DNA of 64,000 nucleotides, taken from NCBI GenBank assembly GCA_951812525.1, contig OX638316.1, forward strand, positions 4,086,506 to 4,150,505. The letters are read 5' to 3'. Every line of letters begins with the position of its first letter. Positions within the stretch are counted from its first letter, which is position 1. The notes beneath the pieces were generated by a model. That model saw nothing but the letters and a program-made list of their open reading frames with translations. It made no database searches and had not been told where the DNA came from. Of this stretch, positions 1 to 64,000 are shown in pieces. The DNA comes from an uncultured Poribacteria bacterium. GTDB taxonomy: Bacteria; Poribacteria; WGA-4E; WGA-3G. The translations under genes were made by a program, and so were the position numbers.

Positions 1-153
1 GATAGTGGACACTTGCAAAATAAAATCGGTTGGGTTCCAGAAGGTTACACGGAGGAAAATGATTATCTCCCCGATCTCATTTTCACAGCAAAAATTGAGC
101 CGAGTAGACAACAAAAATTGATTCAGTGGGGACACATCAAAGGTCTCTATTAA
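1..153 (+). CDS. C-terminal fragment of unknown protein with WG tail
   Basis: The frame is open from base 1 for 50 codons and closes with TAA at 151-153, so the gene starts outside the window. The last residues read KLIQWGHIKGLY. This resembles the tails of secreted proteins later in the window, for example KITTTWGRLKTQR at the end of the LamG gene at 6915: a Lys-hydrophobic pair, then Trp-Gly, two residues and Lys. The other 38 residues show no domain I recognise, so no function is proposed. The tail match is suggestive only, because it lacks the Thr run of the better members. Confidence 0.6.
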   Translation, partial: DSGHLQNKIGWVPEGYTEENDYLPDLIFTAKIEPSRQQKLIQWGHIKGLY

Positions 154-230
154 TGTATTGCTGTAGGATGGGGAGAACACCTCACCCTACGCTCAAGTAG
201 CGCGACGAAATAGATAGCATCGGAGAATTT

Positions 231-413
231 GTGTATTATATCGGAAAGACTTTGGAACTGATGGGGATAGCTTGCTTAGGCGCGGGACTCTACTTAGGTT
301 GCCTTAATCCCTTCGATTACAGTGAATCCAAAGCAATGGGCGTTGAAATGGGCTTCCTGACACTAGGTGTTTTGATTTTCTTTGTCGGAAGACTCATTGA
401 GAAACGTCAATAG
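231..413 (+). CDS. small two-helix membrane protein
   Basis: A 60-residue protein starting with GTG, with a purine-rich CGGAGA about 5 bases upstream. It has two hydrophobic segments (about residues 8-25 and 39-54) joined by a short polar loop, and ends in a charged tail (RLIEKRQ), so it should be a small inner-membrane hairpin protein. The opening YYIGKTLELMG and the closing FFVGRLIE resemble short hypothetical membrane proteins I have seen in several phyla, but no function is known to me. It stands alone between a plus-strand gene end and a convergent minus-strand gene. Confidence 0.6.
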   Translation: MYYIGKTLELMGIACLGAGLYLGCLNPFDYSESKAMGVEMGFLTLGVLIFFVGRLIEKRQ

Positions 414-454
414 GGTTGCAGGTTGCGCAGACGCGTTGAATCTCTGACCTGTCC

Positions 455-1345
455 CTATGATGTAGGTATAATCGCAATCCCTTGTTCCCCGGCAGTAGAA
501 TAAAGTAGCCACGTTTTCCCATCCTCACAATAGATAGCCGGATCACGGAGCTCATGCACACGCTCCCGATCTAATCCTCCCGTTGACCGCTTAATCGGCA
601 GGTCCACACCCTCAAAATCGTATTTCGGCGCGATAACCTCTATCGGGTCAGATGGATGCCAGTCATTCCAATCGTCTGTTAACTGGACAGTGCTTTTTCG
701 GATACGTTCTGGACTATCCCCATACAGTGAATAATAGACCGTTAAAGTATCGCCTTCCAAGAGATTCGCTGTGTGGCGCGGGAAGCCGGTATTGTTTGTA
801 GGCGACTTACGGTGAAAGAGGGGTGTGTCTCGCTCAATGAACGACGCTGTCCACTCTGGCGTTTCGGCACGACTGACCCACCCGTGATATGTCGCATAGG
901 GGTGTCCTTGCCACCAAAAGACGCGAAAATAGGCACCATTTCGTTTATCCAGCACATCGGAAGCCGTGTAATTCACACCATCGGTAGAGGTAGCCCAACA
1001 GGATGCCTGTCCTCCACCGTAATTTCCGTGGAAATACATAAAGAAACGGCGGTTCTCTTCATCTATGTGTACGTCCGGCGAGGCAATGTGGTCGCACCCT
1101 CGAAAGACAGTATTGTCCCGATGCAATGCGCCCGGACGATGCACGGTGTAAGGACCCTCAATCGCATCCGCATAAGCCAGTCGGATATAGGCACCGCGGT
1201 GATGTGCGAAGTAGAGATAATATTTCCCTAAGGGATTATCGACCCATTCTGGCACCCGAATAAGTGAAGGTCCGTTGATATTGGAAAATCCGTGCTCTCT
1301 GTCAAGTTCAGGCATTTCTGGATGAATCAACAATGTACGTTCCAT
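455..1345 (-). CDS. GH43-like five-bladed beta-propeller protein
   Basis: A 296-residue protein with no clear signal peptide. Segments such as GPSLIRVPEW, YYLYFAHHRG, GCDHIASPDVHID, FFMYFHG and HELRDPAIYCEDGKTWLLYS are typical of the glycoside hydrolase family 43/62/117-like propeller fold, where Asp and Glu on the inner strands line the site. A role in hydrolysing or binding plant- or alga-type polysaccharide is a family-level inference and the substrate is not visible. The start at 1345 is preferred over one 78 bases upstream because it has AGGAGA just upstream and avoids overlapping the preceding gene. It sits 20 bases after a PhyH dioxygenase gene on the same strand and may be co-transcribed with it. 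Confidence 0.75.
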   Translation of the reverse strand: MERTLLIHPEMPELDREHGFSNINGPSLIRVPEWVDNPLGKYYLYFAHHRGAYIRLAYADAIEGPYTVHRPGALHRDNTVFRGCDHIASPDVHIDEENRRFFMYFHGNYGGGQASCWATSTDGVNYTASDVLDKRNGAYFRVFWWQGHPYATYHGWVSRAETPEWTASFIERDTPLFHRKSPTNNTGFPRHTANLLEGDTLTVYYSLYGDSPERIRKSTVQLTDDWNDWHPSDPIEVIAPKYDFEGVDLPIKRSTGGLDRERVHELRDPAIYCEDGKTWLLYSTAGEQGIAIIPTS

Positions 1346-1365
1346 ATTTCTCCTCTTGCCGTTTC

Positions 1366-2196
1366 TTAGTCGTGGGTCTGGAACCGATATACCTCTTGTG
1401 TCTCTTCGGACATGTTCGCCCATATCTCTTCTGGGATCCGACGCGTAAAGATTCCTGGCGCATCAGGGGAATGATGAAACCGTCGGAAATAGACTAACGC
1501 AAGCATAGGTCTAACAATTTGTGTCCGATTCGGCATTGCCCGGTGCCAGCACCGCATATCGCGAACGACGACTGAACCTGCCGGCATTTCTAATTGAAAA
1601 GAGGGTAGGAGTGCTGCGCGTTCCTCCTTGCAAACGTTATATGGGGAATTCCGGACTGCTGGATCATCAATAATGAGATGCGAACCTGGCCATACCTCTG
1701 TTGCACCATTCTCCACTGTAAAATCGACGAGCGGAATATTAACAACAATCGTTGATACAGGTAACGCAAACGGCAATTCAGGGAAGAGTTGACCGGAATC
1801 ACGATGAATCCACTGGGTATCAGAACCGGGAACAGTGGCATTGCATCCATAAGGTAGATATGCGAAAATCTTTTCGCCCATCGCTGCTTTCATAATCGGC
1901 ATTGCGAAGGGACTGTCAATGATGCGCGGATCCATGAAAGGCATTTTTAGCATCGGGTGTTCGCCATTTTGGCTATCCTCTTCATTTTCATTATCAAGTA
2001 CGTTTTGCATAGCGACGTTGAGTCCTGCTATCCAATCACGCGGTAGGACGCTTTCAATGACCACCAATCCTGCTTCGCGCAAGAGGCGGAGCCCAGCATC
2101 AATGCTTTCTGGTGTCAATTTATTTTCAGATCGTTCCTTATCAGAGATTTCCAGTATAGGAATGTTTATCGTTTTTCCTGTAGTTTTCATCTGCAT
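1366..2196 (-). CDS. phytanoyl-CoA dioxygenase (PhyH) family protein
   Basis: A 276-residue Fe(II)/2-oxoglutarate oxygenase of the PhyH family, with a double-stranded beta-helix fold. The facial triad is visible: His131 and Asp133 in WIHRDSGQLFPE and the distal His218 in RCWHRAMPN, followed by an Arg that would hold 2-oxoglutarate. Family members hydroxylate small molecules; the substrate cannot be read from the sequence. Another ATG lies two codons in (2190), and AAGGCAGG fits either start. It lies just upstream of the GH43-like gene. It is one of five PhyH-type genes here, an expansion typical of Poribacteria-like genomes. Confidence 0.88.
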   Translation of the reverse strand: MQMKTTGKTINIPILEISDKERSENKLTPESIDAGLRLLREAGLVVIESVLPRDWIAGLNVAMQNVLDNENEEDSQNGEHPMLKMPFMDPRIIDSPFAMPIMKAAMGEKIFAYLPYGCNATVPGSDTQWIHRDSGQLFPELPFALPVSTIVVNIPLVDFTVENGATEVWPGSHLIIDDPAVRNSPYNVCKEERAALLPSFQLEMPAGSVVVRDMRCWHRAMPNRTQIVRPMLALVYFRRFHHSPDAPGIFTRRIPEEIWANMSEETQEVYRFQTHD

Positions 2197-2297
2197 ACCT
2201 GCCTTTCTGACCCGTTTTAAGGAAGTTCAGTGCCGACCAAACCGTTTGACGAACTTCGGCACATATCTACTGCATGCTGTACTGTATCGGTAGTTTT

Positions 2298-3275
2298 TTA
2301 AAATGGAAGCGGAATGCCAACGCGTTCAGCAACTATTTTCAACTGCTCCTGATGTTCTTCACCAACCGGGATGCCAATTTCAGTCCATTCCCGTTCGCGC
2401 TCCCATTCCAATCCTCCGGGCAGATCCGATCGGTCATAACCCGGTGCCGGTTGCATCTGTCGTGCATCGTGGATATGTTGGTCGATCTCCGCTTTATACT
2501 CCTCAATCGGTCGGAACCGGGAAATGTCAATCGCTGCAATGAAAGCACCTTGATTGGCACCCTCCCAGATTGTTGGTGGATCCGGGGGCTTATCGAATAG
2601 CCAGATGCCAGCCATAAACCCACCGAGTGCATGACTCACATGACTCAAGCCCAACATCTTGAAGAACGCACCGGGACTCTGTTCAAACGCCTGTTCCAAC
2701 GGCAGCCGGGTATCAATGCCGGTTGCCATATCGACGATTATAGGGGGCTGGTTGCCCGCTGGAATCGCAAAACTCATCGGCGAAGCTCCAGTTGCGGTGG
2801 CAATTGCCCCGTCAGGACTGTGTCGAAAACGGTGGCAAGAGACCGCAAATCCGGCGCAATCCGCTTCAAGCGCGAGCCGTGAATACTTACCAGCACTCCC
2901 AAAGTGGAAGTGATTCCGACTCGTTGCGGCACCGAGTCCAAGCTCTTTGGCTTTTTTGACTGCTGCCTTCGCAGCATAATACGAGGCAAAATGTCCCATA
3001 CCGCCATCGCCATCGTAAACCGCCGTCGTCGGGGATTCATCAATACAGCGGACGTTTGGACGTGGATTTACTTTACCGTCAAGCATCATCCCCACATAAC
3101 CCGGTGTTTGACGCGTGCCATGGCTGAACACACCACGTAGGTCAGTGAGAACTAGCAGGTGTGCAATATGCGCAGCGTCCTCCGCCGAGGCACCTGCTTT
3201 TTGGAAAACTTCACTGACGAAGCCTCGCATTACATCTGGCATAACGCGGATAAATTCTTTTGGAACTACATTCAT
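2298..3275 (-). CDS. malate/L-lactate dehydrogenase family (Ldh_2) oxidoreductase
   Basis: A 325-residue NAD(P)-dependent dehydrogenase of the Ldh_2/malate-ureidoglycolate dehydrogenase family, unrelated to classical MDH. The N-terminal helices lead to FSHGTRQTPGY, containing the family catalytic His. SRNHFHFGSAG is the conserved cofactor/substrate loop, and GASPMSFAIP and PIIVDMATG follow as in the family. Length matches the usual 330-360 residues. It would oxidise a 2-hydroxy acid; the substrate is not evident. It is the first gene of the minus-strand group with PhyH and the GH43-like gene, about 100 bases from PhyH. Confidence 0.85.
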   Translation of the reverse strand: MNVVPKEFIRVMPDVMRGFVSEVFQKAGASAEDAAHIAHLLVLTDLRGVFSHGTRQTPGYVGMMLDGKVNPRPNVRCIDESPTTAVYDGDGGMGHFASYYAAKAAVKKAKELGLGAATSRNHFHFGSAGKYSRLALEADCAGFAVSCHRFRHSPDGAIATATGASPMSFAIPAGNQPPIIVDMATGIDTRLPLEQAFEQSPGAFFKMLGLSHVSHALGGFMAGIWLFDKPPDPPTIWEGANQGAFIAAIDISRFRPIEEYKAEIDQHIHDARQMQPAPGYDRSDLPGGLEWEREREWTEIGIPVGEEHQEQLKIVAERVGIPLPF

Positions 3276-3322
3276 ATTTTCAGAGCTCTTATGTAAGATA
3301 ACCCAAGTTGTTACCTTTGTAG

Positions 3323-3399
3323 CACAATCTGTTGGATTGTGGCTTGTGTATGGTACCCATCAACTATGTTGCGTTTGGCATCCACAAACTAACAGTTTG
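3323..3399. repeat. two short hairpins of the CAAAC-taaca-GTTTG family
   Basis: 3323-3341 is CACAATC-loop-GATTGTG and 3385-3399 is CAAAC-loop-GTTTG. Very similar hairpins occur at 42090-42108 and 43277-43297, and a half copy follows the IS at 44507. They are small dispersed palindromes of unknown role. Confidence 0.55.
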
Positions 3400-3507
3400 C
3401 GGGACAAAAACGCTATAAATCTATCTCTAAGGAAATCTGATTTGCTGACTGATTTTGAAAGTATAACTTAATCCGTGAAGTAGGTCAAGGTTCATTCTCC
3501 AGGTAAT

Positions 3508-3657
3508 AGGGTCATTTAGTTTATATATTTACTTTATATTTGTGATCATATTTCACGCTTTTTTACTCCTACAACCCGGTAGGCACGGTTTCCTAACCGT
3601 GCTGGAACCGAGAAAAGAGATTCTGAACCACATAAATTCTTAAAACTAAATGACCCT
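3508..3657. repeat. MITE-like element, AGGGTCATTTAGTTT termini
   Basis: The left end AGGGTCATTTAGTTT is mirrored by AAACTAAATGACCCT at the right end, about 150 bp apart, with no coding capacity between. A second element with almost the same ends lies at 63215-63397, and a variant right end is at 43521-43578. This fits a non-autonomous miniature transposon family; the mobilising enzyme is not identified. Confidence 0.6.
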
Positions 3658-3734
3658 AACACCAGTTACGGGTCTATTCCTTTATTTCTGGGGTCGTGCT
3701 ATACTGCCCGAAAAACTACAATTTAGGTGACTCC

Positions 3735-4256
3735 ATGAAATTGTTTCTCTTTTCACTACTTCTCATTGTGTTTAGCGCGATGCTGCTCGGTTGTGCTGAT
3801 GATAAATTAAATGTTGTGCTTGACCAGTTAGATCGACCTACTTATGAAGTTGTTGACGATGCTGCACTCTGTTACAATCATTTTGAGAGCGACCTTATAT
3901 CTTACTATATTGCCTTAGATAGGCTCTGCGTGGATTTGCTGGTAACTGGAAAGACGCTGGAAGAGTTAACCCTTGATACGACCGTTTCTGCGATCATAGC
4001 CGATACCGACACATATCACGGTGAATATGTTGAGCTTGAGGCGTTTGTGATATTCAAGAACGATGAAGGTATGGTAATTGCGGATGTAAACAACGACCTC
4101 ACCAATGATGTACTTACAGTCATTGAATATAGCACAGAATATATTGACAGTCTCACGCAGGGCAATAAGTATACGTTCATGATTCAAGTTTGGATCACTG
4201 AAAACGTCAACGGTGGTCGGCTTGTTGCTGAGCCTACAGCGTTAGATAACATGTGA
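3735..4256 (+). CDS. small lipoprotein, possible OB-fold
   Basis: A 173-residue protein beginning MKLFLFSLLLIVF, a signal peptide ending in the lipobox MLLGC, so it should be lipidated on Cys and anchored in a membrane facing the periplasm. The mature part ends with a beta-rich stretch (TVSAIIADT, EYVELEAFVIFK, KYTFMIQVWITE, GRLVAEPTAL) that resembles small OB-fold domains of the tRNA_anti-like type; this is a guess from strand pattern. The ATG at 3735 is chosen because AGGTGA sits 5-6 bases upstream and the signal peptide starts there. No operon partner is evident. Confidence 0.7.
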   Translation: MKLFLFSLLLIVFSAMLLGCADDKLNVVLDQLDRPTYEVVDDAALCYNHFESDLISYYIALDRLCVDLLVTGKTLEELTLDTTVSAIIADTDTYHGEYVELEAFVIFKNDEGMVIADVNNDLTNDVLTVIEYSTEYIDSLTQGNKYTFMIQVWITENVNGGRLVAEPTALDNM

Positions 4257-4476
4257 TTTACGTCCGTCATTATAGATGAATCTGAAGTTTAGATCCTTAT
4301 GAATGTTGAAAATCGCGCTATCTTAATGAGCGAATTTCCAAGCCAAAACTACTTAGTGCGAAAAATTGTTGTTTTCTGCCACGAATTTGTATAGAATAAA
4401 GAAAATAACATAGGCTTGCAGACAGCAGGCTATCAAGTGATATTAATCTCAAACGGCATTACACGCAAAGGAGCGA

Positions 4477-5268
4477 ATGATGACCCCTGAAGTCGCATTA
4501 CAAAAACGGGAGCAGATGATTGAAGAGGGGTTCTGCATTGTTGACGATGTTTTGACAGAAGAGTTCTTGCAGGAGCTTCGAGACGAGTCAGAACGGCTTA
4601 TCGCAGGACACGTGGAACCGGAGGATGTCATCTATCAAGGACAGCACGTCAACGTCCGCGGTGAAGATAACCCGCATATTCAAAAATTGCTGGAATGGCA
4701 ACCATCACGTGATGCTCTTGAACAGATCGGGTTCGGAGATTTCACAACATCCGGCGGGATCATTATTCTGACGAAGGAATCCGAGGGACCCCCACTTTAT
4801 TGGCACCAAGATTGGATGCGCTGGAACGATCCACTCAGCTGCACGCCGTGGCCGCAGACGATTTTTCTTAATTACTATCTCACCGATACATCGCGGGAAA
4901 ATGGTTGTTTAAAGGTTATTCCTGGCACACACCGCAAGCGCATCGACTTACACGACATATTAGTGCCTGCGCATGAACAAGGTGCCCGGTTCATTGATGA
5001 GGACCATCCCATCATGTTCAGTGACCATCCGGATCAGGTAGATGTCTCCGCGAAAGCCGGTTCATTGGTAATGGCAGATGCCCGAATCTTACACTCTGCC
5101 CACCAAAACTACACCGATGTGCGACGCACGCTTATTCTCGCATGGCACAGTCGTCCGAATACGATACCCGACTATTGGGATCGCGAAATTCCAGAGGTCA
5201 TTGCGAATCGGGATGAAAATGCGGAGTATCCAATGTCTCGTATTCCTGGTGATTTTTTACAGCCATAA
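4477..5268 (+). CDS. phytanoyl-CoA dioxygenase (PhyH) family protein
   Basis: A 263-residue Fe(II)/2-oxoglutarate oxygenase. His110 and Asp112 in YWHQDWMRW form the HxD pair; His206 in RILHSAHQN is the distal ligand; the Arg pair in DVRRTLIL would bind the 2-oxoglutarate carboxylate. Two ATGs are adjacent (4477 and 4480) and AAGGAG is nearer to ideal spacing for the second. It opens a tight plus-strand run: SDR 13 bases later, then a second PhyH-like gene, LamG, GNAT and a membrane protein. This suggests a shared pathway that oxidises a hydroxylated or methyl-branched substrate, but the substrate is unknown. Confidence 0.88.
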   Translation: MMTPEVALQKREQMIEEGFCIVDDVLTEEFLQELRDESERLIAGHVEPEDVIYQGQHVNVRGEDNPHIQKLLEWQPSRDALEQIGFGDFTTSGGIIILTKESEGPPLYWHQDWMRWNDPLSCTPWPQTIFLNYYLTDTSRENGCLKVIPGTHRKRIDLHDILVPAHEQGARFIDEDHPIMFSDHPDQVDVSAKAGSLVMADARILHSAHQNYTDVRRTLILAWHSRPNTIPDYWDREIPEVIANRDENAEYPMSRIPGDFLQP

Positions 5269-5281
5269 GACAGAGGTTAAA

Positions 5282-6040
5282 ATGATTCCGATTGATCTCA
5301 GCAAGAAAGTGGCGGTCATTACAGGCGGTTCAGGCGCATTAGGACGAGTGATGGCAAGAACCTTGGCACAAGCCGGGGCGGATATCGCCATCTGCTTCTA
5401 CCGTGATAAAGAGACAGCACTCCGTCTACAAGATGAAATCACGGCGAGGGGTGTGCAAGCGATAACTGTGCAAGCAGATGTTACGAACCAAGATTCGATA
5501 AACAGTATGCGTGATGTCGTTTTGGAGAAGTTAGGTGCTGCAGATATCATCGTTAACAATGCTGTTATTCAGTATGCTTGGACTTCCGTTTTAGAGCAGT
5601 CTCCAGAAGACTACGAAAGTCAGTTTCAGTCGTGTGTCCTGCATAACGTATATATGGCACAAGCCTTTGTGCCGAGAATGATTGAATCAGGTTGGGGACG
5701 TGTTATTAGCATTAATACCGAATGCTCGATGCAAAACTTCCCCAGACAGAGTGCGTATACGTCAGGTAAGCGCGGTATGGACGGCGTACTACGGGTACTT
5801 GCTAAAGAGGTAGGAGAACACGGGATCACTGTCAACCAAGTTGCACCGGGATGGACGATCAGTGAAAAGAGTGAAGCGAGCGCGTCTGACGAACATTATT
5901 GGAGTAATGTACCGATGCAACGCCGAGGCACTGCTCAAGAAATCGCCAATACCGTGCTTTTCCTTGCATCAGATCTCGCCAGCTATATAACGGGTGCATA
6001 TATCCCGGTATGCGGTGGAAATGTGATGCCCACGATTTAA
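5282..6040 (+). CDS. short-chain dehydrogenase/reductase (FabG-like)
   Basis: A 252-residue classical SDR. TGGSGALG at residues 14-21 is the Rossmann nucleotide loop, NNAV at 92-95 is the NNAG-type motif, and Tyr159 with Lys163 form the YxxxK catalytic pair. Thirteen residues before the Tyr, where the catalytic Ser normally sits, there is Thr146 (Ser149 is near), which is unusual. The C-terminal PVCGGNVM is close to the usual V-D-GG end. The start at 5282 was chosen because it has AGAGGTTAA just upstream and avoids about 190 bases of overlap with the PhyH gene. It probably oxidises or reduces the product of a neighbouring dioxygenase. Confidence 0.87.
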   Translation: MIPIDLSKKVAVITGGSGALGRVMARTLAQAGADIAICFYRDKETALRLQDEITARGVQAITVQADVTNQDSINSMRDVVLEKLGAADIIVNNAVIQYAWTSVLEQSPEDYESQFQSCVLHNVYMAQAFVPRMIESGWGRVISINTECSMQNFPRQSAYTSGKRGMDGVLRVLAKEVGEHGITVNQVAPGWTISEKSEASASDEHYWSNVPMQRRGTAQEIANTVLFLASDLASYITGAYIPVCGGNVMPTI

Positions 6041-6053
6041 TATCGAGGTGAAT

Positions 6054-6890
6054 ATGGAACGACATAAACTTCAGTATGAAGTCCTGAACCAGCACAATCC
6101 GAACGCCGAAACCGGGCAAACTTGGGAAGTGGAAGTACATGCCACTCCAGAAGAGTTGCAAACATTTGCCGAGACGGGTTACCTCGTTCGTGAAGGACTT
6201 TTTCAAGGTGAATCCCTCCAAAAGTTACGTGATGCGCTTGAACATCTGGAAGAACGGGAATGGGAAAAACGAGACAGTGCTATCGCTGGCAAGAAAGGTT
6301 GGGGTTTCATTCCCCGTCATCTGATGGACAAGGATGAAACATTTTTAGAACTTCTGAAGTTTCAACCAACCTTATCAATTGCGCGTGCGATGATGGGACC
6401 GCTCGTACGCTTGCGCGGTTTGAGTGCGCGTATTACTTATCCGGGTGAAGATCGGGAACAGCAAACACCGTGGCACCAACACATGCGGGTAATATCTAAT
6501 CCGATCCCACCGTGGTTCTCGCGTCCACACTGTATCGACTGTCTCATCTATCTCGACGATCTGAACGAAGACACCGGGGCAGTTGCAGTTGTGCCAAACT
6601 CACACAACTGGTTAGACAAGGCAACACCGAATAGTTACGAACCGATGGAAGGTGAGGTAGAACTACGTGTAAAAGCCGGTGGTGGTGTCCTGATTCATGG
6701 CAACTTATGGCATCGGGGTTTACCCACACTAAATGCTAAACGTAGAATGTTGATTTTGAGTTATACGCCGACATGGCTGCGAAAATCGCCACACGGTGGG
6801 GCACAACCTGAAGACGGGTTAACCCACTCTTTTCTTGAGGATGCAGATCAGGAGGAACGGATGCTATTGGGCGTAGGTGGATATTCCTAA
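6054..6890 (+). CDS. PhyH-like protein with HxH in place of HxD
   Basis: A 278-residue protein with the PhyH fold. The metal motif reads TPWHQHMRV: His141 and His143, where the family has HxD or HxE. The distal His220 is in NLWHRGLP and the 2-oxoglutarate Arg follows in KRRMLIL. The substitution could change metal binding or chemistry (non-haem halogenases, for instance, lose this acid). The ATG at 6054 is preferred over the in-frame GTG at 6048 because GAGG lies 5 bases upstream of it. It is 13 bases after the SDR and 24 before a LamG gene. Confidence 0.8.
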   Translation: MERHKLQYEVLNQHNPNAETGQTWEVEVHATPEELQTFAETGYLVREGLFQGESLQKLRDALEHLEEREWEKRDSAIAGKKGWGFIPRHLMDKDETFLELLKFQPTLSIARAMMGPLVRLRGLSARITYPGEDREQQTPWHQHMRVISNPIPPWFSRPHCIDCLIYLDDLNEDTGAVAVVPNSHNWLDKATPNSYEPMEGEVELRVKAGGGVLIHGNLWHRGLPTLNAKRRMLILSYTPTWLRKSPHGGAQPEDGLTHSFLEDADQEERMLLGVGGYS

Positions 6891-6914
6891 AATTAGACCC
6901 TAGGAGAAATACCG

Positions 6915-7664
6915 ATGAAAATTTCTTTATCCTTGGTGACTTTATTTTCTATTTTTGCGATATGCTTGCCTATTTCTGCACAACATCCAGATGCCGTTGG
7001 TATCTGGCTTTTTGATGAAGGCACAGGTGACGAAGCTGCTGATAGTTCTGGACACGAACATACGGCGAGTGTTGCTGCTGGGAAACTGGAATGGGTTGAT
7101 GGCAAATTCGGTAAGGCTGTCGGTTTTAAACCTGGCACCTATATGGAGGTAGAGCACACAGACACATTGAATCTCACAACGTTCACGGTGGCGGCGTGGG
7201 TAAAATTCCTGAGCGACACCGGTGGCGGTGAGCAGAACATAGCCTACAAACAGGTTGGGGACGACCGAAAGACACGAAATTATACACTGAAGATGTGGGG
7301 CGGTAAAATCTATGGCATTTTTGCCAGCAACGGAAACACAGATGCCGTTGAGTTGGAGAGCGCGACCAATGTTGTTGACGAAAAGTGGCATCACGTTGCA
7401 ATTGTTTATGATAAAAAAGCCTTCAAGTTATACGTTAACGGCAAAGAGGAAGCTTCTGGCGACTACGCGAAAGATCCCGAAACGAACGATGTGCCACTCC
7501 GAATCGGCAACGGTATAGACGGCTTAATTGACGAACTTCAGATTCTGAGCGTTCCCCTCTCGGCAGATGAGATTCGACAGGATATGAATGACGGTATACA
7601 ACTTCCCGTTGAACCGGCAGGTAAAATTACCACGACATGGGGTAGACTCAAAACACAACGATAG
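6915..7664 (+). CDS. secreted LamG-domain protein with WG C-terminal tail
   Basis: A 249-residue protein with a signal peptide (residues 1-22, ending ISA-Q). The mature part is one concanavalin-like LamG/laminin-G-3 jelly roll: GIWLFDEGTG, AADSSG, YMEVEHTDTLNL, FTVAAWVK, WHHVAIVYD, LYVNGKE, IGNGIDGLIDEL. Such domains bind glycans or proteins; the ligand is unknown. It ends EPAGKITTTWGRLKTQR, a tail shared with five or more other exported proteins here. The gene is inside the PhyH-SDR run, with the GNAT gene 20 bases downstream. Confidence 0.87.
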   Translation: MKISLSLVTLFSIFAICLPISAQHPDAVGIWLFDEGTGDEAADSSGHEHTASVAAGKLEWVDGKFGKAVGFKPGTYMEVEHTDTLNLTTFTVAAWVKFLSDTGGGEQNIAYKQVGDDRKTRNYTLKMWGGKIYGIFASNGNTDAVELESATNVVDEKWHHVAIVYDKKAFKLYVNGKEEASGDYAKDPETNDVPLRIGNGIDGLIDELQILSVPLSADEIRQDMNDGIQLPVEPAGKITTTWGRLKTQR

Positions 7665-7684
7665 GAAGGTCCTCTCACGGAAAA

Positions 7685-8197
7685 ATGGAAGTCATCATTA
7701 GAAAAGCGATTCCGAATGATGCCAAAGCCGTTGCGTTAGTACTTAACTCGGTTATCCTCGAAGGGAGATATACTGCGTTTACGTCCACTTTCACAGAAGA
7801 TGACGAGCGCACTTTTATCGCAGGATTATGCGAACGGAGTGCGATGTTTGCCGCCGAGGTGGACCATAAGATCGTCGGGATCCAAGTTATCGAACCAGAT
7901 GGCTTGGCACGTTATACCGATTCGATGCAGCATATTGCAACAATCGGGACATGGATAGATGCGAATTTTCGCGGGCATAAGATTGGGCACTCGCTCGCTG
8001 AAGCGTCTTTCACATTTGCCAAGGCGCATAACTACGAGAAAATATCCATCCAAGTTATAGCTGACAATACGCGAGCCTTGCGATTTTATGGCAACCTCGG
8101 CTTTGAAGAAATCGGGGTCGCCAAAAAACATGTGAAATTTGAGGATAGATTCTGTGATGTATGCTATTTGGAAAAATTCCTAACAGATGACCCCTAA
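7685..8197 (+). CDS. GNAT family N-acetyltransferase
   Basis: A 170-residue acetyl-CoA-dependent acyltransferase. It opens with VIIRKAIPNDA (the usual beta1-alpha1 start). GTWIDANFRGHKIGHSLAEASF carries the R/Q-x-x-G-x-G/A-type pyrophosphate loop in the form RGHKIG, and NTRALRFYGNLGFEEIG is the typical C-terminal N-x-x-A-x-x-F-Y-x-x-x-G-F motif. The acceptor is unknown; the phosphinothricin-acetyltransferase-like look is only general. Its last 11 bases overlap the start of the next gene, which implies translational coupling. Confidence 0.86.
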   Translation: MEVIIRKAIPNDAKAVALVLNSVILEGRYTAFTSTFTEDDERTFIAGLCERSAMFAAEVDHKIVGIQVIEPDGLARYTDSMQHIATIGTWIDANFRGHKIGHSLAEASFTFAKAHNYEKISIQVIADNTRALRFYGNLGFEEIGVAKKHVKFEDRFCDVCYLEKFLTDDP

Positions 8198-10148
8198 ACG
8201 TGGCGTGACCTTTCGGGCGGTGCTGATAGGTATAGCGTTCATTCCGCTCAACGTCTATCTCGTCGTTCAGTTAGAGACAGTATTGAATCTCGGTGATCCC
8301 ACGACGATGACGATATTTTTCAATACTGTTTTCTGTCTGTTTCTCGTTGTTGTCGTGAACCGACTACTTGTCCGATGGCTGCCGAAAAATGCTTTAAATC
8401 AAGGAGAATTGCTGACTATTTACAGCATTTTGATGGTGTCTGTGTCGGTAAGCGGACAAGATTTCACACATACCATTTTCGGAACATTAGGAAACGCCCG
8501 ATGGTTTGCTACACCTGAAAACGAATGGGCGACGCTGTTTCTAAGTTACCTTCCACAATGGCTTGAGCCATCCGAAAAAGTGCTGGAACCCTACTTCACA
8601 GGTGAATCCTCCTTTTATGTATCGACGCGTATAAAGGGTTGGATCCCACCACTTGTCTGGTGGACATTATTCCTGACAGTGCTCTGCTTTGTGATGATCT
8701 GCATCAACAGCATCATCCGCAGGCAGTGGATAGAGCAGGAACGATTGACGTATCCGTTAGTCTACTTGCCGTTTGAAATGACCCGGGTAGGTTTCTTCAA
8801 AAATCGCCTTTTATGGTTGGGTTTCAGTATTGCAGTCGGCATTAGTTTAATCAATGGTCTGAACGCACTCTTCCCCATCATCCCTAAAATCCCGCTTTCT
8901 TACAACCTTACGACGCATCTTGTGGAACGTCCTTGGAACACACTCCGAGGCTGGCCCGGCGTGCGAATCCAAGCGAACCCTTTTATCATTGGACTCACTT
9001 TTTTGATTCCTCTGGGCTTACTCTTTTCCTGTTGGTTCTTCTACTTTATATGGAAGCTGCAATACATCCTCGGAAGTCTGATGGGGATAAATGTGCCACA
9101 CTATCCTTTCGCAGATCAGCAAGTCCTCGGAGGTTATTTAGGGATCGTTGTCGTAACGCTCTGGCTGGCGAGAAGACATCTGTTGCGTGTGTTGAAAGCG
9201 ACAGTGCGACCAGCGTCAGTTGCCGAAGATACAAACGAGCCGATGCGCTACCGTACAGCGGTCTGGGGCACAGTGTTAGGCAGCCTGTTCTTAATAAGCT
9301 TCTGTTATCGTGCCGGGATGTCCCTCGGTTTCGCTGTTGCGTTCTTCGGTATCTACTACCTTATCCTGTTCGGGTTTACGCGGATGCGTGCCGAACTCGG
9401 ACCCCTCATGCACGGCATCCACTTCTTCGGTCCCTTTCAACTCATCGTTGCGATAACCGGAAGTCGCCGCATCTCACCGCAAACATTGACCGTCGCTGCA
9501 CCCTATTGGACCCACACGAAGGAGTTTCTGAACAAGCCCATGCCCGGCTATCTGGAAAGCTTCAAACTCGCAGAACGCGCGAATGTTGCAAAGGGCAGTA
9601 TTGCAATAGACACCCGCAGACTCTGGAAGGCGTGTCTGCTTGCAACATTCCTGTCCATTGCTCTCACGCTCTGGGTGTTCCTTGAACTCGGATATAAATG
9701 GGGGGCACCAGGCGCATGGCGCGGTAATCTCGCCTATAACGCTATCGCACGAGTGCTGAAACAGCCAACAGATCCAGATTTTGCGCAACTCGGAGCAACT
9801 GGCTTCGGTCTGGTATTCGTGGTTGTCGGGACTGCGTTACGTTTGCGGTTCCTGTGGTGGTCCCTCTATCCACTTGCCTATCCACTGGCGGGTTACTCCT
9901 ATTTCAGCTACCTCTGGTTTCCGTTCCTGTTATGCTGGTTGGTGAAATGGATAGTCTTGAAATACGGCGGTATTCGCGGCTACCGAGAAGCGGTGCCGTT
10001 GTTCCTTGGATTGGTGCTGGGCGACTTCGTTCTAGGATGTATATGGGCAATACTGGGCTTACTCACGGGTGAAACAACTTATATGTTCCAAGAGTTGGTG
10101 ATGAATCCGCGCCACTTTAGTGCAGTGCCTGCGTATTCTGTATCATGA
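8187..10148 (+). CDS. large polytopic membrane protein (DUF6785/DUF6784 type)
   Basis: A 653-residue integral membrane protein with about 14 hydrophobic segments. The segments around NQGELLTIYSILMVS, FTRMRAELGPLMHGIHFFGP and WFPFLLCWLVKWIVLKYGGIRGYR are characteristic of large uncharacterised membrane proteins in Planctomycetes- and Poribacteria-like genomes annotated as DUF6785 with DUF6784. It loosely recalls oligopeptide transporters in topology; a transport role is my inference. It overlaps the GNAT gene by 11 bases and closes the run that begins at 4477. Confidence 0.75.
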   Translation: MTPKRGVTFRAVLIGIAFIPLNVYLVVQLETVLNLGDPTTMTIFFNTVFCLFLVVVVNRLLVRWLPKNALNQGELLTIYSILMVSVSVSGQDFTHTIFGTLGNARWFATPENEWATLFLSYLPQWLEPSEKVLEPYFTGESSFYVSTRIKGWIPPLVWWTLFLTVLCFVMICINSIIRRQWIEQERLTYPLVYLPFEMTRVGFFKNRLLWLGFSIAVGISLINGLNALFPIIPKIPLSYNLTTHLVERPWNTLRGWPGVRIQANPFIIGLTFLIPLGLLFSCWFFYFIWKLQYILGSLMGINVPHYPFADQQVLGGYLGIVVVTLWLARRHLLRVLKATVRPASVAEDTNEPMRYRTAVWGTVLGSLFLISFCYRAGMSLGFAVAFFGIYYLILFGFTRMRAELGPLMHGIHFFGPFQLIVAITGSRRISPQTLTVAAPYWTHTKEFLNKPMPGYLESFKLAERANVAKGSIAIDTRRLWKACLLATFLSIALTLWVFLELGYKWGAPGAWRGNLAYNAIARVLKQPTDPDFAQLGATGFGLVFVVVGTALRLRFLWWSLYPLAYPLAGYSYFSYLWFPFLLCWLVKWIVLKYGGIRGYREAVPLFLGLVLGDFVLGCIWAILGLLTGETTYMFQELVMNPRHFSAVPAYSVS

Positions 10149-10289
10149 AAAATAAAAGGCATCTATTCTGCAACCTATTCTGTAGGAACGACCTCCCTGT
10201 CGCTATGCTTTCAAAACATTGACACCATCAACCACCACACCCGACAATCTATAACCAAAAACATAATAGCCTTATTTTTTTCACAATTT

Positions 10290-10318
10290 CTTGACAAAAA
10301 TATTAACTTGATATATTA
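10290..10318 (+). promoter_or_regulatory. candidate sigma70 promoter
   Basis: TTGACA at 10290-10295 and TATTAT at 10313-10318 are separated by 17 bases. The next plus-strand gene (LamG at 10762) is about 440 bases away, and the promoter overlaps the end of the IS remnant, so its target is uncertain. Confidence 0.35.
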
Positions 10319-10516
10319 TTTTTAGAAAATACAGTGATTATTATTAACTTTGCGTAAGACATTTGACATTGGGAACAGTACTCGTATACATGGGTGATGA
10401 AAATGTGGGCGCAGAGTCTGTAAATCACGACAATAGTTAAATCCATGAGCCATCTTTTTAGTGTTCTGGTCTGTGGTAGGATAGAAACACTATAAAGAAG
10501 ACCCATGGACTTACAA
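10303..10516 (-). pseudogene. decayed IS982-family fragment
   Basis: On the minus strand the peptide MDLTIVVIYRLCAHIFI aligns with the start of the intact transposases at 43599-44420 and 47106-47927 (MDLTIVAVYTICDDFLI). The DNA next to it (AAACACTATAAAG, then CCCATGGACTTACAA at 10501-10516) matches the upstream end of those elements (AAACACTATAAAGG, CCCATGGATTTACAA). The catalytic part is gone, and similarity stops after about 17 residues. It is an old relict of the same IS family. Confidence 0.6.
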
Positions 10517-10761
10517 GCAAAACGCCAAGTGCTTATATTCGTTTAAATAGCAGTTTGGGTACCGAAAATGAACCGTGTAAATTCACAACGGGACATTTCC
10601 GTTTTGCTTTCGTTTTTTTAGAGATATTTACTCGGAAAAGGTTCGTTTTTTCAATTTTTGCTGGGACATATCACTTTTATTTTTTCTCAATGGGTTGTAC
10701 AGAAATTTCTTATACTTCTGAAGCACTAACGGTGCATGCTGATTATTGAAGGAGACACACA

Positions 10762-11589
10762 ATGAAAACTATTCACACGTTCAGGCTTTTGATGTTAGGG
10801 TTGATTCTAATTGGACCAGTATTGGTAGTCAACGCCCAAGTCAGCGAAGACGAACTTATTATGTACTACAGTTTCAATCAAGACACGATCAACGGTACTG
10901 AAGTTGTTGATGTGTCTGGCAATGGAAATGACGGACTCATCAAAGGCAACGATATTACATCAGTGAGCGGTATGGTCGGAGAAGCATTGGAGTTCCCTGG
11001 GGCTGCGACAGATTATATTTCAGTGCGGGAGCACATGTACGTTGATCCGTTTCCGGCACTGAGCATCGCAGTATGGGTGAAAGCACCGGGAAGAGGTATG
11101 ATTTCGTCCTGGGATCGGAGCGAATTCTTCCGTTTTGCTGTTGGTGATGATGTAGGTGGAAACAACGGAACAACCTTTGTTGCTTTTGATCATTGTTGCC
11201 CAGTACACGATTGGTATGGCGAGACGGATGTTGCAGATGACGAGTGGCATCACCTTGTCGCCGTATTCGATGGAGAAGAGAAGCGGATATACATTGATGG
11301 TGAGTTGGATGCGAGTACGGACGCTACGACCGAAATGATTGGTGCAGGACAGTCACGCTTCGGGTTCATCGGGATTGGCTCAGAAGCAGCAGCGTTTGAT
11401 GCAGCTACGGGACCGACATGGGCGTTTGTTGGATTAATGGACGAGTACCTAATGTTCCATCGTCCGCTCTCTGATGATGAGATTTCACACCTCGCCAGTG
11501 GTCCGTCCGACCCATTCGCAGACCTCACTGCCGTTGATCCGAACGGTAAACTGAGCACGACCTGGGGTAATATTAAGGCAACCAAGTAG
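10762..11589 (+). CDS. secreted LamG-domain protein with WG tail (paralog 1)
   Basis: A 275-residue protein with signal peptide MKTIHTFRLLMLGLILIGP...VNA-Q (cleavage near residue 25). The LamG jelly roll shows LIMYYSFNQD, VVDVSGNGNDG, ALEFPGAATDYISV, LSIAVWVKAPG, WHHLVAVFDGEEKRIYIDG. An inserted loop carries the Cys pair HCCPVHDW. It ends NGKLSTTWGNIKATK, the shared tail. AAGGAGA precedes the ATG. The next gene is a clear tandem duplicate. A carbohydrate- or matrix-binding role outside the cell is inferred from the fold. Confidence 0.87.
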   Translation: MKTIHTFRLLMLGLILIGPVLVVNAQVSEDELIMYYSFNQDTINGTEVVDVSGNGNDGLIKGNDITSVSGMVGEALEFPGAATDYISVREHMYVDPFPALSIAVWVKAPGRGMISSWDRSEFFRFAVGDDVGGNNGTTFVAFDHCCPVHDWYGETDVADDEWHHLVAVFDGEEKRIYIDGELDASTDATTEMIGAGQSRFGFIGIGSEAAAFDAATGPTWAFVGLMDEYLMFHRPLSDDEISHLASGPSDPFADLTAVDPNGKLSTTWGNIKATK

Positions 11590-11599
11590 AAAATCAGTG

Positions 11600-11625
11600 G
11601 GCGGCGCGTTGGCACCGCCTCTTTT
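11600..11625 (+). terminator. rho-independent terminator after LamG paralog 1
   Basis: GGCGG at 11600-11604 pairs with CCGCC at 11615-11619, followed by TCTTTTC. It lies 10 bases after the stop codon and so could separate expression of the two LamG paralogs. Confidence 0.55.
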
Positions 11626-11694
11626 CTATCTTTGAAACACGTATGGTTTTAATGCGCCGTCGAGGAGGCATACTAACTAAGAAGGAGACTTACA

Positions 11695-12513
11695 ATGAAA
11701 TCTGTTCATACTTTCAGGCTTTTAATGTTAGGGTTGATTTTAGTAGGACCCGTGTTGGTAGTCAACGCCCAAGTCAGCGAAGACGGGCTTATTATGTACT
11801 ACAGTTACAACAAAGACACGATTAAGGGTGATGATGTCATTGATGTGTCTGGTAACAAAAATGACGGACTCATCAAGGGCGGTAATATTGATTCGGTGGC
11901 AGGTAAGGTCGGCGAAGCACTCGAGTTTCCTGGTGTCGCGACAGATTACATTTCTGTGCGGAATCACATGTACGAGGACCCGATTGAAGAATTTACGATC
12001 GTCGCATGGGTGAAAGCACCCGGAAGAGGCATGATTGCCTCATGGGATCGAAGCGAATTCTTCCGATTCGGTGTCGGTGATGATGTTGGCGGAAACAACG
12101 GACAAACCTTTACTGCGTTTGACACCTGCTGTCCATGTTGCCACGATTGGTTCGGTCAGACGGATATAGGAGATGACAAATGGCATCATGTGGTTGCATG
12201 GTTTGACGGTAAAGAGAAACGTATCTACGTTGATGGGAAATTAGATGAGAAGATTGCTGCACCGGCTAAGGTTATCGGTGCCGGACTGGCACGGTTTGGG
12301 TTCATCGGAATAGGTTCAGAAGCAGGCGCGTTTGATGCAGCGACTGGACCGACATGGGCGTATAACGGTATCATGGACGAGTTCATGTTATACCATCGCC
12401 CAATTACTGAGAAAGAGATTGAATACCTTGCCAACGGACCGGCGGACCCGTTTGATGTTGACCCCAAAGACAAAGTGAGCACAACTTGGGGCTACATGAA
12501 AGATATTCGATAA
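11695..12513 (+). CDS. secreted LamG-domain protein with WG tail (paralog 2)
   Basis: A 272-residue tandem paralog of the preceding gene: nearly identical signal peptide (HTFRLLMLGLILVGPVLVVN) and long identical stretches such as WVKAPGRGMIASWDRSEFFR and ATGPTWAYNGIMDEF. The Cys loop has expanded to CCPCCHDW, with four Cys and one His that could bind metal or form disulfides. It ends DKVSTTWGYMKDIR. GAAGGAGA lies upstream of the ATG and a strong terminator follows. The duplication is recent enough to be obvious but the two copies are well diverged. Confidence 0.87.
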   Translation: MKSVHTFRLLMLGLILVGPVLVVNAQVSEDGLIMYYSYNKDTIKGDDVIDVSGNKNDGLIKGGNIDSVAGKVGEALEFPGVATDYISVRNHMYEDPIEEFTIVAWVKAPGRGMIASWDRSEFFRFGVGDDVGGNNGQTFTAFDTCCPCCHDWFGQTDIGDDKWHHVVAWFDGKEKRIYVDGKLDEKIAAPAKVIGAGLARFGFIGIGSEAGAFDAATGPTWAYNGIMDEFMLYHRPITEKEIEYLANGPADPFDVDPKDKVSTTWGYMKDIR

Positions 12514-12521
12514 AAATAATC

Positions 12522-12550
12522 GGGCGGTGCTAACGCACCGCCCTTTTTTT
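12522..12550 (+). terminator. strong rho-independent terminator
   Basis: GGGCGGTGC at 12522-12530 pairs with GCACCGCCC at 12535-12543 around a TAAC loop, followed by seven T. The convergent PhyH gene ends at 12567. The A run on the other side (TAAAAATAA) may let it act in both directions. Confidence 0.75.
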
Positions 12551-12566
12551 GCTTTGAACAAACGAT

Positions 12567-13340
12567 TTAGGCATCAGATGCAGCGATCGCTTCCTGAATT
12601 CCGGGCCACTCTTTCCATATATCGGTGTAAGCGTCATAACCGTTTTGCTCGACATCAACATGGCGTAATCGGAAAATCACAGCATAGCGGATATCTGCCC
12701 CTGCGTTAGGTGCCGCCGTGTGAACAAGTTGATGATGCGTTAGGACGACATCCCCCGCCTTACCGACGATCTGTTTCGGGCCGCCAGGAAGCTCCGCTCT
12801 CGGCATCCCGTTCGCCAATATCTCATGCCCTTCCTTTTTGAAATAGTCTGCGAAGAAACTGTGAGTTTTAGGCCAGACAGTAAAGTTCCCGCTATAAGGC
12901 TCCGGCACATCGGCAAGGTAGATGACAGCGAGTGCCGTAAATCCACGCCGATAGACCCCTTTCACCATACCGTTTGTCCCGCTTCCTAAACCATCAAGAT
13001 GTCCACGAGGTTCGTTGGGGTCTGTATGTAACGGACCTGGAAATCGGAGTGCTACCTGTCCCGAAGTCGGTGTCTGGACATTCCCTTCACCCATCAACGA
13101 TTCAGCAATTTGACGAACAGGCGTCTTACCGAAGAGATCGACGACTTGAGGTGCTTCACGAATTTCGTTGCAGTAGGATTGTGCCCGGAACTTCACCAAA
13201 TCTTCTGGGTGCATTCCGACCTCACCGATAGAATGATTAATCGCCTGCCGTGCTGCATCTACCATCAACTGTGGTACAACACCTGGGATAGAAATATAGC
13301 CGTTTTCATAGAATTCTAACTTCTGCTTCCGCGTCAGCAT
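12567..13340 (-). CDS. phytanoyl-CoA dioxygenase (PhyH) family protein
   Basis: A 257-residue Fe(II)/2-oxoglutarate oxygenase. His114 and Asp116 in RGHLDGLGS give the HxD pair and His207 in HQLVHTAAPN the distal ligand; the Arg in DIRYAVIFRL would bind 2-oxoglutarate. It differs from the other PhyH proteins here in having a long insert before HxD (GPLHTDPNEP). It is convergent with the LamG pair and 187 bases from the DUF4159 gene; no operon partner is obvious. The substrate is unknown. Confidence 0.86.
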   Translation of the reverse strand: MLTRKQKLEFYENGYISIPGVVPQLMVDAARQAINHSIGEVGMHPEDLVKFRAQSYCNEIREAPQVVDLFGKTPVRQIAESLMGEGNVQTPTSGQVALRFPGPLHTDPNEPRGHLDGLGSGTNGMVKGVYRRGFTALAVIYLADVPEPYSGNFTVWPKTHSFFADYFKKEGHEILANGMPRAELPGGPKQIVGKAGDVVLTHHQLVHTAAPNAGADIRYAVIFRLRHVDVEQNGYDAYTDIWKEWPGIQEAIAASDA

Positions 13341-13527
13341 GTCTTGTTGTCCCTCCTGTTCTTCAATAATGAAGTGCCTATTCCTTGAGTATTCCGCCTA
13401 CCTACGAAGTAGATATAGAAACCTGTGGTAAAAGATGTTGTGATTTAGACTTGGATTCGCATAAAAAGTTTAACGGTAGTGACTGGACTTGTATACCGTT
13501 TGTGGCATCGAAAAGAGGCGTTCCGTA

Positions 13528-14256
13528 TTAGTGCGTCAAGGCATAGATAACAGCGTTGATACCCATCTTGAGTGCCATATCCGAGTACTCACGTGGATAG
13601 TAATTCTCAGCAGCATGCTCCCATGCGTCCCCCAGATCCGTATTAAAATTAATCATCATCATAAGGCGACCTCTGTCGTCATAGACCCCTCGACAGTAGG
13701 CAGGATATCCGTCGAATCGTTCATACGTGCGTCCACTGAAAATCGAACGGAGCCCTGGAATCTGCATGAGTTCTTCGATTTTAAAGAAACATCGGAAAAT
13801 GGGATGTGATATAGGGATGTCTACAGGTTCTCGTTTCGGAAAAATCTTTTTAAACTCATTATAGAACTGCCGCCACTCGCGCTCTCCGTGAAAATCGTCA
13901 ATGAAGATAAACCCGCCGCGTAAGAGATATTCACGTAGATTCTCCGCATCACGCTGGCTAAGCCTGAGACTCCCTACTTCCAACATATAAGCGAACGGGT
14001 AATCAAATAAGTCCGTTGAACCAACCTCTATGATTTTCTCACGAGGATCGGCATTAATATTTGTCTGCTTGCGAAGCTGCCAGATAAAGTTCCGATCGGA
14101 GGCGGGCCAATCCACACGCCAACTACTGCGCCATGTCATTTGTCCACCATACTTTAATCGGACAAACGTGAATAGGTTGCTATCTGCGTCCGAATTCAAG
14201 GAGACAGTAGGTGCGGATAGCATAACAAAGATAGCCAATAACCAAAGGATTCGCAT
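13528..14256 (-). CDS. DUF4159 domain secreted protein
   Basis: A 242-residue protein with a signal peptide (MRILWLLAIFVMLSAPTVS) and one DUF4159 domain: FTFVRLKYGG, DRNFIWQLRKQT, FDYPFAYMLEVGSLRLS, NLREYLLRGGFIFIDDFHG, PISHPIFRCFF and NFNTDLGDAWEHA are the landmarks of that family. DUF4159 proteins usually neighbour MoxR/VWA-type genes and are of unknown function. The start was placed at 14256, where the signal peptide begins; a start 21 bases upstream is possible. No strong ribosome-binding site is visible for either. Confidence 0.8.
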   Translation of the reverse strand: MRILWLLAIFVMLSAPTVSLNSDADSNLFTFVRLKYGGQMTWRSSWRVDWPASDRNFIWQLRKQTNINADPREKIIEVGSTDLFDYPFAYMLEVGSLRLSQRDAENLREYLLRGGFIFIDDFHGEREWRQFYNEFKKIFPKREPVDIPISHPIFRCFFKIEELMQIPGLRSIFSGRTYERFDGYPAYCRGVYDDRGRLMMMINFNTDLGDAWEHAAENYYPREYSDMALKMGINAVIYALTH

Positions 14257-14381
14257 GTTTTCTAAATGAAGATGCAATTAAGGATCTTGACTTTTAGGGA
14301 ATTGGTTATCAAAATCGCAAAGGCTTTTTGGTCATATCAGCCTACTCTTACTGACAGCTGATGGTTTCCGAGTGCTGAACA

Positions 14382-16904
14382 CTAAAAACTATGATACCAA
14401 GTCGTCGTAATTTGAACACCTGTACCGGCTTCAAGTGCTTTTGCAATGTTGAATCTCACAATAAAATCGTCTCTTCCAGACTGTATACCTCTAATGTTAA
14501 CTACAGTAACAGAATTGCTTCTTCCATACTGCAGACCTATACCAATATTTCCCTTCGGATCAAAGGTATACGCACCATCGGCAACGTTCCAGACTTGTCC
14601 CTCGTCGAAGAAAGCAATGAGAAACATGTTCTCGTAAATACGCCAATCGAATAGATTGGACAAACGGTAGTGATATTCGACATTGAGCAGAAAGCCGCCG
14701 TCACCGGCAAATGCATACGGAGAAGACTGATGTCCACTCTTATAGGTTATTATACCATCAGACTCGTTTTCTTGTCTACTCCAAGGATATCCTCTGAGTC
14801 CGCCCATACCGCCGATCACAAATTGGCGTTGAATCGGGAGCGTTGCGTCTGAGAATCCAAATAGAAACCGAGTCCGGATCCGATTAGTTCCCAAGGGGAA
14901 GGCATAGCGCAGGTGCAATTGAAGGCGTGTGAAATCATAGTCGGAACCGACAGCAGGACTGCTATGTTCAACGAACAGCGTATTGTGCCAGCCGAGGGAA
15001 TTTTTCCGATTATGAAAATCGTACTGGAAAGCGATGCTCCGCATTCGACCCGGGGTTATCGGTGGATTTTCCCTTAAACTGAGGCTGGAAGTCCAATTTG
15101 TGACGAACCAATCTGTGCTTTTCTCCAGACTGGTGTGCGATTCGGCAACCATTGCCAATTTGAACCAATGGATCGGCATGAGGGGTGACCACTGCAATGC
15201 AATCTCAGCACCTTGTCGCAAATAGTAATTTTGAAAGTCTGGCATACCAAGAATGCGTTGAAAAATAGCGACGCCGCTGTTGTAGTCCTGGAAAAGTTCT
15301 GGAGCAACTACGTCTGTCAATCGATGTATCTGTGCCATCAATCCGAGATTCCAGACGTACGGTGTTCCCCAATTCCCCGTGCCGCCTATACGGTAATGTA
15401 GGTGAGGATTCCCAAATGCATAACTCACTTTTCCAAAGAGATTAGATCGCTGATTAAGCTCTGGATTCCTTATATTCCACATCCAAAGCGGTCCAATTTC
15501 CTTTCGCCTCCCGACTTCAAAGCCTGTACCAATTTCCCAGCCAGTAACGCGCGTAAATCCGAGGCGTAGTGGCGGCTTGAGACCGAGATAGACGTTCCTA
15601 GAGAGTGGTTTTTCATCAACAGTAATTGTGGCGATGTACTTTGAATTTTCCTCATTGACCTGTAGGTTTATCTCCTCAAAATAGGGCATTACCTTAAACA
15701 GGGATTTGAGTGCCTGTTCAATGTCTTCGGAACCGTTTTCAAGCGTCTGCCGAATACGTGCTTCTGGCACCTTCCGATTCCCACGGATGCGAATTTCGTG
15801 GATTGGGGCATCGGCAGCCAAAAAACGAGTTGCTACAGCTGCAGGGATCGTACCCGGCAAAACTATCTTGTCGGATAGGGATTTATGGGTTCGGTCACCA
15901 GACGCATCAATCGTCAGAGATTTAAGAACAGATATTGTTTTTGTCGTCGGTATATCTTTTACCGTAATTATTGCGATATGCTTGGCATCCTCTTCTTCAA
16001 GACGTAGAGATACTTTTCTGGAACTATTGAGGAGCACGGTCGCAAGAATCGGCATAACCTCTGCGATGTCGCCAGATCCACTTTCAAGGACTTTCATAAT
16101 ATTGGCTCTCTCTGCCCCCATTGCTTCTTCCATCGACTTTGGGTCAGATCCTTCAGGCATTGATAGACTGCTCTGTATCCGAAACCCTTGAATTGACTTA
16201 CCATCAAGTTGCCAATTTCTTGGTGCTATCGGTTTATGTGGTTTTTCTAATGACGGTTCTATCTCTTTTTTTAACGACTGTTTTGTTTTTGCATCGGCAT
16301 CAGTTGTAATGGAGGGTTTTGGAACTGATATGATAGGGTCAGGTTCGGGGGGAAGTAAAGGCACCATGACTTCCAAATCACGAGGTCTCAGATGCATCAA
16401 CTCAGGGATTTCAATACCGAGTTGATTGAGATTTAGTAGTAATTCGCCGAGTTGCTTTTTCGGGATTTCACCAACTATGTTTATCAGATATACATCACCC
16501 GAGCTTCTGACGATTGCGAAGATACCCCTAATAATTTCATTTTCTTCGAGAGTGTAGAGATGCAGATTATCTTTCTCGATATCAAGCGAGTCCTGTCCTA
16601 ATGTGTCCCAACCGCGCTTATCTAAGGTCTTGCTGTAATATTGAACTAATTCTTTATAATCGACAGATCTGCCTCGGTAATTATGGAGGCGTAAATTGTC
16701 GACAGCACTAAACAACGGAACGAGATAGGAGCTAGGATCCTCCATGACGAGTGCGATAACACGCCGATCCAAGTCGAATTGGAACTCTGGAGACGGCATG
16801 TTCGGAGCATCGAAAAGCACCTGTCCGTTTTCTGGCTGTGAATGTGCTGTAGCGGTAATGAGAAGTAGAAGCACCAACAATGTTTTCATAGGAACATACT
16901 TCAT
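14382..16904 (-). CDS. Omp85/BamA-like outer membrane protein with DUF4252-like N-terminus
   Basis: An 840-residue protein: signal peptide (1-22), a DUF4252-like domain (about 45-165: LVQYYSKTLDKRGW, IIRGIFAIVRSSGDVYLINIVGEI), a linker, two POTRA-like repeats (the clearer begins IHEIRIRGNRKVPEARIRQTL near 370), and a C-terminal 16-strand-type barrel (about 430-840). The loop-6 motif GGMGGLRGYPW keeps the conserved Arg and the protein ends in Phe as outer-membrane barrels do. It probably folds into or assembles others in the outer membrane. Its ATG overlaps the TGA of the PA14 gene (ATGA), so the two are coupled. Confidence 0.85.
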   Translation of the reverse strand: MKYVPMKTLLVLLLLITATAHSQPENGQVLFDAPNMPSPEFQFDLDRRVIALVMEDPSSYLVPLFSAVDNLRLHNYRGRSVDYKELVQYYSKTLDKRGWDTLGQDSLDIEKDNLHLYTLEENEIIRGIFAIVRSSGDVYLINIVGEIPKKQLGELLLNLNQLGIEIPELMHLRPRDLEVMVPLLPPEPDPIISVPKPSITTDADAKTKQSLKKEIEPSLEKPHKPIAPRNWQLDGKSIQGFRIQSSLSMPEGSDPKSMEEAMGAERANIMKVLESGSGDIAEVMPILATVLLNSSRKVSLRLEEEDAKHIAIITVKDIPTTKTISVLKSLTIDASGDRTHKSLSDKIVLPGTIPAAVATRFLAADAPIHEIRIRGNRKVPEARIRQTLENGSEDIEQALKSLFKVMPYFEEINLQVNEENSKYIATITVDEKPLSRNVYLGLKPPLRLGFTRVTGWEIGTGFEVGRRKEIGPLWMWNIRNPELNQRSNLFGKVSYAFGNPHLHYRIGGTGNWGTPYVWNLGLMAQIHRLTDVVAPELFQDYNSGVAIFQRILGMPDFQNYYLRQGAEIALQWSPLMPIHWFKLAMVAESHTSLEKSTDWFVTNWTSSLSLRENPPITPGRMRSIAFQYDFHNRKNSLGWHNTLFVEHSSPAVGSDYDFTRLQLHLRYAFPLGTNRIRTRFLFGFSDATLPIQRQFVIGGMGGLRGYPWSRQENESDGIITYKSGHQSSPYAFAGDGGFLLNVEYHYRLSNLFDWRIYENMFLIAFFDEGQVWNVADGAYTFDPKGNIGIGLQYGRSNSVTVVNIRGIQSGRDDFIVRFNIAKALEAGTGVQITTTWYHSF

Positions 16905-18085
16905 TTAGCCTTCTCCACATCTTCAATATTCTTCAGTCGTTGTTGTAGTTTTTTCAATGCGTCTGGAACCTGTGTCTTGCCTGGACGATAGATAACATCA
17001 GGAGGGACAATTTGTCTGTATCCGTTCGGTGGTCGATAGAACCATTGGAGCGCAATCGCGTACCGCGGACCTTGGAAATATTGCACCTCAAACGGATGTG
17101 TTCCTGCTGCTAACTGTATACTTCCGCGTTTCCCCATCTCTATTGAACGCCGGCTAATTTCCCATGAGACACTAGTATTTTCTGATAAATCTTTCTTTCC
17201 CTTGCTGGGTGTTACACCGTGAATACCGTCATTGTCAATAACGAGCTTGTCGTTGATGTATAACATCGATCCGTCATCCGATAAAAGCCAGAAGGTGTAT
17301 GTGCCCGGAGTATCCACAACTAACTTACCACGGAAACGGATCGCGAAATCTTCAATGACAGTCTGCATCTCCGGTGTAGGAAAACCTTTTGTATACTCTC
17401 TGACAGGAACATCTAAGTTTGCTGTAACGAAAGTATAGATCGGTGTCAAAGGTGCGAAATTAGGCATCAGTTCGATTTTGCCACCCGGCACATAGACTTG
17501 TCCAATTAACCCGTGTCCGGGCATTACATCTACGCCAAAGATGCCGAGCCCGGCCTCGATACCATCATTCGTTTCAAGTCCAACATCTGTTGCACCTGTC
17601 CCATGCGCGAAATGTTTTCCGAGACCCTCACCGCCGCGACTGGGTCCACCAATCCCACCACCCTTATGTCCTTCTATAACAATCGGACCTGCTGCCACTC
17701 CGTCTTCACCGAAACTGGCATTAGAAACAGGACTCGGAGCATCTGTTTGCGTGGTATCGGTATGCGTGACGACATCAGGCACCACATCGGCATGAATCGG
17801 TGCCTTAGGCACACGCATTTCTGGCGCATACGTCGGGGAAGCGGGAGAGGAGGTAGCTGACTCTGTTTCATTCAGTTGCGGAACCAGAGGTGTCCGCGTC
17901 GGCATCACCCGTTTTCTCGCTTGCTTTTCGACTTCTGGCTCAAGTATCTCAGCTGATATACTCTCTTTCTCCATATTGAAATGATTGATAAGAAAGGGGG
18001 AAACCGCTATCATCACAGCGATATGAAGACCAAGAGAGATTGCTAAGGCTCGGTTTGTGCGCTTCTGCATCTTGCTATTCCTCAA
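16901..18085 (-). CDS. TonB-like anchored protein with PA14 domain
   Basis: A 394-residue protein. Residues 1-35 (RTNRALAISLGLHIAVMIAVSPFLI) look like the N-terminal inner-membrane anchor of TonB-type proteins. A Pro/Thr-rich and then Gly-rich linker (about 60-200) could span the periplasm. The C-terminal PA14 domain (about 215-365) shows TPGTYTFWLLSDDGSMLYINDKLVIDND, LAAGTHPFEVQYF and ALQWFYRPPNG; PA14 domains bind carbohydrate in other proteins. Sandwiched and coupled between two Omp85 genes, it may link the inner membrane to the barrel machinery. The domain combination is unusual. Confidence 0.75.
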   Translation of the reverse strand: MRNSKMQKRTNRALAISLGLHIAVMIAVSPFLINHFNMEKESISAEILEPEVEKQARKRVMPTRTPLVPQLNETESATSSPASPTYAPEMRVPKAPIHADVVPDVVTHTDTTQTDAPSPVSNASFGEDGVAAGPIVIEGHKGGGIGGPSRGGEGLGKHFAHGTGATDVGLETNDGIEAGLGIFGVDVMPGHGLIGQVYVPGGKIELMPNFAPLTPIYTFVTANLDVPVREYTKGFPTPEMQTVIEDFAIRFRGKLVVDTPGTYTFWLLSDDGSMLYINDKLVIDNDGIHGVTPSKGKKDLSENTSVSWEISRRSIEMGKRGSIQLAAGTHPFEVQYFQGPRYAIALQWFYRPPNGYRQIVPPDVIYRPGKTQVPDALKKLQQRLKNIEDVEKAK

Positions 18086-18113
18086 ACGCCATTTATCTGC
18101 CTGTTTATCTTAT

Positions 18114-18229
18114 TATGGTGGATTTTGAAAATACATATATGCATTTCAGGCTCTTCTGTAGGAGGGATTTCCGAATCCCGACGTATTCGCGCAGATGCCT
18201 AACGTATACGTAATCTAAAATCTACCATA
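18114..18229. repeat. MITE-like element with TATGGTRGATTTT ends
   Basis: The left end TATGGTGGATTTTGAAAATAC pairs with GTAATCTAAAATCTACCATA at the right end, about 115 bp apart. Inside is the hairpin GGGATTTCCGAATCCC followed by the CGACG block. A right-half copy with the same interior lies at 63119-63196, an element with the same ends at 58553-58677, and a left end at 57754. It ends next to the stop codon of the following Omp85 gene. Confidence 0.6.
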
Positions 18230-18230
18230 G

Positions 18231-20177
18231 TTAGAAACTATAGAACCATAGTAAATTGAATTGCACCCGTTGTTCTGATTCAAAGGCTTGCGCAACATTA
18301 AACCGCAAAATAGAATCGTTTTCACCGAACTGCACTCCAATACCAGCATCGCTCTTCGGCATAAATGTGAATGTGTCGTCAGTAGCATTCCACACCTGTC
18401 CGGCATCAAAGAAAAATATCAAAAAGAAATCTCTCCAAAAATCAGGTTGTATGTTTCTCCAGAAGGGTAACTGTGATAAATGGTAGAGATACTCAATGTT
18501 GAACAGGTAGCCGTTGTCACCAGCAAAGGCGTAAAGTGGATAACCGTTTAGAAGTCCCGGACCACCAATGGCAAATCGACGTTGAATCGGCAGAGACGCG
18601 TCTGACAAACTGCTGATAGCACGCGTACGGAGTCGATGTCTACTGAATGGATGGGCATAGCGGATGTGGAATTGATACCGCGTAAAATCGAAATCTGAGC
18701 CGAAAGCAGCACGGCTGTGTTCAACAGAGAACGTGTTATACCAACCGAGGCGATTTCGGAGGGTGTGCCAACCGTATCTGAACATGACGCTCCGCACCCG
18801 ACCCGATGTTATCACAGGATTCTCGCGCGCTTTTACTGTTGAATCCCAATTGAAGAGATGCCAATCGGTGCTTTTTTGCAGACTCTCATGGGTGTCAGCC
18901 AGTAATGTCAAGGTAAAATTATGTGATAAAGGCGAAACCCTTGCTCCCCAACGTTGTAGCGTATGCCATCGAAAATCTATTTCAAGACCTCTTTTCAAAT
19001 AGTAATTATAGAAATCCTCGCCACCAAAAAGACTATAAAATAAGGCGAACGGACCTCCAATGGGATCAGTCGTAATAAAATCAGGTGTAATACGGGCTGT
19101 GGTCTGGTGAATCCGGGCATTTATCCCAAGTTCGTGATACCATCTGTCAAATCTCTGCCCAGTTCTTCCTCTTGTTCTAAGTTGTGTATACGTCAAAAAC
19201 GGTCTCGTGTCCAGACCAACATTGTAATCCACACTTCGATTTCCGAACCCATAACTAACCTGTCCAAAAATATCTGAGGATGACATTCTCTCTGAAAAAC
19301 GGGTTCTCGGAAAACCAACCTTAAAATGAGATCCCAGTTTCCAACCTGTGACGCGGTTAAATCTTAGTATCGGGTTCGCTTCAAGGGTGCCAGAAGATCG
19401 TGATGCTGAACGTTCCTTCACAGTAATCACTGCTGTCCGTTTTTCATTTTCCTCCTGAATTGATGTCTGTACGCTCTCTAAATTGGAACGCATTGTATCC
19501 CGTAGTGATTCTACAGCTTTTTCGATATTCTCATCACCAGCCTCAAGCACCTCTAAAATTTCCCACGTCTCAACTTTCTGATTCCCTTGAATCCGAACTT
19601 CATGGATTGGGGAACCTTCGGCAGTGCGGAATCGCGTCGGTGAAGATGAAGCCTGTCCGTCAAATTTTAGCGTGGGGATCGATTTCATCTCAGGGATATC
19701 AATACCGAGTTTGCCAAGATCCGTTAAGAGTTCCCTTGTCTGTTGTGATAATATATTGTCAACGATGTTCAGCAAATACACCCCACTGTCGCTTTTTACG
19801 ACTGCAAAGATTCCCAAGACCATATTTCCTGTCTGCGGACTTTCTGTTCCAGATCTCTCAAGGATATATAGCAGCATGTTGCTATCTTCTTGCAGGCTGC
19901 GCCAGTTTTCTGCTTCCAATTCCCCGCGATAATACCTGACCAACCTGTCATAAATATCCGTGTTATGGTCGTAGATATGGATGTATATATTTTCTACTGT
20001 GTTGAAGGGTGCCACTGGGACGGCGAGCGCGATAAGCTCAGAAGTGAAATGGAATTTAAACTTGGCATCCGTCATATCGGGGCAATCGAAAGGAATTGTG
20101 CCATTTGGTGTTTCAGCGGATGTTAATGAAAGCGAAGTTGAAAGCAGTAAAAATAAAACGAATATATTCTCTTTCAC
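18231..20177 (-). CDS. Omp85/BamA-like outer membrane protein, shorter paralog
   Basis: A 648-residue paralog of the protein at 14382: signal peptide (1-21, ending TSA-E), DUF4252-like domain (IYDRLVRYYRGELEAENW, MVLGIFAVVKSDSGVYLLNI), one POTRA-like repeat (IHEVRIQGNQKVETWEILEVL) and a barrel ending in Phe. It lacks roughly 190 residues of the longer paralog, mainly one POTRA-like repeat. The loop-6 motif reads GPGLLNGYPLYAF: Asn replaces the Arg of the L/VRGY/F signature that is nearly invariant in Omp85 proteins. It precedes the PA14 gene by about 145 bases, with the MITE between them. Confidence 0.82.
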   Translation of the reverse strand: MKENIFVLFLLLSTSLSLTSAETPNGTIPFDCPDMTDAKFKFHFTSELIALAVPVAPFNTVENIYIHIYDHNTDIYDRLVRYYRGELEAENWRSLQEDSNMLLYILERSGTESPQTGNMVLGIFAVVKSDSGVYLLNIVDNILSQQTRELLTDLGKLGIDIPEMKSIPTLKFDGQASSSPTRFRTAEGSPIHEVRIQGNQKVETWEILEVLEAGDENIEKAVESLRDTMRSNLESVQTSIQEENEKRTAVITVKERSASRSSGTLEANPILRFNRVTGWKLGSHFKVGFPRTRFSERMSSSDIFGQVSYGFGNRSVDYNVGLDTRPFLTYTQLRTRGRTGQRFDRWYHELGINARIHQTTARITPDFITTDPIGGPFALFYSLFGGEDFYNYYLKRGLEIDFRWHTLQRWGARVSPLSHNFTLTLLADTHESLQKSTDWHLFNWDSTVKARENPVITSGRVRSVMFRYGWHTLRNRLGWYNTFSVEHSRAAFGSDFDFTRYQFHIRYAHPFSRHRLRTRAISSLSDASLPIQRRFAIGGPGLLNGYPLYAFAGDNGYLFNIEYLYHLSQLPFWRNIQPDFWRDFFLIFFFDAGQVWNATDDTFTFMPKSDAGIGVQFGENDSILRFNVAQAFESEQRVQFNLLWFYSF

Positions 20178-20312
20178 GCAGGTCTCCTATAGTCTGGGCA
20201 GGAGGGATTGCAGTCGCTGTTCTTCGGCACAGATATTGTAACAGAGGAAGATTTTCTTGTCAAATATTGGTCTCTGCTGCCAGCTAACGACGGTCTGTAG
20301 TGGAGTCAGACC

Positions 20313-21095
20313 CTATTCTTGCTTAAGTCGCCCCCAGAGCGTCGTGAGTTTTCCAGCGGGTTCAACAGCAAGGTTTATTGGCTCATCCCCTTCATAGATT
20401 AACAAATCATCAATATAACCCGGAGCGTCCATTGCCACTGCCAAAATAATAAACCACTTCGGACGCGGGGCAAGGGGAGGATCCTGAAACGGGAGATCTC
20501 TTTTCGGTCGCGAGGCCAAAGTCGCTTCTCTACTTTTTCCCATGTAAAAATCAAACACATCTTCCTCAAAATCGGCGACAATCCGAACGTAATTCCACTG
20601 ATTAACTGCGTAATCGGTAATCTCGCGCCACGGGTTACCACGATGGACATGGTAGCGGACATCACCCGCGTACCACTCAACGTAAGGACCGCCAGCACCG
20701 TTATCAAACGATTGTTCAGTAGCGTTAAGATTAACAGCAAAAGACTGCTTACCTCTCTCAATATAGACCCAGAATTCGACTGAAACGATAGATTTATCAG
20801 TATCGAGTTTGTTCCCGGATATATGAAGTTCGTCCTGTTTCTCGAGGAAAATCCCAAGCGATTTTTTACCGGTTTTGACAGTATCAGTATCCGGTTGAAA
20901 TGCCCAGCCTTTGTCGTCTGGAGCATAGTCTTCAAATCCGGTTTCTATGAGTATTTTCTGCGCTGGCATTTCCTTTACACAAACGAGACTGAAAACAACT
21001 ACAGCGACGAACAGTAAGGGCAAGGTAAAACACCACCTTGGAAGCGTATCGCCTCGCTGACTGCAATTATATTTTTCTCCGATTATAGTATTCAC
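20313..21095 (-). CDS. exported jelly-roll-like protein with WG tail
   Basis: A 260-residue protein. A hydrophobic segment (about residues 24-42, FTLPLLFVAVVVFSLVC) after a polar start acts as signal peptide or anchor. The body (ETGFEDYAPDDKGWAF, DKSIVSVEFWVYIERGKQ, WNYVRIVADFEEDVFDFYMG, GYIDDLLIYEGDE) matches a concanavalin-like jelly roll. It ends EPAGKLTTLWGRLKQE, almost the same tail as the LamG protein at 6915. It starts 30 bases after the sigma/propeller fusion gene on the same strand, so it is likely co-transcribed with it from the ECF promoter at 24164. Confidence 0.78.
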   Translation of the reverse strand: MNTIIGEKYNCSQRGDTLPRWCFTLPLLFVAVVVFSLVCVKEMPAQKILIETGFEDYAPDDKGWAFQPDTDTVKTGKKSLGIFLEKQDELHISGNKLDTDKSIVSVEFWVYIERGKQSFAVNLNATEQSFDNGAGGPYVEWYAGDVRYHVHRGNPWREITDYAVNQWNYVRIVADFEEDVFDFYMGKSREATLASRPKRDLPFQDPPLAPRPKWFIILAVAMDAPGYIDDLLIYEGDEPINLAVEPAGKLTTLWGRLKQE

Positions 21096-21125
21096 AACTC
21101 TATTCCTCTTTTGGGACGATTTCGC

Positions 21126-24122
21126 CTAAATTTCGTCAAGTGTGAAACGTAGCACACCACGACCACGCGTGCCGACATAAAGTGTCCCATCACTGATTGT
21201 AATGGAGGTGATAGGACTTGGAACTTCCGGTGTAATCTGCTGCCATGTGTTAGAGTTCTCTTTCAATTGATACATACGTTGCTCGGTAGCACCATACACC
21301 GTTGTACCTTCTACTGCTAATTGCTCTACAACAATCAATGTTCCTTCAGCATCGACCATGGTGTTCCAGCTTTCACCATCATTTGAATAGGCAACGCCTT
21401 TGTCGGTTGCTATATAAACGGTTGACCCAGCGAAAGCGATTACATTGAAATCAGAAACAGTAAATGGCAGATCCGCTGTGATATCCTTCCAAGTATCCCC
21501 TTCATCGAATGATTGAAAGAGGCGTCCAGTCCGCTTACCTACGTAAAGGGTGCTACCGGACACAGCCACTCTGAAACCGATGGTAGTGAGATCGTTCAAC
21601 TCGTTAAATGAATAAGCATCCTCGCCTTCATCGACCAATCCTGTGTCGTACCATTCAGTCGTTCCGGGTTTCCATCTGAAGAGTTTCTGTCTGGATTCCA
21701 TATAGTAGGTTCCATCACTGACAGCGAAACTTCCGAGATACGATTGAAGGGAATCAGCCATAGTCTTTTCCATAATCTTACTATACGCTTCGTTGAACTT
21801 GTCTGCGTCGAAATGTTCAGGATTGAATCTTTCACCGGTTTCGATGCTTTTCTTGCCCTCCTCTTGAAGCGTATCCAAAAGTGCTAAACTGATTTCTTCA
21901 GACAGCCGCTCATTAAAATTACCATCTCCCAAGTCGGGCATATCTGGCACGCCGGTTAACCGGTTGTCTTCAGCAGATAGACGAAAAATGCGAGGTGTCA
22001 GATTTGTCGAGCCTCTGGCATAAAAAACACCGTTATATCCCATCATGCTCGTGATGTTCCCTGGACTACCCGGAACAGGTGTCCACGACTCGCCACCGTC
22101 AGACGATGCGACAAGTACCGCCCCTATGTTTGCATAGAGGATATTATGTGCATCGACTAAATTCGCAATGGAAGTACTCACCAAGCCAGTGTTAAATTGT
22201 TGCCATGTATCACCGACATCGCTCGTGCGATGAACACCGTCCCGTCCGCCTCTGTAGAAGGTATTTTCGTCTAACATCACAACAACGGGGGGCTTGTCCA
22301 TATCAGATTCGCTTGAATGTAAGGCACTCCAGGTTTCACCGGCATCATTTGAGTAATAGCTGCGTCCACTGTCCAGAACCAATAGATTTTCTTTGAGTGC
22401 CACCAATTTGATGCTGGAAGTTGGCTCAGTTTTTGAATCAATAGGCACACCAAAGGTAAATCCACTGCTTTGTACCGGCAACTCATTTCCAGGATCTATC
22501 GCTTCCCACGAATCACCCAAGTTTGTTGAACGATAAACCGACAATAAGGCTTTACGGGTCGTCATGGCTGACATGAATTGCGCAGTTAATTGATGCTTAA
22601 CCTCTTCCCCTATGGCTACATAGAGTCGGTGTTCAGCACTTGCCAATGCACGGATATTCTCGACTTTATCGCTTACTGGTAGTTGTTTCCAACCTTCCAC
22701 ATTGCGACGATAAAGTCCTGTATCAGTACCTACAAATAAGATGTTTCCAACGGCAGTGAGTGCACGAATTTTTCTGTCAGTTAGGTCACCATCGTTCAGA
22801 GAGGTCCAGGATTTACCAGCATCCACAGAACGGAATACACCATCAACAAGTGCCAAGTAAAGCGCATCACCTGTTGTAAGAATGTCAATCAACTGTCCTT
22901 TTGGACGCGTGCCGAGAACGTTCCATGTATCGCCCCTATCTTCTGAAGCAAGCACTTCTGCATCGGTGACGATGTAAAGGGTATCATCTCCTTCTGTTAT
23001 TTTCCACGCTCCCTTAAAGGATGCGTTGGAATTGATAAGGTTCCATACGCCACCATCATCTGACATTCTATAAAGATCAGCACCTGCACCAGCGTAAAGA
23101 TCTCCATTGGACGCTACGAAGAGTGCGCTGACATGTCCACCTGCGGGTCCCTTTGTTTGTATCCACTGCGGTTTGGGTGTTGAGACTTTCACTTCATCGG
23201 CAGGTAGTGCAGCGAAAAGCAAGGCATCGGGTTTTTGACCGGCACCCGCACTTTTACCCGGTACAGCCGAACTTCCAGCCTGATTTCGCACGTCAGGTTT
23301 CGCTGGAGTGTCTAAGACAAAAAATGCCTCGATAATCTCAACACTCCTTTCGGACGTCGCATTTAAATTGTAGGGTTTCTGAAAACGGGAAAGGTATTGT
23401 GTGCCGATACCAATCAGCAGAAAAATTAAGACGGCAGAGGCAGCAGAGACCACCCACGGTATCATCGGTTTATTTCCAGTGGGTGCAGTAGGACTGATAC
23501 GCGAGACTTCCCGCATGATATTTTCTGTTAGCTGAGCAGGCAGCTGGAAACTGCCGAGGTTTTGCTGAATCATATTTTCCTCCTTCTTCAAACGGTTCCG
23601 CGCGCGGCTGAGCCGGCTTTTGATGGTATTCTGGGATACACCCAGAAACTCGCTGATGGCTTTGATAGTCATCTCCCCGAGGTAATAGAGCGTCATCACT
23701 GTTCGTTCGCTCTCTGGTAGCTTTTGAAGCAGTTTCTTGACGACTTCGCGTCGTGTTTCATCAACCTCGGCTGCTTGTTTTTCAGCCATGTATCTGGAAT
23801 ATGACACCTGAGCCACCTCGTTAGCATCTATAATCTCCAAGGACTGTTCCGGTGGAGGATTTTTTCGGAACCAGTCAGAGCACAAGTTTGCTGCGATGAC
23901 ATACAGCCAACCTGGGAACCGGTTATGGTTTTTCAATGTTCTGAGATTCTGATACGCCTTGAGAAACGTGTCCTGTGCAATCTCTTGTGCGATGTGAAAG
24001 TCGCCGATCTTCCGCCATACAAGCGCATGAACCCCTTTCTGGTATTTATTAACCAATAGCGTGAAAGCGTCTTGATTGCCTTGTAATACCTGTTGAATAA
24101 GTGCGGTATCGTCTTGTCTCAT
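21126..24122 (-). CDS. ECF sigma factor fused to membrane-anchored beta-propeller (copy 1)
   Basis: A 998-residue fusion. Region 2 of a sigma70 ECF factor is at about 17-87 (DTFLKAYQNL, FPGWLYVIAANL) and region 4 at 128-180 (LPESERTVMTLYYLGEMTIK, VSQNTIKSRLSRARNRL). A single membrane helix at about 221-244 should place the remaining 750 residues outside. That part is a beta-propeller with at least seven Asp-box/BNR motifs (SEDRGDTW, SVDAGKSW, SNDAGETW, SSDGGESW, SFDEGDTW). The likely logic is a membrane-held sigma factor with its own sensor; release by proteolysis is inference. Start 24122 is chosen because GGAGG lies 9 bases upstream. An ECF-type promoter precedes it. Confidence 0.88.
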   Translation of the reverse strand: MRQDDTALIQQVLQGNQDAFTLLVNKYQKGVHALVWRKIGDFHIAQEIAQDTFLKAYQNLRTLKNHNRFPGWLYVIAANLCSDWFRKNPPPEQSLEIIDANEVAQVSYSRYMAEKQAAEVDETRREVVKKLLQKLPESERTVMTLYYLGEMTIKAISEFLGVSQNTIKSRLSRARNRLKKEENMIQQNLGSFQLPAQLTENIMREVSRISPTAPTGNKPMIPWVVSAASAVLIFLLIGIGTQYLSRFQKPYNLNATSERSVEIIEAFFVLDTPAKPDVRNQAGSSAVPGKSAGAGQKPDALLFAALPADEVKVSTPKPQWIQTKGPAGGHVSALFVASNGDLYAGAGADLYRMSDDGGVWNLINSNASFKGAWKITEGDDTLYIVTDAEVLASEDRGDTWNVLGTRPKGQLIDILTTGDALYLALVDGVFRSVDAGKSWTSLNDGDLTDRKIRALTAVGNILFVGTDTGLYRRNVEGWKQLPVSDKVENIRALASAEHRLYVAIGEEVKHQLTAQFMSAMTTRKALLSVYRSTNLGDSWEAIDPGNELPVQSSGFTFGVPIDSKTEPTSSIKLVALKENLLVLDSGRSYYSNDAGETWSALHSSESDMDKPPVVVMLDENTFYRGGRDGVHRTSDVGDTWQQFNTGLVSTSIANLVDAHNILYANIGAVLVASSDGGESWTPVPGSPGNITSMMGYNGVFYARGSTNLTPRIFRLSAEDNRLTGVPDMPDLGDGNFNERLSEEISLALLDTLQEEGKKSIETGERFNPEHFDADKFNEAYSKIMEKTMADSLQSYLGSFAVSDGTYYMESRQKLFRWKPGTTEWYDTGLVDEGEDAYSFNELNDLTTIGFRVAVSGSTLYVGKRTGRLFQSFDEGDTWKDITADLPFTVSDFNVIAFAGSTVYIATDKGVAYSNDGESWNTMVDAEGTLIVVEQLAVEGTTVYGATEQRMYQLKENSNTWQQITPEVPSPITSITISDGTLYVGTRGRGVLRFTLDEI

Positions 24123-24163
24123 CACCAACATCCTCCAGAACCGTCCTAAACTTTTAATTAAAG

Positions 24164-24192
24164 TGACGGAATTTAGATGTCAGGAAGTTGCA
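24164..24192 (-). promoter_or_regulatory. ECF-type promoter P1
   Basis: Read on the minus strand: TGCAACT (core GCAAC at 24187-24191), 17 bases, then CGTCA (24164-24168), followed by a TTTAATTAA box. AAC at -35 and CGTC at -10 match the known architecture of ECF-sigma promoters. Three more copies lie at 32077, 32392 and 37638. It is 42 bases upstream of the first sigma/propeller fusion, consistent with autoregulation. Confidence 0.7.
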
Positions 24193-24348
24193 TTATCTTT
24201 GGAAAAAGAGTAATTACCATCGAAAAATTAATGCTATTGGAAGCACCTAAAGGAGAGGAATAGGGCATTTAGAATTTAGAGGCGTGTGAAAAATGACTAT
24301 GTATGTATCGGATTTGTAGGGAAACCCAACCTTTTGCCAAGGTAAGGT

Positions 24349-25347
24349 TTAAAAGTTTTCAATTTTCACGTCTGCCCATGTTATGGTGAGATGGTGCGGT
24401 TGTGGCGAAACCGGCAATGCAAATGCTGGATCGAACCAATCCGCATTGAAGTTATCACCCCGGTGTGTGAGTTGTTCCGACGTACCTCCGCCCAAGGCGA
24501 TTTTGAAAAGTTGTCTGACTTTACGGACCTGCTTTACATAAACGAGTTCATCCCCTTGTGGTGACCAAACAGGGGCAGACGTTTTCGCATCAACAACCTG
24601 TTTTAGCCCACTACCATCCCGATTCACAATGTAGACAGCCAGGGTATCTCCGGCATTTTTGCCTGCTAAGAGATCCTCTACCGGAATAGCATCCAGTTTT
24701 ATCCATGAAAAGGCTATCTGAGTGCTATTGGGTGACCACGCGGGACCAAACATCAGTTTCTCTCCTGGAAGCAGTATATTCTCCTCACTGGTTTGTAGAT
24801 TAATAAATTGAATCCTAGGATTCGCTGCCTTGAGGTTACCCTCAGCAACAAGAGCAAACTCTTCATCGGCAACAAAGGCTATCTCAGATCCATCAGGGGA
24901 CCACGCCGGCCACAAGCCATTCGCAAGTTTCTCCTCCTTTTTTCCATCACTTGGAGCAATGTAGATAGCAAGTTTGTCAAATCGGTGATAAGCCAGCTGT
25001 TTTCCATCAGGCGACCAAGTTGGGTATTCTCTACCGACTAATTTTCGGAATACCTTGTGCACGTTCGTCCCATCTGCCTTCATAAGGTAGAGATCCTTCC
25101 TTCCGTTTCGATCAGAGACAAATAGAATCTGTTCACCTGATGGCGACCAGACAGGATCGTAATCGGAGGCGCGATGTTGGGTTAAGTTCACCTGCTCAGA
25201 CCCATCTGGATTCATAATATAAATTTCGGCATTGCCATCCCGCTTTGATGTAAATACGATTTTGGGAGCTGCCGGTGCTTTTGCCAAAACGGTAGAGAGG
25301 ATTCCAAAAACGAGTAGAGCGTTAATTGCAAAAAACATGAGTTTCAT
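24349..25347 (-). CDS. exported TolB-like (PD40) beta-propeller protein
   Basis: A 332-residue protein with a signal peptide (1-22, ending VLA-K). Repeated PD40/TolB blade motifs follow: [57 protein letters not shown] and [13 protein letters not shown], plus [13 protein letters not shown] typical of TolB-type blades. It ends [15 protein letters not shown], a weaker version of the WG tail (Ala replaces Gly). It is not TolB itself, as no Pal or TolQRA genes are near. It lies between another WG-tail protein and the sigma fusion; a 226-bp gap with promoter P1 separates it from the latter. Confidence 0.82.
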
Positions 25348-25375
25348 ATTACTTTCTCCAAGGAGTATTCTCTAC

Positions 25376-26119
25376 CTAAAACCGCTTTAAATTACCCCAC
25401 ATTATCGCGAGTTTACCTTTAGACCTTACGGCTAACCCGCCCTTGTTTGGAATACCATCGCCGGTGACAGTAATATTATCAAACCGCGCTGTATAATTAG
25501 CGAGACCGAAGCCGACACCGCCCGTCAGGAAGCCTGGAAACCCAAGCCTATCTTGAACAATTTTAGGCAACTGAAATTCCGTAGGTGCCATAACCTGTTT
25601 CTCATTAACCCAGAAGGTGAAAATATTTCCAGATACATCTAACTTCAAATGTGACCACTTATTCAATTTTAGAAGTGGATGATGCGCACCGTCAAGCGGC
25701 GTGAATACTATATCGTGCAAATCACCTGCCACACAATCCATTCGTGTCTCATGAACTGCGGGGTCGTCACCTATTATAACCACTGGGTCATGAACTGTAC
25801 AGTAAACCAACCAAGTCCCCTGCACCCGCACAGCAATTGAGATTTCTCCAATGCCGTGCTTCTTAAGCGGCTTGACATCAAATTCGACAGTATAATTCTC
25901 CCACGTATCATCCCCAGTTGTAAGTAAACGAACAAACGTTTCACGACTTACAGCGTGAAGTTCACCGTCAACTACCTCCCAAAAACCGGAAGCCTGATTC
26001 AACTGGACAAGCTCCTGCCAATCTTCCAAATCTCCGTTATCAAATGTTTCGATAAATATTCCCGCCGAGGCAGAGAAGGATAGGAAAAACAACAGTATTG
26101 TAACGCGTGTGAATTTCAT
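25376..26119 (-). CDS. exported jelly-roll-like protein with WG tail
   Basis: A 247-residue protein with signal peptide MKFTRVTILLFFLSFSASA-G. The body (FIETFDNGDLEDWQ, WEVVDGELHAV, ENYTVEFDVKPLK, VYCTVHDPVV, WSHLKLDVSGNIFTFWVNEKQ, TARFDNITVTG) is like the DUF1080/family-16-type concanavalin jelly roll seen in exported proteins. It ends KGKLAIMWGNLKRF, the shared tail. It is 28 bases upstream of the TolB-like gene on the same strand, and 25 after the ABC-2 permease, so these three probably form an operon. Confidence 0.8.
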   Translation of the reverse strand: MKFTRVTILLFFLSFSASAGIFIETFDNGDLEDWQELVQLNQASGFWEVVDGELHAVSRETFVRLLTTGDDTWENYTVEFDVKPLKKHGIGEISIAVRVQGTWLVYCTVHDPVVIIGDDPAVHETRMDCVAGDLHDIVFTPLDGAHHPLLKLNKWSHLKLDVSGNIFTFWVNEKQVMAPTEFQLPKIVQDRLGFPGFLTGGVGFGLANYTARFDNITVTGDGIPNKGGLAVRSKGKLAIMWGNLKRF

Positions 26120-26144
26120 TGGAAACGCCTTTTTATCATTCGGA

Positions 26145-27581
26145 TTAAATATCGGTACGGAAGAACTTCAGAAACGCCACGGCCGTAAACGCCAATGCGA
26201 ACAGACAGAGCAAGAAGACATCTGTTGCAGAGCGGCGGAGTGTCTCCGACAAGGTAGATTCTGTCAAGTTGGGTGGCGGCGGAATTTTGTCTGCTTCTGA
26301 TTCTTCAGGATTATTCATCCGAGCTGCGAATTGCATCATCTGTGCCAGCATATCGTCCGAAATCTCGCTGAAATACACATCATCCAGCTGATTGTAGTAC
26401 CTTTCACCGGTTTGAAAGTAGAGTTCTCTTTTCAACTTGCCCGTTTGCGTTAAATTCATAGCGGAATAGATGAGAGAGGATGTTGGGGCAATTCGGGAAA
26501 GCGTCTCACCGACTTGCTCTTGACGTTTCTTTTCGCGTTGATATTCCTTGTCAATCTTGTCCACTTGATCCTGGAACTCCTGTCGAATCTGCTCTTCAAT
26601 CGGTTTTTTGAGTTCATCCAATTTTGTTTGTGTCTCTGGGTCGTTTATGCTAATAGCAATAGAACTCCCCATAGTTTCACCCATTTTTTTCCAAATCCTT
26701 TCTTCTTTATCTTTCGTCAGATTATTCCGAAGTGTCGTCTTCTCCATATAAACCGACTGTTCTGTTCGAGTGGGTGCGACGAGTTTAGCAACCACAAACG
26801 CTCCGCGTGGCGCAATCAGCACTGCAAACACCCAAAAGGTAAAAGCGACAATCAGCGCAGTCTTCACACTATCGAGATAGGTTGAAATGAACACGCCTAT
26901 CGCAAAAAACACCGCAATATATAGCAACGAGACAACCGTAAGAGCCAACACTGGCAGCGCAATATTGAATTCACCTAACGGAAATCCCTGCCAAACGAGT
27001 AAGAGTAGCCCCAAGAGGAAAGACACCAAAAACGGAATAACAAATACCGTGTATCCACCAATCAACTTGCTCCACAAGAACACATCTCGCGGAAGCGAAT
27101 TCGATAGGTTTATCCGAAGCGTTCCTGCTTCTCTCTCTCCGGCAACCGCATCAAACGTGAAGAGAAGTGCCAGCAGACTGAATACAGTTCCGACAATAAA
27201 CAGGAAATCAAGATTTCCGAGTGCATAGGCAACGGAGGCCTGCGCAAGTCCTGTTGAACCTTGTCGAACACCGTTACGTGTCATGCCAAGATAGGTCGGC
27301 AACGCCTCCTCTAAACCGTTTGCGAAGACGCTTAAAGGTGTCGGCTTGAGGAAAAGCTTGGATACTTCTACATTTGGATCCTGTGCACTCGGCGGATTTT
27401 CCTTCGCTTCTGCCTGTGTGCGTTTCACCGATTCCTGATAATCAACAAGGTTCTGGTTATACCTACGATAATTGATAGAAAGGGTCAGCGGGATGAGCAA
27501 AACACACATTACCAATAGTGCTACAAACCTGACGCTGAGAATGTGATGCATAATCTCTTTCTGAATTAGTGTCATTAACAT
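26145..27581 (-). CDS. ABC-2 type permease (DUF3526/GldF-like)
   Basis: A 478-residue membrane protein: one N-terminal helix (about 17-36), a large extracytoplasmic loop, then helices around 120-265 including FTFDAVAGEREAGTLRINLSNSLPRDVFLWSKLIGGY, the signature of ABC-2 permeases with DUF3526-like loops. A second large polar segment (about 275-440) precedes a final helix. GGAG lies 8 bases before the ATG. No ATPase gene is adjacent, so its energising partner must be encoded elsewhere or be shared. The cargo is unknown. Confidence 0.8.
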   Translation of the reverse strand: MLMTLIQKEIMHHILSVRFVALLVMCVLLIPLTLSINYRRYNQNLVDYQESVKRTQAEAKENPPSAQDPNVEVSKLFLKPTPLSVFANGLEEALPTYLGMTRNGVRQGSTGLAQASVAYALGNLDFLFIVGTVFSLLALLFTFDAVAGEREAGTLRINLSNSLPRDVFLWSKLIGGYTVFVIPFLVSFLLGLLLLVWQGFPLGEFNIALPVLALTVVSLLYIAVFFAIGVFISTYLDSVKTALIVAFTFWVFAVLIAPRGAFVVAKLVAPTRTEQSVYMEKTTLRNNLTKDKEERIWKKMGETMGSSIAISINDPETQTKLDELKKPIEEQIRQEFQDQVDKIDKEYQREKKRQEQVGETLSRIAPTSSLIYSAMNLTQTGKLKRELYFQTGERYYNQLDDVYFSEISDDMLAQMMQFAARMNNPEESEADKIPPPPNLTESTLSETLRRSATDVFLLCLFALAFTAVAFLKFFRTDI

Positions 27582-27652
27582 GGTAATTTCTCCTGTGTAT
27601 TTTATGCGATGAACTGTTAAGTCTTTTTAAAAATCAGTTGCTGCGTTATTTA

Positions 27653-28921
27653 TTAAGGCGACAGTAGCGCAGACAGCTGCCGGTGAACGTTTTGCCCTTC
27701 TTGGGTCTGGAAAAATTCTTCTCCGAGTTTTGCTTGAAGTTGTGCGAGTAGCTGTTCTTCAATAGTATCACCCACTTTAACAAACACTTGTTTGAATATA
27801 TCCATACCCATTGGTGTGTCGAGTATGCCTTTTCCGAGTTGCGCTTCAAGCTGAGAGACGACATCTTTCTCTATGACGCTAAGTATTTTTGGCACCAATT
27901 TATTGAGGATTAATTCTTCGGTTGCCTGTTTTAGCTGCATTCTACCCTCATGCGTCTTGAGGAACGCTTCCCCGTGTTGTGCGCGTAGATCTTGCACAAA
28001 ATCACTCAGCAAGGACATCTCCGTCTTATTGATTGTGTAGATGCCTCTTTGCGGTCCGTTTCGATAAAGTTTCCCACTGAGGCTTAGGTTGAGGTGATGG
28101 TGTTCGCATCGCACGATGGGGGTCATTCCACCTTCGTTCGTCCATAGCATTTCTTGATCTGCTTTCTCGGAGGGTCGCACCTCATAAAGATAACTGCACG
28201 GTAGCGCGGGGTCTACTCCTCCTTCGGTGAGAACTCCGGGCTTACCTGCTGTCGTATCTGCCGGACAGACAAGCAGCTTCTCATCCAAGTATTGTGGTGA
28301 AAGATCGGAAATCCATTGTGGATCAGCGTCTGCATTAGAAGCCCGATAGCTCTCACGTGCGAGTTTAATTTGCCGCAAATTTTCTCTGCAGATCTCAATC
28401 CCTACGGAATCCTCAACAAATTCTTGCTCTGAAATAGAAGCGAGTTCATAAGGATAGGCATCTGTTAAGAGAGAACGGTTTAGACGTACTAACGCTTCTC
28501 CGTCTTGTGGGTTTTGGGCGATGAGTGTCTGCGTCTGTTCGCTGAGTTGAATATCGGTAAACAGTTCTGCATCGTAGAGGGAGCCCATTTCAAGCAGCCG
28601 ATTGAGATCTGAAAGGAGCGTCTTCTGTAGTTCAAGGGACGGGCTGCTTGCCCCATCGTATCCGATTAATAGCCACTGTGTATCCTCGGATAACTGTTCG
28701 GCGATAGATTCGGATATCGCAGCGCGTGTGTCTTGAAATTTCACTGCCAAACTGCCTGGATCTGTTATCGCATCCATATCAAAGAGAAGTTGATGTGTAC
28801 CAGCGTGAAGATGCGGTTGGAAGCCTGAGACTGTCAATAAAGTTGTCAGTAGAAGTGTTATCGTTTTGACCAGTAGATTCATTCGACAGTAAGTCTTGAA
28901 TTTTAACATTATGTTACTCAT
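27653..28921 (-). CDS. exported hypothetical protein with pilin-like Cys module
   Basis: A 422-residue protein with an N-terminal hydrophobic signal (about 15-35). The middle segment CRENLRQIKLARESYRA, SDLSPQYLDEKLLVCPAD resembles the C-rich globular part of type II pseudopilin-like proteins in Planctomycetes/Poribacteria, including the L-x-C-P-A end. The C-terminal third holds repeated motifs of the form EGxxxxKQxxEExxLxKLVPKILSxIE and GEEFFQTQEGQNVHRQL, likely helical. I cannot assign a function. It is 71 bases before the ABC-2 permease on the same strand and could head that operon. Confidence 0.7.
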   Translation of the reverse strand: MSNIMLKFKTYCRMNLLVKTITLLLTTLLTVSGFQPHLHAGTHQLLFDMDAITDPGSLAVKFQDTRAAISESIAEQLSEDTQWLLIGYDGASSPSLELQKTLLSDLNRLLEMGSLYDAELFTDIQLSEQTQTLIAQNPQDGEALVRLNRSLLTDAYPYELASISEQEFVEDSVGIEICRENLRQIKLARESYRASNADADPQWISDLSPQYLDEKLLVCPADTTAGKPGVLTEGGVDPALPCSYLYEVRPSEKADQEMLWTNEGGMTPIVRCEHHHLNLSLSGKLYRNGPQRGIYTINKTEMSLLSDFVQDLRAQHGEAFLKTHEGRMQLKQATEELILNKLVPKILSVIEKDVVSQLEAQLGKGILDTPMGMDIFKQVFVKVGDTIEEQLLAQLQAKLGEEFFQTQEGQNVHRQLSALLSP

Positions 28922-29025
28922 TTTTAAATCTCCTTGATTGTTTGTATATTTCAGATTTTTTTTGAGGATTAGCCTGATTTGAATAATAAGGAACCTTCAC
29001 TTACATTTCATACTACTGAATCCAC

Positions 29026-32000
29026 CTAACGCGATTCATCAAGTGTGAAACGTAGCACACCGTTGCTAACAGTTCCGACATAAAGCACATTCCTATCAAC
29101 AGCAATAGAGGTAACAGGGATAGGAATTTCCGGCGTAACCTGTTGCCACATACCAGGTCCGTCTTTTAATTCATAGACGCGTTGCTGGTTTACCCCATAC
29201 ACCGTTGTGCCGTCAACAGTTACTCTTTCAATTACGAGCGGCGTGCCTTCCGCATCGGTTGTCGCGTGCCAGTAGGTTCCGTCGCTTGAGTATGCGACAC
29301 CTTTATCGGTCACAACGTAGACGGTTGACCCAGCAAAGACGATTGCGTTGAAAGACCCAAAAGCAAAGGGGAGATCCATGGTGACATCGTTCCAAGTGCC
29401 TCCTTCATCAAAGGATTGAAAAAGGTGTCCATTCAGTTTACCGGCGTAGACGGTTCTCCCTGAAACAGCTAGTGTAAGATGAATGGCAGAAGAATCCTTA
29501 AGTCTATTTATAGAATAATTGGGAGTGCCTTCATCTGTGAGCCCTGTGTCGTGCCATTCAGTCATGCCCGGTTTCCATCTGAAGAGTCTCTGTTCATACT
29601 CCATATAGTAAGTATCACCACTGACAGCAAACCCTCCGAAAAACGAGGTTATAAGATTAGGTAGGCTTTCCTCTATAATCCTACCGTAATCTTCACTGAA
29701 CGTATCCAGATTGATATCTTCAGGTTTAAGTTGCGTTGGTTCCGCAAGGTTTTTCTCGTCCGCGTCTTGCGCATTCGCCAAAAGCGTACTTTCCATCCTT
29801 TCACCTATTAGCGCACCATAGTCTGGCACCTCCAAAACCGGCATTCCGGGGATAGGGATTAATCCCTTCTCCTCAGCAGATAACTGGAAAAGTTGAGGCG
29901 ACAATTCTCTGATACTTCTGGCATAGATAGTGTTGTTGAATTTCGCAATCCACGTTAGGTTTTCAGAGTTACCCGGAACCGGTTTCCACGATTCACCACC
30001 ATCAGATGAGGTAACAAGTTTCCGCGTTACACGAGCGTAGAGCGCATTATGTGTAGCAATCACATTTAGCACATCGGTTTTCACCAAACCCGCGTTAAAC
30101 GGATGCCACGTTTTGCTGGCATCGGTCGTGCGGTAAATTCCTGACTGTTCGCTCCTGTAAAAAGTATCGGCATCCGAGAATACAAGGGCTGAAACATTTT
30201 CTAAATTGGAAAGGTCTGCATCTGAAGTAACCCATGTCTCACCAGCATCATTTGAGTAATAATTATCACCATCGTCTAAGACTAAAAGGTTTTCTTGCGA
30301 CGCTATGATCCTGGCACCAGGGGTTGGTTGTATTTCGACAGTGCTAGTAGCGGTAGTTGTAGCCTGAATTTTCCACGCACTTTCCTCCGTAGAATTAGTA
30401 GGTTTAACTGGATCTAATGCCTGCCATGAATCTCCTAAATCCAATGATCGATAAAGCGATATTGATTCCTTATGTGTTGTCTGTATTGAGATGATTACCG
30501 AAATCGTTTGACGCTTAGTCTCCGGTCCTACGGCTACATAGAGTCGGTGTCCAGCACTCGCTAATGCTCGGATATTCCGGTCTTCACCTACCGGTAATTG
30601 CTCCCAACCGTCCGAACTGCGGCGATAGAGTCCAGAATCCGTTCCGACAAAAACTGTATTTTCAATAGCCGTGATTGCACGAACCTTTCGATCCGTCAAA
30701 TCCGGATCGTTCAATGATGTCCACGATTTCCCGGCATCTACAGAGAGGAACACACCATCAACAAGCCCTAAATAAAATCCCTGATCCGTTATGGCTGTGC
30801 CTATTAACTCTCCCTCTGGACGCATTCCGAGGGCATTCCAAGTCTCACCCCTATCTTCGGAAGCATGCACTTCTGTCCCGGAGATGACGTAAAGCGTATC
30901 ACCGTGTTCTGTCATTTCCCACGAATCCTTAAAGGGTGTATTGGAAGTAATCCGATTCCACACACGTCTATCGTCGGAGAGTCTATAGAGATCATTGCCT
31001 GATTCGGCGTAAAGATCTCCGTTAGCTGCTGCGAACAGGTTCTGCACACCGCCGCCTTCAGGCCCCTTGGTTTGGGTCCACTGTGGTTTTGGGGTCGAGA
31101 TCTCTGGTGTGTCAACTGGGATTGTGGTAAAGAGCGATTCGTCGGGTTTTTGACCGGCACCCGCACTTTTACCAGGTGTAACAGAGCTTCCCACTTGCGT
31201 CCGGATCGCCGGTTTAGCCGGAGAGTCGTATACAAAAACTGCATCAATAATTTCGACCGTCGGTTCACCGATGGCGTCCAGACTGTAGGGTTTCTGGAAG
31301 CGGGAGAGGTATTGTGTACCGACACCTATCAGCAGGAAAACCAAGACGGCAGAAACAGCAGAAAGTGCCAAAGGAGCTATCGGTTTACTCACAGGCGTTG
31401 GGAAAGGGGTCAGATGCGACACTTCCCGCATGATGTTCTCTGCTAACTGATCGGGAAGCTGGAAGCTGCCTAGATTTTCTCGAAGTACATCCTCTTCTTT
31501 TCTTAAACGGTTGCGAGCGCGGTTGAGCCGACTTTTGACGGTATTCTGGGATACGCCGACAAACTCACTGATGGCTTTGATCGTCATTTCGCCAAGGTAA
31601 TGGAGCATCATCACTGTTCGTTCACTTTCTGGCAATTTCTTGAGCAGTTTCTTGACGACCTCGCGACGCGTTTCATCGGCGTCGGCTTCCTGTTTTTCAG
31701 CCAAATATTTAGAATATGACACCTTGTCCACCTCATAAGTATTATCAACATCTAAGGATTCCATCGGCAAGCGATTCCTTCGGAGCCAGTCGAGACATAA
31801 GTTTGACGCAATGACATACAGCCACCCTGGGAATTGGTTGACGTTTTTCAATGTTCCGAGTTTCTGATACGCTTTGAGAAACGTGTCCTGTGTAATCTCT
31901 TGTGCGACGTGAAAATCCCCGATCTTCCGCCACGCCAGCGTGTGAACGCCTTTCTGATATTTCTTAACCAAGGGGCTGAATGCGTCTTGGTCTCCTTGTA

Positions 32001-32037
32001 GTATTCGCTGGATGAGTTGAGCATCGTTTAGTTCCAT
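29026..32037 (-). CDS. ECF sigma factor fused to membrane-anchored beta-propeller (copy 2)
   Basis: A 1003-residue paralog of the fusion at 21126. Sigma region 2 (DTFLKAYQKLGTLKN, FPGWLYVIASNLCLDWLRR) and region 4 (LPESERTVMMLHYLGEMTIK, VSQNTVKSRLNRARNRL) are nearly the same as in copy 1, so the two may recognise similar promoters. The membrane helix is at about 222-245. The propeller (SEDRGETW, SVDAGKSW, SLDLGDSW, SNDAGETW, SSDGGESW, SFDEGGTW) is more diverged, as expected if the two sense different signals. GGAGG lies 8 bases upstream of the ATG. An ECF-type promoter is 40 bases upstream. Confidence 0.88.
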   Translation of the reverse strand: MELNDAQLIQRILQGDQDAFSPLVKKYQKGVHTLAWRKIGDFHVAQEITQDTFLKAYQKLGTLKNVNQFPGWLYVIASNLCLDWLRRNRLPMESLDVDNTYEVDKVSYSKYLAEKQEADADETRREVVKKLLKKLPESERTVMMLHYLGEMTIKAISEFVGVSQNTVKSRLNRARNRLRKEEDVLRENLGSFQLPDQLAENIMREVSHLTPFPTPVSKPIAPLALSAVSAVLVFLLIGVGTQYLSRFQKPYSLDAIGEPTVEIIDAVFVYDSPAKPAIRTQVGSSVTPGKSAGAGQKPDESLFTTIPVDTPEISTPKPQWTQTKGPEGGGVQNLFAAANGDLYAESGNDLYRLSDDRRVWNRITSNTPFKDSWEMTEHGDTLYVISGTEVHASEDRGETWNALGMRPEGELIGTAITDQGFYLGLVDGVFLSVDAGKSWTSLNDPDLTDRKVRAITAIENTVFVGTDSGLYRRSSDGWEQLPVGEDRNIRALASAGHRLYVAVGPETKRQTISVIISIQTTHKESISLYRSLDLGDSWQALDPVKPTNSTEESAWKIQATTTATSTVEIQPTPGARIIASQENLLVLDDGDNYYSNDAGETWVTSDADLSNLENVSALVFSDADTFYRSEQSGIYRTTDASKTWHPFNAGLVKTDVLNVIATHNALYARVTRKLVTSSDGGESWKPVPGNSENLTWIAKFNNTIYARSIRELSPQLFQLSAEEKGLIPIPGMPVLEVPDYGALIGERMESTLLANAQDADEKNLAEPTQLKPEDINLDTFSEDYGRIIEESLPNLITSFFGGFAVSGDTYYMEYEQRLFRWKPGMTEWHDTGLTDEGTPNYSINRLKDSSAIHLTLAVSGRTVYAGKLNGHLFQSFDEGGTWNDVTMDLPFAFGSFNAIVFAGSTVYVVTDKGVAYSSDGTYWHATTDAEGTPLVIERVTVDGTTVYGVNQQRVYELKDGPGMWQQVTPEIPIPVTSIAVDRNVLYVGTVSNGVLRFTLDESR

Positions 32038-32076
32038 TCAAGCTTCCTCCAGAATTCTCAGATCCGTTGATTGAAG

Positions 32077-32104
32077 CGACATCATCTAAGTATCGAAGTG
32101 TTCC
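32077..32104 (-). promoter_or_regulatory. ECF-type promoter P2
   Basis: Minus strand: GGAAC (32100-32104), 18 bases counted core to core (16 from GGAACAC), then TGTCG (32077-32081), then CTTCAATCAA. The -35 is the best match of the four to the classic ECF GGAAC. The downstream CAATCAA box is shared with P3 and P4. It lies 40 bases upstream of the second sigma/propeller gene. Confidence 0.65.
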
Positions 32105-32108
32105 TTTT

Positions 32109-32312
32109 TTAATCTATTTCCTTCAGTGGACTTCCCCAAAAATGTGTTGAGATAATTAGATTCCGCTGCATTTCTCCAATCACAAATTGACGAATAGACC
32201 CGTCCGTGCCCTTCTCAGGTTTAGATATAGGTTCGGTATTACCGAAAGCAAGGTAACCGATGCCAAAGAGTAACAAACATATCAGGAGCAGGTTAATCAT
32301 TAAAAAACGCAC
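32109..32312 (-). CDS. small membrane protein ending in FWGSPLK
   Basis: A 67-residue protein starting with GTG, with AAAGGAG 7 bases upstream. Residues 1-23 form one membrane helix (MINLLLICLLLFGIGYLAFG); the rest is short and polar and ends STHFWGSPLKEID. The WG and LK recall the tail of the exported WG proteins, with one extra residue between, so it may be a minimal or degenerate member. An ECF-type promoter lies 80 bases upstream, which supports it as a real gene of the sigma regulon. Function unknown. Confidence 0.6.
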   Translation of the reverse strand: MRFLMINLLLICLLLFGIGYLAFGNTEPISKPEKGTDGSIRQFVIGEMQRNLIISTHFWGSPLKEID

Positions 32313-32391
32313 GGTTTTCTCCTTTAAATTCGATAGTTCCGTTCAACTTGTGAATAGCAATTTAGATAAAATTAACATCCATTGATTGAGG

Positions 32392-32419
32392 TGACGTAAC
32401 TTAGGTGTCAAAAGGTTGC
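32392..32419 (-). promoter_or_regulatory. ECF-type promoter P3
   Basis: Minus strand: TGCAACC (core at 32415-32419), 17 bases, CGTCA (32392-32396), then CCTCAATCAA. It is nearly identical to P1 and P4 over 45 bases. It lies 80 bases upstream of the small membrane gene at 32109-32312. Confidence 0.7.
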
Positions 32420-32542
32420 ATTATTTAAAATAAAAACCTCGCGACCGATATTGCTACTGGATGCGGTGGATACTGATACGGATAAACAAGAGGTAAGATA
32501 ATTAGAGAAGTCCGTAACGCTTAATATAGGATTGGGGATTAA

Positions 32543-33796
32543 TCACTCACTTCTCAGTGCTTCAATGGGTGAGATTTGCGAAGCACTTACGGCGGGATAG
32601 AGCCCAAAGACGACACCGATAAAAGCTGCAATACTAACGGAAATTGCCATCCATTGCGGTGAGATCACAACGGGCCAGTGCGGAATCACCTGAACGATTT
32701 TGACGGCGATGTAGGAACAGCCATAACCGATACCGATGCCGAGTCCGATGCCCAATAAGCCGCCGATACTGCACATCACAACCGCCTCAATCAGAAACTG
32801 CAAAAAAATGTCTCGCCGTTTCGCTCCAATGGCGCGACGGATGCCAATCTCACGAGTCCGTTGGTTCACTGAAACGAGCATCATGTTCATAATACCGACG
32901 CTCCCGACGAACAATGAGAATCCAGCAATACTGCTAAGCATGATTTTTATAATGCGACTGATTTTATCAAGTTCTTCTACGGCTTCAGTATGAAAACTAA
33001 TATCAAAAAACTCGTCTTGGTTGCGATGTCGCTTTCTTAAAACGGCTTTTACTTCTTCCGCCGCTTTCTTAATAGCATCTACATTGACCGCTCTGACATT
33101 GAGATAATTGACATAGCGTGTTCCTTTAAACCTGTCTTGCGCGGTCGTCAAGGGGATGAACACGATGTCGTCCCAACTAAAGCCGTATTGAAGGCTTGTG
33201 CCCCGTTTCGCCATTATGCCTAATATGCGAAAACGGTTGGGTCTTCCACCTTGAAGTGAGAGCTTGATTTCTTGACCGATAGGACTCTGATCTCCATAGA
33301 GTTCCGCTGCGACTTCTGTGCCGAGGACACAGACTTTGCTCCGGTTGTTGAATTCATCCTCGGAAAAAAAACGTCCTTGTTGAATTTGCCACTTCATTCC
33401 AGTTGGGAAGTAAGAATTGACCCCGTCATATTCCGTCCATTTCGTTGCACCATCTTCAGCTTGCGCGAGGATTTCATTAGAAACACTCGCTGTCACCGAT
33501 TCAACAGAAGGACATTCGGCTTCAATTGCCAAGACATCTTCATACTTCAGGTGCTCGCCACTGCGATTCGGAAACACGCGGTCGCCGCGCCAGATCCACG
33601 GATTCCGCCGCACGGTAAACTGACCGCCATACTTTTCAAACTCTTTCAGGACGATAATTTTCGCTCCATCGCCGATAGCAAGCATTGCGAGGACAGCAGC
33701 AACACCGATAATGATGCCGAGCATTGTGAGTGCCGAACGCAGTTTTTCCTGCAGTATGACAGAGATTCCTGTTGAGAATCCCTCATAGAGTTTCAT
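32543..33796 (-). CDS. MacB/FtsX-type ABC transporter permease
   Basis: A 417-residue permease. The N-terminal helix (ALTMLGIIIGVAAVLAMLAIGDGA) is followed by a MacB-like periplasmic domain (SNEILAQAEDGATKWTEYDG, VCVLGTEVAAELYG) and the three C-terminal FtsX helices, including GIMNMMLVSVNQRTREIGIRRAIGAKRRDIFLQFLIEAV. MacB-type proteins use mechanotransmission to move substrates across the periplasm. No separate MacB-type ATPase lies beside it; the adjacent ABC genes are complete exporters. The start at 33796 avoids overlap with the upstream exporter gene and has GGGAG upstream. Confidence 0.85.
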   Translation of the reverse strand: MKLYEGFSTGISVILQEKLRSALTMLGIIIGVAAVLAMLAIGDGAKIIVLKEFEKYGGQFTVRRNPWIWRGDRVFPNRSGEHLKYEDVLAIEAECPSVESVTASVSNEILAQAEDGATKWTEYDGVNSYFPTGMKWQIQQGRFFSEDEFNNRSKVCVLGTEVAAELYGDQSPIGQEIKLSLQGGRPNRFRILGIMAKRGTSLQYGFSWDDIVFIPLTTAQDRFKGTRYVNYLNVRAVNVDAIKKAAEEVKAVLRKRHRNQDEFFDISFHTEAVEELDKISRIIKIMLSSIAGFSLFVGSVGIMNMMLVSVNQRTREIGIRRAIGAKRRDIFLQFLIEAVVMCSIGGLLGIGLGIGIGYGCSYIAVKIVQVIPHWPVVISPQWMAISVSIAAFIGVVFGLYPAVSASQISPIEALRSE

Positions 33797-33822
33797 TGCT
33801 CTGTTTCTCCCTGCAATGCATG

Positions 33823-35664
33823 TTAAACATACCACTGTGCCTGCGCTCTGAAGAACCGCGCATAGAGTCCATTTTTTGCTAATAATGTATCATGATCCCC
33901 GTCCTCGACAATCGTCCCGTTATCAAGGACAATGATACGATCACAAGTTCGGACAGAAGAGAGTCTGTGTGAGATTAACACCGACGTGCGTCCGGCACTC
34001 CGTTCAATAAACCGTTCATAGACGGCTTGCTCGGCTAAGGGATCAAGTGCGGCAGTCGGTTCATCAAGCACAACCAACCACGGGGTTTCCCGCATGAAGC
34101 TTCGGGCTGTTGCGAGCCGTTGCCACTCACCACCGGATAGGTCGCGCCCACCGAAAGTAGGACCGAGGACTGTCTCGTACCCCTCCGCCAGTCCATCAAC
34201 GACTGAAGCTGCGCCACCGGCAATAGATGCCGTTTCCATGCGATCGGGATGTTCCAAGTCGCCGAAGATAATATTCTCGCGTGCAGTGAGGTGGTACTGC
34301 GTAAAGTCTTGGAAGACGGCACTACAATACATCAACCATTCTCGACGATTTTCCTGGGTGAGTGGAACATCCCCTACACGAATTACGCCTGCGTGTGGAC
34401 GGTAAAGCCCTAACAGCAAACGCGCCAGTGTGGTTTTCCCTGCCCCGTTGGGTCCGACGAGTGCGACGCGCTCGCCTTTATTCAATGTCAAGCTTACATG
34501 GCTCAGCACAGGTTCTTGGGAATTAGGATACGAGAACGAAACGTTTTCTATCGCAATGTCTTGAACCGTTCTATTTTCATCTAATTCATTTATATTAGTG
34601 TCCGTCGAGTCAGTGTCCTCCTGAACCGTTGCATCGGATTTGCTGTCCAAAAACTGATACAGATCCCCGAACAACGGACGCATCACATCAACCATCCCCT
34701 GAAATCGACCGGCGATTTCGTTCCAGATACCATCTAATTGAACCAGAGCAGCGGCAGCAGCAATATAAGTACCAACAGTCAAATCACCACGAAAGACCTC
34801 GAACAATAAAAGGATAAGCGAACCGGCATACAACAACCCGCGGGTGATGTCGAGCGAGAGACAGACAGAAAATTTACGTCGTCTGATTCCCATTTGTCCG
34901 TCTATCAACGCTTGCCCTAACTTGTGCCAACGGTCTATCCATAAGTCCCGAGCTTGGTATAATCGCACCTCTTTACCAGTACCACGGTCAGTCAGCGTTC
35001 CTTCTAACGCATCTTGCTCTCGTCGTTGCGGTGTCTGCTCAACATCAAAATCGTAAAGATCTGCCGAGAATCGCGAATCACTCCACCAAGACGCGAGACC
35101 CGTTAAAGCTGGCAGCAGTGCCAACAACGGATGGTACCGCCAGAGCACGATCCCAAGAGTCGCAACACTGATGAATTGTTGAAGACTGTCAACGAAATAC
35201 CAGAGGATTTCCTGAAGGGCAAGCCCGGATACCCCACGCGCCCGTCCCAGTGAGTTTTGAAATTCGCCCTTCTGTAATTCAACGAGTTCAGTTGTATCGA
35301 CTTTCCGAGCAATACCCTCGTTAATCCAGATTTCGATGTTTTCGCCTAAGTGGATATACAACGGTTCTCGGAGTAAATCAACAGCGGCACTAAGAATCCG
35401 TAAACCTAGCAACCCGACGAGCCAAGGCAGAACGCTCCGCCACCAGTCAGCGTCGCCTATCGCAGCCGTGATAGCATTGACGAGATGCTCTGTCACGAAG
35501 AATTGGCAAGCCGGGACAACACCGAGCGATAAAGTGAGAAGCATCATGCCCAAGACAGCGAGTGGACCGCTCTGCCATATAATAGCCAGCGTTCGGATAT
35601 AAGCGAGAAAACTCTCCTTAGCCGCCGATCCCCATGTTTTAGATTTTTCTTCTGCGTTTCGCAT
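33823..35664 (-). CDS. ABC exporter, fused permease-ATPase (half 2)
   Basis: A 613-residue ABC exporter half: six membrane helices in the first 330 residues, then an ATPase with Walker A GPNGAGKTTLARLL, signature LSGGEWQRLATAR, Walker B WLVVLDEPTAALDP and the His switch ISHRLSS. It follows the similar 613-residue exporter gene by 15 bases, so the two probably form a heterodimer. Substrate unknown; lipids, peptides and drugs are all possible for this class. Transcription probably starts at P4 (37638). Confidence 0.9.
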   Translation of the reverse strand: MRNAEEKSKTWGSAAKESFLAYIRTLAIIWQSGPLAVLGMMLLTLSLGVVPACQFFVTEHLVNAITAAIGDADWWRSVLPWLVGLLGLRILSAAVDLLREPLYIHLGENIEIWINEGIARKVDTTELVELQKGEFQNSLGRARGVSGLALQEILWYFVDSLQQFISVATLGIVLWRYHPLLALLPALTGLASWWSDSRFSADLYDFDVEQTPQRREQDALEGTLTDRGTGKEVRLYQARDLWIDRWHKLGQALIDGQMGIRRRKFSVCLSLDITRGLLYAGSLILLLFEVFRGDLTVGTYIAAAAALVQLDGIWNEIAGRFQGMVDVMRPLFGDLYQFLDSKSDATVQEDTDSTDTNINELDENRTVQDIAIENVSFSYPNSQEPVLSHVSLTLNKGERVALVGPNGAGKTTLARLLLGLYRPHAGVIRVGDVPLTQENRREWLMYCSAVFQDFTQYHLTARENIIFGDLEHPDRMETASIAGGAASVVDGLAEGYETVLGPTFGGRDLSGGEWQRLATARSFMRETPWLVVLDEPTAALDPLAEQAVYERFIERSAGRTSVLISHRLSSVRTCDRIIVLDNGTIVEDGDHDTLLAKNGLYARFFRAQAQWYV

Positions 35665-35679
35665 TGGAGACCTATCCTC

Positions 35680-37521
35680 CTACTGATACCAATGTGCCTG
35701 TGCCCTGAAAAATTGGGCGTAGAGCCCATCTCTGGCAAGCAGGGCATCGTGCGTGCCATCCTCAACAATTTTACCCGCATCTAATACCAAGATACGGTCT
35801 GCGAGACGTGCCGATCCGATACGGTGTGAAATCAGGAACGTCATCCGTCCGGCTGCGAGTTGAACAAAACGTTGGTAAAGCTCAACTTCGGCTTGCGGAT
35901 CCAAGGCGGCGGTCGGTTCGTCAAGCACCAGTACTTGCGGATTTCGGACCAAAGCCCGTGCGAGCGCAATCTTTTGCCATTCACCGCCAGATAACTCGAC
36001 ACCTGTGCCTTCTTCACCGAGTGATGGATCCAGAAATGTATCTAAACCGAGGGGAAAGGTTTGAAACCGATCCTCAAGCCCCACTCCATTGATAACACCG
36101 CGAAGTGCTTCGTCGTCGATGTGGAAGTTCGGAGGACCCGGGTTCAATTCTTCTCGCACAGGCCTACGGAACCGTGCGAAATCTTGAAAGACTGCGGCGC
36201 AGTTCTGAGCAATCTGTTCGGGTGCGACTGCAGCGACCTGTGTACCATCATAGCGGACAGTCCCCTCATCGGGTTGGTACAAACCGAGTAACAATTTAAT
36301 GAGCGTCGATTTACCCGCACCGTTGACACCGACGATACTGACGATCTCACCCGGACTGACATGAAAATTTATGTCCCGTAATACATCTTCGGCACTCTCT
36401 GAGTATCGGAACCGCAGATTGCGGACTTCTAATCCGTCCTGTAGGGGTTGTGGAAACGTCTCGGTTCCTGACTCGCTCTGATCGGTTTTCGCCCGTTCAA
36501 GGAAGGCGTGCAGATCTTGCATCAACGGCAAATCTACCAGTACATCTTGGACGGCACTGAGCAAACTCTCAAGATTATTTTGAAAGGTCGCTGCTGCACC
36601 GATGAGGACGACATAATCTCCGAGCGTTAGTTGTCCCTCCACAATCCGAGCCGCAAGAATAAAAATTGCTATTGAATAGGCAAGCACTTCGGCGATAGTG
36701 GTGCCGATGGAGGCTCTCGCTTCTACCCAAGACTTCCCTAACGATTCTTTACGCCATTTTTGGTGGTCGGCTTGCCAGCGTCCCAAAAGACGATCATAAA
36801 GTCCATAGAGTCGGACTTCCTGCCCAGATGATGAACCGAGCAATAAACTCAGCATGTAAGCCATCATACGACGGATAGGTGTCGCATCGTAATCGTGGAT
36901 GTACCCGCTCTCGGCTGACCTAACCTTGAGCCAAGCAGAAGGTATTGCAGGTAAGACCACGACGAGAACCAGCAGCGGATCAGCGATCCACAGCAGGACG
37001 CCATACCCAACAAGCGTTACACAGAGTTGTCCGATCTCTGTGAGGAACCGCAGCATATTGGTCATCCGATGGTCGAGTGCCTGTCGCGATCGCTGTATCA
37101 AATCATAAGTCTGCGGTTGATCAAAAAGCGCAAAATTGATGTGTGTTGCGGCTTCGATCAAGGCGCGCTGTTGGTGGAGCCTAATGCGGTTCTGCATCTT
37201 CCATCGCAGGTAGCTATCATAAGTACCCGTTACATTCCTGAGAATCGCCAGAAGGGCTAATGCAATCACCCACGGTGCTGCGGTTCGTAAACTCGGTTCC
37301 GTTTCGTCGGCGAGAATCGCCGCAATGAGATTCACGAGTCCACGACTTGCCCAGAGCGTGCCAACAGGAATGCACCCATATATGAGTGTTATGATTGCTT
37401 GCATAATCGCGCCGAACGGACTGACATGCCATGCAACGAAGAAAAACCTGCGGAGCGTCTTCATTGCAGACGGGCGCGACGCTGATGCTGTATTGGGTGC
37501 GTGCCTATTTTCGGAAGCCAT
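35680..37521 (-). CDS. ABC exporter, fused permease-ATPase (half 1)
   Basis: A 613-residue ABC exporter half with six N-terminal helices and an ATPase: Walker A GVNGAGKSTLIKLL, signature LSGGEWQKIALARAL, Walker B VLVLDEPTAALDP, switch His in ISHRIGSA. Both nucleotide-binding sites of the pair keep the catalytic Glu, so neither is an obviously degenerate site. First gene of a minus-strand operon: exporter, exporter, MacB-type permease. An ECF-type promoter lies about 115 bases upstream, which ties export to the sigma/propeller circuit. Confidence 0.9.
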   Translation of the reverse strand: MASENRHAPNTASASRPSAMKTLRRFFFVAWHVSPFGAIMQAIITLIYGCIPVGTLWASRGLVNLIAAILADETEPSLRTAAPWVIALALLAILRNVTGTYDSYLRWKMQNRIRLHQQRALIEAATHINFALFDQPQTYDLIQRSRQALDHRMTNMLRFLTEIGQLCVTLVGYGVLLWIADPLLVLVVVLPAIPSAWLKVRSAESGYIHDYDATPIRRMMAYMLSLLLGSSSGQEVRLYGLYDRLLGRWQADHQKWRKESLGKSWVEARASIGTTIAEVLAYSIAIFILAARIVEGQLTLGDYVVLIGAAATFQNNLESLLSAVQDVLVDLPLMQDLHAFLERAKTDQSESGTETFPQPLQDGLEVRNLRFRYSESAEDVLRDINFHVSPGEIVSIVGVNGAGKSTLIKLLLGLYQPDEGTVRYDGTQVAAVAPEQIAQNCAAVFQDFARFRRPVREELNPGPPNFHIDDEALRGVINGVGLEDRFQTFPLGLDTFLDPSLGEEGTGVELSGGEWQKIALARALVRNPQVLVLDEPTAALDPQAEVELYQRFVQLAAGRMTFLISHRIGSARLADRILVLDAGKIVEDGTHDALLARDGLYAQFFRAQAHWYQ

Positions 37522-37858
37522 TGATGTTTGTCCTCGTTTTCATCTTCAGGCACTCAAGCCTTCTTTTTTTTACATACGAACAACTTTAATCAATCTGTAA
37601 GTAAAAACTTCACTAAATTTAAACGCTTTGATTGAAGTGACGTAACTTCGTGTCATAAAGTGGCATTATTTCGAGAACAGGTATCGCGATTCGGAGATCG
37701 CTCCTACAGAAGAAAAATTCCGAGAACACAATTGTGATTTTCTTTTGTACTTCTTAAAAATATGTTATACTTTAGTATACAGACTTTTGACACGGCTTGC
37801 ATGCGAAATCTTGCTATACAAAAGTTAGAACCGTCAAAGGTTCAATTGGGAGGCTAAC
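37522..37858. other. divergent intergenic region with ECF promoter and hairpin repeat
   Basis: Between the minus-strand exporter operon and the plus-strand PhyH gene. It carries ECF promoter P4 (37638-37664), a copy of the GCGATT-loop-AATCGC-type hairpin repeat followed by CTCCTACAGAA (37685-37712), and an AT-rich stretch with TTGTAC and TATACT near 37745-37775 that could serve the PhyH gene (15-base spacing, weak). Confidence 0.5.
37638..37664 (-). promoter_or_regulatory. ECF-type promoter P4
   Basis: Minus strand: TGCCACT (core at 37660-37664; GCCAC instead of GCAAC), 16 bases, CGTCA (37638-37642), then CTTCAATCAA. Apart from the -35 change and a one-base shorter spacer it matches P1 and P3. 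The target is the ABC exporter operon, with a leader of about 110 bases. Confidence 0.62.
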
Positions 37859-38677
37859 ATGGAACAGCATATATCTGATGAACAGTGGGAACATTATTGG
37901 GAAAACGGCTACGTGCGTATCGGACAAATCGCCACAGATGCCGAACTCGCAAAACTGCAGCAGCAGATGGATGACATCATGCTCGGTAAAGCCCAGATAG
38001 ATTATGACCAGATCATGATGCAACTTGATCGTGAGCCGGGTAAAAACTCACCGGGACCCCAGTCTAAAGGGCACAAGGGACCGACGTTGCTATATCGGAA
38101 AATACAGAATCTGGAACTCGATCCGATTTTCTTGGAATACCTCCAGAAACCGATTTTCCAAGAGGTCTGTGCAAAGATTTACGGAGACGATACCCCTGTT
38201 GCCTGTTTCCGTGCAATGTTCATGAATAAACCCGCACACGAAGGCACGCAGCTTTCATGGCATCAAGACAGATGGAGAGACCTCGATCGCGACCCACAGA
38301 TTACCATCTATACCGCTTTGGATCCAGCAACCCTTGCAAACGGTTGTGTGCATATCATCCCACAGTCGCACAAGAGACTTATCAATCCCGAAAATGGATC
38401 TGGGTTTCTGACGCAGGAACATATTGATGACATCGTGGCGAAGGCTACACCGGAACCGCTGGAACTCAAAGCCGGAGAAGTCGTCCTACTCCACAATTGG
38501 ATGCTGCATAGTTCCGGGACAAATGACTCAGATATTCCACGGCGGGCATTCAGTGTCTGCTACATGCATGGTGAGACGAAGTCGGATCGCGGGCATAGTT
38601 TCGCGCGCGTGTTCGGCGATGGCGCGATTAGCGTTGACGATTTATCGAAGTTTAAGTTTGAAAGTCCAATCGTTTAG
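37859..38677 (+). CDS. phytanoyl-CoA dioxygenase (PhyH) family protein
   Basis: A 272-residue Fe(II)/2-oxoglutarate oxygenase: His135 and Asp137 in SWHQDRWRD, distal His217 in NWMLHSSGTN, and the Arg pair in IPRRAFSV for 2-oxoglutarate. GGAGG lies 6 bases upstream of the ATG. The Gfo/Idh/MocA oxidoreductase gene begins 41 bases downstream, so these two probably act on the same sugar- or inositol-like compound; that is inference from adjacency. The most canonical PhyH sequence of the five. Confidence 0.9.
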   Translation: MEQHISDEQWEHYWENGYVRIGQIATDAELAKLQQQMDDIMLGKAQIDYDQIMMQLDREPGKNSPGPQSKGHKGPTLLYRKIQNLELDPIFLEYLQKPIFQEVCAKIYGDDTPVACFRAMFMNKPAHEGTQLSWHQDRWRDLDRDPQITIYTALDPATLANGCVHIIPQSHKRLINPENGSGFLTQEHIDDIVAKATPEPLELKAGEVVLLHNWMLHSSGTNDSDIPRRAFSVCYMHGETKSDRGHSFARVFGDGAISVDDLSKFKFESPIV

Positions 38678-38718
38678 GATTGGAAGCAGCCAAAATAGTA
38701 AACGAGAAGGAGAATAAT

Positions 38719-39723
38719 ATGGCGAAGATTCGACTTGCCATGATTGGGTGCGGCGGGAATTCCTCCGGTCACGCCAGACGCATGAATGCAAACCCCGACG
38801 TGCAAATCGTCGGCACCTGCGATGTGAATACAGACATCGCTAACGGCTATATCGATCGGAACCTGTCAGACCTGAGCCCACGTCCCGGTGCTTATGACAA
38901 TATCAGCAAATTGCTCGATGAAACATCACCCGACGCAGTGTGTATCTCTACACCGCATACACTCCATTTTGAACAAGGCATGCAGGCACTTGAAGCCGGT
39001 TGCCACGTTTTAATGGAGAAGCCGATGGTTACGGCTTCTAAAGATGCGTACACTCTCGCAGAGAAGGTACAAGAGACCGGGCTAATCCTCACTATCGGTT
39101 ACAACACCCCGTGTACGCCGAACTTCTATTACACGCGAGAGATTATACGTAGCGGTGAATTTGGCAAGCTGGAATTGGTCATCGGCTATATTACGCAAGG
39201 TTGGAAAGGTGGCACAACCGGAACGTGGCGGCAGAATCCGAAACTCTCTGGTGGCGGACAAGCTTATGATAGCGGTGCGCACCTTCTGAATAGTCTCTGC
39301 TGGTCAGTCGAGTCGAAAGTCGCTGAAGTCTACGCCTATACGGATAACCAGGACCGGGATGTTGACATCAATTCCTCGATTAACGTCAAGTTTGAAAATG
39401 GTGTGCTCGCTGCGATGGCGGTGAGCGGTAATTGCCCAAGTCCGGGCGGCACACACATGGCGTTGGTCTTTGAAAACGGCAGGATCGAGGTTGACGGTTG
39501 GAGCGGCGGTTGGATTCGCGTCTGGAAAGGTGGAGAAGCATTGGATCCGCCTCCGATTTCAGATGATATGTCCGCGGGGAGCCCTGATGATAACTTCATC
39601 GATACTATCTTGGGCAGAGCAGAACCCCGGACCAGTCCGATGAACGGGATTATTCAATCTGAATTGATGGATCTCATCTACGAATCCGCAGAATCAGGCG
39701 TACCGGCGCGTCCGGAGCGTTAG
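38719..39723 (+). CDS. Gfo/Idh/MocA family NAD(P)-dependent oxidoreductase
   Basis: A 334-residue dehydrogenase. The Rossmann domain starts AMIGCGGNSSGHARRM (GxGxxxxxH form), and HVLMEKPMV is the EKP motif that contacts cofactor and substrate. The C-terminal beta-sheet domain includes GWKGGTTGTWRQNPKLSGGG and YDSGAHLLNSLCW, where D-x-G-x-H is the usual catalytic element. Substrate is likely a sugar or inositol derivative. The start at 38719 has AGAAGGAG 6 bases upstream; an in-frame start 39 bases earlier overlaps the PhyH stop region. A hairpin terminator follows at 39760. Confidence 0.9.
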   Translation: MAKIRLAMIGCGGNSSGHARRMNANPDVQIVGTCDVNTDIANGYIDRNLSDLSPRPGAYDNISKLLDETSPDAVCISTPHTLHFEQGMQALEAGCHVLMEKPMVTASKDAYTLAEKVQETGLILTIGYNTPCTPNFYYTREIIRSGEFGKLELVIGYITQGWKGGTTGTWRQNPKLSGGGQAYDSGAHLLNSLCWSVESKVAEVYAYTDNQDRDVDINSSINVKFENGVLAAMAVSGNCPSPGGTHMALVFENGRIEVDGWSGGWIRVWKGGEALDPPPISDDMSAGSPDDNFIDTILGRAEPRTSPMNGIIQSELMDLIYESAESGVPARPER

Positions 39724-39759
39724 GATTGATAACATCTTGCTAAGAACACATAGATTGCA

Positions 39760-39790
39760 GGCGCGGTTTTTTAACTGCGCCTTCTGTATT
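39760..39790 (+). terminator. candidate terminator after Gfo/Idh/MocA gene
   Basis: GGCGCGGTT at 39760-39768 pairs with AACTGCGCC at 39773-39781 (one mismatch), followed by TTCTGTATTTG. The T tract is weak. Confidence 0.45.
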
Positions 39791-39856
39791 TGTTATCAGA
39801 ATCACTGGGTTCTGGCAAGTGTTTGCGGTACAGGTTCTTCTTTTGTGAAATCACAC

Positions 39857-41035
39857 TTAAGTTAGCGGTTTTAACGTCGCTCCTTCAGGACGGGGTGCCA
39901 TCGGTCGGATAGGCATTTTTTCGTAGGAACGATACGCAAGTTCAGCCAAATGCGGAGTCTCAATTCGGACATGTCCCTCCGCTCGTGAGTGCATAAGTGC
40001 ATCGAGAACACCCGTCACGAGCAGTGTCCGTTCCACAGGATACTGTGGCTCACCCGTCACGAACATCTCTTCAATATTCAGACTCAAATAACTAAAATGC
40101 CCATGTGGCGGTCCGTTCTGTAGGTAAAACTCCGTTGCATAGTGAGTATCACCCGCCCTCGCTGCGTAAGCGAAATCAGAGACGTAGCCGGTCAACATAA
40201 GCACCGTAGATTGAAACCCATCCCGATGTTCCAACAGAAACGCCGTTGGATTCGGGCAACCCTCTATAAATGGACTATCGGGACGATTCTCGATCTGTTC
40301 GCATGCCATCTCAGCTAATTCAAGAGACCATTTTCCCGCCTTGCCCGCTTCCCAGACCGCATCGCCTTCGAGACACTGAATAGCCACAATACCTGGCTCT
40401 CCGCCTTGACGACGCTCAATCATACACTGTAACGTCTCCAGCGAATGAAATCCGTAGGACTCTACACCGGCATAACCGATACCGATCGCCGAATCCAATG
40501 CTGTGTCGAGAGGGTGTTCTAAAAAGGGTTTCCGCCAAGAGAGCGGCAATGACGAACCCGCCATAAACGGCACATCCAGTGCTTTTGCACGATTATACAT
40601 CCAGATTGCGTCGTCCCAATTGTAGGAGAGGTGTTTATCACAGAAAACGGGGACGGACCTACTGCTTGATGCAAACACCCCACAAATCTGCTCGAACATA
40701 TAACGGCGCGGATACATGTGCTGCCCTATTTCGTTATACGGATAGTCGCCGTGTTCACCAATCAGTATCACACCATCGACAGCCAGTTCATTTCCACCGA
40801 GCGTTAGTGCCTGCCGGATACTCGGATAGATAGGGACGTTGTGCTCGGCTGCCAGACCGACGCCGATGTCCCGCTCGTCTACCTGATCAAGATAGATAGA
40901 CACCAATTCGACGCGAGGCATCCGATGTCCGGTATCTGTCGGAAACCCCTTCATATATTTGGTAGCAATCACATCGGCATGCGAGTGTTGATAATAGGTC
41001 GTGATGATTGCAGCAATTTTTTTAGGTTCCGCCAT
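39857..41035 (-). CDS. conserved hypothetical protein, Rossmann-like N-terminus
   Basis: A 392-residue cytoplasmic protein. It opens KKIAAIITTYYQHSHADVIA and contains AVDGVILIGEHGDYPYNEIG, SVPVFCDKHLSYNWDDA, PFMAGSSLPLSWR, GVESYGFHSLETLQCMIERR and VQ-type IQCLEGDAVW. These blocks occur in a conserved hypothetical family common in Planctomycetes- and Poribacteria-like genomes. The N-terminal half looks like a Rossmann/oxidoreductase-type fold, but no cofactor motif is certain. The many His, Asp and Glu in conserved blocks hint at an enzyme. It follows argB by 17 bases on the same strand, yet an arginine link is not obvious. Confidence 0.7.
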   Translation of the reverse strand: MAEPKKIAAIITTYYQHSHADVIATKYMKGFPTDTGHRMPRVELVSIYLDQVDERDIGVGLAAEHNVPIYPSIRQALTLGGNELAVDGVILIGEHGDYPYNEIGQHMYPRRYMFEQICGVFASSSRSVPVFCDKHLSYNWDDAIWMYNRAKALDVPFMAGSSLPLSWRKPFLEHPLDTALDSAIGIGYAGVESYGFHSLETLQCMIERRQGGEPGIVAIQCLEGDAVWEAGKAGKWSLELAEMACEQIENRPDSPFIEGCPNPTAFLLEHRDGFQSTVLMLTGYVSDFAYAARAGDTHYATEFYLQNGPPHGHFSYLSLNIEEMFVTGEPQYPVERTLLVTGVLDALMHSRAEGHVRIETPHLAELAYRSYEKMPIRPMAPRPEGATLKPLT

Positions 41036-41052
41036 TTTCGCCTCCCTCAGGA

Positions 41053-41928
41053 TTATCGAACGATTTCGGTGCCGATGCCACCCTCTGTGAAAATTTCAAG
41101 GAGCAGAGAGTGCGGAATTCTGCCATCAATAACATGCGTCTTGTAGACCCCACCCATGAGTGCTGTTGTGCATGCCTCTACTTTCGGAAGCATACCGCCT
41201 CCGATGAAACCGTCCTCTATGAATTGGTCTACCTCTCTTATATGAATCGTCGGAATCAGAGACGAGATATCCGATAGATCTCGAAGAATGCCGAGCGTAT
41301 CCGTCAGGAGAATCAACTTCTCTGCTTGGAACGCAGATGCGATTTCACCCGCCATTGTATCGGCATTGATATTATAGGTCTGGCCATCAACACCAACACC
41401 TATAGGCGAAACAACAGGGATATAACCTGCTCTGTCGAGTGCGGTGATCGACTCGGTGTTAACGCCGATAATTTTCCCCACGTATCCCAAGTCAACATCG
41501 GTTTTCTGTCCGTTTTCATCGGTAATCTGCGTCTCTTGTTTCTCGGCGAGAATCAGGTTAGCGTCTTTTCCAGACAGCCCAATGGCTTTCCCGCCGTGTT
41601 GGTTGATACGAGCAACGATCTGTTTGTTGATGGATCCGAGGACCATCTCAGCGATTTCAACCGTTTCCGCATCGGTTACACGGAGGCCTTGCACAAATTC
41701 TGGGACCTTTCCAACCTTATCCATCCACTCAGTGATTCGGGGTCCGCCACCGTGAACTATGATTGGACGGATACCGACGTATTTCATTAAAACGATGTCC
41801 TGCATAACGGAGTGGATAAGCGTCTCATCCTCCATTGCGGCACCGCCATATTTGATAACAATCCGGCGGTCATAAAAGCGGCGAATATAAGGTAAGGCTT
41901 CAATAAGAACTTCAGCAGTTCTGTTCAT
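41053..41928 (-). CDS. argB: acetylglutamate kinase
   Basis: A 291-residue amino acid kinase that phosphorylates N-acetylglutamate in arginine synthesis. The landmarks are all there: IVIKYGGAAMED (ATP-binding Lys and Gly), PIIVHGGGPRITEWM, FVQGLRVTDAETVEIAEMVL, INKQIVARINQHGGKAIGLSGKD, NINADTMAGEIASAFQAEKLILLTDTLGI and GGMLPKVEACTTAL. The length is standard. No other arg genes are in the window. GLRVTD with an N-terminal helix suggests the arginine-sensitive type, but this is uncertain. Confidence 0.95.
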   Translation of the reverse strand: MNRTAEVLIEALPYIRRFYDRRIVIKYGGAAMEDETLIHSVMQDIVLMKYVGIRPIIVHGGGPRITEWMDKVGKVPEFVQGLRVTDAETVEIAEMVLGSINKQIVARINQHGGKAIGLSGKDANLILAEKQETQITDENGQKTDVDLGYVGKIIGVNTESITALDRAGYIPVVSPIGVGVDGQTYNINADTMAGEIASAFQAEKLILLTDTLGILRDLSDISSLIPTIHIREVDQFIEDGFIGGGMLPKVEACTTALMGGVYKTHVIDGRIPHSLLLEIFTEGGIGTEIVR

Positions 41929-42089
41929 GTTTTTTAGTTTAGTCCTTTATTTTTTCCTATGGTGTATAATATATTATGATACGCCGCGCTTAGGGGTTTG
42001 TCAAATTAAATATAGTACGAGTTATGAGTTACAACGTAAATTCAATAAAGAGAGACTTGTACCGCAACCTGTTAGTTCGCGATGAATGC

Positions 42090-42108
42090 CACAAACTAAC
42101 GGTTTGTG
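42090..42108. repeat. short hairpin, CACAAAC-loop-GTTTGTG
   Basis: CACAAAC at 42090-42096 pairs with GTTTGTG at 42102-42108. It belongs to the same small palindrome family as 3385-3399 and 43277-43297, and lies upstream of the alcohol dehydrogenase gene. Confidence 0.5.
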
Positions 42109-42167
42109 CTACAATATACTTGCTGAAATCAGAAGACCGAAAATCATATTTCAAGGAATCTAAAATA

Positions 42168-43259
42168 ATGCAAATATCTGCACAAATTTCACATTTTCAC
42201 GGGGTAGGTATCCCTTTTGAGGTATGCGAGATGCCTGTCCCTGCCACCCCTAATGATGTTCTTGTCTGTATTTCACTTTCAACAATCTGTGGATCTGATC
42301 TCCACACGGTGTCGGGTCGCCGCGGGGCAGATACCCCGTGTGTGCTCGGACATGAGATTATCGGCACGCTTGAAGCACCGACACAGCTACGTTCTGCAAC
42401 TGGAGAAACACTACGCGAAGGAGATCGGGTTACGTGGAGCATGACGGCTGCCTGCGGAACGTGCGACTATTGTGCCAACCGGAATCTCCCGCAGAAGTGC
42501 GAAACAATGTTCAAATACGGACATGCGCGTAATGAAGGCGACTCGGCTCTATCTGGCGGATTCGCCACACATATTCTACTGCGTCCGGGGACAGCCATCT
42601 ACCGTATCCCTGATGCCGTGACCGACAGAGAGGCAGTGCCTATCAACTGCGCGCTTACGACTGTGGTAAACGGTTTACAGACTATCGGTATACACCACGG
42701 GGAAACAGCCGTTATCCACGGATCCGGTATGCTGGGTATCTACGCGGCGGCGTATCTGCGTGAAAACGGATACGAGCATGTTGCTGTTGTGGACATTAAC
42801 GAAAACCGTTTAGAGACTGCAAAACGTTTCGGGGCAACACACACTTTCAATCCAGACAAAGTATCTGTCTCTGAGATTGACGAAGCATTGAAAGAACTCA
42901 CAAATGGACGCGGTGCTGATCTCGGTGTAGAGGTGAGTGGCGTTACAATTGGGATCCCGAATCTGGTTACGTGGTTGGGTATCGGTGGACGCTGTTTGAC
43001 GCTCGGTTACGTCTATCCTGATGCCAATATTTCTGTTGATGCTCACCAACTCGTCACAAAATGCATAACGCTCCGAGGGGTTCATAACTATCACCCTACG
43101 ACTCTCGGCACTGCGCTCAATTTTATAGAATCAACCCGGACCCGTTATCAATTTGACAAACTCATTGGGAAGACGTATCAATTAGGGGATATTAACACCG
43201 CTTTTGCAGACGCCATGAATCAAGAGGCATTGCGTATCGCCATTGACCCGTCTTTGTGA
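42168..43259 (+). CDS. zinc-binding alcohol dehydrogenase family protein
   Basis: A 363-residue medium-chain dehydrogenase. CGSDLHT and GHE carry the catalytic zinc ligands, CGTCDYCANRNLPQKC the four structural-zinc Cys, and HGSGMLGIYAAAYL the NAD-binding loop; VVDINENRLETAK has the Asp that favours NAD. The CGSDLHTxSGRR stretch resembles alcohol dehydrogenases linked to phosphonate degradation, but no phosphonate genes are near. The start at 42168 is chosen because homology begins there and AAGGAA is upstream; the 48 preceding codons include a dispersed hairpin repeat and look non-coding. Confidence 0.88.
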   Translation: MQISAQISHFHGVGIPFEVCEMPVPATPNDVLVCISLSTICGSDLHTVSGRRGADTPCVLGHEIIGTLEAPTQLRSATGETLREGDRVTWSMTAACGTCDYCANRNLPQKCETMFKYGHARNEGDSALSGGFATHILLRPGTAIYRIPDAVTDREAVPINCALTTVVNGLQTIGIHHGETAVIHGSGMLGIYAAAYLRENGYEHVAVVDINENRLETAKRFGATHTFNPDKVSVSEIDEALKELTNGRGADLGVEVSGVTIGIPNLVTWLGIGGRCLTLGYVYPDANISVDAHQLVTKCITLRGVHNYHPTTLGTALNFIESTRTRYQFDKLIGKTYQLGDINTAFADAMNQEALRIAIDPSL

Positions 43260-43276
43260 ACAGGGAGATCTTTGTA

Positions 43277-43297
43277 GCACAAACTGTTAGTTTGTGC
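43277..43297. repeat. short hairpin, GCACAAAC-loop-GTTTGTGC
   Basis: GCACAAAC at 43277-43284 and GTTTGTGC at 43290-43297 form an 8-bp stem, 17 bases after the alcohol dehydrogenase stop codon. It could serve as a weak terminator without a T run, and belongs to the palindrome family at 3323 and 42090. Confidence 0.5.
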
Positions 43298-43320
43298 ATT
43301 CCATCGTATACTAACAGTGA

Positions 43321-43517
43321 CGTAGGTTGGGTTGAACGGAACTGAGAAATACCATGCCTATCTTCAACACATCAGTGAAACCCAACGCCATACTACCATA
43401 CTTTCAGAGAAAACGTTGGGTTTCACTCCATATCATTTGACAGGTTATGTTATGGATAAATACCGCTTATCCTTGAATCGATAGCTTTTGGAAACCAGCC
43501 GTTCAACCCAACCTACG
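43321..43517. repeat. MITE-like element with 19-bp perfect inverted ends
   Basis: CGTAGGTTGGGTTGAACGG at 43321-43339 is repeated in perfect inversion at 43499-43517, enclosing about 160 non-coding bases. A partial copy lies at 62697-62730, next to cas6, with the internal CGTTGGGTTTC block followed directly by the right end. This fits a miniature transposon. Confidence 0.6.
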
Positions 43518-43520
43518 ATA

Positions 43521-43578
43521 CTTGTCCCGAACAAGTTCGGGCGTCCGGATATAAATTATTGGAAAACTGAATGCCCCT
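43521..43578. repeat. right-end fragment of AGGGTCATTTAG-type element
   Basis: GGGCGTCCGGATATAAATTATTGGAAAACT here is found in the right end of the element at 63215-63397, though the last bases read GAATGCCCCT instead of AAATGACCCT. The left part is missing. Confidence 0.5.
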
Positions 43579-43583
43579 ATACT

Positions 43584-44506
43584 AACCCAAGTTGCTACCT
43601 ATGTAAAAAGTTGTTTGATATTGGTAGCGATGATAAACAAAAAGAGTTTCAACTCGAAACCCTGAGCCGTCACGGCGTGAATCGACTTGGGTAGCAACTG
43701 TTCAATGAGACTGTTTGACGTCTCAACTCGCTTGCGATATGTCTGTTGAAGATAAACTTCCCAAGGCGGATCCTGACGCTTTGAGTTCTTCTTACGCAAA
43801 GGTTTGAGCCTAACCCCTGCCGCCTGTAAAGCGTCTTCGACGCCATAATCGCAATAGGCTCTGTCAGCATAGACGACCGAGCCAGGGGGTAGATCGAACC
43901 GATAACATCGCAATCCCCGGACATCACTGAAGGACCCGGGTGTGAAGAAGGCTTCAACGATATGTCCGGCTTCAGTGACCATTAGGTGTACTTTGAGGCC
44001 ATAAAAGTAGCGATGTTTGCTTGCGATCTTCCCGCGCCATGCTTCGCCTTGATACAGCCGCGAGCGTGAAATACGAATGTTGTCGCAGACAGGTGCTGGA
44101 TATGTATCAATGCTATAAATGTGATTCGGATTCTCTGCTATGAATACCTCTGCGAAGTATTCAAACAACGTTTGAAACATCGCAGAGACGCGATGAAGTC
44201 TACGATTATATCGCGAGTGTCCTAACATGTTTGGAATATATCCAAGTGTTTTCAAGGCGGCGCAAGCGGTGTGTTGATTACCTCCAAAGTATCTCGCAGC
44301 GACCAGAGCTGTCGTCATGACTTCAGCATCCGACATCTTTGCCAAGGGATGTTCTTGATGTCCTTCTGCGATTAAAAAGTCGTCACAAATCGTATAAACT
44401 GCTACAATAGTCAAGTCCATGGGATGCTCCTTTGGTTTTTGGGATAAAAACACTATAAAGGATATCCCATGGATTTACAACTACCTACTAACTGGCAACT
44501 TGGGTT
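43584..44506 (-). mobile_element. IS982-family insertion sequence, copy A
   Basis: 923 bp. The ends are AACCCAAGTTGC at 43584 and GCAACTTGGGTT at 44506, in inversion. The 5-bp duplication ATACT flanks it (43579-43583 and 44507-44511). One transposase gene fills it. Copy B at 47020-47942 has the same length and encodes an identical protein but has a different duplication, so the two inserted independently and recently. Confidence 0.85.
43599..44420 (-). CDS. IS982-family transposase (copy A)
   Basis: A 273-residue DDE transposase that cuts and joins the IS ends. The first Asp is in YSIDTYPAPVC, and SKHRYFYGLKVHLMVTEAGHI and VVYADRAYCDYG (second Asp) follow as in IS982 enzymes; a Glu in VETSNSLIEQL completes the triad. 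The start at 44420 (MDLTIV) has AAGGAG 6 bases upstream. The protein is identical to copy B at 47106-47927, and no frameshift is seen, so it should be active. Confidence 0.9.
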   Translation of the reverse strand: MDLTIVAVYTICDDFLIAEGHQEHPLAKMSDAEVMTTALVAARYFGGNQHTACAALKTLGYIPNMLGHSRYNRRLHRVSAMFQTLFEYFAEVFIAENPNHIYSIDTYPAPVCDNIRISRSRLYQGEAWRGKIASKHRYFYGLKVHLMVTEAGHIVEAFFTPGSFSDVRGLRCYRFDLPPGSVVYADRAYCDYGVEDALQAAGVRLKPLRKKNSKRQDPPWEVYLQQTYRKRVETSNSLIEQLLPKSIHAVTAQGFELKLFLFIIATNIKQLFT

Positions 44507-44548
44507 ATACTAACAGTTTGCGGGACAAATCCTCTTTATTAATTCACG

Positions 44549-47005
44549 TCATTGTAACCCATCAATCCAACACCGCCTTCCATCGGTGCGGACGGTAATC
44601 GCTGCGGCTTGATCGGTTCGCAACTGGAGACAACCGCGCGCCTGATATCGCGCAACCACATCTTCATGCGGCAGTTGATACGGATTGTCTTCACCGAGCG
44701 AGAAAATCGCACAAAGCGGCTGGACTGCATCTATAAACGGTGCGCTACTTGATGTCGCACTCCCGTGATGTGGGACTTTCAGGACTTCTGAACGGAGATC
44801 TTGCCCGGATGCGACGATTCGCGCCTCTGCATTCTTACCGATGTCGCCTGTAAAGAGAATATCTATCTCACCGTAAGTAAGTTTCATGACGAGGGAATCG
44901 TCGTTTTTGTCATCATCCAGCAGATTCGTGGATGCAGCGTCAATAGGATGTAGTATGTTCAATGTGGCTGTCGGTGTGAGTTCAAGCTTTCCAGCGTACG
45001 GGAACGTATAAGGAATATCGCGTGCTTTGGCAATAGCACGTAGTCGCTGATGTATTTCGGAATCGAGTGGCACATCCGATATGCCGAGGATACGTGAGAC
45101 TTCAAAGTGCTGTAAAATATGACCGAGTCCTCCACCGTGGTCGAGGTCTGGATGTGTGAGTACGACCATGTCAAGCTTCCGAATCCCGTGAGCGTCAAGG
45201 TAGGGTTCAATCACCCGTTTACCAACATCGTAGTCAACCACCTTCTGCCGTTTCTCGTCGTAATATGCGCGCTGGATACCACCATCAATCAACACCGTTC
45301 GATTATCTGGAAACCTGATGACAGCGGCGTCGCCTTGTCCGACATCAAGGGTTACCACCTCCAGAAGCCGACCCCTCTCGTGAAAAGCTGCATCCCAAAT
45401 CCAGATTGCGACAACCGATAGCCCAATGAGGCTTGCGATTCTCCACCGATGATAGACAAATCGCCAGTGTGCGACCCCTAAACAGACAGCGATGTACAGA
45501 ATGAAGATGCCGAATGTCGGTGGTGTTAGTTTCATCACCGCCCATGCCTGCCCAAACGCTCCGATGAGTCCCAAGAAGATGAAAATAATTATGTTGTTAA
45601 GAAGGGCAAACAGGTTCGCCAACGGCAACCATATCATACCAACACATACGGATACCATACCCAGTGCGACAATGAACAATACGAGTCCAACCGCAAAAGG
45701 ACCGACAACGATACCCAACGGATATGCCCGAAAAAAATAGTAAGTAATTAAAGGTGTTGTTCCGATTTGTGCGGCAATCGTCACGAGATAAGAACGGACA
45801 AGCCATTTAAGCGTAGCATTCTGAAAATTTGTCAGATTGACACCCCTGATTAAGAGTGAATCGTCCGTGCTTTCCCATAGCCGACGGAAAGGTCTCTCCA
45901 TCTTCGGAACGAAATAGACGATTGCCGTTACAGCAACAAACGAAAGTTGAAAACCAACATCCCACAACTGGAATGGATTCAAAAGAAGTAACACTAAAGC
46001 AGCAAACCCTAACACGTTGAAGAGATCAGCGTCCCGATCGACAAGCTTGGCGGCAAGGAATAAGATTGTCATCAACGAAGCACGAAAGACGGAGGGTCGG
46101 AAACCGACCAAGCAGGCATAAATCAGTACTGCTATAATGGTCAGGAGGTAGCGGAGTTTATGCGGAAACAGAAAGATTGAAAAACCGAGGTAGCAGAACA
46201 TCGCAACGAGTCCAACGTGTAGACCGGAGACTGCCAGCACATGAAAGGTGCCGCTATTTCGGAAGATGTCCAACGTCTCTGTCGGTAGGTCGCTCCGTTT
46301 GCCGAGTAAGATGCCTTTGAGAAGCTGAGCGTGCAGAGAGGGTTCTAAACGGTGTTGTTCTGTTTCAGGCTCCGTATAGACGGCATCTATAACGCCTTCG
46401 GTACGGATACGGAGTGCCTCTATCCACCTTAAGGGAAACAAACCGCCCTGTTTACCTATTTGCAGGAATCCTTTGGCATCGATTATGCCGACGACATCCT
46501 TCCGGGCAAGATAAGCATTGTAATCAAAACCACCGGGGTTCCGTTTACCTTGCGGTTGTCGGAGGATACCTGTGAGGGTTATGTGTTTGCCGTATCGGAG
46601 CGGTTGCAAGTCTTGGAATCTGATGAGAAATTTCGCCTTCACCTGCTGTGATGGATCCGATAACAACTGGAGTTCGCCGACGGCATAACAGGCATCCCAC
46701 GCGTTTCCACGTTCGGGTTGATACGCTGTGGCACCTGAAAAACTAACGGGTTGGTTATAAAAATGTTCTGGGATTTCCAAATGCGAGGCAGTTTCTAAGC
46801 GTAGCATACCACCAGCAAAAACGGCGAGATGGAGCAATCCGTAAGAAATGAAACGTCTACGTTTTCTGGTGATGATGCTACCGATAAAACCGAATAAGAT
46901 GGAGAGCCAGAGCCATAGAAAAGGGATAGCCGTCCAGCTTCCAGCAACAATGCCGAGGAGATACGGAATAAGAAAGTAGAGTGCGGGACGAGGTGTAATT
47001 TTCAT
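44549..47005 (-). CDS. comEC: ComEC/Rec2 family DNA-uptake channel protein
   Basis: An 818-residue membrane protein that in competent bacteria carries single-stranded DNA across the inner membrane. The N-terminal helices and OB-like domain (about 1-220), the competence domain with AQLLKGILLGKRSDLP and FHVLAVSGLHVGLVAMFCYLG, and the C-terminal metallo-beta-lactamase domain (TLDVGQGDAAVIRFP, VLTHPDLDHGGGLGH, VPHHGSATSSS) are all present. An in-frame extension of 34 codons upstream comes from the neighbouring IS and is not part of the gene. IS copy B ends 15 bases before the start codon, so native control sequences are displaced. Confidence 0.9.
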   Translation of the reverse strand: MKITPRPALYFLIPYLLGIVAGSWTAIPFLWLWLSILFGFIGSIITRKRRRFISYGLLHLAVFAGGMLRLETASHLEIPEHFYNQPVSFSGATAYQPERGNAWDACYAVGELQLLSDPSQQVKAKFLIRFQDLQPLRYGKHITLTGILRQPQGKRNPGGFDYNAYLARKDVVGIIDAKGFLQIGKQGGLFPLRWIEALRIRTEGVIDAVYTEPETEQHRLEPSLHAQLLKGILLGKRSDLPTETLDIFRNSGTFHVLAVSGLHVGLVAMFCYLGFSIFLFPHKLRYLLTIIAVLIYACLVGFRPSVFRASLMTILFLAAKLVDRDADLFNVLGFAALVLLLLNPFQLWDVGFQLSFVAVTAIVYFVPKMERPFRRLWESTDDSLLIRGVNLTNFQNATLKWLVRSYLVTIAAQIGTTPLITYYFFRAYPLGIVVGPFAVGLVLFIVALGMVSVCVGMIWLPLANLFALLNNIIIFIFLGLIGAFGQAWAVMKLTPPTFGIFILYIAVCLGVAHWRFVYHRWRIASLIGLSVVAIWIWDAAFHERGRLLEVVTLDVGQGDAAVIRFPDNRTVLIDGGIQRAYYDEKRQKVVDYDVGKRVIEPYLDAHGIRKLDMVVLTHPDLDHGGGLGHILQHFEVSRILGISDVPLDSEIHQRLRAIAKARDIPYTFPYAGKLELTPTATLNILHPIDAASTNLLDDDKNDDSLVMKLTYGEIDILFTGDIGKNAEARIVASGQDLRSEVLKVPHHGSATSSSAPFIDAVQPLCAIFSLGEDNPYQLPHEDVVARYQARGCLQLRTDQAAAITVRTDGRRCWIDGLQ

Positions 47006-47019
47006 CGTTTGGTTATTAT

Positions 47020-47942
47020 AACCCAAGTTGCCAGTTAGTAGGTAGTTGTAAATCCATGGGATATCCTTTATAGTGTTTTTATCCCAAAAACCAAAGGAGC
47101 ATCCCATGGACTTGACTATTGTAGCAGTTTATACGATTTGTGACGACTTTTTAATCGCAGAAGGACATCAAGAACATCCCTTGGCAAAGATGTCGGATGC
47201 TGAAGTCATGACGACAGCTCTGGTCGCTGCGAGATACTTTGGAGGTAATCAACACACCGCTTGCGCCGCCTTGAAAACACTTGGATATATTCCAAACATG
47301 TTAGGACACTCGCGATATAATCGTAGACTTCATCGCGTCTCTGCGATGTTTCAAACGTTGTTTGAATACTTCGCAGAGGTATTCATAGCAGAGAATCCGA
47401 ATCACATTTATAGCATTGATACATATCCAGCACCTGTCTGCGACAACATTCGTATTTCACGCTCGCGGCTGTATCAAGGCGAAGCATGGCGCGGGAAGAT
47501 CGCAAGCAAACATCGCTACTTTTATGGCCTCAAAGTACACCTAATGGTCACTGAAGCCGGACATATCGTTGAAGCCTTCTTCACACCCGGGTCCTTCAGT
47601 GATGTCCGGGGATTGCGATGTTATCGGTTCGATCTACCCCCTGGCTCGGTCGTCTATGCTGACAGAGCCTATTGCGATTATGGCGTCGAAGACGCTTTAC
47701 AGGCGGCAGGGGTTAGGCTCAAACCTTTGCGTAAGAAGAACTCAAAGCGTCAGGATCCGCCTTGGGAAGTTTATCTTCAACAGACATATCGCAAGCGAGT
47801 TGAGACGTCAAACAGTCTCATTGAACAGTTGCTACCCAAGTCGATTCACGCCGTGACGGCTCAGGGTTTCGAGTTGAAACTCTTTTTGTTTATCATCGCT
47901 ACCAATATCAAACAACTTTTTACATAGGTAGCAACTTGGGTT
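47020..47942 (+). mobile_element. IS982-family insertion sequence, copy B
   Basis: 923 bp, inverted relative to copy A. The ends are AACCCAAGTTGC and GCAACTTGGGTT. The 5-bp duplication ATTAT flanks it (47015-47019 and 47943-47947). It lies 15 bases upstream of the comEC start codon, with its transposase reading away from comEC. Confidence 0.85.
47106..47927 (+). CDS. IS982-family transposase (copy B)
   Basis: A 273-residue transposase identical in sequence to the one at 43599-44420, with the same ribosome-binding site (AAGGAG, 6 bases). Catalytic motifs are SIDTYPAPVC, VVYADRAY and the final Glu-bearing helix. The perfect identity of the two proteins points to recent transposition within this genome. 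Confidence 0.9.
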   Translation: MDLTIVAVYTICDDFLIAEGHQEHPLAKMSDAEVMTTALVAARYFGGNQHTACAALKTLGYIPNMLGHSRYNRRLHRVSAMFQTLFEYFAEVFIAENPNHIYSIDTYPAPVCDNIRISRSRLYQGEAWRGKIASKHRYFYGLKVHLMVTEAGHIVEAFFTPGSFSDVRGLRCYRFDLPPGSVVYADRAYCDYGVEDALQAAGVRLKPLRKKNSKRQDPPWEVYLQQTYRKRVETSNSLIEQLLPKSIHAVTAQGFELKLFLFIIATNIKQLFT

Positions 47943-47978
47943 ATTATAGCAATATATGTTGTTGGTTATAAGTTAAAG

Positions 47979-48003
47979 TCGCGATCGGGAGATCGCTCCT
48001 ACT
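47979..48003. repeat. hairpin repeat of the GTCGCGAT...CTCCTAC family
   Basis: GCGATC-GGGA-GATCGC forms a tight stem followed by TCCTAC. Other members are at 18156, 37685, 61351, 61417, 61451 and 63119. REP-like; it lies in the gap between IS copy B and the next gene. Confidence 0.55.
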
Positions 48004-48072
48004 AGGGTCATTTGACACAATCGGCGTTTCATGATACAATGCGGTTTGATATAACACTACAAGGAAACATAA

Positions 48073-49431
48073 ATGCCAGAAAACAGTATCCTTTCACAAA
48101 TGCCCATAGATTTGGGCGATAACCTGAAACTCCGATTCGCCACCTTAGACGATGTGGATGCACTTGCTGAGTTTAACGCCCGACTCCACGAAGATGTGAA
48201 CATAAATCAAGCGATCCGAGACCTGATGTTGGGGGATCATCCGACCTGTAAGGCAAGCGATTTCACTATCGTTGAAGATATCAAGACCGGGAAGATCGTG
48301 TCGTCGATGTGTCTCATCTCGCAGACTTGGACGTATAGCGGGATTTCCTTCCCGTTTGGACAACCTGAATTCGTCGCCACTGAATCCGAGTATCGTAGAA
48401 GAGGACTTGTCCGTAAGCAGTTTGAGGTGATCCACGCCTTGAGTGAGACACGCGGGGAATTGATGCAAGGTATTACAGGTATACCGTGGTATTACCGACT
48501 GTTCGGGTACGAGATGGCACTGGACATGGAAGCGGCGCATGTCATTGATGGTATTCACATGCCAACCCTGAAAAAAGGGCAGACTGAGACGTGCCAACTC
48601 CGACCGCGGACGGATACGGACAATGCTTTTATTCAAGAGGTATACGCTCACTCGATCGAATCACAGGTTTTTGATTGCCATCGAACCCCCGAGGTGTGGG
48701 AGTATGAATTCAACGGGCGGTCTCCGAAGAGTGACGCACGGCACCAATGGCTACTCATCGAAGATATGCAAGGGACACGGCTCGGATACGTGCAACATCT
48801 TCCGTGGTGTTACGAGGGTTATTACGAGGGCGCCGACTCTGGTACTAATTTCATTGTCATACGTATGGAGTTGAAACCTGGGGTCGGATACCTACACCTG
48901 ATTCCGTCGCTATTACGAGCGTTGTGGAAAACGGCGAAGGCGACACCGGTGGCTACCGAATGTACAAACCCAGAAGCATCAGGGATTCAGTTCATGTTAG
49001 GACGTGAGCATCCGTTCTATAGCGGACTCCCCAAATCTGTCGTCCGTAAAGATCCTCCGTATGCGTGGTACATCCGGGTGCCGAATCTAATAGCGTTCCT
49101 ACGACATATCCAACCTGCATTGGAAAAACATCTTATCGGGACAGTCGCCGAGGGGTACACTGGGGAACTCAAGCTCAACTTCTATCGAACAGGCATTCAC
49201 TTTACTTTTGAAGACGGTCGCATAACGAATCTCACTGACTGGACACCCAAGGACGTTGAAGAGGGTGACGCTGCGTTTCCAGATCTAACTTTCTTGCAGC
49301 TCCTGTGCGGACGGTGTCGCACGGAGGAATTGACAGCAAACTTCGTCGATTGCTGGACGAATGGCACAACGCCCGCGGTCCTGCTCAATTGTCTGTTCCC
49401 ACAATTCAAAAGTGAAATTTGGCATCTGTAG
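48073..49431 (+). CDS. GNAT acetyltransferase with C-terminal SCP2-like domain
   Basis: A 452-residue protein of the Eis-like architecture. The first GNAT domain (about 18-150) has VATESEYRRRGLVRKQFEVIH, an R-R-x-G-L/G acetyl-CoA loop; a second degenerate GNAT domain (about 190-330) follows; the C-terminal 100 residues (VAEGYTGELKLNFYRTG, ALLNCLFPQ) resemble an SCP2-type sterol-carrier fold. Eis proteins acetylate amines such as aminoglycosides; the substrate here is not known. The upstream stretch ends with ACAAGGAAAC before the ATG. It appears monocistronic. Confidence 0.82.
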   Translation: MPENSILSQMPIDLGDNLKLRFATLDDVDALAEFNARLHEDVNINQAIRDLMLGDHPTCKASDFTIVEDIKTGKIVSSMCLISQTWTYSGISFPFGQPEFVATESEYRRRGLVRKQFEVIHALSETRGELMQGITGIPWYYRLFGYEMALDMEAAHVIDGIHMPTLKKGQTETCQLRPRTDTDNAFIQEVYAHSIESQVFDCHRTPEVWEYEFNGRSPKSDARHQWLLIEDMQGTRLGYVQHLPWCYEGYYEGADSGTNFIVIRMELKPGVGYLHLIPSLLRALWKTAKATPVATECTNPEASGIQFMLGREHPFYSGLPKSVVRKDPPYAWYIRVPNLIAFLRHIQPALEKHLIGTVAEGYTGELKLNFYRTGIHFTFEDGRITNLTDWTPKDVEEGDAAFPDLTFLQLLCGRCRTEELTANFVDCWTNGTTPAVLLNCLFPQFKSEIWHL

Positions 49432-49534
49432 AGTGGCGATCAGCGATTAGCAGTCAGCAGTCGGATGTTATAATAGAGGGAAACGTTTTTACTGCCACAC
49501 TACCAACAGCTAACTGCCAACCGCCATTAAAACC

Positions 49535-50104
49535 ATGACAACGCAATCGCATGCTATCCTCAACATAGCGATCCTCTCAAAGCGATACAAGCCTTATCTC
49601 CACTCCTACGCCTGCCTCGGTGCGGTGATTCCCGACATACCGATATTCATCTTCTTCGCAGTGCAAACGTTTATCCTCAGAACACCACAGCGTGAAATGT
49701 GGGGTTCTCGATACTTCATGGCGGCGTGGCAGAACTTCTTTGATATTTTCAATTCTGTCCCGCTGATTCTGATTCTGTTGGGGATTGGGTATTTTCTGAT
49801 GCATTCTGAGCGCATGACAGTTTTCGCATGGAGTATGCTGATCCACTGCGCTTTTGACTTCTTGACCCACAACGATGATGGACATCGTCACTTCTACCCG
49901 ATATCCGGTTTTATCTTTGAAAGTCCTGTTTCCTATTGGGATCGAGACCACTACGCTGAGATCGTTGCACCGATTGAACGGTTGGTTATAATTGCTGCGT
50001 CTATCTATCTGTTTCCACGGTTGAAGACTCGACTTGGGCGTGTCGTTCTGGTGATCATCAATGTGCTGTTCCTCGCCTCTTTTTTCCTCCGCAGGTTCTT
50101 TTGA
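49535..50104 (+). CDS. membrane protein, possible YdjM/DUF457-like
   Basis: A 189-residue protein with about four hydrophobic segments (around 28-46, 73-87, 96-108 and 155-185). The N-terminal TQSHAILNIAILSKR and the inner GAVIPDIPIF and HCAFDFLTHNDDGH place His and Asp in positions like those of membrane-bound metal-dependent hydrolases (YdjM/DUF457), which begin with an H-x-x-x-N-type segment. Function in that family is unproven. The ribosome-binding site is weak. Confidence 0.65.
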   Translation: MTTQSHAILNIAILSKRYKPYLHSYACLGAVIPDIPIFIFFAVQTFILRTPQREMWGSRYFMAAWQNFFDIFNSVPLILILLGIGYFLMHSERMTVFAWSMLIHCAFDFLTHNDDGHRHFYPISGFIFESPVSYWDRDHYAEIVAPIERLVIIAASIYLFPRLKTRLGRVVLVIINVLFLASFFLRRFF

Positions 50105-50316
50105 TTGCCATTGGTAGATTATCTGAATCAGGATTTTCAGGATTCGTGGATTTTCAGGATAAGAGATTCATGTGGTGAATCTTTAATTTCATAGTTGTCA
50201 GGAATGGTCTAAAGCAGGATTATATAGAATTAAAGGACCGGTAAAGATACTGGACTCACATTAAGAAAACCGTGAAAGCGTTTTGATTCCATACTGGTTC
50301 GATTAAAAAATATATC
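50105..50316. repeat. dispersed repeat and relict at the 3' edge of the csm operon
   Basis: TTGGTAGATTATCTGAATCA and the following CATGTGGTGAATCTTTAATT at 50112-50190 are homologous to 57931-58010, on the other side of the csm operon. GGTAAAGATACTGG at 50241-50254 equals the unit of the tandem array at 58127. A lone CRISPR-type repeat ends the stretch (50280-50309). Confidence 0.6.
50280..50309 (+). repeat. solitary CRISPR repeat (degenerate)
   Basis: This 30-mer matches the array repeat at 28 of 30 positions (C5 to T, G30 to A) and has the same orientation, but lies 8.4 kb away, 7 bases past the CARF-HEPN gene stop codon. It is probably a relict of an older array end or a by-product of rearrangement. 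Confidence 0.75.
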
Positions 50317-51534
50317 TTAGTCTTGATTTGGTAAAAGGGTATCAAAGGCTTTTTGTAATGTTTTGTGCAACTTCTGTTCGTTCATGAGTATTTTTTGAAC
50401 TCTCTTAGCATTAGGTAGGGTCCCGTGTGCCAAGGCATTGCGAATCTGATTAAGATTTTCGCATGCCTCACGATTGTCCCCCAATTCTTGCCCAGCACCT
50501 AAAGACAACTGCTGAACTTCGACTAGAATTTCCAAATCTCGACGATTATCTCTATTTATTGGATCGTGTCCTTTCGCCTCACACACCAGAGTGACAATTG
50601 CTTCCCAAGCGAATAGAGCAGCACGTACATAGTCCCGACGTTTTAGGTATTGGCGAGCGAGTTCGGCTTGCTGTCTGGAAAGACCGTTTAGATCCACCCA
50701 CGCCAAACGGTCAGCCAATCTCTGATGAAACAGACCTGATGCCCCCACAAGGTTAGGTTCAAGAACACGCCTGAATTTACGTATCTCGTCAGCCGCTTGA
50801 GACAAATTGAATGTCCGTTCGTGAAAAGCAGCGTTTTCGAGATGTTTTGCCTTATCTACTTCCATTCCATCTTTAGTGAGAAGTGATCCAAATACCCGAT
50901 AATCTCCAGTCGCGTCAAAGCGATTAAGAGCATCCAACCACTGCCGAACTCTGTCAAGACCGTCCAACTGAAGTACAGGAGTGATGTCTTCCTGAGTCAT
51001 GTCAAGTGCACCGTACCACAGATTCTTCACTTCAAGACCACGCACACGCGATAGCATGAAAACCGAAAGAAAGCCGATCATGCCGAAATGACGAAACCCA
51101 TGGGTCAAATCGAAATTGACTGTCCCTTCAGGAACATTGTTGGCAATAACATCCAATATTTTGTACTGCTCGTCCTCATTTCTTCCAAATGGGATCAGTC
51201 GTGGAACAACTTCACAACCAACAGCACGGCACATTAAACTCGCAACCCGATCCAAATGCTTCTGTTCAACTTCTTCTCTGGTTTCGGCATCAATAAGTTC
51301 AAGTCGCGCTTCCTCTTCCTCGCCTTCTGCCGCGAGATTCTCTACTAATACTCCCCATTGACTACTACTTGTGCCTAAAATGACTATACGGTCTGGATTT
51401 ATGTATTCTGCCAATGCAAGTCCAAAAAATGCTGTTGTTTTCGTGGATTTATCTGGAAACTCGTACGTGGTTTTTCGGTAGCCGGTTGCTTTATTTTCTC
51501 GTCCTCTGCCGAGAAATGTCACAAATGTTTTCAC
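50317..51534 (-). CDS. csx2: CARF-HEPN ribonuclease, TIGR02221/Csx2-like
   Basis: A 405-residue ancillary type III effector. The CARF half (1-about 200) contains the DxTHG motif at Asp142-Gly146 (NFDLTHGFRH), where cyclic oligoadenylate binds. The HEPN half contains the RNase motif Arg365-N-A-L-A-His370. The expected role is non-specific RNA cleavage when Cas10 makes cyclic oligoadenylate. It starts with GTG, overlapping the preceding gene by 4 bases (GTGA), so it is coupled to the DUF1874 protein. It is the last gene of the csm operon. Confidence 0.85.
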   Translation of the reverse strand: MKTFVTFLGRGRENKATGYRKTTYEFPDKSTKTTAFFGLALAEYINPDRIVILGTSSSQWGVLVENLAAEGEEEEARLELIDAETREEVEQKHLDRVASLMCRAVGCEVVPRLIPFGRNEDEQYKILDVIANNVPEGTVNFDLTHGFRHFGMIGFLSVFMLSRVRGLEVKNLWYGALDMTQEDITPVLQLDGLDRVRQWLDALNRFDATGDYRVFGSLLTKDGMEVDKAKHLENAAFHERTFNLSQAADEIRKFRRVLEPNLVGASGLFHQRLADRLAWVDLNGLSRQQAELARQYLKRRDYVRAALFAWEAIVTLVCEAKGHDPINRDNRRDLEILVEVQQLSLGAGQELGDNREACENLNQIRNALAHGTLPNAKRVQKILMNEQKLHKTLQKAFDTLLPNQD

Positions 51535-51884
51535 TTAATTCCCTCTCCTTCGTTCAAAGATCGCCAATGGCAAATAAAGAATTCGAGATCATCTAACGAC
51601 GGTTGATATGTGCTGGTGTTGGACGGATCTTGTACACGGTGGCGAAGCTTAACGATGAGCATCACATCTCCTGTTGCCAGTTTTGCCTGTCCTCTTGATA
51701 CTTCGATCTCAATGTCCGTAAATTGTTGAATTAAACGAGCGGTTTCAGGATAGCCGATATAACTCTGAAAATCACCAGTTGCGGCGGCTTCCTGTAGAAC
51801 ATTTCGGAATGTTCCTAGGGAAATACGTTTTAATGTATACACGCCTTCGGTGGGCATGACAGCGGAGTTGAGTAAAAGAATCAT
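51531..51884 (-). CDS. DUF1874 protein, Crn2/AcrIII-1-like, with His-to-Tyr change
   Basis: A 117-residue protein. MILLLNSAVMP, TLKRISLGTF, FQSYIGYPETARLIQQ, GQAKLATGDVMLIVKLRHRV follow the DUF1874 pattern. Viral AcrIII-1 and bacterial Crn2 proteins of this family degrade cyclic tetra-adenylate to switch off type III signalling, using a His in the IGH motif. Here that position is Tyr45 (IGYPET), so ring-nuclease activity may be lost or altered while ligand binding remains. An Arg at 81 or 83 aligns with the other active-site region. It sits between csm5 and the CARF-HEPN gene. Assignment rests on pattern recognition and not on a search. Confidence 0.72.
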   Translation of the reverse strand: MILLLNSAVMPTEGVYTLKRISLGTFRNVLQEAAATGDFQSYIGYPETARLIQQFTDIEIEVSRGQAKLATGDVMLIVKLRHRVQDPSNTSTYQPSLDDLEFFICHWRSLNEGEGIK

Positions 51885-51931
51885 GTAGGTTATGCCGGAA
51901 ACGTGTGATAAATCGCGCTATTACAAACAGT

Positions 51932-53095
51932 TCAATCTTCAAATGGTGAAATTTTGACCCAACCAAGCGGTGCGATTGGATTTCGCCCACGGTATAGAAT
52001 CCGCCGTGTTTTGGGAAATTCGCGATCGTCGTACTGTCCGCGTCGGGAACGGCTTTCGCCTAATTTAAAGCGTTCTCGTAGATCCATTTCCAAGTTGTCG
52101 GATGATACTTCGTCCTCCGTAAAAAGAGCGGTGACGGTGTTCGAGTAATAGCCTGTTCCCCATCCAATTTGTAAAAGGAACGCACCTTCTGGAAGTAATT
52201 TGTTTTCCTGGATTAGTCTATCATAGAAGTCAGCAATTTCCGATAGATTATAGTAACCGAAAAAATCCTGTTCTCTGCATATCAGTTGATGTGTTGCTGA
52301 ACGGCACACTTCAGCGATATCTCGGAGCGTATTCTCTTGTAAATCGCTAAAACCGAGTCGTTTTTTTTCGCGCGCCCGAAACAGAAGTTCGTCAATCTTG
52401 AGAGTAAAAGTAAGATGTTGACCGGATTGGAACTGCTGGACGAAGTTTTTATACTCTCGTCCTCTTTCTATCTTCTGTACAAGTTGACTGTTTTGATTAA
52501 GGGTAACAGTCCATGCCATTCCGATTTCAAGTGAATTCGTACCAAGTGGCATGGTATCACTGACCTGTAAAGCACGAAAGAGATCACGATTTGGGTCCCT
52601 CCCAAAAGCGAGACTCTCTATTCCTTTAGCAGGTTGTTCTCTTCTTGGATTCCCCCGCGACCCTTGATCGATTAAGTTTTCTAATTGGTTTAGGCTCTTA
52701 CCATAAATATCATCACTTTCACTGAGGATTTCTCCAAGGAGTGCTGTGCGGATTGCGCCTTTGAGCGTGCTACCCGGAATAAACGGATGGTATCCAGATG
52801 TCATAATAGCCTCTCGAATTTCAACTTCTTCGGGGCTTTGCGAACAAGCGAGACTGTAAGCAGAGAGTTCTGATAGATCAGCGTTGTGCTCCCGAAGGTG
52901 TCGTTCCCATCGGAAGTCGCGTTGTGCCATCTCGGAAGTCAAAGCGTTCAGATCAGTACTCTGATGTGCCAATACTTTGTCCAAATCAATATGATACCAT
53001 CTGTCGTTGGCATAGCATCCATCTATATGGTTCAACGTTTCGCCCGAGCCTATATGAACCGGGGTAATGATCTGAAGTTGATATTTTTGTTTCAT
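51932..53095 (-). CDS. csm5: type III-A effector subunit Csm5
   Basis: A 387-residue RAMP protein that caps the crRNA 3' side of the Csm complex. It begins QLQIITPVHIGSGE, the ferredoxin-like RAMP start, and has PFIPGSTLKGAIRTALLGEI, the hallmark loop of Csm5. The C-terminal part is polar. The ATG at 53095 overlaps the csm4 stop (ATGA), which fixes the start; a longer in-frame start 30 bases earlier lies inside csm4. Confidence 0.9.
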   Translation of the reverse strand: MKQKYQLQIITPVHIGSGETLNHIDGCYANDRWYHIDLDKVLAHQSTDLNALTSEMAQRDFRWERHLREHNADLSELSAYSLACSQSPEEVEIREAIMTSGYHPFIPGSTLKGAIRTALLGEILSESDDIYGKSLNQLENLIDQGSRGNPRREQPAKGIESLAFGRDPNRDLFRALQVSDTMPLGTNSLEIGMAWTVTLNQNSQLVQKIERGREYKNFVQQFQSGQHLTFTLKIDELLFRAREKKRLGFSDLQENTLRDIAEVCRSATHQLICREQDFFGYYNLSEIADFYDRLIQENKLLPEGAFLLQIGWGTGYYSNTVTALFTEDEVSSDNLEMDLRERFKLGESRSRRGQYDDREFPKTRRILYRGRNPIAPLGWVKISPFED

Positions 53096-54108
53096 TCGGA
53101 CGCTCCTCTGATACCAACCTGCCACGCGTAGCCGTAGCGATAGACCGGGTGCGACCAGTTATCCGGTCTTAGATCAACTAACCGACCAATCCGTGCCTCA
53201 CTTGTGTGTAAGACTGATCCTTCAGCAAACATGTTAACCTGTTTTCGTCGAGATGCGGTTCCAGTGCTACTCACCCACCCTGTCAATGGATTGAGCGCAT
53301 AGGCGATATCGCCTGTAAGCAGCTGCGCCAATTGTGTTGGAGATTTAGGACATATCGGTGAGAGGGTAACGAATTGGTTTCCGGCTTTCACCGTGGGTAT
53401 TTCAAGAGTTGTTTCAGTAAAATCAAACATACCGTATCCAACATTTCTTTCTCCACCAATGCCGGTATCTCCAAGAACACGAAGTAAGGTTTCAATTTTC
53501 TGCTTCGTCTCGTCAGAATCGAATTGAACAGCAAACCAGAGCCCACAATTAGTGTTGAATTGGACAGTTTGCACATGCCATATCTCAGATCCCGAACTTC
53601 TACTGCCCAAAGTGACACGCGGTCGAGTGTTGGTTGTCCAGATGGTAAAATCGTCTCCGGATGTTCCCATTCGTTCTCTCTCCTTGGGGGTCATCCAGAC
53701 TTTTTCACCATTAATTAGATCGCTTTCATCGAATTCCGGTGGATTTCCAGAGGTGATGTCTTGAAAGATAGAGTGGGAAACAAACTGGACCCGTTTGCTC
53801 TTTTTTGATGGCATTGACAACACCAAAGGCTTTGGGAAAAGATACACATCCTTAGCAAACGGGAAAGCTGAGGTCAACATGAAAGGTAAAACCGTCTTGT
53901 CTTCGGCGTAACCACTGAGAAAAGCCGTAAGGCTCTCGGAGTTATAAAATGTAGTCCATGTCTGGCAGATCGCTGAAAAGAGCGTATCGGCGGGTATGTA
54001 GATCTCGGTCTTCTCCAAACCGAGACTTCCTTCCTGCGCGGGACCGGAGGTGCGCCCAAGATGCAGTTGGGTTTTAAAAGTCAGACGATAGACAGTATAA
54101 GTGCCCAT
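53092..54108 (-). CDS. csm4: type III-A effector subunit Csm4
   Basis: A 338-residue RAMP protein that binds the crRNA 5' tag and contacts Cas10. VYRLTFKTQLHLGR opens the first RAMP fold; YIPADTLFSAICQTW and GDTGIGGERNVGYGMFDF are the family signature and Gly-rich loop. It overlaps csm5 by 4 bases and follows csm3 by 8. Confidence 0.9.
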   Translation of the reverse strand: MGTYTVYRLTFKTQLHLGRTSGPAQEGSLGLEKTEIYIPADTLFSAICQTWTTFYNSESLTAFLSGYAEDKTVLPFMLTSAFPFAKDVYLFPKPLVLSMPSKKSKRVQFVSHSIFQDITSGNPPEFDESDLINGEKVWMTPKERERMGTSGDDFTIWTTNTRPRVTLGSRSSGSEIWHVQTVQFNTNCGLWFAVQFDSDETKQKIETLLRVLGDTGIGGERNVGYGMFDFTETTLEIPTVKAGNQFVTLSPICPKSPTQLAQLLTGDIAYALNPLTGWVSSTGTASRRKQVNMFAEGSVLHTSEARIGRLVDLRPDNWSHPVYRYGYAWQVGIRGASE

Positions 54109-54116
54109 ATACGTTC

Positions 54117-54944
54117 CTATTCAGCGGATATAGCTGCCAGAATTTTCTCGGTATAATCGGATTGTCGTAAGGTTTTAATATTGACATTCTTAGCGATGGT
54201 TATCGGCGGGATGTCTGCATTTTCATAACATCCTCGGGATTTAAATATCACCGCTAAGTTCTCAAAGGCTATTTGTCCAGAGCCTCGGGAACCAGCTCCA
54301 CCGAGGTAGTCATCCTCCAAGAGCTCCATGCCGGTGAGAACAGTATCAAAAAACTGAAGTTCGTTTTGAAGCTGATTATTTCTACTGTTTTCATCCAGTG
54401 TATAAAGGCTATGGACTATCTGAAAGGGACCGAAAGTTGTACCGGCAGGAACGCGTTCTTGTTGTCGCGGCGTTGCGGCAGAGGTAATTCGGTCTATGGC
54501 TACTTCCGTCTTGATTTCGGTGAAGTCGGTATCGGTATCTGCCCTGTCGAGTGCCCCCAGTGATTCAGGAGTTAAGAAGGTATCCCGGACGATTACACGC
54601 GTTGGCATCGTTTTTCCACTTAATTGCCGTATTGGAGCGACACCGAAGACCTGACAAACCGGACACACATTGTAATCCGCCGGTCTTTGGCACTCATGGA
54701 CGCGTACGTCTCTGCCAACTGATTTATCTAAAGGTTTATTGAAATGCCGATCAAGCAAACCGCGCATCTTGCCTCGAAGAGACGAACCCGGTATGTAGGG
54801 TTGACGGTTGAAAGCGTTTCGTATTACAGGATTGTCAATACCACCGATGTCTAATTCACCAGAATTTCCGCCTATATGTAAACCGGTTAGTGCGTTAATT
54901 GTGCCTTGTAGAAATATTTTACCTTGTAGTCGAATACTTGGCAT
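54117..54944 (-). CDS. csm3: type III-A effector subunit Csm3, target-RNA nuclease
   Basis: A 275-residue backbone subunit. Asp37 in LDIGGIDNPVIRN matches the catalytic Asp that cuts target RNA every six bases in known Csm3. PYIPGSSLRGKMRGLL is the RAMP loop, CQRPADYNVCPVCQVFG a zinc-binding cluster seen in Csm3, and GGAGSRGSGQIAFEN the Gly-rich loop. The start at 54944 has AAGGAGG 5 bases upstream. The in-frame extension upstream overlaps csm2 and is rejected. Confidence 0.93.
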   Translation of the reverse strand: MPSIRLQGKIFLQGTINALTGLHIGGNSGELDIGGIDNPVIRNAFNRQPYIPGSSLRGKMRGLLDRHFNKPLDKSVGRDVRVHECQRPADYNVCPVCQVFGVAPIRQLSGKTMPTRVIVRDTFLTPESLGALDRADTDTDFTEIKTEVAIDRITSAATPRQQERVPAGTTFGPFQIVHSLYTLDENSRNNQLQNELQFFDTVLTGMELLEDDYLGGAGSRGSGQIAFENLAVIFKSRGCYENADIPPITIAKNVNIKTLRQSDYTEKILAAISAE

Positions 54945-54954
54945 GCGCTCCTCC

Positions 54955-55350
<396 letters not shown>

Positions 55351-57654
55351 TTAGTCCTCCTTATTTCTAATTTGTAAAGCCGTCCATCTCGTAATAACGT
55401 GAATAAATTCTCTCAATTGATGGGAAGTTTCAAAGTTAAGTTCGTGTTGTAATTCACGAAGAAACGGCGTTTGCGTCTTATACCTCTCCAGCAAACGATG
55501 AAAATAATACAGAGAACGCCATGCCCACCGTTTTTCGTCTGCATAAATTTGGTTCAGTCGGGTGAGGAAAACACTGGGCAATGAATTTCTTTCGGCACGC
55601 ATCGCCTCTAAAAACTTATTATGCCAGCGGTGAGCTATCCCGAAGTCTGACCATGTCATCGGTTTTCGTAAAAAAGTAATGGCGTTTTTCCCATCAGAAC
55701 TCTTTGCAGTTTTTTCGGCTTCGCCGCTCTGGTCTGCAAATTGGTGGAGTGGGTATTTCTTATGTTCAATAGCAATCCCACCGGAGAGCGTAACGTGGTC
55801 CCCGGTGACAAAATGTCGAAATTCGGAACGAATTTGATCTGCAATTTCTGGTAGTGCGCTCCAGCCTCCGACGAGGAAGAGATCATCCCCACCTGCATAG
55901 ATGAGTTCAAGAATTTCATTCTCCTGTTCGGCGTTGTATTCTCGGCAGAGATACGGAACATATCCCTCAAAAAAGAAGCGTATAGACTCGCTTAAGGTAG
56001 CCAAGCGTGAGATGGTTGCATTGTCAAGTTTCTCGGAGAAGACAGTACCGAGGTCGTCAACATCCATCCGTAATGCGCCAAACCACTGAACACCCTCTGA
56101 TGCGTTAGCGAGGTAATCATAGTCGGCAATAATATCTTGATCCTCACTGTCACGCCGATGTGCAATTACCTGTGGCAACGAACGGAAGTCGTAACTCACC
56201 GGTATCCCTTCCCACTGGAATTTCTTAAGCATTTCGTCTGTAAGAAAATCTGTATCTCCAAGACGGTAGACAACAGCGCGTTCGGCGTGCTGTGGTGTCG
56301 GTTTCTCACCTATATCTGTGCAGAGGTGGACATCCAACCCAAACGCTTTTATCGCTGCACGCCAATCAGGATTCTCTGAAATGGGTGATTCTGGGATTTC
56401 AAAGGATACAAGGCACGTGGCTTCTCGTAGGTGGCGACCGAGCTCTCCAAATCCCCAGTTAATCTCTTTATCCCTGTGCGGTTCAAAGAAATTTTCAAAC
56501 ATATCTTCTGGGTTCATCTCTGACCATTTTTCCTGTTTTCGCTGATGAACCTTTTCTGAGACATCACGCCACTTGCTTGAGAAATTGTCAGCACCAAAAG
56601 CATCGGTGGATATAGGTACACTGGCTAAAATGCAGGAGAGATCTCCACCATGAAGTGTCCAGAGATTTTGGGAAATTGTCCGACGGAGTGTATCCAGTTT
56701 ATCCATAGTTTCGCTATAAGGTGCGAGGATATAAAAATGCCCACCACTTGCAAGGAGAAGACTTGTAACTGGTAGATTAAACTGCCTTAAAACCCAATGT
56801 GCAATCGCTTCTGTCAGCAATTGGAGATAGAAAGACCTTCCTCGTAATTCACGCGCAGCGCCGCTGGATAAAATCTGATAAAGAAAATTTTGGATGCCGG
56901 AGATGTCGCCTTTTATGAGTGCGCAGATATTAGTTTCGTCATCTTTTTGGGCAATAAGCTGAGTATCAACTTCGTTTTCGGAGAGTTCGCGTCCGATACA
57001 GGTAGCGATGGCAGCGGTTGTACGGAGATGGTCGTAGAGAGAGATATCCGGCACTATTTTCGCTTCGTTCTGTCCCGATGGCATTGTGGATGGCATTCGC
57101 GATGTGTATTTGTGGAGCAGTGCCACAATTGTCTGATAAAACGCCGACGTGTAATGTGTGTCCTTCGTCGCCTTGTGGAACGCAGCGATGAAATCTTCCC
57201 ATAAACTTGTGTATGTCTCTTGACTTACATCTGCGAATTCACTCGGAATAATTGTGTCTCGCTCCAGATTGAGTGAGGTCAATGGATAGTGGTATTCTTG
57301 CGTTGCGCCTTCGAGACGCGAGAGGATAGAAATGAGCAGAGATTCAACAAAATCTTCTCCTTCTTTTTCCTCATCTTCGCGCTCGGTGGCGGAGAGACGG
57401 TCAGCTAAAATAACCTGTTTTTCTATCAGATGTTGGAGTTGGGTTGGACTGCAGCCGGGGTAACGTTCCGGATGGTGATGTCGGATAGCGTTTTTGAAGA
57501 CATCTCCACACACGGAAAAGAAATCAGCAAAATCATCGGCAACGAATTCGTAGCTATGCTCTTGGTGTGATTTGGAACGATCTGTGCCACGCATACGGAA
57601 TTTACCGATGTCGTGGAGCAGTGCGGCGAGATGTAAATGTTTTGGTGCGCTCAA
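55351..57654 (-). CDS. cas10: type III-A large subunit Cas10/Csm1
   Basis: A 767-residue signature subunit. The HD domain starts HLAALLHDIGKF (His14-Asp15) and continues with HHPE, so single-stranded DNase activity is plausible. The second palm domain keeps GGDD at about residues 588-591 (LIYAGGDDLFLVGGW), needed to make cyclic oligoadenylate. The C-terminal D4 helical region follows. With both sites intact and a CARF effector encoded downstream, signalling should work. It is the first gene of the minus-strand csm operon; its promoter should lie in 57655-57760. Confidence 0.93.
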   Translation of the reverse strand: MSAPKHLHLAALLHDIGKFRMRGTDRSKSHQEHSYEFVADDFADFFSVCGDVFKNAIRHHHPERYPGCSPTQLQHLIEKQVILADRLSATEREDEEKEGEDFVESLLISILSRLEGATQEYHYPLTSLNLERDTIIPSEFADVSQETYTSLWEDFIAAFHKATKDTHYTSAFYQTIVALLHKYTSRMPSTMPSGQNEAKIVPDISLYDHLRTTAAIATCIGRELSENEVDTQLIAQKDDETNICALIKGDISGIQNFLYQILSSGAARELRGRSFYLQLLTEAIAHWVLRQFNLPVTSLLLASGGHFYILAPYSETMDKLDTLRRTISQNLWTLHGGDLSCILASVPISTDAFGADNFSSKWRDVSEKVHQRKQEKWSEMNPEDMFENFFEPHRDKEINWGFGELGRHLREATCLVSFEIPESPISENPDWRAAIKAFGLDVHLCTDIGEKPTPQHAERAVVYRLGDTDFLTDEMLKKFQWEGIPVSYDFRSLPQVIAHRRDSEDQDIIADYDYLANASEGVQWFGALRMDVDDLGTVFSEKLDNATISRLATLSESIRFFFEGYVPYLCREYNAEQENEILELIYAGGDDLFLVGGWSALPEIADQIRSEFRHFVTGDHVTLSGGIAIEHKKYPLHQFADQSGEAEKTAKSSDGKNAITFLRKPMTWSDFGIAHRWHNKFLEAMRAERNSLPSVFLTRLNQIYADEKRWAWRSLYYFHRLLERYKTQTPFLRELQHELNFETSHQLREFIHVITRWTALQIRNKED

Positions 57655-58126
57655 TGAATTCGATCCTTGTCCTTATGGTTTCAAATATCGGTGGGGTCAA
57701 CAGAAGGCAATTGTAAGACCGAAGATTAATTCTGTCAAGTTAAAATTTTGCATACTATGGTAGGTTTTAGAAATACCTAGACATCGTAGCGTGTCGGGGT
57801 TAGAAACCCCTCTACAGGTGTGGTCGTAGGTCCTCGGTCATGAGGAAAGGATGTCTATGTATTTTTATCGTTCACTATAATGTCCTGTATTTGCTTACGG
57901 TCATTCAGTTTTCGGCAGTTGGCGGTTGATGGTTGGTAGATCGTCTGAATCAGGATTTGCAGGACCTGCGCGCATGTAGTGAACCTTTAATTTCACAGTT
58001 TTCATAGTAAAGGATAAGAAGTGTTGATTTCAAAAGAGGCTATGCGCATACGTGGTGACTGGGTTTTTGGCGGTTATGTCGGAAGGTTGGTTACATAGTT
58101 ACTATGAAAGTTTCATAGGTGAAAGT
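57655..58126. other. intergenic region upstream of cas10 with repeat fragments
   Basis: No gene. 57754-57777 (CTATGGTAGGTTTTAGAAATAC) is the left end of the MITE family at 18114, and GGGGTTAGAAACCCC near 57796-57810 a short palindrome. 57931-58010 is homologous to 50112-50190. No clear promoter was found for the csm operon. Confidence 0.45.
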
Positions 58127-58222
58127 ACTGGTAAAGATACTGGTGAAGATACTGGTAAAGATACTGGTAAAGATACTGGTGAAGATACTGGTAAAGATAC
58201 TGGTAAAGATACTGGTTTAAAG
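58127..58222. repeat. 12-bp tandem repeat (minisatellite)
   Basis: The unit ACTGGTAAAGAT is repeated seven times with a partial eighth. Units 2 and 5 read GGTGAAGAT, which gives a 36-bp higher-order period. A translated frame across it would be (TGKD/TGED)n, but no gene signals support coding. One unit also occurs at 50241. Confidence 0.85.
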
Positions 58223-58552
58223 ATAAAACTAAGACAAATTTGGTTCTCGGCGAAAATCAACTCCGCCAAATGCGCGTGTGGCATTTGTCGTGTGGTACAA
58301 CAGACGCATAAATGCGACTGTCTTTTTTTACACATTGCCTTTGAATAGATGCCCCTAAAAATTGCTTTTCACGGAGAATGCGTTTTTTTATTCTTGCGAA
58401 GTCAATGGCTGCCTACTACGAGAAAATCCTCCGTGAAGCCTCCGTGAATTACAGAAAACTTAAGTCGGAACAGGAAACTCCTATTTTATTAGCAAAGTCA
58501 AGTTTTTTCGGTGTTTCATCCGTGCCTTGAAAGGTGAGACTTAGGGTCATTT

Positions 58553-58677
58553 ATGGTAGATTTCAAAATTACTTTTACACTAGTAAAGAAAATACAACCC
58601 CTTATATCCGCCTTATCAGGGGATTTGGAAATTATGAGATATTATAATGTCTATATATTATTAGAATCTACCATAAA
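58553..58677. repeat. MITE-like element beside the CRISPR trailer end
   Basis: TATGGTAGATTTCAAAATTAC at the left is answered by AGAATCTACCATA at the right about 120 bases later, as in the elements at 18114 and 63119. It ends about 12 bases before the first CRISPR repeat. From 58223 to 58552 I see no gene or other structure. Confidence 0.6.
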
Positions 58678-58689
58678 CATAGGGGTGTT

Positions 58690-59774
58690 GCTTCGATTCC
58701 ATACTGGTTCGATTAAAAGCAGACGCAACCGCAATCGCAATAGGAGACCCAAAGAAAAGTTTCGATTCCATACTGGTTCGATTAAAAGCAACATTTTCTC
58801 ATCGGTCTGCGAACTGATCGTAGTCAGTTTCGATTCCATACTGGTTCGATTAAAAGCTGATGGGTTGAGCGTAACCGATATAGCACCGTTCTGGAGTTTC
58901 GATTCCATACTGGTTCGATTAAAAGGCTTGACGATGATAGCGTAGAGTTCTTTGTAGATAACGTTTCGATTCCATACTAGTTCGATTAAAAGTCGCATCG
59001 CTTCCTTTGACCCCTAAGTTCAACGCTGTTTCGATTCCATACTGGTTCGATTAAAAGTGGGCTAATTATCTGATAGGTTTTTGATTTTTTCGAGTTTCGA
59101 TTCCATACTGGTTCGATTAAAAGTTGACGAATTGAGAGATAAGTTTTCAACCTTCGAAGGTTTCGATTCCATACTGGTTCGATTAAAAGTGAAAAGCAAA
59201 AACGACTAACCGGATAGGGCGGGCGGTGTTTCGATTCCATACTGGTTCGATTAAAAGGCAATGGGAGACCCTGACACCCAAGAATTCCAAGTTTCGATTC
59301 CATACTGGTTCGATTAAAAGTTCGATCGTCATTTTCAAAGGGCTTCGGAATACAAGTTTCGATTCCATACTGGTTCGATTAAAAGTTTTCCATCTCGACT
59401 TTCGCGGCATCGCGAGAGACGTTTCGATTCCATACTGGTTCGATTAAAAGCGATGACTTCGGGAATCCCATCAACGAATATATCGAACGTTTCGATTCCA
59501 TACTGGTTCGATTAAAAGTGAATCCATTACGTGGACAAGCTTTTGACGCTTTATGCAGAAAATATATGTCATTTGGTGCTCCTTGAGCCTTTTTCAGACT
59601 TGCTCGTTTCGATTCCATACTGGTTCGATTAAAAGTCGGATCTATACGCCAAGCTCACCGATCGAGCACACGCTTGACAAGTTTCGATTCCATACTGGTT
59701 CGATTAAAAGGACAGGCACCTATCGTCTATACGTATACTGTTGAGTTTCGATTCCATACTGGTTCGATTAAAAG
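58690..59774 (-). CRISPR. CRISPR array, 16 repeats of 30 bp and 15 spacers
   Basis: Repeats start at 58690, 58759, 58827, 58896, 58963, 59028, 59094, 59160, 59228, 59291, 59356, 59421, 59489, 59606, 59681 and 59745. Read on the minus strand, the repeat begins CTTTTAATCG and ends GGAATCGAAAC, like the 8-base 5' tag (ATTGAAAC type) of Cas6-processed crRNAs, so transcription should be leftward. The left-most repeat (58690, T2 to C) and the fifth (58963, GG to AG) carry changes, which fits a trailer end on the left. Spacers are 33-45 bp except spacer 13 (59519-59605), which is 87 bp. Confidence 0.97.
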
Positions 59775-59836
59775 GCTTGGAAAAAGCCACACTTATATTA
59801 TACTCAACCCTTGTGAGACGTGTCAAGTCTATTATT
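59775..59836 (-). promoter_or_regulatory. array-proximal leader with sigma70-like promoter
   Basis: On the minus strand TTGACA (59821-59826) and TATAAT (59797-59802) are 18 bases apart, with the first repeat about 20 bases further on. This should drive the pre-crRNA. The IS begins 11 bases upstream of the -35 box, so the core promoter survives but the rest of the leader is separated. Confidence 0.7.
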
Positions 59837-60855
59837 AACGTGAGTTTGATAAATAACTCATAGATTTTTGTATAAAGAGAACCCCTTTGGTATAATGAAG
59901 TATCGCATCTTCAACCCAAAGGAGTTCTCCAATGAGTATTGTATCACTTTTCTGCGAAATACACGACTTTTTTATCATGTATGAAACACATTTGGCAACA
60001 CATTGCCTGCCAAGAAAGGCTCCATCTGAAAGACGCGGGCGTCGGCGAAGTTTACACGCCAGCGAAGTGATGACGCTTCTCGTCGCTTTCCATCAAAGCA
60101 ACTATCGGACGTTGAAACACTTTTATGAAAAACATGTTTGCGTCTACTGGTGCTCGGAGTTCCCAAACCTCGTCAGCTACACTCGGTTCGTGCAGCTTCA
60201 ACAAGAAGTCTTGACCCTTTTGACGCTTTATCTTTACACCCGCTTGGGAACATGCAGCGGCATCTCCTTCGTCGATTCGACGCTACTACGCGCCTGCGAT
60301 AACCGACGTATCTCAAAACATCGCGTTTTTATGGCAAACGCTGGACGTGGAAAAAACTCTATGGGATGGTTCTATGGGTTTAAACTCCATATCCTCATCA
60401 ACGATGCCGGTGCGCTTCTGTCGTTTGTTTTCACACCAGCGAATACCGATGACCGGCAGCCCCTGCCGAAGCTGCTCTCCGCAGGCGTCTCTGGCAATCT
60501 CTACGCAGATAGAGGCTATATCTCAAAAGATCTACGCCAGATACTCAGCAAGCGGGACGTCAACTTGATTTACAAAGTCCGCAAGAACATGAAACCGCTG
60601 CAGTTATCGGTTGCTGATGAGGTGCTCCTGAAGAAGCGCGTGCTCATTGAATCAGTAATCAAGGAGTTGAAGACCCAGACGCAACTCGAACACACTCGGC
60701 ATAGGAGTCTGCGAAACTTCCAAGTCAATGCGATTGCTGCGTTGATCGCTTACACGTATCTGCTGAAGAAGCCGACACTGAAACTTCGAGAACTTCAGGA
60801 GATAAAAGATTTACCAATGCCTTTTGACTTCTAAAACTTTTTTCAAACTCACGTT
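59837..60855 (+). mobile_element. IS982-family element inserted in the CRISPR leader
   Basis: 1019 bp, ends AACGTGAGTTTGA and TCAAACTCACGTT, flanked by the 6-bp duplication ATTATT (59831-59836 and 60856-60861). The intact duplication shows simple recent insertion. It is a different IS from the 923-bp copies and splits the leader between cas2 and the array. Confidence 0.88.
59932..60834 (+). CDS. IS982-family transposase (leader element)
   Basis: A 300-residue DDE transposase. FVDSTLLRACDNRR has the first Asp, GWFYGFKLHILINDAGALL is the family block, NLYADRGYISKDL has the second Asp, and KKRVLIESVIKELK the Glu. AAGGAG is upstream of the ATG. The protein shares only the family pattern with the transposases at 43599 and 47106. 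Uninterrupted, so probably active. Confidence 0.9.
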   Translation: MSIVSLFCEIHDFFIMYETHLATHCLPRKAPSERRGRRRSLHASEVMTLLVAFHQSNYRTLKHFYEKHVCVYWCSEFPNLVSYTRFVQLQQEVLTLLTLYLYTRLGTCSGISFVDSTLLRACDNRRISKHRVFMANAGRGKNSMGWFYGFKLHILINDAGALLSFVFTPANTDDRQPLPKLLSAGVSGNLYADRGYISKDLRQILSKRDVNLIYKVRKNMKPLQLSVADEVLLKKRVLIESVIKELKTQTQLEHTRHRSLRNFQVNAIAALIAYTYLLKKPTLKLRELQEIKDLPMPFDF

Positions 60856-60861
60856 ATTATT

Positions 60862-61055
60862 AAATTACGCGTTTTCAAGACAGATTTGCCGTCGACCTGC
60901 AATCGTGCAAATTCTCTGGGAGTTCGACGGATCCATACAGAACGTGGCATCAACGATACTTTTTCCTGAAGAAAGTAAAGGCATCGTATCTCTAAATCCC
61001 AAATTTGTCGGGGTCGACAGCAAATTTTACATAGATATTGATGTTGAAAAGCACC
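60862..61055 (-). promoter_or_regulatory. cas2-proximal part of the CRISPR leader
   Basis: AT-rich, non-coding, between cas2 and the IS. It has two GTCGAC sites (60891-60896 and 61013-61018) with similar surroundings (TTTGC before one, GCAAAT beside the other). It continues the leader fragment on the far side of the IS, judged by position and the target-site duplication. Such inverted sites may bind leader proteins, but that is inference. Confidence 0.5.
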
Positions 61056-61319
61056 CTAAAGTAGGTTGGTTGCTGGGTTTTTATCTACACCCATCACTTC
61101 TTTATTCACCCATTTTGCATCGCGGAGCTGGTAGATGATGACAGAGTCCTTGTCAGGCTCTGTAATGGCTGCCAATCCGGATTTGACGCGAGTGAGCTGC
61201 GCCTTGGTTAATTGTCCTTCAAAAACGGAATTCTGAATCCAATTGAGGTGTTGGCGAAGATATTTGCATACCTTGGCAACCCGCTCAACTCCTATATCGT
61301 AGACAAGGATAATATACAT
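61056..61319 (-). CDS. cas2: CRISPR adaptation protein Cas2
   Basis: An 87-residue Cas2 with the standard ferredoxin-like opening YIILVYDIGVERVAKVCKYL (the Asp of VYD is the conserved acidic residue) and QHLNWIQNSVFEGQLT, the typical second block. Cas2 bridges two Cas1 dimers in spacer capture. Its normal partner, cas1, survives only as a C-terminal remnant just upstream. GGAGTTATCCCC lies before the start. Order and strand fit cas6-cas1-cas2-leader-array. Confidence 0.92.
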   Translation of the reverse strand: MYIILVYDIGVERVAKVCKYLRQHLNWIQNSVFEGQLTKAQLTRVKSGLAAITEPDKDSVIIYQLRDAKWVNKEVMGVDKNPATNLL

Positions 61320-61350
61320 TGGGGATAACTCCTATTAAAACTCCGTAAGG

Positions 61351-61521
61351 GTCGCGATTTGGAAATCGCTCCTACAGAAAAGATAAAAATGGCACAGGAC
61401 GGACACAAAGAGCACCGTCGCGATTTGGAAATCGCTCCTACAGAAGATCTGGTAAGGTCGCGTAATGTAAACCTAAGACAAATTGTGCTCTAGTAGCACA
61501 ATTTGGAAATCGCTCTTACAG
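61351..61521. repeat. three copies of the GTCGCGATTTGGAAATCGC hairpin repeat
   Basis: Copies at 61351-61379 and 61417-61445 are identical over the hairpin and the trailing TCCTACAGAA. The third (61451-61521) is split by about 40 bases containing a second hairpin (AAATTGTGCT and AGCACAATTT). They lie between cas2 and the cas1 remnant, where the missing part of a normal operon would be. Confidence 0.7.
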
Positions 61522-61576
61522 GAAAATTGAACCGGTTTAATGTTGGAGAGGTATAGGTATAGCGCAAAACACATTC

Positions 61577-61777
61577 CTACCACCATGGACGGAGTGCCTG
61601 ATAGTTTTCCATACCTACAAGATGCTTTATGAGTTTATAGCACTCCAAGCGGATGAGACGCTGATAGGAGACATGGCGTTTTAACCGTCGATGCGAGACT
61701 GTCTGCTTGAGCTGTTCGTCAAACGCAGCAATGAATAGCCTATTCTTTGCGGCACGACTTTCTGTGAGGATTTTTTC
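61577..61777 (-). pseudogene. cas1: cas1 remnant (C-terminal 66 residues)
   Basis: The minus-strand frame from 61777 to the TAG at 61577 reads RLFIAAFDEQLKQTVSHRR, RHVSYQRLIRLECYKLIKHL and ENYQALRPWW, in order. This matches the C-terminal end of Cas1 of type III/I systems, where F-x-x-x-L, VSYRxLIxLQxxKLxxHL and a Tyr-x-x-hydrophobic-x-x-x-W end are usual. The preceding in-frame codon is a stop, and no start or catalytic Glu/His/Asp region exists upstream. The gene is therefore truncated by about three quarters. Confidence 0.7.
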
Positions 61778-61893
61778 TTAGGTTAGATTTATTTAGTTTT
61801 AGAATTTATCAGGTTAGTGCCTTTTCTTCAACGAGATAGTGAGGTAAGAAATCTACCCTACCGTGAAGGGAACGTTCTGTGGGGTCAGGATAT

Positions 61894-62646
61894 TTAGATA
61901 TCGACCATACCGAAGCCTGCACTGTTTTTGTCGCCGAAGCCGCATTCGTAGCCTGTCTGGATTAACTCGGTGCTTCCAGAGACACGCAATGGACACATTA
62001 TACCTTTTATCTTGATGCCTTTGAAATCTACGAGACGGGTGACACGCCCCTGTCTTCTGACAATATAATTTTCATCGAACTGAAAGGTTAACCTGTCGTC
62101 GTGCGGAAATCGAGCATGGATGACTTCGTGTTTGCGAATTAGGTTTTTGCGGATTAAGTCAGAAAGCTCGGGGTCGTCGGGTAGGCAGTAGTGCATCCCA
62201 CGTTTACCTTCTCGTTCGCGCACAGTTGTCATTACAATGGGAGAGAGACAGCGGAAACGCATCTCTGACTGGAAACGTGGAGGGCGTGGGATGGTGACAT
62301 CTTGGACTTGTAACTGATGTCCCCCAAGGGTCAGTCTACCTTCGGTTAGGAGTGTATCGGCAAAGTGGGATAGAAAATCCGCCACCGGCGAGGAGACAGA
62401 CCACGTTAAGGTTGAAGCGAAATGGATCTGTGCCCCCGTTACGCGCCTGCGTTCCGCCATTAGCTGCGAGAAGGTGAAGAGTTTGAAACGTCTCGGTTCA
62501 GCACCGTAGCCTTGGTTGTGTAGAAAGGTGGCGTATTCGGGATTTGACTCGGCGAGAAAACGATAGATGACACCGGTGAGTAGATGGTTGTAGTTAATGG
62601 GGAGCGTGAGTCTGTCCCTGATGTTGGCTTGGATTTTGATTCGCAT
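61894..62646 (-). CDS. cas6: CRISPR RNA endonuclease Cas6
   Basis: A 250-residue RAMP-fold nuclease that cuts pre-crRNA in the repeats. LTLPINYNHLLTGVIYRFL places His21 in the usual catalytic position, FKLFTFSQLM follows, and the C-terminal Gly-rich loop reads TGYECGFGDKNSAGFGMVDI. It is the first gene of the adaptation/processing part and is far from the csm operon, so it may be transcribed separately. With an intact Cas6 and repeats, crRNA production should still work. Confidence 0.92.
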   Translation of the reverse strand: MRIKIQANIRDRLTLPINYNHLLTGVIYRFLAESNPEYATFLHNQGYGAEPRRFKLFTFSQLMAERRRVTGAQIHFASTLTWSVSSPVADFLSHFADTLLTEGRLTLGGHQLQVQDVTIPRPPRFQSEMRFRCLSPIVMTTVREREGKRGMHYCLPDDPELSDLIRKNLIRKHEVIHARFPHDDRLTFQFDENYIVRRQGRVTRLVDFKGIKIKGIMCPLRVSGSTELIQTGYECGFGDKNSAGFGMVDI

Positions 62647-62901
62647 GAGGTTTCTCCATTGGTTGGGAAAATAGTTGCCAGTACCGGTTGTAGAAAGCGT
62701 TGGGTTTCTCTCCGTTCAACCCAACCTACGGCAGAAGTTTACCGCAACGGTGCATTTGACAACCACACCATAGGTGTCAATTTAGGAAAAATAAGCATAT
62801 TTTCCTATGATGTAAAAAGAACATCGAGAAGCAGAAACACCTCTTGTATAATGTAGAAGAGGGATCAAATCTCTACATATTCTACAAAAGAGGTGTTTTC
62901 T

Positions 62902-62976
62902 ATGTCCATTTTACTACAGATTGCCGATAAAATGCAAACCATTCTCAGCCCTGAAAATCCTGATTCTGACGATTAA
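62902..62976 (+). pseudogene. truncated IS4-like transposase start
   Basis: ATG to TAA encodes MSILLQIADKMQTILSPENP and four more residues. The LLQIADKMQTIL segment resembles the N-terminus of some IS4-type transposases. The upstream TTGTATAATGTAGAAGAGG is like the promoter end of such elements. After the fragment, CCTGAAAATCCTGATTC is the inverse of a dispersed repeat also at 50120. Short, so the assignment is tentative. Confidence 0.35.
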
Positions 62977-63118
62977 CTCGGTATCCTTTCTGCTACCCCA
63001 CCACCTTTCAATTTCACGGTATAAAATATCCACACATATAAAAAATACTTGCATTACTAAAATATATATGCTATCATATAAATGTAAATATAGTTTAAGT
63101 TATATTTGTGTTGAAATT

Positions 63119-63196
63119 CTTCTGTAGGAGGGATTTCCCAATCCCGACGCATGCTTGCAGATGCCTAATGTATACGTAATTCTAAAATTTACCATA
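63119..63196. repeat. right half of the TATGGTAGATTTT element with hairpin
   Basis: GGGATTTCCCAATCCCGACG followed by GCAGATGCCTAATGTATACG and TAAAATTTACCATA parallels 18156-18229 with few changes. The left end was not found. Confidence 0.55.
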
Positions 63197-63214
63197 ATAG
63201 CAAATAGAGGAGAT

Positions 63215-63397
63215 AGGGTTATTTAGTTTTAAGAAATAAGTTTACCTATGTGAAGGATTTCTGTTGATGGATGTCCGAATTTATTCGGGTTGCGTGTATT
63301 GTCCCGAACAAGAATGTAATACAAGGAATGGATTTCGTCTATTCACAGACTAAATCCGGGCGTCCGGATATAAATTATTGGAAAACTAAATGACCCT
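63215..63397. repeat. MITE-like element, AGGGTTATTTAGTTTT termini
   Basis: The left AGGGTTATTTAGTTTT and right AAAACTAAATGACCCT are inverted, 183 bp apart. Same family as 3508-3657. Its right end is 20 bases before the VOC gene start, so it may supply or disrupt the promoter there. Confidence 0.6.
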
Positions 63398-63416
63398 AAT
63401 AGAGGAGACTACAATT

Positions 63417-63782
63417 ATGAACGTACGCGGTATTGACTTTACTTTCTTTGCGGTGAGAGATATGCAGAAATCGCTCACCTTTTATCGGGACTTGCTTGGA
63501 ATTTCACTAACATCTTTGGTGCATGAAGGAAAATGGGCAGAATTTGAGATAAATCCGGGTACGTTGGTGTTAGGGCAAGGCGATGATTTTACACAACCCG
63601 GCGGAGGGGTGGTCGCACTTGCTGTTGAAGACGCAGCGGCTGCCGTAGCCGAATTAGAACAAGCAGGAGTTTCTCCCTTTTTCCCTTTGGATGAATCTCC
63701 TGTATGTTTTTGGGCAGTTATCAAAGACCCCGATGGCAATCGTGTCATCATACATCAGCGAAAAGATAAAACTGTCGGGTGA
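63417..63782 (+). CDS. VOC/glyoxalase-fold protein
   Basis: A 121-residue single-domain vicinal-oxygen-chelate protein. IDFTFFAVRDMQKSLTFYRDLLG is the typical first repeat start, WAEFEINPGTLVLGQG the strand pair, and FWAVIKDPDGNRVIIHQ the conserved D-P-D-G-N end. Such proteins act as dimers in isomerase, dioxygenase or resistance roles; metal ligands are not fully recognisable, so no reaction is assigned. The start at 63417 has GAGGAG 9 bases upstream. Confidence 0.85.
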   Translation: MNVRGIDFTFFAVRDMQKSLTFYRDLLGISLTSLVHEGKWAEFEINPGTLVLGQGDDFTQPGGGVVALAVEDAAAAVAELEQAGVSPFFPLDESPVCFWAVIKDPDGNRVIIHQRKDKTVG

Positions 63783-64000
63783 AAAGCACATTCTGAAATA
63801 ATTTAATATCCAATGCGGTTAGAAATTGCACCTACCAATTTGGAGGATTTTGATGCGCAGGAGCGTACCTCGTGTGGTATAATATATCAAGAGTCAAGCA
63901 AGTTTAGCGTGCGACACGATACTTTTTTATTTTTCACCCGCTAAATTCCCTTATCAGAGGGACTTATAGCCGACCGCCTAAGTTCTATTAATATCCAACT
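63783..64000. other. no gene seen to window end
   Basis: AT-rich, no convincing open frame. GGTATAATATATC near 63880 could be a -10 box for a gene beyond the window. Confidence 0.4.

Follow-up and report, generated by a model that had tools for sequence, protein, structure and literature searches.

ECF sigma factors generally control their own gene (PMC3426412). Their promoters carry AAC and CGTC elements, and in Tt-RpoE1 a DxxR motif reads the -12G of CGTC (PMC3397946). Membrane-fused ECF factors, of which IutY is one, are released by proteolysis (PMC8999054). Only a few groups are known to have ECF factors with a fused outside sensor, and a regulon has been defined for hardly any of these factors.

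Here we describe a locus from an uncultured Poribacteria bacterium that encodes two such fusions, SIGP1 and SIGP2. Compared by description, ECF57 of Singulisphaera, which has a WD40-like C-terminal extension, likewise joins an ECF sigma to C-terminal propeller-type repeats, and the text of PMC8999054 consulted here describes no regulon for it. The fusions described here belong to a different phylum and have one transmembrane (TM) helix and a BNR/sortilin, GH74-like double propeller. In IutY (ECF243) and the ECF48, ECF52 and ECF53 groups, too, one chain comprises the sigma, a TM helix and an outside sensory part, and IutY is activated by proteolysis (PMC8999054). In contrast, no zinc-finger anti-sigma part was detected in the Poribacteria fusions, which carry a large outside propeller and occur as many paralogs per genome.

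TolB folds are propellers. Tt-RpoE1, which is paired with the anti-sigma Tt-TolB and reads tGTTAC-N16-CGTC, is self-controlled (PMC3397946), as the sequence suggests for the fusions here; however, Tt-RpoE1 and Tt-TolB are two separate genes and the spacer is 16, whereas the Poribacteria proteins are single fused chains and their spacers are 17-18. The sigma-E regulon of Streptomyces coelicolor likewise has AAC-N17/18-CGTC before envelope genes and is conserved across the genus (PMC6767563), but sigma-E is separate and soluble, and its spacers are G+C-rich and not conserved as they are here. Our literature search found no papers on Poribacteria ECF factors.

Results

The analyzed window is a stretch of 64,000 nucleotides (positions 4086506-4150505 of a single 5.06 Mb contig), and the relatives used for comparison are all Candidatus Poribacteria. 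A preliminary description had placed four near-identical ECF-type promoters on its minus strand, and direct reading finds all of them (Table 1). The -35 and -10 elements are TGCAAC (24192-24187) and CGTC (24168-24165) in site A, AGGAAC (32105-32100) and TGTC (32081-32078) in site D, TGCAAC (32420-32415) and CGTC (32396-32393) in site B, and TGCCAC (37665-37660) and CGTC (37642-37639) in site C. Measured from AAC (CAC in C) to CGTC (TGTC in D), the spacer is 18 nt in A, D and B and 17 nt in C, rather than the 16-17 bases originally given. All four therefore have the AAC-like -35, 16-18 nt spacer and CGTC-like -10 of an ECF-type promoter, and, judged by sequence, they are best read as ECF-sigma promoters with -35 TGCAAC, 17-18 nt and -10 CGTC. 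The term near-identical is apt for A, B and C (A and B share 79% identity over 43 nt) but not for D, which is clearly degenerate. The genes expected downstream, namely both sigma/propeller fusions, a small membrane gene and an ABC exporter operon, are all in place.

Table 1. Promoter-like sites and genes of the locus (positions within the window)
Feature	Positions	Strand	Description
SIGP1	21126..24131	-	1001 aa; ECF sigma regions 2 and 4, one TM helix near residue 221, extracytoplasmic BNR/sortilin-type propeller (Pfam, hydropathy)
Site A	24154..24196	-	type 2 ECF-like promoter ATAATGCAACTTCCTGACATCTAAATTCCGTCACTTTAATTAA, upstream of SIGP1
ABC-2 type permease	26145..27581	-	conserved in locus
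422-aa protein	27653..28921	-	N-terminal hydrophobic segment; after SIGP2 in nearly all relatives' loci
SIGP2	29026..32037	-	1003 aa; ECF sigma, TM 224-244, tandem propeller
Site D	32067..32102	-	degenerate type 1 promoter, GGAAC...TGTCGCTTCAATCAA, immediately upstream of SIGP2
smORF	32109..32312	-	67 aa, one N-terminal TM; between B and SIGP2; first 24 residues conserved in relatives
Site B	32382..32426	-	type 1 promoter AAATAATGCAACCTTTTGACACCTAAGTTACGTCACCTCAATCAA, upstream of smORF and SIGP2
MacB-like permease	32543..33835	-	downstream of site C
ABC exporter half-transporter b	33823..35664	-	downstream of site C
ABC exporter half-transporter a	35680..37521	-	MsbA/type-I-secretion-like
Site C	37628..37671	-	type 1 promoter, 17-nt spacer, upstream of ABC exporter operon

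The window was scored with a sequence-only model trained on 61 sites from other Poribacteria genomes, with the window itself left out. Its top four matches are B (55.6 bits, E = 3e-16), A (36.4 bits, 3e-10), C (21.2 bits, 1.7e-5) and D (10.1 bits, 0.052), values that are partly circular because the relatives' sites were gathered by a consensus drawn up with the window and the relatives both in view; positional counts given below are free of this circularity. Genome-wide, B is the top match, A has E = 2.3e-8, and the five highest-ranking matches comprise B, A and C together with sites at 1665727, which precedes a gene for a secreted PD40 protein, and 1406708, which precedes a lipoprotein-like gene. 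Further matches lie before a MacB-like permease and other exported proteins. The identical 45-mer of site B also precedes SIGP2 in the related locus L098. Site D is weak by itself genome-wide, but its score of 16.9 among upstream-sized pieces exceeds the null maximum of 12.0 (99th percentile 2.6), and it stands at the same distance from the SIGP2 start codon as the relatives' sites.

Two other ways of describing the sites were discarded. The strict window-derived pattern AAC-N4-TGACA-N3-AA-N2-T-N-CGTCA, with 3 mismatches, performed no better genome-wide (45 matches) than its reversed control (51), the TGACA stretch not being a constant part of the motif. An apparent inverted repeat, TGAC-N11-GTCA, had suggested a palindromic operator, which was dropped because the repeat is not conserved and relatives carry TGAAA.

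SIGP1 and SIGP2 have regions 2 and 4 only, as ECF sigmas do, and match TIGR02937 (sigma70-ECF) at 91.2 and 87.7 bits, respectively, against a cut-off of 42.9, as well as Pfam Sigma70_r2 and r4_2. Sigma, TM helix and outside domain are present in one chain. Hydropathy peaks near residue 216-221, and the predicted helix 224-244 is of low confidence. The AlphaFold model (mean pLDDT 66) shows this helix, with the propeller part fairly confident and the sigma part poor. In Foldseek comparisons the propeller part resembles GH74 xyloglucanases and the periplasmic propellers of sensors such as BT4663 and BT4673, although these are enzymes or two-component sensors with only 10-15% identity to the fusions. 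Region 2.4 of SIGP2 contains DWLR, an example of the DxxR motif, which we count in favor of a reading of the -12G of CGTC like that of Tt-RpoE1.

Both strands of 42 loci of other Poribacteria encoding SIGP2 relatives (717 kb) were scanned at a threshold of 28, which gave 90 sites in 32 of the loci. All 90 are on the strand of the sigma genes, none lies inside a recognized gene of the 42 loci, and 76 are less than 1 kb upstream of a sigma/propeller ORF. The reversed consensus found no site in the same 717 kb, its best score being 26. Nearly half of the sites (43 of 90) fall 60-80 nt upstream of a sigma/propeller start codon; this is the arrangement of a self-controlled ECF factor, with a promoter of its own type directly upstream of the sigma gene and conserved across species. 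In 61 aligned sites, columns T7, C9, A10, C12, G32, T33 and C34 are invariant. These make up the GTC of the -10 and most of the TGCAAC of the -35; some of the spacer and some of the box after the -10 are less strongly conserved. Gene order is also largely kept: ADH, kinase, oxidoreductase, PhyH, (ABC genes), SIGP2, 422-aa protein, ABC-2 permease, SIGP1 and Omp85/PA14 genes. The 422-aa protein has no Pfam or NCBIfam match.

In some related loci, two sites ca. 100-112 nt apart precede one gene (L104 9448/9551; L110 5327/5439, 7349/7451 and 9526/9629; L113 1963/2067; L120 8403/8505; L127 8671/8773), as if promoter segments had been duplicated in tandem.

Rather than the single near-identical set first described, the sites before fusion genes come in two flavors, type 1 (TAAGTTACGTCACTTnAnTCAA) and type 2 (TAAAATCnGTCACTTAAATTAA). 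Within the window, the 32.1, 32.4 and 37.6 kb sites are type 1 and the 24.2 kb site is type 2. On the sigma-domain tree, type 2 needs 3 changes versus 16.7 when flavors are shuffled, and 0 of 500 shuffles were as low; SIGP1 falls in a type 2 clade and SIGP2 among the type 1 genes. The classes differ most at residues 89 (R versus P/A/S, beside the DWLR of region 2.4), 133 and 164 (Q164/P164, region 4.2). Because the two flavors track two sigma clades, A on the one hand and B, C and D on the other probably answer first to different sigmas. The match of flavor and clade fits co-evolution of sigma and promoter, and linked inheritance of a gene with its adjacent promoter could give the same picture; that B and C, upstream of non-sigma genes, are type 1 mildly favors a promoter code.

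The (T)CAATCAA-like box noted downstream of the -10 is exact after B and C, with one mismatch after D and two after A, and GTCACNTCAATCAA with up to two mismatches occurs at no further place in the window. The box differs with sigma flavor, TCAATCAA versus TTAAATTAA, and is expected to cover the transcription start point. Conservation of the box thus stands, whereas the additional binding factor that had been suggested for it is unneeded, since the box varies with sigma clade and overlaps the expected start. A preference at the start region would explain it; a second factor is possible but improbable.

Site C differs from the others in its distribution. In the two nearest orthologous loci, L098 and L099, the interval from PhyH to the first ABC gene lacks the segment that carries it (roughly 150 nt or more), so the link between C and the exporter is lineage-specific; the site was either gained here or lost in those two loci. 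Sites also precede other exporter genes in several species, and the ABC genes found here downstream of C lie inside the sigma locus in L122 and L129, such that the functional link is kept by position even without C. The C segment also contains one copy of a dispersed 24-mer, GTAGGAGCGATCTCCGAATCGCGA, found in the window at 18158, 37684, 47979, 61352 and 61418 with up to 3 mismatches, where none is expected by chance.

With the outside-built model and a cut-off of E 0.01 or better, strong sites were present in all 18 genomes of the genus (5 in this genome and 2-17 in each of the 17 others) and in none of 12 genomes of other genera. The sigma/propeller fusions follow a similar pattern, with 7-27 strong matches per genome within the genus and none or one outside it. 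This genome has ca. 17-18 genes of the fusion sigma family; among 17 examined, nine have a class site above the null 99th percentile and eight have no site above the null level. A looser pattern, TATGCAMCYTTT-N8-AA-N3-GYGTCWNTAA, gave 19 matches in this genome and 0 for its reversed control. The next gene encodes a protein with an N-terminal hydrophobic segment in 13 cases (12 of them 56-240 nt away), a sigma factor in three (two of them fusions) and neither in the remaining three. The sites in the window are therefore a sub-type of a genome-wide ECF promoter class, given the 19 matches and the nine family genes with a site, and the looser motif marks a putative wider envelope regulon, probably shared by paralogous sigmas.

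Sites outside the main locus were located in two complete genomes and one draft. They stand before genes for fusion sigmas and STAS proteins, for a MacB-like permease, and for a lipoprotein together with an ABC ATPase. A gene for a 925-aa secreted protein has a site upstream both in this genome and in other species. The non-random genome distribution anticipated in the preliminary description is thus borne out by matches upstream of sigma, exporter and secreted-protein genes and by the 19 versus 0 result. Its suggestion that one or both fusions control themselves and export functions also draws support from the sequences, but such control would not be confined to these two sigmas, in view of the size of the family, at least nine members of which have a site, and of the 19-promoter class.

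Elsewhere in this genome (C1:1664001-1679936, L075) lies a second cluster that looks like a decayed version of the window locus, with PD40/KDH-like genes, fusion sigma genes and a sigma fragment (1671201).

Twenty-four DNA variants preserve the first 24 residues of the smORF (MRFLMINLLLICLLLFGIGYLAFG), and the smORF of several relatives ends right after this segment. A role as dedicated anti-sigma was rejected, as the same residues form the N-terminal anchor of a thioredoxin-fold protein in L192 and L193; the smORF may therefore be a remnant or leader. In several relatives a 113-aa STAS protein (anti-sigma antagonist superfamily) is encoded between a site and the fusion sigma gene (L097 16885-17226, L105 7537-7878, L117 12823-13164, L128 4632-4973); in L102 it is upstream of SIGP2. 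Four close STAS copies (63-73% identity) elsewhere in this genome have no class site upstream.

Discussion

We consider it likely, from the sequence comparisons, that the four sites are ECF promoters through which membrane-anchored sigma/propeller fusions control themselves and an exporter operon, in a positive loop and with a preference for promoter flavor. Site A would drive SIGP1 and site B the smORF and SIGP2, with D as a second, weaker promoter directly upstream of SIGP2, while C would drive the ABC exporter operon. In each fusion, a cytoplasmic ECF sigma is connected by one predicted TM helix to an extracytoplasmic GH74-like double propeller, which would sense a ligand of the envelope or the outside and, as a same-chain stand-in for the usual anti-sigma, hold the sigma at the membrane until such a ligand or a stress is perceived. 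We infer that a signal, or proteolysis near the membrane, would release the sigma half to bind RNA polymerase and then these sites; proteolytic release is borrowed by analogy from IutY/ECF52-type factors. The freed sigma would activate its own gene along with export and secreted-protein genes, which would close the positive loop. Paralogous fusions would read closely related promoters, SIGP2 preferring type 1 and SIGP1 type 2.

An assignment of A to one sigma and B, C and D to another would be mistaken if the locus were a single regulon, with both fusions reading all four sites without preference and the flavors representing neutral drift inherited with the gene. The -35 and GTC core is nearly or fully invariant in the 61 sites, and some promoters are common to sigma M, W and X of B. 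subtilis (PMC6767563), as such a regulon would have it. We nevertheless regard it as unlikely: the flavors are consistently distinct at several positions within the spacer and beyond it, the difference goes with residues beside region 2.4 and in region 4.2, and the non-sigma sites B and C are both type 1. It is more doubtful still, and in our view quite improbable, that the reader is one other soluble ECF sigma and the fusions are its targets. The genome offers 39 sigma70_r2 matches for that role, and the gene of one candidate, a 205-aa sigma at 3851605, itself has a class site (18.7). Against this, the motif and the fusion family are both concentrated in the genus, site flavor tracks the fusion clade, and the upstream spacing of the site from each fusion gene is constant across species.

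The conservation of the box beyond core ECF needs could also mean that it is the operator of a further regulator, or that the sites belong to a dispersed mobile element, as might be suspected from the 24-mer repeat in the C segment, the lack of that segment in L098 and L099, and the closely spaced site pairs of some loci. Such an origin seems very improbable to us, because a box without a promoter was not found in the window, the box varies with flavor and overlaps the expected start, and all 90 related sites are oriented alike with respect to the sigma genes, with many of them at a fixed distance.

Control by the fusions themselves thus remains our preferred reading, and the occurrence of one promoter type before fusion sigmas and before exporter and secreted-protein genes points to a genus-wide self-amplifying envelope response. 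More tentatively, this Poribacteria genus may possess a large set of one-chain transmembrane sigmas, each with a matched promoter flavor, that would convert outside signals into separate but overlapping envelope and export programs without a separate anti-sigma or two-component step. For an uncultured phylum of sponge symbionts, sequence here yields the promoter code, its position, its targets and its spread over a genus, and the paired sigma domains and promoters constitute a test set for how paralogous sigmas divide promoters among themselves. The ligands of the propellers would tell what Poribacteria sense at their surface.
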